39,875 nt of DNA. Source: Elusimicrobiota bacterium (GTDB lineage Bacteria; Elusimicrobiota; Elusimicrobia; UBA1565; UBA9628). Below the pieces are notes generated by a model that saw only the letters and a program-made list of their open reading frames with translations, did no database searches and was not told the origin of the DNA. The stretch lies in assembly GCA_027451985.1 (NCBI GenBank), contig DAIDHS010000023.1:1-39875 (forward strand), read 5' to 3'. How positions within the stretch are numbered: the first letter of the stretch is position 1; every line of letters begins with the position of its first letter. The translations under genes were made by a program, and so were the position numbers. Shown in pieces: positions 1-39,875 of the stretch.

Positions 1-443
<443 letters not shown>

Positions 444-741
444 AGGGGGATTGCGTTTTCTCCGGCTAAGGACCGGATACTTCCACAATTTTCCTTCTTA
501 TGGAGAAGATCGCTCTTCTCACTTTTGGTTTGCCGGCACCGAACAGATGGCGCCGGCGCACACCGACTTAATTCCTTAGTGCTCCGTTCGCAAAAGACCG
601 GGGGTCTTCTGCGCTCTGGAGCGCTTATTGGCTCGCAAAACAATTTTCAAAGAGCGAAAAGTCCCACTCCCTCTTGCATGCTGCGCAAGAGGCAGCGGCT
701 ACTTAATCCTTCTGGTGGTTCGAGGCTTTCGCCGCGAACCT
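444..741 (-). other. structured 16S rRNA leader with boxA-like site
   Basis: This is the transcribed spacer between the predicted rRNA start (about 739-741) and mature 16S. On the minus strand it opens with a hairpin at 717-740: GGTTCG/CGAACC around an inner GGC-GAAA-GCC stem-loop. A perfect 8-bp stem follows (670-677 with 685-692), then CGCTCTTTGAAAATTG at 641-656. That resembles boxA antitermination elements (TGCTCTTTAACA type). Further short stems lie at 611-624, 594-608 and 503-520. No protein gene is credible here; the stems probably serve processing and antitermination. Confidence 0.6.
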
Positions 742-745
742 AAAA

Positions 746-774
746 ATAATAGCACAACTCCGGAAAAGTGTCAA
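746..774 (-). promoter_or_regulatory. rRNA promoter
   Basis: TTGACA (774-769), a 17-nt spacer and TATTAT (751-746) face the 16S gene. The region just upstream of the -35 is A-rich (run of seven A), like an UP element. Transcription should start near 739-741. This is one of the best sigma70-type promoters in the window. Confidence 0.85.
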
Positions 775-855
775 GTGTTTTTTTCTCGACGAGAAATCGC
801 GGGGAATTAGTCTTGCGGCGCGCGGAAATCACACAGAATGATGCGCGCGAAAGTT

Positions 856-1167
856 TTAAGCGCGCTCAAGCCGCGGGCGCAGGCGCAGGGCCTTGAAGAC
901 CCGGAACAAGCTGGCCCACTCGGGGTTGCCGCGCTTGGACAGCATGCGGTGAAGGCTTTCCCGCTTCAACTCGGCCCTCACCGCCACGCGCGCCATCCCT
1001 TGCGCCCGGGCGACGGCGGCCAGGGCGGTCAGCACCAGCTCGGGATCGTTTTCCTCGAAGGCGACCTGGAAGCAGGCGTTGAGGTAGGCCACCGCGCGAC
1101 CGGGGTATTTGCGGAACTCCTCAAGCTGCTCGTCCTCGTGGGACACGGCGGGCGCATGATTTTTCAT
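856..1167 (-). CDS. HigA-like addiction-module antitoxin
   Basis: This 103-residue protein resembles the 'probable addiction module antidote' family, the helix-turn-helix partners of small RelE/HigB-like toxins. Typical features are AVAYLNACFQVAFEENDPEL near residues 25-44, the helix-turn-helix RVAVRAELKRESLHRMLS, then GNPEWASLFRVFKALRLR near the C-terminus. The ATG at 1167 is preferred to an in-frame TTG at 1179 because GGAG lies six bases upstream. Its ATGA also overlaps the stop of the preceding shrunken toxin frame. The antitoxin looks complete. With no functional toxin beside it, it may persist as an orphan regulator of its own promoter, or as an antidote to a toxin elsewhere. It follows hsdR by about 110 bases on the same strand. 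Confidence 0.8.
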   Translation of the reverse strand: MKNHAPAVSHEDEQLEEFRKYPGRAVAYLNACFQVAFEENDPELVLTALAAVARAQGMARVAVRAELKRESLHRMLSKRGNPEWASLFRVFKALRLRPRLERA

Positions 1168-1337
1168 CGTCGTCTCCAATAATCCGCGGCGGGGCCAAAA
1201 TCAATTTTCAACTCCAACACGCCGGCCCCGACGGATCGGGAATGGCCCAGGTTCCCCGCCTTCATGCGATCGACGCGAGCCAAAACGCGCCCGCCCGCCG
1301 TTTGGTAGCGCCGAAGCTCCAGCGGCCCGGCGCTCAT
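1164..1337 (-). pseudogene. shrunken RelE/HigB-like toxin remnant
   Basis: A 57-codon frame directly precedes the antitoxin and overlaps it by ATGA. Its middle part, RVLARVDRMKAGNLG then VGAGVLELKIDFGP, matches the central part of phage-derived Gp49/HigB-like toxins (pattern: arg-rich helix, GNxGxxxxVGxGVxELRIDFGPGYRVYF). Such toxins are about 100-110 residues. After DFGP the expected GYRxYF core and the LLxGGxKxxQ strand are missing, and the frame jumps to AADYWRRR, which resembles the usual C-terminal tail. An in-frame internal deletion is therefore likely. The N-terminus is also short, and its ATG lies directly against the predicted -10 box, so it may not even be translated from there. It was identified by pattern only. 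Confidence 0.55.
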
Positions 1338-1366
1338 AGTGTAACGTATAAGTCACTGCAAGTCAA
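1338..1366 (-). promoter_or_regulatory. promoter of the toxin-antitoxin remnant
   Basis: TTGACT (1366-1361), a 17-nt spacer and TACACT (1343-1338) lie immediately before the ATG of the toxin remnant. The predicted transcription start, near 1331, falls just inside that frame. The interval 1367-1449 up to the hsdR stop shows no other recognisable element. Confidence 0.6.
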
Positions 1367-1449
1367 GCGGTCTTCGCCCATGCCAGCCATACGACCGGGG
1401 GCGCCGGAAAGTTCCAGGGGCGGCGGAGCTTGTTCCCGTTCAGCAACGC

Positions 1450-4400
1450 CTACGACTTGACTCCTTCCCGAATCTGATCGTAAACCTGTTTCAAGAGATG
1501 TTTGGCGACCGCCTCGCGAAAGTCCTTCTCATTCATAAATTTCGCGGAAATCTCTTCGTTTTGATCCATGCGATCCAGGAAAAGACTCTCCAAGGCCCTG
1601 GCGAACACGAGGCCGAAATTCTCCATGGTGTTGGCCATCGCCGCTTGCCGGAGGTCCGGATTGGCGGCGGCGTCTTCCCGGATGGAGTCGAAGAACAGCT
1701 GATCGCCCGGTTTAAAGCTGGTCCCAAAGCGTTCATTCAAGAGGTCGATGAGCCGGGAAAGCTTGACCTGGCCGTAGCGTGCCAGCCCCGTGCCCACCGA
1801 GGATGGGCCTTTGATCTCCGCACCGCCCCGATGATCCAAAGTCAGGCTGCCCTCGCTCATCTTTTGCAGACGATAATACTTGAGCGCCACTTCATCATTG
1901 AAGTCGTAGGTTGGGCCGCGCCCGGTCTTGGGCAGCTTGGTCAAAAGAAAACGGACGTAGGAATAGAGTTTTTCCAAATCAGAATCCCCGAAGGGAATGA
2001 CCTGGGACAAAAACGCGTAGAGATTGCGGTAGGCCGCGACGCTTTTGCGGAACTCCTCGCGGACGCCGTCATCCGGGAGCGCCTTGTAGCGGCCCACCGC
2101 CGGGTCGATGCAGGCATTGAGGCGCGCATGGCCCGTCACGCTTTGTTCTTCCCGGGGCTTGTAGAAGACCGCGGCAAACTCCTCCACCTCGGTTTTATGG
2201 TAGACCTGATATGAATCCAGCTTGGCTTGAAGCTCGTAAAGATGCCGCGGCTCGGCCTGCTCGCCGATGAGCGTCCGCTCATAATAGGGCTGGAACGCCG
2301 CCTGAATTTCTGCGGGCTCGTTGACGAAATCCAAGACGAACGTATCTTCCTTCCCCGCGCAGGTGCGGTTCAGGCGCGAAAGCGTCTGCACCGCCTGGAT
2401 GCCCGAGAGCCGCTTATCCACGTACATCGTGTGCAAAAGCGGCTGATCAAAACCGGTTTGGTATTTCTCCGCGACCAAGAGCACTTGGAACTCCTCGGAC
2501 CCGAACTTTTCGGGAAGCTCTTTTTCGCGGATGCCCGCATTCATCGAAACTTCGGTGAACTCGACGCCCGGCGCGTCGGGATCCGCCACCGTTCCCGAGA
2601 AAGCCACCAGCGTCTTAATTCCGAGATAGCCTTTCTCCTGAATATATTTATCGAAGGCCTGCTTGTAGCGCACGGCATGCAGGCGGCTGGACGTCACCAC
2701 CATCGCTTTGGCCTTGCCGCCGATTTTGTGCAGCGTGAACGTGCGGAAGTGCTCCACCATCACTTCGGTTTTTTGCGCGATGTTGTGCGGATGCAGGCTC
2801 ATGAACCGCGCCAAGGCGCGCGCCGCCTTGCGCTTGTCCACGTCCGGATCGTCCGCCGCGGCTTTGACCAAGCGATAATACGTCTTGTAGCTCGTGTAAT
2901 GGCCCAGGACGTCCAAGATAAAGCCTTCCTCAATGGCCTGGCGCATGCTGTAGAGATGGAACGGCCGCGGTTTGCCGTCCGGACCCGGAACGCCGAAGGT
3001 CTCCAGGGTTTTATATTTCGGCGTGGCCGTAAAGGCGAAGAAGCTGATGTTGGCTTGCCGGCCCCGCTTGGCCATGGCACGCAGGACTTCTTCCTCATAA
3101 TCAGGAAGCCCGTCTTCCTGGGCTTTCTTGCGAGCCTCTTCCTTTATAGCGGCCTGGCCCAAGACGCCTTTTAATTCCGCGGCGGTTTCCCCGCCCTGGG
3201 AGCTGTGCGCTTCATCCAGGATGACGGCATAGCGGCGTTTGGGCAGTTCGCCGATTTTCTGGGTCACGAAGGGGAATTTTTGCAGCGTGGTGATGATCAC
3301 GGGCGCCGCCGAGGCCAGCGCTTCGGCCAGCTGCGTCGAATCGGCGTCGATTTTTTGGACGACGCCTTGTTTGTGCTCGATGTCGTAGATGGTGTTTTGC
3401 AGCTGCTGGTCCAGGACGATGCGGTCGGTCACCACGATGACGGAGTCGAACACCTTGTCGTCACGGCCGTCGTGCAGGCCCGAGAGCCGGTGCGCCAGCC
3501 AGGCGATGGAGTTGCTCTTGCCGCTTCCGGCCGAGTGCTGGACGAGGTAATTTTGACCGGCGCCCCGGGCCCGCGCGTCCGCGACCATTTTGCGCACGCA
3601 GTCGAGCTGATGGTAGCGCGGAAAAATCATGGTTTCCCTGGTCACCCGCCGGCCGCCGATTTTCTTCTCTTCGACCTGAAGATGAACAAAGCGCGCCAGA
3701 ATATCCAAAAAACTTTCACGCGTGAGGACCTCTTCCCAAAGGTAGGCCGTTTTGTGCCCGTTCGGGTTGTCCGGGTTTCCCGCGCCGTTGTCGCGGCCTT
3801 TGTTGAACGGCAGAAAATGCGTGCCTGGCCCCAAAAGCCGCGTGGTCATGTAGACCTCATCCGGGTCCACGGCGAAGTGAACCAGCGCGCGCTTTTTGAA
3901 GCGAAAAATAAGGTCCGCGGGATCGCGATCCGTGCGGTACTGAATGACGGCGTCATTCCAAGTCTGCCCAGTCATGTGGTTCTTGAGCTCAAGCGTCGCG
4001 ACCGGAAGGCCGTTCAAGCTCAAAACCGCGTCGAGCGAATTCTCGTGTTTCGTGGAGTAATGAAGCTGGCGGGCGATCGTGAGCCGGTTGGCCGCGTAGA
4101 GCTTTTGCGTTTCGGGGTTGAGGCCGCTTTCCGGCGCGAAATACGCGGCGCGGAAATACTTGCCGAAACACTTGAACCCGTGGCGCAGAACCTTGAGGCA
4201 GCCCTCGTGCTCCGAGTCCAGCGCGCGGCAAAGATCGTCCAAGAGCGTCTGTTCGGCCTTGTCTTTTTGCAGCCCCTTTAAATACTCCCACTCCTTGGGC
4301 TGGGTCTCGCGCACGAAATCCAGGAAGATTTGCGGAAACATCCCCCGAACCTTGTCATATCCCTCCGGTTCGGCCTTCGCGTAGCCGCCCCGCGAGAGCA

Positions 4401-4452
4401 AAAACGCTTCGATGGCCGTCTCGAAAGCGCGCTCCGTGTGTTGACCGGGCAT
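1450..4452 (-). CDS. hsdR: type I restriction enzyme, R subunit
   Basis: This is the 1000-residue motor and nuclease subunit of a type I restriction-modification complex. It cuts unmodified DNA after ATP-driven translocation. The N-terminal HsdR_N nuclease domain shows SLDAV (D141) and ATLELKN (E155, K157), a PD-(D/E)xK site. The helicase core follows, with Walker A SAGSGKS (307-313), DEAH (413-416) and the motif VI region GIQAVQTLSRLNRT. A C-terminal assembly region completes it. The length is normal and no lesion is seen. Its ATG overlaps the hsdS stop (TAATG), so the two are translationally coupled. It is the last restriction gene of the operon. Confidence 0.97.
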   Translation of the reverse strand: MPGQHTERAFETAIEAFLLSRGGYAKAEPEGYDKVRGMFPQIFLDFVRETQPKEWEYLKGLQKDKAEQTLLDDLCRALDSEHEGCLKVLRHGFKCFGKYFRAAYFAPESGLNPETQKLYAANRLTIARQLHYSTKHENSLDAVLSLNGLPVATLELKNHMTGQTWNDAVIQYRTDRDPADLIFRFKKRALVHFAVDPDEVYMTTRLLGPGTHFLPFNKGRDNGAGNPDNPNGHKTAYLWEEVLTRESFLDILARFVHLQVEEKKIGGRRVTRETMIFPRYHQLDCVRKMVADARARGAGQNYLVQHSAGSGKSNSIAWLAHRLSGLHDGRDDKVFDSVIVVTDRIVLDQQLQNTIYDIEHKQGVVQKIDADSTQLAEALASAAPVIITTLQKFPFVTQKIGELPKRRYAVILDEAHSSQGGETAAELKGVLGQAAIKEEARKKAQEDGLPDYEEEVLRAMAKRGRQANISFFAFTATPKYKTLETFGVPGPDGKPRPFHLYSMRQAIEEGFILDVLGHYTSYKTYYRLVKAAADDPDVDKRKAARALARFMSLHPHNIAQKTEVMVEHFRTFTLHKIGGKAKAMVVTSSRLHAVRYKQAFDKYIQEKGYLGIKTLVAFSGTVADPDAPGVEFTEVSMNAGIREKELPEKFGSEEFQVLLVAEKYQTGFDQPLLHTMYVDKRLSGIQAVQTLSRLNRTCAGKEDTFVLDFVNEPAEIQAAFQPYYERTLIGEQAEPRHLYELQAKLDSYQVYHKTEVEEFAAVFYKPREEQSVTGHARLNACIDPAVGRYKALPDDGVREEFRKSVAAYRNLYAFLSQVIPFGDSDLEKLYSYVRFLLTKLPKTGRGPTYDFNDEVALKYYRLQKMSEGSLTLDHRGGAEIKGPSSVGTGLARYGQVKLSRLIDLLNERFGTSFKPGDQLFFDSIREDAAANPDLRQAAMANTMENFGLVFARALESLFLDRMDQNEEISAKFMNEKDFREAVAKHLLKQVYDQIREGVKS

Positions 4453-5825
4453 TAAGAAATTCCTATTTCTTCGCGAACATCGATTTTGCCCGTCACCGCC
4501 GCGGAGATGAGCGCCGAGCGGTATTCGCGGAGGAGTTCGATGGATTTTTCGATCTTGCCGATGAGCGAGTCAATCCGGGCCGTCTCGCGGTCCAAAAACG
4601 CCGCGATGGCGCGTTGCTCGTCCTGTGGAGGTAACGCAATCGGCAAAGCGATGAGATCGCCGGCATTAATGGCGGGATAACTCACACCGGCAGAGCGCGC
4701 TACGACGGCATCAACGAAATAACGCGCGCGCAACGCATGGGCGGCGAAAGAATGGAGAAGCCCGTCCTTGGGACGGATAACAGCGAATCCCGTCGAAACA
4801 ATCAAATTAGGCTCTGGATGCGTGATGGGGGCAATGGCGCGCAGATAAGTCCGGACGGTGGAAACAACGACATCGCCATGCCGGACTTTGCGCCGTGCCC
4901 GCGAGGGTGCCGATTCAAAATGCATTTGTTCTTTGATTAAAATTCCCGCGTTCTGGTCTACGCTACCGATGTCCACATAGACAAGTTCAAAATCCGGGTC
5001 CGTGGTTTCCGACAAGACTTCGTCATTGCAAGACGAGACATACTTGAGTCGGCGCGCGTCCCAATGCCCTGGAATTTGGCCCAGCCACTCGATGCCGGAG
5101 GACTTCATCTTCACGTTGGGATCGAGCCCCTTGGTGACGGCATGGCTGATGAGGGCGGTGCGCTTCTCCTGGAGAAGTTCGATCTGCCGCTGCTTTTTCT
5201 CGATGAGCGCGTCAATCCGCGCCGTCTCGCGGTCCAAAAACGCTGCGATGGCGCGCTGCTCAGGCAGGGGCGGGATGGGGTGGCGGAAGTCTCGGATGAA
5301 ATCATCAGGCACCCGTTTTTGTCCGCCAGCACCATACATCGCACCTGTTCCGATTTCCCGGAAGGAATGGCTTGCTGTAAGATAAAAAAGAAATTTAGGG
5401 TTAAGGTCGGGGTTCGCTCGAAGAACATGAAGTTCCGTGGTTCCAAAACCAATCTCATTTTTAAGTCCTTCCGCTATCGCGCCCTTCTTGTTTTCAAAAC
5501 AGGGAGTGATCTTGGCCACTATCACATCGCTATTGCGGAAATACGTATAGCCACTGGAGCATTCTTCCAATGTCTTGGTGTATTCTAGACTGATGCTACC
5601 CACTGAAAGCATCTCCATGGGAATGAAGGATACGGTGGTATCTCTTGGCAGGAGACTGACTTCGGATTTCGCGGGATTTATTTTTGCACAAAAGCGCAGA
5701 CGCATCATCTGCCACTGGCTCGGAATTTCACCCAGCCACTCGATGCCGGAGGGCTTGTAGGAGGGGTAGGGCTTCCGCTGGAGAGTCGGGGCGGCAATTG
5801 TCGCGTCGAGTCCTTTCCGCATCAT
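4452..5825 (-). CDS. hsdS: type I restriction enzyme, specificity subunit
   Basis: This 457-residue DNA-recognition subunit has two target-recognition domains and directs both methylation and restriction. Each half ends with nearly the same conserved helix block: EQRAIAAFLDRETARIDALI around residue 190-210, and EQRAIAAFLDRETARIDSLI near 405-425. Each half begins with GIEWLGxIPxxW. These blocks are also near-identical in DNA (see the repeat entries). The start ATG forms ATGA with the stop of the SIR2-domain gene upstream, and the 3' end overlaps hsdR by one base. The target sequence cannot be read from the protein. Confidence 0.96.
   Translation of the reverse strand: MMRKGLDATIAAPTLQRKPYPSYKPSGIEWLGEIPSQWQMMRLRFCAKINPAKSEVSLLPRDTTVSFIPMEMLSVGSISLEYTKTLEECSSGYTYFRNSDVIVAKITPCFENKKGAIAEGLKNEIGFGTTELHVLRANPDLNPKFLFYLTASHSFREIGTGAMYGAGGQKRVPDDFIRDFRHPIPPLPEQRAIAAFLDRETARIDALIEKKQRQIELLQEKRTALISHAVTKGLDPNVKMKSSGIEWLGQIPGHWDARRLKYVSSCNDEVLSETTDPDFELVYVDIGSVDQNAGILIKEQMHFESAPSRARRKVRHGDVVVSTVRTYLRAIAPITHPEPNLIVSTGFAVIRPKDGLLHSFAAHALRARYFVDAVVARSAGVSYPAINAGDLIALPIALPPQDEQRAIAAFLDRETARIDSLIGKIEKSIELLREYRSALISAAVTGKIDVREEIGIS
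4561..4619. repeat. direct repeat A, copy 1 (hsdS)
   Basis: This 59-bp stretch encodes the second conserved helix block of HsdS and matches 5203-5261 at 55 of 59 positions in the same orientation. Copies are 642 bp apart (214 codons), so recombination between them would stay in frame and swap or delete a target-recognition domain. Confidence 0.85.
5071..5105. repeat. direct repeat B, copy 1 (hsdS)
   Basis: This 35-bp stretch encodes the GIEWLGQIP block that opens the second recognition half of HsdS. It matches 5722-5756 at 32 of 35 positions; spacing is 651 bp (217 codons, in frame). Confidence 0.8.
5203..5261. repeat. direct repeat A, copy 2 (hsdS)
   Basis: Partner of 4561-4619. It encodes the first conserved helix block of HsdS; the four mismatches are all single-base changes. 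Confidence 0.85.
5722..5756. repeat. direct repeat B, copy 2 (hsdS)
   Basis: Partner of 5071-5105. It encodes the GIEWLGEIP block at the start of the first recognition half of HsdS. Confidence 0.8.
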
Positions 5826-7669
5826 TGATCCGCCATCAATTTTCCGATTGGGTCGGTTTTGAGCGCGTTCAAAACATTTACGCCATCTTCAACGACTTTA
5901 GCCAGATCGGCAAGCGGCTTTATCTCTGCTCGCCGAAGAATCTGCATGATCTCGGCAGAGCACGCCTCACATTTCTCTTTCGACTTTGCCTGAGGTTCGG
6001 CGACGCTGCTCTCCAAGTCGCTAAGTTTTTTGGCGACTGCTTCGCGGTCTTTCAAGGACAGCCGTGAACAAATCTGGACGCGGAATTCCTGCGCCGGCAT
6101 CCTTTGAGCTTCAGGGACAGACTTTAAGAAACCTAGGACGGAGTTGAAGGCATCGCGGAGATTTTCCAAAAGACCACGGACGTTTCTTGACGGCGTGCTC
6201 CGCATGAATTTATGGATTTCCTCAAGCGTGAGCTCTATTGAGGGAATAAGCTCATGGAATTGCATGGATGACTCAAGGGCCCCGCGGCCACCTAAACGCG
6301 GCATTTTTATCCCGATGTGCAAACCTGAGGCATAAACGATATCGACCAACAGGCCGGCCTTAATCCCATTCAGCAGTTTGTAAACCTTTTTTGCGGCGGA
6401 ATATGCCAATTCCTCGTCCCGCATGGCCACCGCCATGGCGTAATTGCGGAAGACGATGGGCCAAAGCTCGACGATCTTCATTTCACGCCATTCGCCGCGG
6501 TCCAATAAATAATCAGAGATGGCCGCATCTCCGGAATGGCTTAAGGAATCTATAAACGTGCGGTAGATTTTTTTCCTACCTGTCATTGTCGCGCTGCGGT
6601 AGTCCTGCCAGTTTTTAACGGCCTGGCTTAAACCTTTAAATTGGTCCGCCGTAAAGTCTTGGAGGATTCTTTCGACTGGAAACGGCAGGCATGTGACCCG
6701 CCATTCAAACACATGCTTGAAAGACGGCCCCCGCGCAAGAAGCTCCTTGTAATGCTTGCGGGAATCGGGGCCGATGCTGATCATATGCAAATCCGGATTG
6801 GCGTTAAATGCGTCCCGGAAAAGGGCGGCCAAGTAGTCGTCGCGAAAGGAATAACCGATGACGATCAGGAATTTGGCCGATTCAAGGCGGCGTTTGAGGA
6901 TGTAGGCGAAATCTAAAAGCGGCGCCTCCATCGGCTGCTTGGCCATGGGGTAGAGAATGACGGGGTCGGCCTTCTTGCCGTCGTAAAGCTCGATTTTCGC
7001 CCCGGAATTGTTATTGGGGCCTATTGGAACCTTTACGTGCCAACCATCTTCCGAGCGATACCAGAGGACGGAGCCATGCAGCTTGTAAAGATAAACGGCC
7101 TCCGAATCCTCGGCCTCCAGGGCGCGCGGATTCCATTCCGGGGTGAAGCCGTCAATAAGCCTGCGCTGGAGATTCTTGCAGAGAAGCTCGATGCAAGGGT
7201 CGTAATTGACGGAAAATATGTGGGTTGGCTGGCCCCATTGGGAATCCAGAAGCGGGCTGAGGTAGTCGACGCTCCGGGGCCGGATCACCTTGTTGCGGAT
7301 AAACGACTCGATCTCGCCCTTCAGTTGCTCCAGATCCTCGGGCCTCAGGCCATGGCCGTCGCTGAAAAATTCCGAGAGCTCGTCCTTGGGATGAGCGATG
7401 AGGCGGTGGACGGTTTGCAAAATAAGCTCGACATCGAGCTTGCGCGGCGGATTCTCGCGGGCCAAGGCCCTTCCCAGCCGATCCATTATTTCTTTCAGAG
7501 CGGCCCCGCAAGGAGATTGATCTTTCTCGATCTTCTCAAGAAATTCCTCCGTCATCGGCCCGACGGCGGGTATGCCAGCCGCGACCGAGGCGCCGGCGCC
7601 GAGGAAGAAAACAACGCCGCTGGAACTCTCGGCGGAATCGGCAGTCAATGGGGTTGCCGGAAATGCCAC
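5822..7669 (-). CDS. SIR2-domain protein embedded in the hsd operon
   Basis: This 615-residue protein has an N-terminal SIR2-like NAD-binding domain (about residues 18-290). Visible motifs are FLGAGAS (22-28), SVNYD (153-157), KLHGS (196-200, with the usual catalytic histidine at 198) and IGYSFRDDYL (271-280). Bacterial SIR2-domain proteins of this kind (ThsA, DSR, SIR2-HerA) are often NAD-depleting antiphage effectors; that role here is inferred. Residues 300-615 match no domain I recognise and may hold a sensor or assembly surface. The start is a GTG at 7669, eight bases after the hsdM stop; the next ATG (M39) would remove the GAGAS motif. The stop overlaps hsdS by ATGA. It is thus co-translated between the methyltransferase and specificity genes. 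Confidence 0.9.
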   Translation of the reverse strand: MAFPATPLTADSAESSSGVVFFLGAGASVAAGIPAVGPMTEEFLEKIEKDQSPCGAALKEIMDRLGRALARENPPRKLDVELILQTVHRLIAHPKDELSEFFSDGHGLRPEDLEQLKGEIESFIRNKVIRPRSVDYLSPLLDSQWGQPTHIFSVNYDPCIELLCKNLQRRLIDGFTPEWNPRALEAEDSEAVYLYKLHGSVLWYRSEDGWHVKVPIGPNNNSGAKIELYDGKKADPVILYPMAKQPMEAPLLDFAYILKRRLESAKFLIVIGYSFRDDYLAALFRDAFNANPDLHMISIGPDSRKHYKELLARGPSFKHVFEWRVTCLPFPVERILQDFTADQFKGLSQAVKNWQDYRSATMTGRKKIYRTFIDSLSHSGDAAISDYLLDRGEWREMKIVELWPIVFRNYAMAVAMRDEELAYSAAKKVYKLLNGIKAGLLVDIVYASGLHIGIKMPRLGGRGALESSMQFHELIPSIELTLEEIHKFMRSTPSRNVRGLLENLRDAFNSVLGFLKSVPEAQRMPAQEFRVQICSRLSLKDREAVAKKLSDLESSVAEPQAKSKEKCEACSAEIMQILRRAEIKPLADLAKVVEDGVNVLNALKTDPIGKLMADQ

Positions 7670-7677
7670 AGTTTTTA

Positions 7678-9690
7678 TCAGGCCGCCCCAACACTCATCA
7701 TCTCGGCGATCTCGTCTTCGATTTTCTTGAGATCGGTCTCGATGTCCGCAAGCGGCCGCGGCGGAACGTATTTGTAGAAGTATCGGTTGAAATTGATTTC
7801 ATAGCCGATTTTGGTCTTGGATTCGTCCACCCAGGCGTCGGGCGCGTGCGGCAAAACTTCCCGGCGCATGTAGTCGTCCACTTTTTCCTTGAGCGGAACG
7901 TTCTCGTAGTCCCTCAACTCGGGATCGGGCTCGGGGCGGCCTTCGGAGTCCCTGCAAACCACGGCGGTCTCGTCGCGCTCGGAGAGCGCGTCCAAAACGG
8001 CCTTGAAAACCGTCGCGGGAACCCGGACACCGTTCTTCTTAAAAGCAGCCTCCAACAAGGCGATGAATTTCCCGCGGCTTTTGACGGTCCCCTGGCCGGC
8101 CAAGGCGTCCAAGGCCGCGAGAATTTCTTGCTGAAGCTTTTTCCCTTCCGCGATTTCCGTTTGCGCGGACCGGGCGTCCTTGCGCTTGCGGCTCTCCGCG
8201 AGTCGCGCGAACGCGGGCGCCTCCCGAAGGCGCGCCAGGCGCTCCTTATCTGCGGCGAAATTAAGCTTTAAGGGCCGCTCGACCGTGACGCGCCGGCAGC
8301 CGAAATCGGAGTTGCCGAAAATCCGCACGTGTTCGCCTTCCTTGAAATCCCCGTAGAGGCGCGCGATCTCATGGCGCTGCTCCTCGCAAATCTCATTGCG
8401 CTTGTTGCCCAGGCTCTTGCGCATCTTCTTGAAAAATCCGGTTCCGTCCACAAGCTGAATTTTGCCGCGGCGGCTTTTCTCCTTGCGGTTGGTCACAATC
8501 CACAGGTAGGTGGAAATGCCGGTGTTGTAGAAGAGCTGGTCCGGCAGGGCGACGACGGCCTCAAGGCGGTCGTTTTCGATAATCCAGCGGCGAATCTCGC
8601 TCTCGCCCGAGCCCGCGCCGCCGGTAAAAAGCGGCGAGCCGTTGAAGACGATGGCCAGCCTTGTTCCGCCGCCCTTCGCGTCCTTCATCTTGCTCATCAT
8701 GTGCTGAAGGAACAAGAAGGAGCCGTCGTTGATGCGCGGAAGCCCCGCGCCGAAGCGCCCGCCGAAGCCTTCTTCCTCGCTTTCCCGGCGGATAAAGTTT
8801 TCCTCCGGCTTCCACTCCACGCCGAAAGGAGGGTTCGCCAGCATGTAGTCGAAGGTCCTGCCCTTGAAGAAATCCTCGGTGAAGCTATTGCCGAAACGGA
8901 TATTCTCTATGTCCTGGCCCTTGATCATCATGTCGGAGCCGCAAATCGCGTAAGACTGATCGTTGTAGTCTTGGCCGAAGACGAAGAGTTCGGCGTCGGG
9001 ATTCAACTCCCGGATGTATTCCTCGGAAACCGAGAGCATGCCGCCCGTGCCGCAGGCCGGGTCGAACAAGGTTTTAACCGCGCCCTTGCGGGTCAGGCTT
9101 TCGCCGTCCGGGGAAAAGAGCAAATCAACCATCAAGCGGATGACTTCCCTGGGGGTGAAGTGATCTCCGGCCTCCTCGTTGGAGGCCTCGTTGAAGCGCC
9201 GGATGAGTTCTTCAAATATATAGCCCATCTCGATGTTGGAGACCTTATCCGGGTGCAAATCGATGTCGCAAAACTTTGAAACGAGCAGAAAGAGCCTGTC
9301 TTTCTTATCCAGATTGGCGATGTGCTCTTCAAACCCGAAGTGATCGATGATTTCCTTGGCCTGACTGGAGAAGCCCTTCATGTAATCCGTCAGGTTGGCG
9401 GCGATATTGGCCGGATCGCCTTTGAGCCGCTGGAAGGTAAATCGGCTGGTGTTATGAAACTTCTGTCCGGCGGCTTTATTGAGGAGCGGCTCCAGATTCT
9501 TGAGCTTGCCGCCTTTTAATTCCTGCGCTTTTTTTAAAACTTTGTCCTTGGTGGGCTCCAGAACGCAGTCGAGGCGCCGCAGCACCGTCATCGGGAGCAT
9601 GACGTCTTTATACTGGTTGGGGCGGTAGGGCCCGCGCAGAAGGTCCGCCACGGACCAGATGAAATTGGCCTTCTCGTTAAAATTATTCAT
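7678..9690 (-). CDS. hsdM: type I restriction enzyme, methylase subunit
   Basis: This 670-residue adenine-N6 methyltransferase partners HsdS and protects host DNA. HsdM_N helical domain motifs are in the first 150 residues (FIWSVADLLRG, VMLPMTVLRRLD). The AdoMet site DPACGTGGM is at 210-218 and the catalytic NPPF at 286-289. FTPREVIRLM precedes the AdoMet site, as usual. A charged C-terminal extension beyond about residue 490 makes it longer than the classical 500-residue form; several type I families share this. ATG 9690 is preceded by AGAGGG. It is the first gene of the operon, and the SIR2-domain gene starts eight bases after it. Confidence 0.96.
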   Translation of the reverse strand: MNNFNEKANFIWSVADLLRGPYRPNQYKDVMLPMTVLRRLDCVLEPTKDKVLKKAQELKGGKLKNLEPLLNKAAGQKFHNTSRFTFQRLKGDPANIAANLTDYMKGFSSQAKEIIDHFGFEEHIANLDKKDRLFLLVSKFCDIDLHPDKVSNIEMGYIFEELIRRFNEASNEEAGDHFTPREVIRLMVDLLFSPDGESLTRKGAVKTLFDPACGTGGMLSVSEEYIRELNPDAELFVFGQDYNDQSYAICGSDMMIKGQDIENIRFGNSFTEDFFKGRTFDYMLANPPFGVEWKPEENFIRRESEEEGFGGRFGAGLPRINDGSFLFLQHMMSKMKDAKGGGTRLAIVFNGSPLFTGGAGSGESEIRRWIIENDRLEAVVALPDQLFYNTGISTYLWIVTNRKEKSRRGKIQLVDGTGFFKKMRKSLGNKRNEICEEQRHEIARLYGDFKEGEHVRIFGNSDFGCRRVTVERPLKLNFAADKERLARLREAPAFARLAESRKRKDARSAQTEIAEGKKLQQEILAALDALAGQGTVKSRGKFIALLEAAFKKNGVRVPATVFKAVLDALSERDETAVVCRDSEGRPEPDPELRDYENVPLKEKVDDYMRREVLPHAPDAWVDESKTKIGYEINFNRYFYKYVPPRPLADIETDLKKIEDEIAEMMSVGAA

Positions 9691-9756
9691 TGGATTTTTT
9701 CCCTCTGTTGATATTACAAAATCACCATCGGGAACTTTCCTGGGCGCGCTGCTTGA

Positions 9757-9869
9757 TGGGGATCCCCCTGGATAGGCCTAGGGGATCCCCCCGTCATCCC
9801 CTATTGATCCCCCCAGGATCCCCGATCCGATCCCCCCAGATCCCCTAGGATCCCCCCTATCTACCCCCC
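9757..9869. repeat. periodic GATC-C-tract tandem repeat
   Basis: Upstream of hsdM lie four degenerate units of 20-23 bp, each GATCCCCCC + spacer + a shorter C run (starts 9784, 9806, 9829, 9849). A fifth unit is only begun (GATCCAGG, from 9870), and a GGGGATCCCCC copy precedes them. C runs start at 9787, 9798, 9809, 9820, 9832, 9842, 9852 and 9864, about 11 bp apart, with lengths 6, 4, 6, 4, 6, 4, 6, 6. On the minus strand, which is the coding strand of hsdM, this is a series of G runs with loops of 4-8 bases, able in principle to form G-quadruplexes. Confidence 0.8.
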
Positions 9870-10025
9870 GATCCAGGTATAAGACCCGTGCGGCCCCTTG
9901 CCGTTGAGGCTCACCCAATACTGCACGTCCGGGTGGTCGTAGTCCTTGGCGGCATCGCGCTTAAGGCGGGCATCTCGAGTTTTTGCCCGGCGCGCCTGCG
10001 GATGTTGTCTTTGGCGGGAGACGGC
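9861..10025 (-). pseudogene. possible 3' gene remnant
   Basis: Directly after the TGA of the secreted protein gene, in the same frame, 54 codons run open to a TAG at 9863-9861. The last part, KDYDHPDVQYWVSLNGKGP then HGSYTWIGG, looks like a genuine protein C-terminus in composition and third-base GC. The preceding 25 codons are arginine-rich and look non-coding. No start codon is present. It could be the tail of a gene truncated by deletion, or chance. I do not recognise a family. Nothing else is seen in 9870-10025. Confidence 0.2.
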
Positions 10026-10616
10026 TCAGCTCTTGCCGGAGACGGTCAAGTTGAAGAGCACGACTTTTTGCGCGCGCTCCTGGACCTCTTTGACCATGAC
10101 CAAGTGGCTGAGCATCTGGTTCAAGAGCGCGTCCACGGCCGGCATGCGCTTCAAGGCCTTGCGGTTGGCCGCGCGCTCGGACATGAGCGCCTTAATCTTC
10201 GCGTCGATTTCCGGCATGGGCGCGTTGCCGGGCGCGGGGGCCTGGTTCAGCTCCAAAACCAAGAAGCCGTCCTTTTTGACGGCATCCAAAGCGGCCTGCG
10301 CTTGGGCGCTAGAAAGCCGGTAGGACAGCTGCTGCGTGTGCGCGATTTTGCTCGACGCGAAGTTCTGAAGCGGAAAAGAAAGGCTGGCGCCCTGATCTTT
10401 GAACGCGCCCAGCACCTTGGGCAAATCCGTCTTGAGGGAGTCCACCCGGATGGTCGCGGTCCACTCTTCCTTATAAGAAGACAGCTGGTAGGCGTCGAGC
10501 CAATTAAAGGATTGCGCGGCGGTCCGCGTCTTGTGCCGGCGCGGCGCGCGCGCGGCCAGAGCGGGGACGGACAGAAGAAGAAGGACCGGAAGAAACCGCA
10601 CCGCGGCGCCCCTCAT
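10026..10616 (-). CDS. secreted protein of unknown function
   Basis: This 196-residue protein has a clear signal peptide (about residues 1-22, ending VPALAARA). The mature part has an alpha/beta pattern, WTATIRVDSLKTDLPKVLGA then QQLSYRLSSAQAQAALDAVK, and a helical, charged C-terminal third. It weakly recalls DUF4349-type envelope proteins, which compare a residue window across a ferredoxin-like fold, but the link is not secure. Its ATG overlaps the atpC stop (ATGA), so it is read as the last gene of the ATP synthase operon. Any role in the ATP synthase is unsupported. Confidence 0.7.
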   Translation of the reverse strand: MRGAAVRFLPVLLLLSVPALAARAPRRHKTRTAAQSFNWLDAYQLSSYKEEWTATIRVDSLKTDLPKVLGAFKDQGASLSFPLQNFASSKIAHTQQLSYRLSSAQAQAALDAVKKDGFLVLELNQAPAPGNAPMPEIDAKIKALMSERAANRKALKRMPAVDALLNQMLSHLVMVKEVQERAQKVVLFNLTVSGKS

Positions 10617-11053
10617 TCCCCCAACCTCGCGCGCTCATGGCTGTGGCGATGGCGCCGCGCGACCTTCATCTGCGCCATGGCCCAACGCATCGCGCCTTCG
10701 GCGCCGGCCAGTTCCGCCGGGTCGATGTCTTTTCGGGCCAAGGCGGCCTTGGCCTTTTCCGCGGCCTGGCGCGCCTTCTCCTCGTCTATTTCGGCGGCCA
10801 TCTCCGCGGTCTCGACAAAAAGCCGCACGCGCGCGGGCGAAACCTCGGCGAAGCCCCCCGCCACGGCGAAGGCCGAAACGCCCGCGGGCGTTTTGAGGCG
10901 CACCTCGCCGTGGCGCAGCTGCGCCAAGTAGGGCTCGTGACCGGGCAGAATCCCCATCTCGCCGTCCCACGCGGGCACCACCACGGACTCGGCCTCGACC
11001 TTCGAGACCGTGCGCTCGGGCGAGACGATTTCGACCGCGATGGTTTTGGCCAT
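10613..11053 (-). CDS. atpC: ATP synthase epsilon subunit
   Basis: This 146-residue central-stalk subunit of the F1 sector couples rotation and can inhibit ATP hydrolysis. The N-terminal beta-sandwich is typical: IAVEIVSPERTVSKVEAESV, then WDGEMGILPGHEPYLAQL and GGFAEV. A C-terminal helical pair (EKARQAAEKAKAALARKD) follows. The tail beyond residue 125 is basic and longer than in short epsilon subunits. It lies one base after atpD and overlaps the following secreted-protein gene by ATGA. Confidence 0.95.
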   Translation of the reverse strand: MAKTIAVEIVSPERTVSKVEAESVVVPAWDGEMGILPGHEPYLAQLRHGEVRLKTPAGVSAFAVAGGFAEVSPARVRLFVETAEMAAEIDEEKARQAAEKAKAALARKDIDPAELAGAEGAMRWAMAQMKVARRHRHSHERARLGE

Positions 11054-11054
11054 G

Positions 11055-12879
<1,825 letters not shown>

Positions 12880-12892
12880 TTTCGCGATTATA

Positions 12893-13765
12893 CTACGACG
12901 CAAGCGCCTCGGCGCCGCCGACCAGCTCGGCGATTTCCTTGGTGATGAGCGCCTGGCGCTGCCGGTTCAAATCAAGATTCAGATCGGCCTTCAATTCCGC
13001 GGCGTTCTTGGAGGCCGCGTCCATCGCGTTCATGCGCGCGGCCAGTTCCGCGGCCTGGGACTCCAGAAGCACCCGGTAAATCTCGGCCTTGACGAAGCGC
13101 CGAAGAAGCGCGTCCAGCAGCTCCGCGCGCCCGGGCTCGAACTCCCGATCGGTCGGAGCGGCGGGCGCAAAGTCCTGCGCCGGCGCGATGGGCAAAAGCG
13201 TTTTTAGAGTGAGCTTCTGCTGGGCCACGGACTTAAATTCGTTATAGAGCACGCTCACCTCGCCGGCCCGGCCCGCCTCGAAGTCGGCGATGACCGAGCC
13301 GCCCAGGATTTCCGCGTGCGAAAAATGGACCTTGGGGAAGATCCCGGCCAGCTCCGCGGTCACCTCGACATCCCGGCCGCGCAGGCGGTGCAGGAAATCG
13401 CGGCCCTTCTTGCCCGCCACCGCCACGCGCGCCTTTCCGCCGCGGGCCCGAAGCCACTCCAGCGCCGCCTTGAACAAATTGGAATTGAACGATCCGCACA
13501 GGCCCTTGTCCGCGGTCACCAAGATCAGGAGCGGCGCGCCGCCTTCGGGCTTGCGGAAAAAGGGATGGGAGAGAGCGCCGCCGTTGTCCCCCGTGGAGAG
13601 CGTCCAGGCCAGCTCCTCCATGCCGCGGGCGAAGGGCCGCGCCGCCAGGATGCCGGACTGCGCGCGGCGCATGCGGGCCGCGGCCACCATCTTCATGGCG
13701 CGCGTGATTTGCTCCGTCGACTTGACGGACTTGATCTTGCGGCGGATTTCTCGCAGCGAGGGCAT
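12893..13765 (-). CDS. atpG: ATP synthase gamma subunit
   Basis: This 290-residue rotor shaft of F1 has the canonical N-terminal helix SLREIRRKIKSVKSTEQITR followed by AMKMVAAARMRRAQ. A Rossmann-like middle follows (LLILVTADKGLCGSFNSNLF), then the C-terminal helix with MNAMDAASKNA. It starts one base after the stop of the HldD-like epimerase, which separates it from its usual neighbour atpA. Confidence 0.97.
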   Translation of the reverse strand: MPSLREIRRKIKSVKSTEQITRAMKMVAAARMRRAQSGILAARPFARGMEELAWTLSTGDNGGALSHPFFRKPEGGAPLLILVTADKGLCGSFNSNLFKAALEWLRARGGKARVAVAGKKGRDFLHRLRGRDVEVTAELAGIFPKVHFSHAEILGGSVIADFEAGRAGEVSVLYNEFKSVAQQKLTLKTLLPIAPAQDFAPAAPTDREFEPGRAELLDALLRRFVKAEIYRVLLESQAAELAARMNAMDAASKNAAELKADLNLDLNRQRQALITKEIAELVGGAEALAS

Positions 13766-13766
13766 T

Positions 13767-14702
13767 TTAAGCGGCTCCTACGGGGACCGCCGGACCCTGC
13801 AGGTAGTCCCGGATGGCGGCCTCCGCCGTGAATTGGGCCGAGAACCCGAGGGCTTTTTTCGTCGCGGCCGGATCGCCCAGGGTCTCGTTCTGATAAAAGG
13901 AATAGGGATTCTTGAAGTACTCCGGCGCGAAATCGGTTCCCAGCACGCCGTTTAAGGCCGCGATAATCTGGTTGAAGGTGGTCTTGCGCCCGGTGCAGAC
14001 GTTGTAAGCGCCGCTCTTAGCCTTCTCGGCCAGCGCGTTGGCCGCGACCACGTCCTTGACGTAGATGAAGTCGCGATACTGATCGCCGAACTCGAAGACG
14101 CGCGGGCGCTTGCCGGCCTTCATCTGCAGGTAGAGCTGCCAGATCATGCTGGCGGCCTTGGCCTTGAAGCTCTCGCCGGGCCCGAAGACGTTGAAATAAC
14201 GCAGGCCGACCACGTTCATTTTGAGCCTGGGGTTCCGGCGCAGGAAATCGGCCGCGACGGACTCCATGGTCGCCTTGGAAAAAGCGTAGATATTGAGCGG
14301 CTTTGGCGCCGCGCTCTCGCGCATGGGCACCGGCGAGTCCCCGTAAACGCCGGCCGAGGAGGCGTAGACCACGGACCGGACCTTGTTGCGGGCGGCCCAA
14401 TCCAAAAGGGAGCGAAACGCCTCGACGTTGACCCGCATCATCTTCAGCTGGTCCATCACGGTCGTGTCCGTGATGGCGGCTTGGTGAAAAATCGCCTCGA
14501 CGGGGCCCACGCGCGGGCCCCAGTACGCCGCGTCGCCGACGTCCGCGGCCACCACGTCGCCTTGAAAGCCCGCGAGATTTTTAAAATGTCCGACCGAAAA
14601 GTCGTCTAGGCCCACCACCGTGCGGCCGCGGCGGGAAAGCTCCTTGCACACGTTGGAGCCGATAAATCCCGCGGCGCCGGTTACGAGAACGCGGCCTTTC
14701 AT
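13767..14702 (-). CDS. NAD(P)-dependent sugar epimerase, HldD/RfaD-like
   Basis: This 311-residue extended short-chain dehydrogenase has GAAGFIGSN (9-17) binding NAD(P), and a catalytic SSA (115-117) with Y139xxxK143. Several blocks recall ADP-L-glycero-D-manno-heptose 6-epimerase: EAIFHQAAITDTT, KPLNIYAFSK, GLRYFNVFGPGE and NPYSFYQNET. The length fits. It probably acts on a nucleotide sugar for the cell envelope; the exact substrate is inferred. ATG 14702 forms ATGA with the preceding secreted-protein gene. Placement between atpA and atpG is unusual. Confidence 0.85.
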   Translation of the reverse strand: MKGRVLVTGAAGFIGSNVCKELSRRGRTVVGLDDFSVGHFKNLAGFQGDVVAADVGDAAYWGPRVGPVEAIFHQAAITDTTVMDQLKMMRVNVEAFRSLLDWAARNKVRSVVYASSAGVYGDSPVPMRESAAPKPLNIYAFSKATMESVAADFLRRNPRLKMNVVGLRYFNVFGPGESFKAKAASMIWQLYLQMKAGKRPRVFEFGDQYRDFIYVKDVVAANALAEKAKSGAYNVCTGRKTTFNQIIAALNGVLGTDFAPEYFKNPYSFYQNETLGDPAATKKALGFSAQFTAEAAIRDYLQGPAVPVGAA

Positions 14703-15136
14703 CGCTTGATGCTCCGGCGCGCCGTCATTTCTTCCAGGGTCAGCACCGGCGCGTCCGCAAGCGCGCGCAGACGCTTTAATTGCGACGAAGAGGGCTTGGG
14801 CGCCGCAAGAGCCGCAGGCGGCAGGGAAAAAATAGAAATCGCGTAAGCCGTCGCGTCGTGATCCCACTGCGAGACGCCGCCGACCTGCCGCACGTCGCTC
14901 TCGCCCTTGGCCAGGAACTTGCGCAGGACCCTGGGCCGATGCGCCAAAAGATCGGCGAAGGCGGCGGCGGTGTCGTTGTCCGGCACGTAGGAAAAGATGC
15001 CGGCCAAGTCCGATTTGCCGACTGCGGCCAGGGCCTCCAGGCAGTTGAAGTTCAGCACGTGAGCCGGCGGCAGATCCTGCGCCCGGACGGCGGGCACAAA
15101 GACCGCAAGCGCGGCCGCGAAGAGAACCAGCCTCAC
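14699..15136 (-). CDS. small secreted protein of unknown function
   Basis: This 145-residue protein begins with a signal peptide (residues 1-19, cleavage likely after AVRA). The mature part is helical and contains [10 protein letters not shown] with a single cysteine, [20 protein letters not shown] and [18 protein letters not shown] recognise no family. Its start overlaps the atpA stop by ATGA and its stop overlaps the epimerase start by ATGA, so it is translationally tied into the ATP synthase operon. Confidence 0.75.
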
Positions 15137-16659
15137 GCCTTGACCCCCGCCAAAAAGCGGGCCTTGAAGTCGCCCACGGCCTTGGTCAGCGCGTCCTTGG
15201 CCGCGTCGTCGATGACCCGTTTCTCGCGGATGGCCTTTAGAATTTCCGGCTTCTCAAGCGCCAGGCTCTCCAGGAATTCCGTCTCGAAGCGGCGCACGTC
15301 CTTGGCCGGGACGTCGTCGATGAGGCCGTTGACTCCCGCGAAAATGACGGCCACTTGGTTCTCGAAAGGCATGGGCTTGTACTGATCCTGCTTCAGGATC
15401 TCCACCAGGCGCTCGCCGCGCGAGAGCTGCTTCTGCGAGGCCTTGTCGAGCTCGGAGCCGAACTGCGCGAAAGCGGCCAACTCATTGTACTGGGCCAAGT
15501 CCAAGCGAAGGCGGCCGGCCACGGACTTCATGGCCTTGGTCTGCGCGGCGCCGCCCACGCGGGAGACCGAGAGGCCGACGTTGACGGCCGGGCGCACGCC
15601 CGAGTAGAAAAGGCCGGTCTCTAGGTAGATTTGGCCGTCGGTGATGGAGATGACGTTGGTCGGGATGTACGCCGAGACGTCGCCCGCCTGGGTCTCGATG
15701 ATCGGCAACGCCGTCAGCGAGCCGCCGCCGTTCTTGTCCGAGAGCTTGCAGGCCCGCTCCAAGAGGCGGGAGTGGACGTAGAACACGTCGCCCGGGTAGG
15801 CCTCGCGGCCCGGCGGGCGGCGCAGCAGAAGGGAGAGCTGGCGGTAAGCCTGCGCGTGCTTGGACAAGTCGTCGTAGATAACCAGCACGTGCTTGCCGTT
15901 CCAGAGGAACTCCTCGCCCATGGCGCAGCCGGCGTAGGGCGCGATGAACAAAAGAGGCGCCGGATCGGAGGCCGAGGCCGAGACGATGATGGAGTAATCC
16001 ATGGCTCCGTTTTCCTCGAGCGTCTGCGCCACGCGCGCCACGGTCGACTGTTTCTGGCCGATGGCCACGTAGATGCAGATGGGCCGGTTGGGGTCGTTTT
16101 TCTGGTTCAAGATGGTGTCGATCGCGATGGCGGTCTTGCCGGTCTGGCGGTCGCCGATGATGAGCTCGCGCTGGCCGCGGCCGATGGGAATCATGGCGTC
16201 GATGGCCTTCAAGCCCGTCTGCAGCGGCTGGGTGACGGGCTGGCGCTCCATGATGCCGGGCGCCACGATTTCGATGGCCCGGGTCTTGGTGGTCTTGATG
16301 GAGCCCTTGCCGTCCAGGGGTTCGCCCAGGGGGTTGACCACGCGGCCGATGAGGGCGTCGCCAGCGGGCACGGACATGATGCGGCCGCTGCGCCGGACGG
16401 GGTCGCCTTCCTTGATTAGGTGGCTGGGGCCCAGGAGCACGCAGCCGACATTCTCGCGCTCGAGATTCAGGACCATGCCGGTCACGCCATGAGGCAGCTC
16501 CAGAAGCTCGCCCGCCATGGCGTTTTCCAGGCCGTAGATGCGCGTAATGCCGTCGCCGACCTGGAGGACCGAGCCCTCCTCCTTCAGCTCGGTCTTGGCC
16601 TCGTAGCCTTCGAGCTGGCGCTTGATGACGTCCGTGATCTCTTCCGGTCTAATCGCCAT
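15133..16659 (-). CDS. atpA: ATP synthase alpha subunit
   Basis: This 508-residue regulatory nucleotide-binding subunit of F1 has Walker A GDRQTGKT (169-176), [20 protein letters not shown], and the signature [18 protein letters not shown] followed by [15 protein letters not shown]. Length and motifs are normal. The start overlaps the atpH stop by 11 bases. Confidence 0.98.
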
Positions 16660-17185
16660 TTAAAGTCTCCCCTAAGTTGCGCAGCTGTCCGCGCAGGCTT
16701 GAATCCAGCACCCAATCGCCGAGGCGCACGACGAGCCCTCCGATGATTTCCGGGTCCTGTTTGATGTCCATCTCGACGGTCCGGCCGAAAAATTTCTCCA
16801 GGCGCGCTTTAAGCGCCGTCTCTTGCTCCGGGGAAAGCGCCTGCGCCGTCGTGACCTTGGCGCGCCCGCGCTTGTTCGCCTCGTCCCAGAGTTGGCCCAG
16901 CTTGCTCTGGATGGCGGGCAGCAAATCAAAACGCTTCTTATCGATGAGCAGCTTTAAAAATTTGCGCGACAAGGGCGAGACGCTCTTTGAAAGACGCTGA
17001 TCCACCAGGGCTTTTTTCTCCGCTGCGCTTATCTGCGGGTTCTTCAGGAGCGGCAAAAACTCCCGCAACCCGTCTTGCGCGGCCGAGAGATCCTCCACCG
17101 CGCGCGCATCCTGGCCGGCGGCCTTGGCCGCCAGAAACAAGGCCTTGCCGTAGCGGCCCGCGAGCATCTGATCCGTGGAGTTCAT
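16649..17185 (-). CDS. atpH: ATP synthase delta subunit
   Basis: This 178-residue peripheral-stalk subunit links F1 to the b subunits. The N-terminal helical domain shows [17 protein letters not shown]. The C-terminal signature is [20 protein letters not shown], then [16 protein letters not shown] 17185 lies 18 bases after the atpF stop. Its 3' end overlaps atpA. Confidence 0.95.
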
Positions 17186-17203
17186 GCCGCTTCAATCCGC
17201 GCC

Positions 17204-17713
17204 TTAGTTGCGCGCGGACTCCTTGTTCTCCAAATCATTGAAAAACGAGTCGAGCACGGTCTTGCGCACGCCGTCGTCGATGGAGCGGCGCAGCAGTTTT
17301 TCCGCCGCAAGCACGGAAAGCCCCGCGACTTCCTTGCGCAGCCCGGCCGAAATGCGCTCCTTCTCGGCCGCGAGCTCGGCCACGGTTTTATCCTTGATCT
17401 TGCGCGCCTCTTCCTCGGCCGCGGTCTTAATTTGCGCGCTCAGAGCCTCGGCGTGCCCGCGCGCCTTTTCGATGAGCTCGCGCCCGGTGGCCTGCAGTCC
17501 CGCCATTTGGGACTCGATTTCCCTTTTAAGCCTCTCGGCCTCGGCGCGCGCGCCCTCGGCGGCCTCGCGCTCGTTCTTGAGGTGCTTTTCCCGCTCGTCG
17601 ATGATGGCCAGAAGCGGGCCCCAGGCGAACTTCTTCATGAGCGCCACCAGCGCCAAAAACGTGACGATGGTCCAAATCAGGATCCCGGGTTCAGGAGTCA
17701 GAAGCTTGTTCAT
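17204..17713 (-). CDS. atpF: ATP synthase b subunit
   Basis: This 169-residue peripheral stalk subunit of F0 has one N-terminal membrane helix (about residues 9-28, ILIWTIVTFLALVALMKKFA). It is followed by the typical WGPLLAIIDEREKHLKNE and a long charged coiled coil. There is only one b-type gene here, so the stalk is probably a homodimer. ATG 17713 follows a 69-base spacer that carries a hairpin. Confidence 0.95.
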   Translation of the reverse strand: MNKLLTPEPGILIWTIVTFLALVALMKKFAWGPLLAIIDEREKHLKNEREAAEGARAEAERLKREIESQMAGLQATGRELIEKARGHAEALSAQIKTAAEEEARKIKDKTVAELAAEKERISAGLRKEVAGLSVLAAEKLLRRSIDDGVRKTVLDSFFNDLENKESARN

Positions 17714-17744
17714 GGCTTGTCCTCAAATTTTTCCCCGCCCAGAT

Positions 17745-17766
17745 CCTCGCCCCAAACGGGGCGAGG
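17745..17766 (-). other. intercistronic hairpin atpE-atpF
   Basis: CCTCGCCCC and GGGGCGAGG form a perfect 9-bp stem around a 4-base loop in the spacer after the atpE stop. No U tract follows, so it is not a standard terminator. A stem downstream of the c-subunit gene could stabilise the upstream mRNA and favour c-subunit synthesis. It may instead be a copy of a dispersed palindromic repeat. Confidence 0.6.
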
Positions 17767-17782
17767 ACAGGGCGAAGGGTGA

Positions 17783-18070
17783 TTAATGCGCCGCCTCCGA
17801 CGCGGCCGGGGCCGAAGCGCCCGTCGCCGCCGGAACGCCCTTGCCCAGGGCCAAGGCGCCCAAAAGAACGATGACCAGGCCGAAGAAGCCCAGACCCTCG
17901 ATCATGGCCGCCGGGATGATCATCTGCGTGAAGAGCGTGTTGGCCGCTTCCGGCTGCCGGGCCACGCCCTGGCAGTTGGCCGCCGCCACCAGCCCGATGC
18001 CGACGCCCGCCCCGACGAGACAGAGTCCGGCGCCCAATCCGATTCCGATGTATCCTGCACCCACTCCCAT
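17783..18070 (-). CDS. atpE: ATP synthase c subunit
   Basis: This 95-residue ring subunit of F0 has two membrane helices. The polar loop has ARQPEA, and the ion-carrying glutamate is in PAAMIEGLGFFGLV. The residue after the glutamate is glycine, not Ser/Thr, and helix 1 lacks the glutamine of sodium-type rings, so proton coupling is likely. ATG 18070 is chosen because GGAG precedes it closely; an upstream ATG at 18106 would add a basic 12-residue leader. The C-terminal tail (about 20 residues, Ala/Ser-rich) is longer than usual. Confidence 0.96.
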   Translation of the reverse strand: MGVGAGYIGIGLGAGLCLVGAGVGIGLVAAANCQGVARQPEAANTLFTQMIIPAAMIEGLGFFGLVIVLLGALALGKGVPAATGASAPAASEAAH

Positions 18071-18130
18071 GTGCTTTCTCCTTGCGCGTAATCGGGGCGG
18101 CTTCAAGGCCCCCCGGTGCGACCTCGCCGC

Positions 18131-18892
18131 TTAGTGGGGATGAACGGCCATCCCGACGAAGACGGCGGTTAAAATCGTGAAAATGTAGGCCTGGATGACG
18201 GCGACTAAAATCTCCAGCGTGTAGGTGAACACGGCCAGGCCCACGGAAACCGGGATGACGCCGATGCCCGCGACACGGCTCATCGCGCCGAAAATGATTA
18301 TTAAGGAAAGGAATCCCAACGCCACCAAATGGCCCGCGATCATGTTGCCGAACAAGCGCATGCACAGCGCCGCGCTTTTGGCCACCAGACCCACGGACTC
18401 AAGCACGAACATAAAAGGAATGAGCGCCAGGGGAAGGCCCGAAGGCACGATGTGCTTAAGGTAGGAGGCCGCGCCCTGCTTATGCACGCCCGCCCAGTGC
18501 ACTAAAAGATACGTGCACAGCGCCAAGGCCATGGTCACGGAGATGTCGCCCGTGGCCGTGACCGCGCCGGGGATGATGCCGGCAAGGTTGAGGACGAGAA
18601 TGAAGAAGAACAAGGTCAGGAAGTAAGGAAGGTAGGCTTCGGTGTCGTGGCCGAAAAAGGGGCGCATCATGTCGTCGCGCACGTAAAGCACCAGCGGCTC
18701 AATCCACGAACGCGCGGCGGCGCCGGCCGCGGTGCGCGTGCCCGCAAGTCCTCCGACGAGGAGGAGGAAGGCGCCCGCGACCCACATCATCAGAAGATGT
18801 TCGGTCAGCATCACGGGCGTGCCGCCGATAGTAAAAAGCCTCAGGATGGGGTGATCCAGAACGTGCTCGGCGGCCAAGGCTTCGAAGTTCAT
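18131..18892 (-). CDS. atpB: ATP synthase a subunit
   Basis: This 253-residue membrane subunit forms the ion half-channels. MRLFGNMIAGH carries the essential arginine, and the last helix region reads VAVIQAYIFTILTAVFVG. Five or more hydrophobic segments are visible. The start overlaps the AtpI-like gene by ATGA, and a 60-base spacer separates it from atpE. Confidence 0.97.
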   Translation of the reverse strand: MNFEALAAEHVLDHPILRLFTIGGTPVMLTEHLLMMWVAGAFLLLVGGLAGTRTAAGAAARSWIEPLVLYVRDDMMRPFFGHDTEAYLPYFLTLFFFILVLNLAGIIPGAVTATGDISVTMALALCTYLLVHWAGVHKQGAASYLKHIVPSGLPLALIPFMFVLESVGLVAKSAALCMRLFGNMIAGHLVALGFLSLIIIFGAMSRVAGIGVIPVSVGLAVFTYTLEILVAVIQAYIFTILTAVFVGMAVHPH

Positions 18893-19272
18893 CGCGCCCT
18901 CAAGAGCCAGCGGGATTCAAGCGCGAGCAACGCCACGGCAGTGCCGCCGGCATAAGCCAAAAGCGCGGGAACGGCGGCCGCTTGCGCGAAGCACAGGGCC
19001 GCCAGGAAAACGAAGAGAAGCGCGCGCAGGCCGATGCTGGTCCAGAAGGCCGCCAAGGCGGCGTTAAAGGACGCGGCGTTTCCAAGCGCCAACGCCGCGG
19101 TGCCCGCGGCGGCCGCGGCCCACGCCAGGCCCAGGCCCGCGGCGACGGGCGCGAAGTCCCCGCGCGGGCACAAAAGCCGCGCGAGGGCCGCGCAGGCCAG
19201 AAAGCCCAGCGCTCCTTCAGCCGCGCTTTTTGCCGCCGAGCGCGCCGCCTTTCGCCATGCGGATGAGTTCAT
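18889..19272 (-). CDS. AtpI-like small membrane protein
   Basis: This protein of up to 127 residues is Ala/Leu-rich with about four membrane helices. It lies between the AtpZ-like gene and atpB, the usual place of AtpI (ATP synthase I chain), which helps assemble the c ring or import divalent cations. The sequence itself shows few AtpI landmarks, so position carries most of the call. ATG 19272 gives a 56-base overlap with the upstream gene. An AAGGAG at about 19225 inside the frame suggests a later start at a CTG is also possible. Confidence 0.65.
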   Translation of the reverse strand: MNSSAWRKAARSAAKSAAEGALGFLACAALARLLCPRGDFAPVAAGLGLAWAAAAAGTAALALGNAASFNAALAAFWTSIGLRALLFVFLAALCFAQAAAVPALLAYAGGTAVALLALESRWLLRAR

Positions 19273-19471
19273 AAAGCCCGAGTGCCACCCCTATAAAGGA
19301 TCCGAGAATCGCCAGCCACGGTCCGGTGGAGAATTTTTTGTCGAGCCAGTAACCCAAGAGAAAGCCGCCCAACACCGATACGACGATGTCCGTGCCCGCG
19401 CTCAGTGCGACGGCCCAAAACCCCGCGTCTTCCGGCCTCCGGCCCTGCTCTCCGTCGGGTTGCTGGTCGAT
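19217..19471 (-). CDS. AtpZ/AtpI-type ATP synthase accessory protein
   Basis: This small protein (about 84 residues) has two membrane helices: LSAGTDIVVSVLGGFLLGYW and GPWLAILGSFIGVALGLYEL. They are joined by LDKKFSTG, the pattern of the PF09527 family that starts many F-ATPase operons. There is no ATG, GTG or TTG between the predicted transcription start (about 19496) and the first helix. The only in-frame TTG (19531) is the first base of the -35 box itself. The start shown is an ATC at 19471, seven bases after a GGGTGGGGG purine run; this is a proposal, not a certainty. Confidence 0.75.
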   Translation of the reverse strand: MDQQPDGEQGRRPEDAGFWAVALSAGTDIVVSVLGGFLLGYWLDKKFSTGPWLAILGSFIGVALGLYELIRMAKGGALGGKKRG

Positions 19472-19502
19472 GAAAACGCCCCCACCCTTCGAACGACGCG
19501 CT

Positions 19503-19531
19503 ATTCTACAACAAGAGCGCAAGGCTGTCAA
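19503..19531 (-). promoter_or_regulatory. ATP synthase operon promoter
   Basis: TTGACA (19531-19526), a 17-nt spacer and TAGAAT (19508-19503) form a near-consensus sigma70 promoter reading into atpZ. The predicted start is near 19496. The -35 bases are shared with the divergent promoter of the GGDEF gene. Confidence 0.8.
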
Positions 19532-19554
19532 TTTGGCGGCGAAGAGGGTAGAAT
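19525..19554 (+). promoter_or_regulatory. promoter of the receiver-GGDEF gene
   Basis: CTGTCA (19525-19530, 4 of 6 to consensus), an 18-nt spacer and TAGAAT (19549-19554) read rightwards. Transcription should start near 19561, leaving about six bases before ATG 19567 and no room for a ribosome-binding site. Confidence 0.55.
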
Positions 19555-19566
19555 ATACCTTCGCTC

Positions 19567-20517
19567 ATGCCCGAAAACGCCGCCGCCGCCATTCTCGTCG
19601 CCGACGATGATCCCGAGATCGTCCATCTGCTCGCGGAATTTTTGGAACACGCGGGATTTACGGTGCTCCAAGCCTCGGACGGCTTGGAGGCTTTAGAAAA
19701 AATCCGCGCCCGGCGCCCGGACATCGCGGTCTTGGACCGCCACATGCCGGGCTTAGACGGCTTCTCCGTCTGCCGGCTGCTGCGCCAAGATCCGCTCTTC
19801 GAGCACATGCCGCTGGTGATTCTCTCCGCCGCGGCCGAGCGCGAGAGCAAGATCGCGGGCCTGGACCTGGGCGCCGACGACTTCATCGCCAAGCCCGTGG
19901 ACATGGACGAGCTCTTGGCCCGCGTGCGCATGATCCTTCGCCGCACGCAGATGGGCTTGGACGCCAACCCGCTCACGCATCTTCCCGGCAACGCCTCCAT
20001 CGAGAACCGCGTGCGCCAAGCCCTGGCTTCCGGCCGGCCCCTGGCCGTGCTCTACCTCGACTTGAATCAGTTTAAAGCCTACAACGACGTCTACGGCTAC
20101 GACGCCGGAAACCGCGTCATCCGGGAGACGGCGCACCTCCTCATCCGCCTCAAGGGAGAGATGGAAACCATCGACTTCGTCGGGCACATCGGCGGCGACG
20201 ACTTCATCGTGCTCTCCACTCCCCCGCACATGGAGGACGTGGCGGCGCGCATCACCAAGGAGTTCGACGCCCTGGCGCCCGGCTTCTACACTCCGGAGGA
20301 CCGCACTCGCGGCGTCATCGTCGCCGCCGACCGGCGCGGCCAAATCCGGGAATTCCCCATCATTACGGTCGCCATCGGCATCTGCCACAACGCCTTCCGC
20401 AAGCTCGAGTCCTTCGCGCAAATTTCCCAGATTGGGACCGAGCTCAAGCGCCACGCCAAAGAGAAGGGCGGCTCGGTCTACGTGGTCGACCGCCGCGCCG
20501 ATCCGTCCGCGGCCTAA
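19567..20517 (+). CDS. response regulator with GGDEF-type output
   Basis: This 316-residue protein has a receiver domain (1-125) with acidic pocket ADDD (12-15), phospho-acceptor D57 (VLDRHMPG) and K109 (AKP). It is followed by a GGDEF domain (about 135-310). The output domain resembles PleD/WspR-type diguanylate cyclases (LYLDLNQFKAYND, YGYDAGNRVI), but the signature is GGDDF at 209-213 instead of GGDEF. The fourth residue normally binds metal and is usually Glu, so activity is uncertain. No RxxD inhibitory site precedes it. It is divergent from the ATP synthase operon, and its 3' end overlaps the convergent receiver gene. Confidence 0.9.
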   Translation: MPENAAAAILVADDDPEIVHLLAEFLEHAGFTVLQASDGLEALEKIRARRPDIAVLDRHMPGLDGFSVCRLLRQDPLFEHMPLVILSAAAERESKIAGLDLGADDFIAKPVDMDELLARVRMILRRTQMGLDANPLTHLPGNASIENRVRQALASGRPLAVLYLDLNQFKAYNDVYGYDAGNRVIRETAHLLIRLKGEMETIDFVGHIGGDDFIVLSTPPHMEDVAARITKEFDALAPGFYTPEDRTRGVIVAADRRGQIREFPIITVAIGICHNAFRKLESFAQISQIGTELKRHAKEKGGSVYVVDRRADPSAA

Positions 20518-20900
20518 AGCGGCCGGTCCACGCCGGTCAATTCCTTGATGGCGGCGCGCAAAAGCCCGAAGTCGATGGGCTTGGAAAGAACCCTCACCTT
20601 AGGATCGGGTGGCAGCTGCTTGGCAATCTCCTCGCGGGGCATGGCGCTCACGAAGATGACCGGGAGTTGCGGGAACACGCGGCGCAGATGCTTGTAGGCG
20701 TCTAAGCCCGTGCCGGCGCCGGGCATATTGATGTCGGTAACGACGAGGCCGATTTTGAGGCCCTGCGCCTGCAGGACCTCCTGCCAGGCGTCGGACGCGG
20801 TGGTGACGTTGTAGCCGCCGCCCTCCAGGCGCGCCGCGATGAGGCCCAGAATGAGCGGATCGTCGTCGACGACTAAAACGTAGGCCTCCCGCCCCGCCAC
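20514..20900 (-). CDS. stand-alone receiver domain protein
   Basis: This protein of about 128 residues is a CheY-like single receiver: VDDD (11-14), phospho-acceptor D56 (VVTDINMPG), switch S85 and K107 (LSKP). There is no output domain, so it must act by protein contact or phosphorelay. Start GTG 20900 shares one base with the thiolase stop (TAGTG). A longer frame to 20948 runs inside the thiolase and is rejected. No histidine kinase gene is in the window. Confidence 0.88.
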   Translation of the reverse strand: MAGREAYVLVVDDDPLILGLIAARLEGGGYNVTTASDAWQEVLQAQGLKIGLVVTDINMPGAGTGLDAYKHLRRVFPQLPVIFVSAMPREEIAKQLPPDPKVRVLSKPIDFGLLRAAIKELTGVDRPL

Positions 20901-22102
20901 TAGAGCGCCTCCCAGGCCGCGGCCAAGCCTTGGCCCACGCCCACGCACAAAGCCGAGAGGCCCAGCCGCGCTCCTCGGCGGCGCATCTCATGGAGAAGCG
21001 TCACCGCGATGCGGCAGCCGCTCGATCCGAGCGGATGGCCCAGAGCGATGGCGCCGCCGTTGACGTTCAAGCGCTCCTCGTCAAGCTTCAGCTCCCGCGC
21101 GCAGGCCACGCTCTGCGCCGCGAAAGCCTCGTTGATTTCGACCAGATCGAAATCAGCCGTTTTGCGGCCCAGCCGGGACAAAAGCCTTTGGATGGCGGGC
21201 ACTGGGCCGATGCCCATGTAGGACGGATCCACTCCGGCGGCAGCCGCGCCAAGCCAGCGCGCCAGGGGCTTCAAGCCCAGAGACTTGGCGAAAGACGCCT
21301 CCATCAAAACCATGGCCGAGGCGCCGTCGTTCAAGGTCGAGCTGTTGCCCGCGGTGACGCTGCCGTCCGCGCGGAAGGCGGGCTTTAGCGCGGCGAGCTT
21401 CTCGAGACTCGTATCCTCGCGGATGGTCTCGTCCTGGGAGACGGAAACGGCCTTGCCCTTTCCGGCTGAAACCTCGATGGGAAAAATCTCCTCGACGAAT
21501 GCCGCCGCGCGGGCGCGCGCCGCGCGCTGGTGGCTCCTGAGCGCGAAGGCATCTTGATCCGCGCGAGAGACCTTATAGCGTTCGGCCACGTTCTCCGCGG
21601 TTTCGCCCATGCTTAACAGCGGGAACAAGGCTTTGAACCGCGGGTTGGGGAACCGCCAGCCCAGCGCCGTGTCGTAGGCCGTCAGATTGCCGTAGGCAAA
21701 AGCCTTCTCCGACTTGGGAAGCGCCCACGGGGCGCGGCTCATGCTCTCGACTCCGCCGGCGACGTAGGCGTCGCCCTCTCCGGCCAAAATCGCGCGCGCC
21801 GCGGCGTTGACGGCTTCCAAACCCGAGGAGCACAGCCGATTGACCGTGCAGCCGGGCACGCTCTGAGGCAGGCCCGCCAAAAGGGCCGCCATGCGCGCGA
21901 CATTGCGGTTGTCTTCGCCGGCCTGATTGGCGCAGCCGAAATAAACGTCCGCGATTTTTTCAGGCGGGAGACCCGGCGCCTTTTGGACCGCGGTCGCGAT
22001 GGCCGCGGCGGCCAAATCGTCCGGGCGCACGCCGGCCAGGGTCCCGCCCAATCGGCCCACCGGGGTCCGCACCGCCGACACCACGACCGCTTCGCGCGCC
22101 AT
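20900..22102 (-). CDS. acetyl-CoA C-acyltransferase (thiolase)
   Basis: This 400-residue thiolase of the FadA/PcaF/AtoB group has nucleophile C91 in [16 protein letters not shown]356 in [10 protein letters not shown], and C386 in LCVGVGQG. It condenses or cleaves acyl-CoA with CoA. The CVGVGQG ending is typical of beta-ketoadipyl-CoA and related thiolases, but substrate cannot be assigned. AGGG lies upstream of ATG 22102. The gene follows the glycosyltransferase by 15 bases and is coupled to the stand-alone receiver behind it. No hydratase or dehydrogenase neighbour is present. Confidence 0.93.
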
Positions 22103-22117
22103 AAATTCCCTGATATT

Positions 22118-23467
22118 CTACTTTAAGATCGGCGCGGGCTTCCCACCCACGGCCGAGAAGGCTTCCTCGGCCACCGCGCGCGCCGCCGCGGAAAACGGCC
22201 GCGCCGCCGCGTAGGCCGCGGCTTGCCGGCCAAGCGCCTCAAGCCCGCGCGGATCCGAGAGCATCTGCTTCAAACCCGCGGCCAAGGCTTCGGGCGCGCC
22301 GCCGATTTTTTTCGGCGGGACGGCGTAGGCGAAGCCTCCCGGCCAGTCGCGGGAACCGTAGTGCTCCAAGGCCAGCACCGGAAGCCCCGCGCGCATCGCT
22401 TCCATGGCGTTTAAACCGTAGCTTTCGTGCACCGAAGGCGAGACGAAGAGGCTCGCGAGGCAAAAAAAGGCCCGCTTATCCTCCGGACCCAAGTAACCGG
22501 GGAAAAATGCGCGGACCCGCCGCAGCTTTTGCGCCGCCGCGCGCACGCGGCGGGCGTAGGCCTCGCCGCGCATGAAGGCCGGCGCGCCGCAGACCAGGAC
22601 GCAGGCGTCCTTGTCCCGAAACTCTCCGAGGCGCTCCAAAAGCAAGAGCGCCTCCAGCAGGTGTTCCACTCCTTTTTCCGGGGAAAGGCGGCTCAAGGTC
22701 ATGAGCACCAAACTTTCCGGGCGGATCTGATAGAGATCTTTGAGTCGCTCGACGGCGGCGTCGCTCGGCTCCCGCGGCCCCTCGCCCCAAGCGCCCCAGG
22801 GGATGACGCGGGCCTTGGCCGCGAACTCCTGTGCCTGAAGCACAACATCCGCGCAGGCGTTCCGCGCGACCTCGGCCATCGCGCGCGAGGGAAAAATCAT
22901 GCGCGCCGAGAAGCGCATCGCGCGGCGCTGCTTGTCGAAGACCAGCTTCAGCACGTCGGGAACCAGGTCCGCGCCGCCGAGACGCTCGTAGAACCGGATC
23001 GCGGCGGCGGTGGAAATCGCGCCTCTCAAATACATCCGGCAGAAATAATCCGCCACATCCACGTGCCAAAGCGTGGCGGGCCGGTAGCCCGCGCGCCACA
23101 GCGCCTCCAGATCGGGCGCCTCGGAAATATCGTTGACGACGACCGCCGTGGACTCCGGAGGAAAGAGGCTCGTCCGTTCCAGGAGCCAGCGCGTCGTCTC
23201 CCGCTCGAACCGCCGGCAAAACCGCGCGTACTCCATCTCGGAAAATCCGACCAGGTCGGGCGCGCCCGCCCCGGGCTCCCCGCCCAGCCGGACGTAGTCG
23301 ACGCCCGGCGCCGGACTCTGCGCGCCCGCGCCCAGGGCCGTCACCTCGAAGCCGCCGGCTTCGGCCCAAGTCCGCGCCAAGTTTAGCCCCACCATGGCGC
23401 CGCCGCCCAGGGGCGTTCTCTCCATGGGATAGCCCAAATGGCTGCCGATAAAAACCATGCGCCGCAT
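22118..23467 (-). CDS. glycosyltransferase, family 4 type
   Basis: This 449-residue GT-B glycosyltransferase has the N-terminal acceptor domain opening MRRMVFIGSHLGYPMER and a glycine-rich GGGAMVGLNLARTWAEAG. The C-terminal donor-binding domain has LSRLSPEKGVEHLLEALLLL and the EX7E motif in PSVHESYGLNAMEAMRAGLP. It should transfer a sugar from a nucleotide donor to an envelope glycan or lipid; the acceptor is unknown. ATG 23467 is chosen over an arginine-rich extension to 23560, which overlaps the upstream hydrolase. It is 14 bases after that gene. Confidence 0.88.
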   Translation of the reverse strand: MRRMVFIGSHLGYPMERTPLGGGAMVGLNLARTWAEAGGFEVTALGAGAQSPAPGVDYVRLGGEPGAGAPDLVGFSEMEYARFCRRFERETTRWLLERTSLFPPESTAVVVNDISEAPDLEALWRAGYRPATLWHVDVADYFCRMYLRGAISTAAAIRFYERLGGADLVPDVLKLVFDKQRRAMRFSARMIFPSRAMAEVARNACADVVLQAQEFAAKARVIPWGAWGEGPREPSDAAVERLKDLYQIRPESLVLMTLSRLSPEKGVEHLLEALLLLERLGEFRDKDACVLVCGAPAFMRGEAYARRVRAAAQKLRRVRAFFPGYLGPEDKRAFFCLASLFVSPSVHESYGLNAMEAMRAGLPVLALEHYGSRDWPGGFAYAVPPKKIGGAPEALAAGLKQMLSDPRGLEALGRQAAAYAAARPFSAAARAVAEEAFSAVGGKPAPILK

Positions 23468-23481
23468 GGCGAAAGCGCGCG

Positions 23482-24306
23482 TCAGGGCGCCGCGGGCGCG
23501 GGAAGTTTTTGCGCCATGAGCCAGCGTGCCCAGCGGCTGTTCGCGTAAGCCTTGATCCACGCAAGATGGCCCATGCCGGTCATTTCCGTATAATGAAAAG
23601 AGGGCCGGCCCTTGAAGGCGGCCGCGATGCGCCGGTCATCGGCCACAGAGACGAGCGGATCGTCGGAGTCGTGGAACACCCAGGTCGGCGTGTTTCCGAT
23701 GTCATCGGCCAAAACGGCAAAAGGATCCTGGCCAGGAACGAGATCAATGGCCGGGGGAATCTCGGGAATCGACGCCGGCGAGTGGATGGCGCCGGAAATC
23801 GGGGTCAGGGCCGCAAAAACCCCGGGGTGCTCCGCGGCCATTCGCCAAACGCCGTAGCCTCCCATGGAGATGCCGGTGAGATAAATCCGCCGCGGGTCGC
23901 CGTTGAACTCCCGCATCTCCTGCTCGAGCGCGGCCATCGCGAGGCCGGTCATGCCGGGAGTCGTCCACCAAAAGCCCGCCGGACATTGCGGAAAAACAAC
24001 CACCGCGGGGAAGCGCCCCGGATGCGCCTTGAGGGCCGGGCCGAAGCCCGAGGTCGTTTCAGCGACGCCGTCGCCGCCGCGCTCGCCGGTCCCGTTGAGA
24101 AACAGGATGACCGGCCACTTTTTCTTCGGCGTCCAGTGCGGGGGAACGTACACGGCGAAGCGATGCGCTTCTCCTTGAAAACGAGCCGTTCGGAGCAAAA
24201 ATCGGCCCGCGGGTGCGGCCCAAAGGGCCACCGACGAAAACAGTACGGGCACAACAACGGCCAAAATCAAAGGAAGACGACGCGACGACGCGGGGCCATT
24301 GCACAT
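23482..24306 (-). CDS. secreted alpha/beta hydrolase
   Basis: This 274-residue hydrolase has an N-terminal signal or anchor segment (LPLILAVVVPVLFSSVALWA). The nucleophile elbow is GISMGGYG, the acid is in DSDDPLV and the histidine in MTGMGHLAW, a full Ser-Asp-His triad. The oxyanion region reads LFLNGTGERG. It resembles the LpqC / feruloyl-esterase-like 'predicted peptidase' group; substrate unknown. ATG 24306 coincides within a base of the predicted transcription start, so the mRNA may be leaderless. An upstream in-frame ATG at 24342 falls within the promoter. Confidence 0.85.
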   Translation of the reverse strand: MCNGPASSRRLPLILAVVVPVLFSSVALWAAPAGRFLLRTARFQGEAHRFAVYVPPHWTPKKKWPVILFLNGTGERGGDGVAETTSGFGPALKAHPGRFPAVVVFPQCPAGFWWTTPGMTGLAMAALEQEMREFNGDPRRIYLTGISMGGYGVWRMAAEHPGVFAALTPISGAIHSPASIPEIPPAIDLVPGQDPFAVLADDIGNTPTWVFHDSDDPLVSVADDRRIAAAFKGRPSFHYTEMTGMGHLAWIKAYANSRWARWLMAQKLPAPAAP

Positions 24307-24313
24307 GGGAGCA

Positions 24314-24342
24314 ATTCTAACACTTCGTCGCTGAGGCGGCAA
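24314..24342 (-). promoter_or_regulatory. hydrolase-glycosyltransferase operon promoter
   Basis: TTGCCG (24342-24337), a 17-nt spacer and TAGAAT (24319-24314) predict a start near 24307, one base before the hydrolase ATG. Confidence 0.55.
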
Positions 24343-24374
24343 GAATCGCCCCGTACCCGAATCCGATGGACGGA

Positions 24375-24527
24375 TTAAGACACCGGCGTCTGCACGCAGA
24401 CGCGTCCGGCGGGACAGGGGCCGGTGATGGCCACTTCAATGCACTGACGCGGCCACTGGCAGGTCGGCGTGACGGCCGGCGTCCGGGCCGGAGCCAGCGC
24501 GGCCAGCAAAAGAATCGTGTGAATCAT
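24375..24527 (-). CDS. small secreted four-cysteine peptide
   Basis: This is a 50-codon gene. The product starts MIHTILLLAALAPA, a short but typical signal peptide, and continues into a mature part with cysteines at 23, 29, 38 and 44 (TCQWPRQC, GPCPAGRVC). The spacing suits two disulfides. GGAGG sits eight bases before ATG 24527; another ATG at 24533 is too close to it. No family recognised. It ends just before the hydrolase promoter, so it may be transcribed towards that operon. Confidence 0.6.
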   Translation of the reverse strand: MIHTILLLAALAPARTPAVTPTCQWPRQCIEVAITGPCPAGRVCVQTPVS

Positions 24528-24560
24528 GTTCATTTCCTCCTCTTCTCTTTTCTTAAGTCT

Positions 24561-24592
24561 ACTTTAGCGCCGCAGGGCTGCGGCGCTAAAGT
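24561..24592. repeat. perfect 14-bp inverted repeat
   Basis: ACTTTAGCGCCGCA and TGCGGCGCTAAAGT flank a 4-base GGGC centre. No T run follows on either strand, so it is not a standard terminator. It lies 28 bases before the Shine-Dalgarno region of the four-cysteine peptide gene (minus strand) and about 100 bases before the thiolase gene (plus strand). Confidence 0.9.
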
Positions 24593-24611
24593 AACCGGGT
24601 CAAAATGCGGG

Positions 24612-24641
24612 ATTGATTCGGATCAATTGATCGGGATCAAT
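24612..24641. promoter_or_regulatory. tandem operator-like dyads
   Basis: Two 16-bp dyads overlap by two bases: ATTGATTCGGATCAAT (24612-24627) and ATTGATCGGGATCAAT (24626-24641). They differ at two central positions. The 14-bp offset and the position 25 bp upstream of a TATAAT box suggest binding sites for a dimeric repressor or activator of the thiolase gene. The regulator is unknown. Confidence 0.6.
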
Positions 24642-24665
24642 AGAGCGGGATCTTCGCCAAAAAAC

Positions 24666-24671
24666 TATAAT
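24666..24671 (+). promoter_or_regulatory. -10 box of the second thiolase gene
   Basis: Consensus TATAAT lies 24 bases before ATG 24695 with no good -35 at 16-18 nt, which suits an activator-dependent promoter. A strong GAGGAGG ribosome site follows at about 24684. Confidence 0.5.
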
Positions 24672-24694
24672 GGACGCAGGGCAGAGGAGGAACC

Positions 24695-26041
24695 ATGGCA
24701 CAAAACAAAAAGATCGTTTTAGGAGTGGGCGTGCGCACGCCCATCGGGCACATCTCGCGCTCGCTCTCAGGCCTGCGGGCCCCGGATCTCTTGCAGATGG
24801 CCATCATGGCTCTCTTGGAACGCTCGAAGCTTCCCAAGGACGCCGTCGACGGGCTCATCGCCGGCTGGGTGGGCCAGGATTTCTCCGCGCCGAACATCGC
24901 GCGCGTGGCGCTTTTGCGCAGCGGCCTGCCCGAAAAGGCGCAGTCGGTCACGGTGCAGAACAACTGCGTGTCCTCCATCGAGTCCGTGGCCATGGCCGCG
25001 CGTTTTATTTTGGCCGGCGACGGAGATCTTTACATCGCGGCCGGCACCGAGTCCATGTCGCGCCTTCCCTATACCATCGCCGGTTCGCGTGCAGCAAAGG
25101 ACCTGCGCAGCCTCGCCACCGTCAAAGCCAAGTGGGCCGATCTGCCGCAAAGCCCGGACGCCACCATCATCGACTCCATGGAAGAAGGCCTCACGGATCC
25201 GGTCAAAGGCATCAACATGGCGGGCACGGCCGAGGTCCTGGCCCAAATCAACGGCATCTCGCGCCAGGAGCAGGACGCCTACGCGGTGGAAAGCTTCCGC
25301 CGCGCCATCGCGGGCTGGACCTCCGGGTTCTATCCCACGCACGTGGCTCCGGCCACGGCGGGGGGCTCCGTGGCCCTGGACAAGGACGAGTATCCATTTC
25401 TGCGCGAGGACCTGGTGCAGAAGCCCGAGCGGATGGCCAAGGCGCCGGTCCTCTATGACAACTCCGCCTACACGCTCAAGGATTTCTACCGCGACTTCGG
25501 CAAGTACATGGACGGCAAGGCCTACCACGAAGGCGACCACGGCACGGTCACGCTCTTCAACTCCTGCGCCCGTTCGGACGGCGCCGCGGCCGTCATCGTG
25601 GCCGAGGAGAGCAAGGCCAAATCCCTGGGCTTAGAAATTATCGGTGAAATCAAGGGCTGGGGCTTTTACGGCAACAATCCCGCGCACATGGGCGTGGCGC
25701 CGACCCTGGCCGCGCCCGTCGCCCTGGAAAAAGCCGGCGTCAAGTTCCAGGACTTGGACGACATCGAGCTGCACGAGCCCTTCGCCGCCACGGTGCTCTC
25801 CATCTTCAAGATGGGCAAGGAAAAGTTCGGCCACGATTGGCGCGCGAAGTTCGAGGCGGGGAAACTCAATCCCCACGGCGGATCCATCGCGCTGGGCCAC
25901 CCGCTGGGCGCCACCGGCGCGCGGCTCCTGCTCAACGCGCTCTACGCGCTTAAGAAGGATCCCAAGGCGCGCCTGGGCCTCATCGCGGCCTGCGCCGGCG
26001 GCGGCATGGGCGGCGCGATGGTGGTCGAAAAGCGCGGCTAG
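24695..26041 (+). CDS. thiolase family protein (FadI-like)
   Basis: This 448-residue thiolase has nucleophile C91 in VQNNCVSSIESVAM, histidine in [14 protein letters not shown] and the second cysteine in AACAGGGMGG. The larger size and the loop region (residues about 200-300) are like the FadI/trifunctional-protein beta-subunit group that acts on long acyl chains. It would cleave 3-ketoacyl-CoA in beta-oxidation or run in reverse. No FadJ-type partner is adjacent. It is independent of the first thiolase: opposite strand, own promoter, operator-like dyads and strong Shine-Dalgarno. Its stop overlaps the convergent recombinase gene. Confidence 0.93.
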   Translation: MAQNKKIVLGVGVRTPIGHISRSLSGLRAPDLLQMAIMALLERSKLPKDAVDGLIAGWVGQDFSAPNIARVALLRSGLPEKAQSVTVQNNCVSSIESVAMAARFILAGDGDLYIAAGTESMSRLPYTIAGSRAAKDLRSLATVKAKWADLPQSPDATIIDSMEEGLTDPVKGINMAGTAEVLAQINGISRQEQDAYAVESFRRAIAGWTSGFYPTHVAPATAGGSVALDKDEYPFLREDLVQKPERMAKAPVLYDNSAYTLKDFYRDFGKYMDGKAYHEGDHGTVTLFNSCARSDGAAAVIVAEESKAKSLGLEIIGEIKGWGFYGNNPAHMGVAPTLAAPVALEKAGVKFQDLDDIELHEPFAATVLSIFKMGKEKFGHDWRAKFEAGKLNPHGGSIALGHPLGATGARLLLNALYALKKDPKARLGLIAACAGGGMGGAMVVEKRG

Positions 26042-26910
26042 CCGCGCGGGTGGTGCTTCTGGTGAGCGGCCTTTAAGCCCGCCGGATCGAGGTGGGTGTA
26101 GATTTGCGTGGTCGAGAGGCTCGCGTGGCCTAGAAGCTCCTGCACCACGCGCAAGTCGGCGCCGCCGCGCAGAAGGTGCGTGGCGAAGGTATGGCGGATG
26201 AGGTGCGGGTGCAGCCGGGCCGCCAAATCCGCGCGGCGGCCTAGGCTCTTGAGCTCTCGCCAGAACTGCACGCGCGAAAGCGGCTTGCCCCCCTGGCCCA
26301 AAAACAGCCGCGGATGCGCTCCGGCCGGAAATTTCCGATCGCGCAAGGCCAAGTAGCGCTCGAGCGCTCCCAGGGCCGCGGCGTGAACCGGGACCATCCT
26401 CTCCCGCGAGCCCTTGCCCAAAACGCGGATCCACCCGTCCTGCAGATTGACGTCCTCGGGCTTAAGCGCCAAGAGCTCCGAGACGCGCGCGCCCGTGGCG
26501 TAGAGGAGCTCCAGCATGGCCGTGAGCCGCGCCGCCGCCCAGCCAGAGCCCAGCGCCGCGCGCAAAAGCGCGGACATCTCGCGCTCTTCAAGATGCCTCG
26601 GCAGGCGCTTGGGCAGACGCAGGCGGCCAAGGCCCTCGGCGGGGTTCTCCTGGATGCGGCGCTCTGCGGCCTGGAAGGCGTAAAAGGACTTGATCGCCTC
26701 GATTTTGCGGAAGACCGAGGACGGCTTTAATCCCGCCTCCTTCTGCGCCCAGAGAAAATCAGAGACATCCTGGCGCGCGGCCTCAAGCGGCGCCTTGCCA
26801 GCCCTGGACAGAAAGGCCAGAAAGGCGCCGACGTCCCCCCCGTACGCTTTGCAGGTGTTGGGAGAGAGCCCGCGCTCAAGGGACAGGTACTTGAGGTATT
26901 CCTCGAGAAT
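26038..26910 (-). CDS. Xer-type tyrosine recombinase
   Basis: This 290-residue recombinase of the XerC/XerD type resolves chromosome dimers or related sites. The N-terminal SAM-like domain opens ILEEYLKYLSLERGLSPNT. The catalytic set is complete: R142 (ATGARVSEL), K166 (GKGSRER), H236 and R239 (HPHLIRHTFATH), H262 (LLGHAS) and Y271 (TTQIYTHL). No ATG, GTG or TTG exists between the recA stop and the conserved N-terminus. The first ATG (M112) would delete the whole N-terminal domain. ATT at 26910 is the best candidate start, nine bases after GGGAG. The frame is also continuous with recA through its TAG. Confidence 0.88.
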   Translation of the reverse strand: MLEEYLKYLSLERGLSPNTCKAYGGDVGAFLAFLSRAGKAPLEAARQDVSDFLWAQKEAGLKPSSVFRKIEAIKSFYAFQAAERRIQENPAEGLGRLRLPKRLPRHLEEREMSALLRAALGSGWAAARLTAMLELLYATGARVSELLALKPEDVNLQDGWIRVLGKGSRERMVPVHAAALGALERYLALRDRKFPAGAHPRLFLGQGGKPLSRVQFWRELKSLGRRADLAARLHPHLIRHTFATHLLRGGADLRVVQELLGHASLSTTQIYTHLDPAGLKAAHQKHHPRG

Positions 26911-26925
26911 GGACGCTCGCTCCCG

Positions 26926-28050
26926 CTAGGCGCGCCCCGCGGTCTCGGCGAGCTTGGCGGATCGCGCGGACTTCGCAGCGGCCGAGGATTTCTCGGCCGC
27001 TGCGGTCTTTTCCGGATCCTCCGCGGCCTCCTGGGCTTCCGGCTCGGATGGATTCAAAAACTTCTGGCGCAAAATCGCCTCGATTTTTCCAGCCGTGTCC
27101 GCATGTTCTTTCAAGTAAGCCTTGGCGTTTTCCCGGCCCTGGCCCAGGCGTTCTCCCTCGTAAAGAAACCACGACCCGGACTTCTCAATCACGCCGGCGT
27201 CGACGCCGAGATCCAGGATGCAGCCCTCGCGCGAAACACCCTGCCCCGCACGCATCTCAAACTCCGCGGTACGGTAGGGAGGCGCGACCTTGTTCTTGAC
27301 CACCTTCACGCGCGCACGCACGCCCACGATGGCGTCGCCTTCCTTAATATTCTCGGTGCGGCGGATATCCAGACGCACGGTGGCGTAGAACTTAAGCGCC
27401 AAGCCGCCGGTGGTGGTCTCCGGGTTGCCGAACATCACGCCGATTTTATGGCGGATCTGATTGATGAAGATGAGGCAGGTCCGGCTCTTAGATGTGGAGG
27501 CCGTGAGCTTGCGCAGGGCTTGGCTCATCAGTCGCGCCTGCAGGCCCATGTGCGAATCGCCCATTTCGCCTTCAATTTCCGCCTTGGGCACCAGAGCCGC
27601 GACTGAATCAATGACGATGACGTCTAAAGCGCTTGAACGCACCAGCTTCTCAGTGATTTCAAGAGCTTCTTCACCCGAGTCCGGCTGGGCGATTAAAAGG
27701 TTGTCGATGTCCACGCCCAGGAGCTTGGCATAGGCCGGGTCCATGGCGTGTTCGGCGTCGACGTAGGCGGCCGAGCCCCCGAGGCGCTGCGCCGCCGCCG
27801 CGGCCTGCAGGGCCAGCGTGGTCTTGCCCGAGGATTCGGGGCCGTAAATCTCAATGATGCGCCCGCGGGGGAATCCCCCGACTCCCAGGGCCAGGTCCAA
27901 GGATAAAATCCCGGTGGGAATCGCCTCGACCTTGATTTTGGCCGCGCGGTCTCCCAGCTTCATGATGGCCTCGCGTCCGTACGCCTTCTCGATTTGCGCC
28001 AAGGCCAGCTCCAGCGCCTTGCCCTTTCCGTTCTCGGTCGTTGTTCCCAT
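26926..28050 (-). CDS. recA: recombinase RecA
   Basis: This 374-residue recombination filament protein has Walker A GPESSGKT (70-77), [12 protein letters not shown]-like [12 protein letters not shown] and the DNA-loop L2 region GNPETTTGG. It promotes strand exchange and LexA self-cleavage. The C-terminal 45 residues are a low-complexity Ala/Glu/Lys tail. ATG 28050 lies behind a leader of about 115 bases. The Xer-type gene follows in the same frame only 15 bases after the TAG stop. Confidence 0.98.
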
Positions 28051-28170
28051 GGTTTTATTTCCCCTGTTAGGCCTCGCCGCTGGCGGGCCGGATTAAATTC
28101 TACCACATCCCTCTTACGACCGCGGCCATCCGAAAGTTCCCCGCTTCCCGCAGCGCCGAAGCGAGCTTGT

Positions 28171-28199
28171 ATTAGAACAAATTATAGAACACTTGTCAA
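28171..28199 (-). promoter_or_regulatory. recA promoter
   Basis: TTGACA (28199-28194), a 17-nt spacer and TCTAAT (28176-28171) read towards recA. The spacer contains one full GAAC repeat and the -10 adjoins another, so an SOS repressor bound there would block it. A further TAGAAT at 28102-28097 has no -35. Confidence 0.7.
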
Positions 28200-28210
28200 T
28201 TCGTTCTATA
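28174..28210. promoter_or_regulatory. candidate LexA operator cluster
   Basis: Three TAGAAC half-sites lie between the divergent recA and lexA genes: TTAGAACA (GAAC at 28175-28178), TATAGAAC (GAAC at 28187-28190) and inverted GTTCTATA (GTTC at 28203-28206). The second and third form an 8-bp dyad with a 12-bp centre that covers both -35 boxes. The first and second form a GAAC-N8-GAAC direct repeat. Confidence 0.6.
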
Positions 28211-28222
28211 GGATGCTATACT
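28193..28222 (+). promoter_or_regulatory. lexA promoter
   Basis: TTGTCA (28193-28198), an 18-nt spacer and TATACT (28217-28222) predict a start near 28229, the first base of the lexA ATG. Confidence 0.7.
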
Positions 28223-28228
28223 TTTCTC

Positions 28229-28846
28229 ATGGCCGAAATTAAACTCAGCCCCTTGCAGGGTAAGATTCTTAAGCTTCTCTCGCGGCACCTGGAAGAGCCT
28301 CTCTCTTATCGGGAACTCGCGCATGAAATCGGCGTGGCCTCCACCAACACCGTGTCCTACCACCTGCGCCAACTGGAGCGCCTGGGCCGCCTAAAGCGCG
28401 ATCCGGCCGATCCGCGCGGGTACCACGTGCTGGGCGCGCCCGAAACCGGCGTGGCCTATTTGAACCTTTACGGCCTGGCCCGCTGCGGGCCGCACGGCTC
28501 GCTGCTCGACGGCAGCCCCGTTGACCGAATTCCTGTGGCCGCGCGCCTCATTCCATGTTCCGCGGCCGACGCTTTTTTGGTCCAAGCCAAAGGCGACTCG
28601 ATGCAAGAACGCATTTACGACGGCGACTTGGTACTGGCCCGCCGGCAAAACACGGCCGAAAACGGCGACTTGGTGGTCTGCGTCAACAGGGGCGAGGCCC
28701 TCATCAAGAAGTTCAAGCAGGACCAGGACGCCGGCGGCGTAATCTTGATTTCTCTGAACTCCAAGTATGAGCCCTTCTTCGCCTCGCGGGAGGACTTCCG
28801 GATCGAGGGCGTGGTTAAGGCCATCATCTCCCGGGCGGTAAATTAA
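28229..28846 (+). CDS. lexA: LexA-type SOS repressor
   Basis: This 205-residue repressor with self-cleaving S24 domain has an N-terminal winged helix (5-65, ELAHEIGVASTNTVSYHLRQ), longer and more divergent than E. coli LexA. The catalytic serine is S124 in AKGDSM and the lysine lies in ALIKKF (K160 or K161). The scissile bond appears to be Cys86-Gly87 (LARCGPHG), where most LexA proteins have Ala-Gly; UmuD uses Cys-Gly. Position divergent to recA with shared GAAC operators supports a LexA role. Start ATG 28229 coincides with the predicted transcription start and has no Shine-Dalgarno, so leaderless translation is likely. Confidence 0.88.
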   Translation: MAEIKLSPLQGKILKLLSRHLEEPLSYRELAHEIGVASTNTVSYHLRQLERLGRLKRDPADPRGYHVLGAPETGVAYLNLYGLARCGPHGSLLDGSPVDRIPVAARLIPCSAADAFLVQAKGDSMQERIYDGDLVLARRQNTAENGDLVVCVNRGEALIKKFKQDQDAGGVILISLNSKYEPFFASREDFRIEGVVKAIISRAVN

Positions 28847-28857
28847 CGCCGGCGTCT

Positions 28858-29406
28858 TCAGCGGTTAAAGAGGCGCGTGTCCACGAGTTGAAAAGCCGTG
28901 CGCAGGCTCACCGCGCCCGGCCCCTGCGCCGGATCGGGCGCTTCGGCGTAAAAAACGCGCATCACCGTATTCTGATCCGCCCACCAAAACCGGCCCTGAG
29001 TATGGTGCGGCGGACCATAGACAAGAGCCACATCCCCCGCCAGAGCGTCGGCTGGTTTCTTATGGGTGAAGTCTGCGTCGTAAACAATCTCGATCTCCGC
29101 CAATTCGCCGCCCAGGAAGCCCCGCAGGCCATCGAAGCCGAGCCAAATATTTTGCACGCCCGCGGGCATGGATTTGACGCATTTTGAGCTGAGCTCAAAG
29201 CGCTTGACGCGTCCGCCAAGTTCGCTCTTGGCCGGGCAAGACTTGAGGCCAGGATAGTCGCGCGCGGCCCGGCCTGGGCTTTCCCCTAAAGAGAGGTTGA
29301 GGATGCTCCTCTGCACGGGCCGCAAAAGCCCCTCTGGAGGAGCTCCGGCGCATGCTGCGCACAAAAGCGCGGCGGCCGCCCCGGCCCAAAGCCGCGCGCG
29401 GACCAC
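28858..29406 (-). CDS. putative lipoprotein of unknown function
   Basis: This 182-residue protein has a lipoprotein signal, LLCAAC, with the acylated cysteine at 19. The mature part contains LSLGESPGRAARDYPGL and several short beta-like stretches (ELAEIEIVYDADF, ALVYGPPHHTQGRFWWADQ). The LGxSxxxxxxxxG start recalls small envelope proteins of the BamE/SmpA shape, but this is weak. GTG 29406 directly abuts the stop of the upstream serine hydrolase gene (TAGGTG), so both are in one transcript. Confidence 0.7.
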   Translation of the reverse strand: MVRARLWAGAAAALLCAACAGAPPEGLLRPVQRSILNLSLGESPGRAARDYPGLKSCPAKSELGGRVKRFELSSKCVKSMPAGVQNIWLGFDGLRGFLGGELAEIEIVYDADFTHKKPADALAGDVALVYGPPHHTQGRFWWADQNTVMRVFYAEAPDPAQGPGAVSLRTAFQLVDTRLFNR

Positions 29407-30531
29407 CTAGCGGACCGCGCTTTGCGACGCGCCGCGCAGCAGGGCCCGCGCGTAATAGCGGCCGCCGCGCAACAGCCGTCCGCCGTAATAGGCGAAGGTC
29501 AGGTGGCCAACGCGGATAATAAAGTTCTTCGCCCGGTGATAGCTGCTGTTGCGACCGGTGAGCACCGTGAGCGCGTAATCGCCATAGGGAGTGAAGAAAA
29601 CGGCCGAATCATGGCAGGCGCGGCGCTCCAAGCCCGTCTTGTGCGCGATGACCCAGCCCCAAGGCAGACCCTTGGCCAGGCGCCCGGACTCGGGCTTCTT
29701 GTAGCGCAGGATGTCGAGCATCATGCGGCTGGCCTCCGGGTCGACAAGTTGCCCGCGATATATCTTGGTCAGAAGAAGATTCATCTCGCGCGCCGTGGTG
29801 TAGTTGTCGTCTGCGATGCGCCCGCCGCGCAGGCTCATGCCGGCCCAGTGGATGGTCGTGTGGACGAGGCCCATCTCTCGGAATTTTTGCCGGGCGTAGC
29901 GCGCGCCCACGGCGTTGAGCAGCATGTTCGCCGCGGTGTTGTCCGACTCGCTGATGAGGTGGATGAGGAGATCGCGCACCGTGAAGCTCGTTCCGGCCGG
30001 GCTCCACTTGATGGTTCCCGAGCCGCCGGCGCGTAGGCGGCCCGTCAAAACCAGGCGCTGATCCAGGGAAAGCCCGCCTTCTTTGATTTTATAGAAGACC
30101 GCGGCCATCAAGGGCAGTTTGATAAGGCTCGCGGCGCGGAACACTTCGTCGGGACGGTACGCCCAGACCGCGCCGCTGCCCAGGTCCTCAAGGTAGATGG
30201 CGACGGGCTCTGGGTAACCGCGGGCCAGACGGTAAAGGCCTTGCGTCATCAAGCGCCATTTTTGCGGCGTCATCAGGCCGTTGGAAAATTCCGGCTTGGC
30301 CGGGATCGGGGCGCCCGGCATGGCAAGACCGCCGGCGGGCGCCGCTACGGGGAAGTGCGCCTCGACCACGGGAGCCTCGGCGCGCGAAAAGGCGGCCCTA
30401 TTCCAGTCGAGCTTGTATCCGAGCGCCAGAGAGGCGGTCACGAACAGCACGGCCACGGCGAGGAGCGGACCGGGCCGCTCCAGGCGGCGCCGCAATCGCC
30501 GCTGTTTCGCGCTATTCTCCTTGTCGATCAT
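29407..30531 (-). CDS. beta-lactamase-fold serine hydrolase, membrane anchored
   Basis: This 374-residue protein has an N-terminal membrane anchor (about 21-40) and a class A beta-lactamase/penicillin-binding-like domain. Motifs are S135LIK138, SDN (196-198) and KTG (298-300). The omega-loop Glu-xx-Leu-Asn of true class A beta-lactamases is not seen; the corresponding stretch reads GMSLRGGRIADDNYTTARE. It may therefore be a cell-wall DD-peptidase-like enzyme or an inactive binder rather than a drug-hydrolysing enzyme. A basic tail follows. It precedes the lipoprotein gene with no gap. Confidence 0.85.
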   Translation of the reverse strand: MIDKENSAKQRRLRRRLERPGPLLAVAVLFVTASLALGYKLDWNRAAFSRAEAPVVEAHFPVAAPAGGLAMPGAPIPAKPEFSNGLMTPQKWRLMTQGLYRLARGYPEPVAIYLEDLGSGAVWAYRPDEVFRAASLIKLPLMAAVFYKIKEGGLSLDQRLVLTGRLRAGGSGTIKWSPAGTSFTVRDLLIHLISESDNTAANMLLNAVGARYARQKFREMGLVHTTIHWAGMSLRGGRIADDNYTTAREMNLLLTKIYRGQLVDPEASRMMLDILRYKKPESGRLAKGLPWGWVIAHKTGLERRACHDSAVFFTPYGDYALTVLTGRNSSYHRAKNFIIRVGHLTFAYYGGRLLRGGRYYARALLRGASQSAVR

Positions 30532-30591
30532 GAACCAGGATTCCGCGCGCCCTAGTTCCGGCTCACGCTGGACCGCGGCCGACGGGCATTC

Positions 30592-33075
30592 CTAGGGCTG
30601 CTTGACCTTGGCGAATGGGCTGGCGCTGAAGGCCAACTTTTCGCCCGAACCGTCGACGTCCACATAGATGGTTGAATCCGGGCCGAACTTCTTCATCAAG
30701 ATGGCCTCGGCCAAGGGATCCTCCACCTCGCGCTGGATGGTGCGTGCCAGAGGCCTGGCACCGTAGTTGGCGTCGAAACCGCGCTTGACCAGGAATTCCT
30801 CGCTCTCGGGGGAGAACTCGATCTTGTAGCCCTGCGGCTCCATCTTGGCCTGCACTCGGCCGAGCATGATGGTGAGGATCTTCGTCATCTCCTCCTCGCC
30901 CAAGGGCCTAAAGACCACAATCTCGTTGATGCGGTTGATAAACTCGGGGTTGAACACCCGGCGAACCTCGTCCATGACCGTGTCCTTCATCTTCTTGTAG
31001 TCGCGCTCTTCGGGGTTGTCCGAGTCGGCGGTGAAGCCGATGGCCTTGCCGTGGGAAATGAGGCGCGCGCCAACGTTGGAGGTCATGATGATGACGGTAT
31101 TCTTGAAGCTCACTTTGTGCCCCAGGTTGTCATTGAGGATTCCATCGTCCATGACCTGAAGAAGGATGTTGAAGATGTCGGGATGAGCCTTCTCGATTTC
31201 ATCCAAGAGCACCACGGAGTAAGGCTTGCGGCGCACGGCCTCGGTCAACTGCCCGCCCTCCTCGTAGCCCACGTAGCCCGGGGGCGCGCCGATGAGGCGG
31301 GAGACCGCGAACTTCTCCATGTACTCGGACATGTCGATGCGGACCATGGCCTCCTCGTTGCCGAAGAGGAACTCCGCCACCGTGCGGGCGACCTCGGTCT
31401 TGCCCACGCCGGTGGGGCCTAAAAACAGGAAGCAGCCGACGGGTTTCTTGACGTCCTTCAGGCCCGCGCGCGAGCGCCGGATGGCTTGCGAGACGATGCG
31501 GATGGCCTCCTCCTGCCCGACCACGCGCTTGTGCAGATTTTCTTCCATGTGCACCAGGCGCTCGGTTTCGGACTCGGTAAGCGCGGTCACCGGCACGCCG
31601 GTCCACTTTGAGACCACCGCCGCCACGTCTTCGTCGGTCAAGGTCGGCGTGTCCAAGTCGCGCTTTTCGCGCCACTTTTTCTTGCCGTCCTCCAAGGCTT
31701 TCCTCAGCTCCTTCTCCTTGTCGCGCAGCCGCGCAGCCTTTTCGTACTCCTGGTTGGAGATGGCGCCGGATTTGTCCTTGACCACCTGCTCGATCTCCGC
31801 CTCCTTCTCCTTGAAGTGCGGCGGGATTTGCGAGGACTGCAGGCGCGAACGCGAACCCGCCTCATCGATGAGATCGATGGCCTTGTCCGGCAAAAAGCGC
31901 TCGGAGATGTAGCGGTCGGCGAGCTCCGCCGCGGCCTCCAGGGCCGCGTCGTCGTACTTGACCTTGTGGTGCGCCTCGTATTTGTGGCGCAAGCCCTTCA
32001 AAATCTCGACCGTCTCATCAACGGAGGGCGGATCGACCACGATGGGCTGGAATCGCCGCTCCAGGGCCGCATCGTGCTCGATGTACTTGCGGTACTCGTC
32101 CAGCGTGGTGGCCCCGATGCACTGGAGCTCCCCGCGCGAGAGGGCGGGCTTGATCATATTAGAGGCGTCGATTGCGCCTTCGGCCGCGCCCGCGCCGATG
32201 ACGGTGTGCAGCTCGTCGATGAAAAGGATGACCGAACCCTTCGAGCGGCGGATTTCCTCGATGATGTTTTTCAGCCTCTGCTCGAACTCGCCGCGGTACT
32301 TGGTGCCGGCCACAACCAGCGCCAAGTCCAGCGTCAAAACGCGCTTGGAGGCCAGAATCTCCGGGATATCTCCCGACGAGATGCGTTGGGCCAAGCCCTC
32401 GACGATGGCGGTCTTGCCCACGCCGGGGTCTCCGATCAAGACGGGATTGTTCTTGGTGCGCCGGGCCAGAATCTGGATCATGCGCTCGATTTCCTCGGCG
32501 CGGCCGATGACCGGGTCGAGCTTGCCCTCGCGAGCCATCATGGTGAGATCGCGGCCGAACTCGTCGAGCGTGGGCGTCTTAGACTTGGTGCGCGTGGGCG
32601 TGCTGGGCTGCTGGCCCGCAGCATGCTGGCCCTGCTGCCCTTCGCCCAAAAGATTCAAGACTTCTTCGCGCACGCCATCCAAGCGCAGACCCAAGTTTTC
32701 CAGTACGCGCGCGGCCACGCCCTCCTCCTCGCGGATGAGCCCCAAAAGCAGGTGCTCCGTGCCTACGTAGGAGTGGCCCATGTGCTGGGCCTCCTCGACG
32801 GCGTACTCCAAAACCTTCTTGGCCCGAGGCGTGAAGGGAATCTCGCCCAAAAGCATGACATTGTCACCTGTGCCGACGATTTTCTCGATTTCCGAGCGCA
32901 CGCGGCGCAGGTCCACGCCCAAATTTGCCAGCACCTGCGCAGCCACGCCTTCGCCCAAAGCGATGAGCCCCAGCAAAATGTGCTCGGTGCCGACATAATC
33001 ATGATTGAGGCGCTTGGCCTCTTCTTGCGCGATCAGGATGACTCGTTGGGCGCGTTCGGTAAAGCGATTAGACAT
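30592..33075 (-). CDS. clpC: ATP-dependent Clp protease ATPase ClpC
   Basis: This 827-residue Hsp100 unfoldase has two Clp_N repeats (about 1-145), AAA1 with GDPGVGKT (215-222), a middle region with the UVR-like [23 protein letters not shown]2 with GPTGVGKT and a Clp C-terminal domain. This domain order marks ClpC rather than ClpB. It feeds substrates to ClpP, which is not in the window. GAGGG precedes ATG 33075. Confidence 0.96.
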
Positions 33076-33111
33076 AAATTCCCTCGTGCCTGCGAAAATA
33101 GCCTGCTTTTT

Positions 33112-33117
33112 ATTGTA
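33112..33117 (-). promoter_or_regulatory. possible clpC -10 box
   Basis: TACAAT (33117-33112) lies about 37 bases before the clpC ATG in an A/T-rich stretch. The -35 region is poor. A perfect 12-bp palindrome, CTTATATATAAG (33157-33168), lies further upstream and could be a regulator site or simply the end of the preceding operon. Confidence 0.35.
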
Positions 33118-33191
33118 TCAGTTTTGCGTGTTTTAAGCCCGAATGCCTGGCCCTTCCTTATATATAAGTATGCCGCCGGCGGATTAAAGAT

Positions 33192-34478
33192 TCAAGTCTT
33201 TTCTCCGCGCGGGCGGACCTCAAGAAGGAGACCTCTCGCCGCCGCAACCTCAACGGCGCTCCCGCGCGCGATGCGGCCCGCGGCGCTGCGCGCATCCCAC
33301 AGGGCCCCCTCGACCAAGACCTTGCCCTCCGGATCGATATCCGTCTCAGCCAGGCCACGGGCGCCAACGAGGCCTTCGGCACCCGTCGCCGGCCGTCGGC
33401 CCAGAGCCCGGCCCACGATCGCGGCCAGCGCGGCGAAGGTCGATCCTAAAATAGCCAGCGCCGTCGCCAGCGAGAGCCACGGTACGGCTATGCCGCTTCT
33501 CCGGAAAAGCATGGCGACGCCGAGCGTCGCGGCGGCGGCTCCGGAAATAGCCAGAAGTCCAAAGCCGTGAAACTTGAACTCGAGAAGAAACAAAACCAGT
33601 CCCAAGCCCAGGAGCAGAAACCCGGCCGCGCCAACGGAAAGCGTTTGGAAGGAATAGAACGCCAGGATAAGAGCCGTCGCGCCCGCGACGCCTGGGAAGG
33701 CCAATCCTGGATGATAGAATTCAATAAGCAGGCCCGAGACGCCCAGGGTCATGAGAATCGCCGCCACGCTCGGATCGGCCAGAGCGCACAGGATTTTCTC
33801 ACGCCCCGACATGGGGAAGAACGCGACGGCGGCGCCCCGCGTCTCAAGCGGCCGGGAAAAGCCGGGGATTTTCCTTCCGTTGAGCCATTTTAAAAGATCG
33901 GGCAAATCGTCCGCCTCCAAGTCGACCACGTTCTTGCGCACGGCTTCTTCCGCCGTGATGGAGGCGCTTTGCTTCACCGCTTCCGTGGCCCAGGCTTGGT
34001 TTCTTCCCCGTTTTTGCGCGATGGCCCGCAGATAGGCCGCCGCGTCGTTTTTAATCTTCGCGGCTTCCGTTCCGGAGGATTTCGCGGAGCCAAAGCCGCC
34101 CAGCTCTACCGGATGCGCGGCGCCGATGTTGGTTCCGGGCGCCATCGCCGCAATCGAGGCCGCCATGGTGATGAAGACGCCCGCCGAGGCCGCACGGGCG
34201 CCCTGAGGCGCGACATAAACAACGACCGGGACCTTGGATGCAAAGATCGCCTGCACGATTTCGCGCATGGAGGCGTCCAGGCCGCCGGGCGTGTCCAGCT
34301 CGATGACGGCGGCGTTGTCCCCGTTCCGCTGCGCCGCGGCCAGCGCTCGGCCGAAATACTCCGCGGCGGGCGGACTGATGACGCCGGCGTAGCGCGCCAG
34401 CAGAATCCTCGGCGGCGCGGCGCAGGCCAAGGCGGGACAGGCCAGCAGCGCGGTCAGGAAAATGCGTGAAAAGCGCAT
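33192..34478 (-). CDS. NfeD-family membrane serine protease
   Basis: This 428-residue protein has a signal peptide (1-20) and a ClpP-class protease domain (about 24-220). It shares the Ser-Lys dyad of the archaeal 1510-N protease: S98 in RAASAGVFI and K143 in KIKNDAAAYL. Four or more membrane helices (about 250-370) and a C-terminal NfeD OB-fold (AEGLVGARGLAETDIDPEGK) follow. Such proteins partner stomatin-like proteins in membrane quality control; no stomatin gene is in the window. ATG 34478 is taken; an upstream extension in this frame only shadows lepB. Confidence 0.9.
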   Translation of the reverse strand: MRFSRIFLTALLACPALACAAPPRILLARYAGVISPPAAEYFGRALAAAQRNGDNAAVIELDTPGGLDASMREIVQAIFASKVPVVVYVAPQGARAASAGVFITMAASIAAMAPGTNIGAAHPVELGGFGSAKSSGTEAAKIKNDAAAYLRAIAQKRGRNQAWATEAVKQSASITAEEAVRKNVVDLEADDLPDLLKWLNGRKIPGFSRPLETRGAAVAFFPMSGREKILCALADPSVAAILMTLGVSGLLIEFYHPGLAFPGVAGATALILAFYSFQTLSVGAAGFLLLGLGLVLFLLEFKFHGFGLLAISGAAAATLGVAMLFRRSGIAVPWLSLATALAILGSTFAALAAIVGRALGRRPATGAEGLVGARGLAETDIDPEGKVLVEGALWDARSAAGRIARGSAVEVAAARGLLLEVRPRGEKT

Positions 34479-34491
34479 GGCGCTCCGCGGC

Positions 34492-35493
34492 TTAATGGAT
34501 GAGGCCGACGCGCGAGGGCGGCCAGTAAATGAACCAGGCCCTGCCCTTGATGTCCTTGTTCTCGACCGGTCCCCAATAGCGAGAGTCGCATGAGCGGTCG
34601 CGATTGTCTCCCATCGCGAAGTAGTCGTGCGGCGGCACGGTGACCGGGCCGAAATAGTCGCGCTGCACGTCTTGAAGCACGGCATCGAGGCGGTGCGTCT
34701 GCCACAGGGTCTGGTACTGCTGGCGCGAAAGGCTCTTGGCCAGCAGCGACTCCGGCTGACGGTTGGGCCCGTCGACGTATTCGCCGTCCGGAGGCGTCGG
34801 CTGCTTTTGGCCGTTGACGTAGAGGACGCCGTCCTTGACTTGGACGACGTCGCCGGGAAGCCCCACGACCCGCTTGATAAAGTCCTTGCCGTACTGGCTC
34901 GATCCGCAGTGCTGGGCGTCGGGTTTCTCATCCGGAAAACGGAACACGATGACGTCCCCGCGCTTGACGGGCCGCAACTCCAGGACGCGCTTGTCCGTGA
35001 AGGGAATCTCGAAGCCGTAGATGAATTTGTTGACAAAGAGATGGTCGCCGATGAGAAGCGTGTTTTCCATGGATCCCGAGGGGATCTTGAAGGCCTGCAG
35101 CACAAAGTACATGAGCATCGCGGCGAGCAACACCGCCGAAAAGACCGTTTCCGACCACTCCATGTCCTCGGCCAGGTAGTAGTCCTGCGTCTCCGCCTTG
35201 TTTCCCGCCTTGCGCCCGCGCCAAAATCCCGCAACGGCGGCCGCGGCCGCGGCCGCAAGGCTCAAATAAACTTCGGAGGCCGACACCGCGCCGGCCGAGG
35301 AGGAGAATTGCGACCGATCCTGCATCGAGACCATCAGAACCAGAACCGCCGAGAAGGCGGCCAAGGCGCAGAACAGCGCGTGCCAGAGGCCGGTTTTGTT
35401 GGGAGTATCCAGAGTGCCGGACTTTTCAAAACGGCGACTGATCCAAGCGTAGGCCCCCATGGCCAGACCGATGAAAAAAAGCCGCGCTTCCAT
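34492..35493 (-). CDS. lepB: signal peptidase I
   Basis: This 333-residue protein removes signal peptides at the membrane. The numbering here counts from the GTG at 35496. Catalytic S142 is in PSGSMENTL, K208 in KDFIKRVVGLPGD, and box E reads GDNRDRSCDSRYWGP. It has an unusual N-terminus: three hydrophobic segments (about 5-20, 40-58, 76-92) before the standard anchor at 117-135. Start ATG 35493 is preferred to the GTG one codon upstream. It follows lepA by 58 bases and precedes the NfeD protease by 13. Confidence 0.94.
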   Translation of the reverse strand: MEARLFFIGLAMGAYAWISRRFEKSGTLDTPNKTGLWHALFCALAAFSAVLVLMVSMQDRSQFSSSAGAVSASEVYLSLAAAAAAAVAGFWRGRKAGNKAETQDYYLAEDMEWSETVFSAVLLAAMLMYFVLQAFKIPSGSMENTLLIGDHLFVNKFIYGFEIPFTDKRVLELRPVKRGDVIVFRFPDEKPDAQHCGSSQYGKDFIKRVVGLPGDVVQVKDGVLYVNGQKQPTPPDGEYVDGPNRQPESLLAKSLSRQQYQTLWQTHRLDAVLQDVQRDYFGPVTVPPHDYFAMGDNRDRSCDSRYWGPVENKDIKGRAWFIYWPPSRVGLIH

Positions 35494-35551
35494 CACGATA
35501 AAGACGCTAGCTTTTACGCGGGACCCAAATCAAGGCGGCGGCGCGGCCGCC

Positions 35552-37362
<1,811 letters not shown>

Positions 37363-37366
<4 letters not shown>

Positions 37367-39114
37367 TCTCCCGGCGCGCGGGAAGAGAACGCCGGCGCCG
37401 CTTCCGCGATGAGCTTCCGGATTTGTTCGGACTCGGAGCAGGAAAGAGCCTTCTCAACCGCTTGGGCCACCGCGTCGTGGCGCAGCCCGCGCAGGGTCTG
37501 CTTGACGCGCAAAAAAAGCCGCGGAGAAACCGAAAGGCTGTCCACGCCCAGCCCCGCCGCCAACGGCACGGCCTGCGGGTCGGAGCCCATGCCCCCGCAA
37601 AGACTCACGGGCTTTTTCTGCCGGTGCGCGGCCTTGACGATCTGATCGATGATGCGCACGACTGCGGGATGGAACGGATCATAAAGCTGGGCCACGTAGT
37701 CGTTGACGCGATCGACCGCCAGGACATACTGGATGAGATCATTGGTGCCGATGGAAACGAAGTCAACCTGCGGGAGAAAAACATCCAAAAGCAGCGCCGC
37801 GGAGGGTACCTCGACCATGATGCCGATCTTGAGGCTCTTGGGCGCCGGCACGCCCAAAGCCTTCAACTCGTCCCGCGCCCGGTCCAAGGTCTCGCGTGCG
37901 CCTCGAATCTCCTCCGAAGACGAGATCATGGGGAAAAGAATCTTCGCGTCCTTGCCGGCGCAGGCGCGCAGCACGGCGCGCAACTGGGTCTTAAAGACAT
38001 CGGGGTGGCGCAAAAATAGCCGGATGCCGCGCAAACCGAGAAAAGGATTTGTCTCGCCCTTGGGAGCCTCCAGCCCCAACTGCGCCATCCGATCGCCGCC
38101 CAAGTCGGCGATGCGGATGACCACGGGCTTTGGTTCGAAGGCCTTCATGACATCGGAGTATGCCTCGGATTGTTCGCGCTCTCCGGGCGGCTCGGTCCGG
38201 TTCAAGAACAGGCTCTCCGTTCGGAAAAGCCCCACGCCATCAGGATTAAGCGCGAGCACGCCCTTGATATCCTCAAGGGAGTCCAGGTTAGCCTCCAAGC
38301 CAAAGCGCCGCCCGTCCAAGGTCGCGGTAGGGAGGCCGCGCAGCCCCAGCAGCTCTTTCTTGGTCTCCTCTTCCGCCTGCTGAACGCGGCGGTATCGGGC
38401 GACGGTCTCCGGGCTCGGATTAACGATGACTACGCCTTGTTCGCCGTCAAGAATAATCGCGTCGCCGGTCTTTATGGAGCGGCTGGCGTTGGAAAGCCCG
38501 ACAACCGCGGGAAGCTCCATGCTCTGCGCCAGAATCGCGGTGTGGCTGGACTTGCCTCCCAAATCCGTCGCGAAGCCCAAAATTTTGGCCTCCTGCAGGC
38601 CCAGCGCCTCCGAGGGAAGAATATTTTTGGCGACGACGATGGCGCCGGGCGTCACGTCCGCGAGGCTTTTGCGGCTGAGCTTCATAAGATGGCCCAAAAG
38701 GCGCCGGCCCACGTCGAGCAGGTCGTGGCGCCGCTCGCGGAAAAACTCGTCGTCCATCTTCTCGAACTGTTTGTTGACCGCCTCCATGGTCTCGGAGAGG
38801 GCGAACTCGGCGTTAACGCCTTCCTTCATAATGCGCTGGGGCACCTCCCGCACGATGAGCGGGTCCTTGAGGATGAGGCGGTGTGTGTCGATGAGTTTGG
38901 CATGGTTCTTGCCCAAAAGTTTCAAGACCTTGGCCTCGGCGGCGTCCAAATCCTGGTAGGTCGCCTTCTGGGCGGCGCGAAACCGCCGCACCTCGCCGGG
39001 GCGCGCTTCGCGCGCGACGTCGAGCTTGGTCACGACCAACTCCTCGTCCTCGAGCACATACGCCCGCCCAATGGACACCCCGGGGCTGGCGCCAAGACCC
39101 TTCAAAACGATCAT
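37363..39114 (-). CDS. ptsI: phosphotransferase system enzyme I
   Basis: This 583-residue protein takes phosphate from phosphoenolpyruvate and passes it to HPr. Phospho-histidine H191 is in GGKSSHTAILAQS, the PEP site shows LFRTESLFLNR and IGTNDLIQYVLAVDR, and SLCGGMGSDP carries the catalytic cysteine. ATG 39114 is five bases after ptsH with AGGAGG inside the ptsH end; a longer frame to 39282 is antisense-like and rejected. No sugar permease (EII) is in the window. Confidence 0.96.
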
Positions 39115-39119
39115 TCCCG

Positions 39120-39386
39120 TTAGTCCTCCTGGAACTTGTCCGCGAAAAGTTGGGCAATGGCGGAAAGGGCCTGTTCCTCGTCGGGCCCCTCGGCGCGGAC
39201 CTTCAGGCGCGTGCCGCTCTCCGCGGCCATCATCAAAAGGCCAAGCACGCTCTTGCCGTTGATCTCCATGCCGTCTTTGCAAACGGTGATGGAGCTCCTG
39301 TACTTGGCGGCCTCTTTGGCGAAGAGGGCCGCGGGGCGCGCGTGGAAGCCCAAGCGGTTTTTGATCTCGAGCTCTCTTTCCTTCAT
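39120..39386 (-). CDS. ptsH: phosphocarrier protein HPr
   Basis: This 88-residue protein has H15 (GFHARPAALF), the site phosphorylated by enzyme I, and S46 (INGKSVLGLL), the site used by HPr kinase in organisms that have it. Both neighbourhoods are canonical. It lies five bases after the rapZ-like gene and directly before ptsI. Confidence 0.97.
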   Translation of the reverse strand: MKERELEIKNRLGFHARPAALFAKEAAKYRSSITVCKDGMEINGKSVLGLLMMAAESGTRLKVRAEGPDEEQALSAIAQLFADKFQED

Positions 39387-39391
39387 GCGCC

Positions 39392-39875
39392 TTAGCGGTG
39401 GACGTCCCGGTGGAATTCCTGGACTGGATGTCCCATCTTCTTGAGCTCCTGGGCCAGCAAATGCGTCAGGCACACGCTGCGATGTCGGCCGCCGGTGCAG
39501 CCGACCGCGACCGTGAGGTAGGATTTGCCTTCCTTCATGTATTGAGGAATCAGCGTTGAAATGAGGTCGAGATATTTCTTGAGGAAGTCCCGGGCCTCCG
39601 GCTGAGCCATGACGTAGCGCTCGACCGGGGCGTCCAGACCCGTTTTCCGACGCAACCTGGGAACATAGTTGGGGTTGGGCAGAAAACGCACGTCCATGAC
39701 GATGTCCGCGTCGATGGGCAGGCCGTACTTGTAGCCAAAGGAGACCGCAGAGAGCGTCATCTCGCGCGGGCGAGAGAGCTCAAGCGTGGCCGAGACCGCT
39801 TCCTTGAGCTCGCCCAGCGTCATGGCGCTGGTATCGATGACCTTGTCCGCGATGGCCTTGATGGGCACCAACCGC
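39392..39875 (-). CDS. rapZ: RapZ/YvcJ-like protein, C-terminal part
   Basis: Only the last 160 or so residues are inside the window. They show the RapZ C-terminal domain: SFGYKYGLPIDADIVMDVRF, LPNPNYVPRLR, then AVGCTGGRHRSV. Family members are nucleotide-binding proteins that in E. coli steer amino-sugar synthesis through small RNAs. The N-terminal P-loop half lies beyond the window. Linkage to ptsH (five bases) is the common arrangement. Confidence 0.93.
   Translation of the reverse strand, partial: RLVPIKAIADKVIDTSAMTLGELKEAVSATLELSRPREMTLSAVSFGYKYGLPIDADIVMDVRFLPNPNYVPRLRRKTGLDAPVERYVMAQPEARDFLKKYLDLISTLIPQYMKEGKSYLTVAVGCTGGRHRSVCLTHLLAQELKKMGHPVQEFHRDVHR

Follow-up and report, generated by a model that had tools for sequence, protein, structure and literature searches.

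The G-tract array upstream of hsdM probably belongs, on balance, to a genus-level family of mosaic elements, hereafter islands, that are rich in palindromes and dispersed between genes; among them it is short and strand-biased. This assignment is made because the array shares the vocabulary of the islands, has short matches to two of them (C14b and C7) and lies at the same kind of place. The window, the whole stretch of 39,875 nucleotides that was analysed, holds the array between a decayed gene and a type I restriction operon, and the comparison extends to other parts of the same genome (G000), to the sole other genome of the genus examined (G001) and to more distant relatives.

Layout and folding potential of the array

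The features at the locus are as follows.

9757-9869, minus strand: G-tract array, with nine G-runs of 4-6, GATCCCC/GGGGATC words, and two CCTAGG and four GGATCC palindromes
9764-9768 (5), 9787-9792 (6), 9798-9801 (4), 9809-9814 (6), 9820-9823 (4), minus strand: G-runs of the array, with their lengths
9832-9837 (6), 9842-9845 (4), 9852-9857 (6), 9864-9869 (6), minus strand: the remaining G-runs
9832-9869, minus strand: first quadruplex-capable motif from the motif scan, four runs of at least four G with loops of 1-7
9787-9823, minus strand: second quadruplex-capable motif from the same scan, four runs of at least four G with loops of 1-7
9731-9738, plus strand: GGAACTTT half-motif at the array edge, its CGTA half absent (TTGA at 9753-9756)
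9861-10025, minus strand: gene relic of a membrane / winged-helix-tail family, an N-terminal piece joined to the tail ...YTWIGG
10026-10616, minus strand: P0002, an unnamed gene that follows the ATP synthase epsilon gene and has the relic downstream on its strand
7678-9690, minus strand: hsdM (N6_Mtase and HsdM_N), first gene of the type I restriction operon (hsdM, SIR2-like gene, hsdS, hsdR)

The first-pass annotation had described eight minus-strand G-runs with the lengths 6-4-6-4-6-4-6-6, recurring every 10-12 bp, and this pattern is confirmed. Specifically, the eight runs occupy 9787-9869 (as C-runs in plus-strand coordinates) with start-to-start distances of 11, 11, 11, 12, 10, 10 and 12 bp, and one extra run, at 9764-9768, lies 23 bp before them. 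Two further G-runs on the plus strand (9758-9761 and 9781-9784) make GGGGATCCCC palindromes. The division into four degenerate units of about 21 bp is likewise fair, given that Tandem Repeats Finder reports a 22-bp unit in 3.4 copies with the top score of the window (79), in addition to a 10-bp unit in 4.9 copies. The proposed helical phasing stands in part: the period is regular, with a phase coherence of R = 0.91 at 11.0 bp that 5000 random-spacer models, a weak null in which the spacers are geometric, never reached, whereas at 10.5 bp R is 0.57, so that the 11-bp spacing drifts against the 10.5-bp helix and the match is approximate. The 11-bp and 22-bp units suggest that the array would have grown by local duplication of words of these lengths.

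The word GATCCCC, which occurs 11 times in the window, is ordinary in number (shuffle mean 9.9), while 9 of the 11 copies are packed into 98 bp. No long match to the array was found elsewhere in the genome, and a triple-GATCCCC pattern search of 198 genomes of the phylum returned this array, one unrelated repeat in G069 and nothing more. No second genome carrying this locus was among those examined. Plasmid records, searched with a 341-bp query, matched it over four short stretches (28-46 bp), all in the flank, and Rfam gave no match at the array, its sole match in the window being a 16S rRNA piece at 1-443. Elsewhere in the window, a small GATC-rich tandem repeat, ATTGATCCGGATCA in 2.9 copies, lies between genes at 24612-24652.

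The potential for G-quadruplexes that the annotation had raised is supported by motif, on sequence grounds. In 836 kb sampled of the genome, exactly two (G4+N1-7)x4 motifs occur, both in the array, against 48 of the looser G3+ motifs; the pattern GGGGN{5,8}GGGGN{5,8}GGGG is found at three places in the whole genome, namely the array, the C14 island and one place on C6. The predicted RNA folding energy of the array goes from -61.8 to -74.1 kcal/mol once quadruplexes are allowed, and quadruplex formation is plausible. With quadruplexes left out, RNA of the hsdM strand folds no better than shuffles (z 0.04), the opposite strand gives z -1.2, and folding of the plus strand with DNA parameters gives z -2.1 against shuffles. 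An intrinsic terminator was also considered for the array and rejected: the four sites with a GC-rich stem followed by a T-run in 9400-10800 all lie outside it.

A family of palindromic islands

The islands came to light because weak matches of the array within its own genome led to them. They occupy about 120-370 bp between genes and consist of short palindromic words and runs of G or C; the words, which are degenerate, include GATCC, CCTAGG, AGGCCT, GTATAC, GGCCAACTTGGCC and CCAGACGTCTGG.

Islands in this genome (G000), nine: C1, C7, C8, C14 (two, C14a and C14b), C18, C19, C55, and the array in C23
Islands in G001, four: C157, C185, C248 and C271
Island-bearing loci: L140, L148, L149, L270, L154, L157, L314 and L269 (G000); L274, L272, L273 and L323 (G001)

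These counts are a minimum, as reading covered about one third of the genome, some of it selected through matches. A vocabulary scan of the 836 kb sample returned the six islands already known there and one marginal stretch; no island was present in 400 kb of the genome taken regardless of matches, or in 361 kb from four other genera. Over the whole genome, intergenic DNA shows no enrichment of GATC or GGCC and a 3.2-fold enrichment of CTAG (2.4-fold in a second sample), and the islands are therefore discrete. Because palindrome coverage misses the C55 island (L303), absence was judged by the vocabulary score. Simply counting 6-bp palindromes is of no use in a genome this rich in GC, where GCGC words dominate. 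An excess of CCTAGG near stop codons was dropped as evidence, being confounded by TAG stop codons.

Against dinucleotide shuffles, |z| exceeds 3 for 11 of the 13 islands, all but the array and G001:C157, in one or more measures of repetition or folding. Other islands have blocks of 40-154 bp in common, with homologous blocks both between species (C55 and G001:C248, 72 bp at 87.5%) and within the genome (C14a and C19, 154 bp at 77%), and modules such as CCAGACGTCTGCCAGACC and GGCCAACTTGGCC recur among islands, also between species. As a set, the islands resemble bacterial BIMEs, or REP palindromes, which are mosaics of short palindromic modules between genes that vary in order between loci. The islands likewise consist of dispersed palindromic modules in varying order, but they occupy about nine places rather than hundreds and are without a fixed REP consensus. 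The dispersal in varying order is a property of the set, and the array alone shows one palindromic module. A further likeness is to Volvox organelle DNA, for which the excerpted account (PMC2670323) describes short self-complementary repeats piled up between genes, nested and in both orientations. The islands, too, are short self-complementary repeats in intergenic DNA, whereas the Volvox repeats are organellar and, as that excerpt has it, fill most of the non-coding DNA, and the islands are rare and tied to gene families. Among the papers listed by the literature searches, none on such islands was seen.

The evidence that places the array in this family is mainly one of words. Specifically, 64 of its 106 8-mers recur in the 12 other islands, against at most 22 in any of 3,520 background segments, and its leave-one-out vocabulary score is 62 of 100, where 228 background pieces of 3 kb score 25 at the most. 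Much of this match follows from composition (36 of the 64), in that the shuffled array gives 36.1 +/- 6.0 in the same test, with a maximum of 52 in 200 shuffles. The longest match to an island is one of 29 bp at 86% (C14b), followed by 16 bp at 100% (C7), and no homologous block of at least 40 bp with any island was found. In repeat measures it rises modestly above dinucleotide shuffles (z 1.6 to 2.4, the latter for inverted 8-mers), which makes it the weakest of the 13 islands.

The array might instead be a degenerate, quadruplex-forming simple repeat that acts at a gene end and has no special tie to the islands, of the same kind as the GGGNATC repeats of Xanthomonas and Nostoc. In the excerpted description (PMC4692102), such repeats favour stop codons, the coding strand and positions between genes of the same direction, and they are the known system closest in working to the array, which also lies at a stop codon, on the coding strand and between same-direction genes. 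The array shares their trait of four G-runs able to form a quadruplex, with two such motifs by sequence, it contains GGGGATC words, and its four-tetrad motifs occur nowhere else in the 836 kb; viral contigs, too, contain simple repeats of GGGGATC (L346, L376). Even so, we regard this explanation as unlikely. The GGGNATC repeats, as far as that excerpt describes them, are tandem 7-bp units with many copies per genome, whereas the runs of the array start 10-12 bp apart, with a period of 11 bp rather than 7 and alternating lengths, and it sits at a single locus, embedded in a wider palindromic vocabulary whose words are common to the islands beyond what composition gives. Viral contigs hold 92 stretches with three GATCCCC; the five that were inspected (L333, L346, L376, L399 and L402) are other simple repeats, and the CCAGACGTCTGCCAGACC module is absent from the viral contigs.

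Gene ends, ORF6N genes and a promoter-like motif

Membership of the island family is also suggested by where the array lies. The open stretch between the array and P0002 ends in ...AAKDYDHPDVQYWVSLNGKGPHGSYTWIGG-stop, with its TAG at 9861-9863, between the first two G-runs of the array in reading direction: the first G-run encodes the final two glycines, and the TAG precedes the second. The first half of this relic matches a gene of G001 over 27 residues (59%, E 6.7e-6). Members of the family of that gene (alignment A2) are predicted membrane proteins that have a proline-rich linker and a tail with weak resemblance to winged-helix domains, for which there is no Pfam match above the cut-off; two of its members are homologous to each other at E 7e-34. 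The tail of the relic, YTWIGG, is similar to those of family members, YRWVGP and HWIGP among them, while direct comparison of the relic with the C8 family member found nothing. Given the 27-residue homology and the likeness of the tails in a short relic, its identification as a membrane / winged-helix-tail gene is moderately supported.

Three islands, C8, G001:C157 and G001:C271, begin where a gene of this family ends, its stop codon lying in or against the first island word, and the start of the array likewise coincides with the stop codon of the relic. Island C7 starts at the stop of a gene that has a like architecture and no sequence match to the family. The family member at G000:C2 is truncated and has no island, and the one at G001:C270 runs to the contig end. 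In G085, which belongs to another genus, one family gene ends in CCCCTAGG and is followed by a GGGGTA-type G-tract array (L324, 1330-1495), and another copy (L317) ends in a palindromic mosaic; three of the five readable copies (L325 and L326 in G085, L319 in G223) are without any such element. As a separate observation, L161 of G200, a family genome, has near its middle, just past a stop codon, a hairpin CCTAGGACCC...GGGTCCTAGGG followed by TTTTTTT, which by its sequence is a classic terminator written in CCTAGG words.

These positions bear on a second alternative, according to which the array is private low-complexity drift, the product of slippage in the debris of a broken gene, with no kinship to the islands and no role. 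Such an origin would fit an array that lies against a gene relic, is built of degenerate units and folds as RNA no better than shuffles. It accounts poorly for words shared with the islands beyond composition and for the recurrence of islands at the matching place in relatives of the relic's gene, and we consider it quite improbable.

The second gene kind next to the islands is ORF6N. All four ORF6N genes of the genome adjoin an island, the fourth (C19) having been found by prediction after three were known; at 28 ORF6N loci of other genera there was no island by vocabulary score (at most 26 of 100). Divergent genes flank islands C1, C14b and C55. At L314 (G000:C19, 1090-1160), an ORF6N frame has a TAG inside CCTAGG and otherwise runs to ...AVIGFR at the island start; the gene there is possibly broken.

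Several islands also adjoin the motif GGAACTTT-N14-CGTA, which, by its consensus, looks like an ECF-sigma-like promoter or a damage-response element. It has 14 occurrences at N14 in the G000 sequence examined, against 0-1 at each of ten other spacings, a count that includes two loci fetched because of islands. The motif precedes recA (26926-28050), a Vsr gene, three ORF6N genes and antitoxin-like genes.

28115-28140 and 1390-1415 (minus) in the window: GGAACTTT-N14-CGTA sites
L140, L141, L149, L157, L181, L183, L269 and L314: further GGAACTTT-N14-CGTA sites

The GGAACTTT half at the array edge may be what survives of a full motif.

The restriction operon and the meaning of the islands

The array lies 67 bp from the start codon of hsdM and, as the first-pass annotation had said, on the coding strand of that gene. 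Its stated location holds with respect to the restriction operon, which the array precedes, but the array does not directly adjoin the tail of the ATP synthase operon, since P0002 and the relic intervene. P0002 itself looks like a secreted protein and has relatives in 9 of the 198 genomes searched, its own included. Within the hsd operon, the SIR2-like gene (PF13289; 5822-7669, minus) lies between hsdM and hsdS.

The position of the array invites a regulatory reading, in which operator repeats, phased bending or variable copy number would tune hsdM. A precedent exists in the RptR system, where the excerpted report (PMC12255303) describes direct operator repeats upstream of a type I restriction operon, and the array resembles them in consisting of direct repeats in such a place. 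It differs from them, so far as that excerpt allows comparison, in its sequence, in the lack of an RptR-like gene in place and in not being conserved with hsdM. To assess conservation, 489 hsdM relatives were found and 80 kept, and in the 78 with the gene start on the contig (L072 and L087 were left out) 300 bp upstream were scanned. None has the array and none has more than one GATCCCC; a single GATCCCC occurs in four and a single G3+ motif in two others, against seven and two in the window. Among the RptR-type operator words (TAGCTA, TAGATA, TATCTA and TATATA, of which at least two would be expected), the 300 bp at 9691-9990 contain one TATCTA, at 9858. The open frames between the array and hsdM include no regulator gene, and the phasing is nearer 11 than 10.5 bp. 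With like sequence adjoining unrelated genes in this genome and in the genus, the proposed tie between array and defence operon is not borne out, and a regulatory array seems highly improbable. An effect of the array on hsdM is possible and would be incidental.

The relatives of hsdM are spread over many phyla, with identities up to 82%, and there is a step in GC content near 10,000, from about 56% to 65%; the operon was therefore probably acquired, with array and relic as residents. In the favoured account, the array belongs to the island family, many members of which begin at the 3' end of a gene, chiefly of a membrane / winged-helix-tail gene, or adjoin ORF6N genes. The host gene of this island would most likely have decayed to the relic, leaving the array where it happens to precede hsdM. 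Were transcription from the genes upstream on this strand to run through it, the array would give a G-rich trailer that might fold as a hairpin or quadruplex, which would act at most as a 3'-end structure or as a partial insulator ahead of hsdM.

More tentatively, and with more doubt than confidence, the islands, the array included, could be an undescribed class of mosaic palindromic elements tied to two putative DNA-binding gene kinds (ORF6N and the membrane-anchored proteins with a winged-helix-like tail) and to the promoter-like motif GGAACTTT-N14-CGTA. They might then be platforms to which these proteins bind, or else form the ends of damage-inducible mobile cassettes, with the array as a platform left by its gene. 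Taken together, these results replace a story about one locus, a quadruplex switch for a defence operon, with a genome-level family found beside the same gene families in both species. Should the proteins encoded next to the islands bind or move them, the islands would represent a new kind of bacterial repeat system; if inert, they would offer a clean natural case of palindromic low-complexity DNA growing at gene ends.
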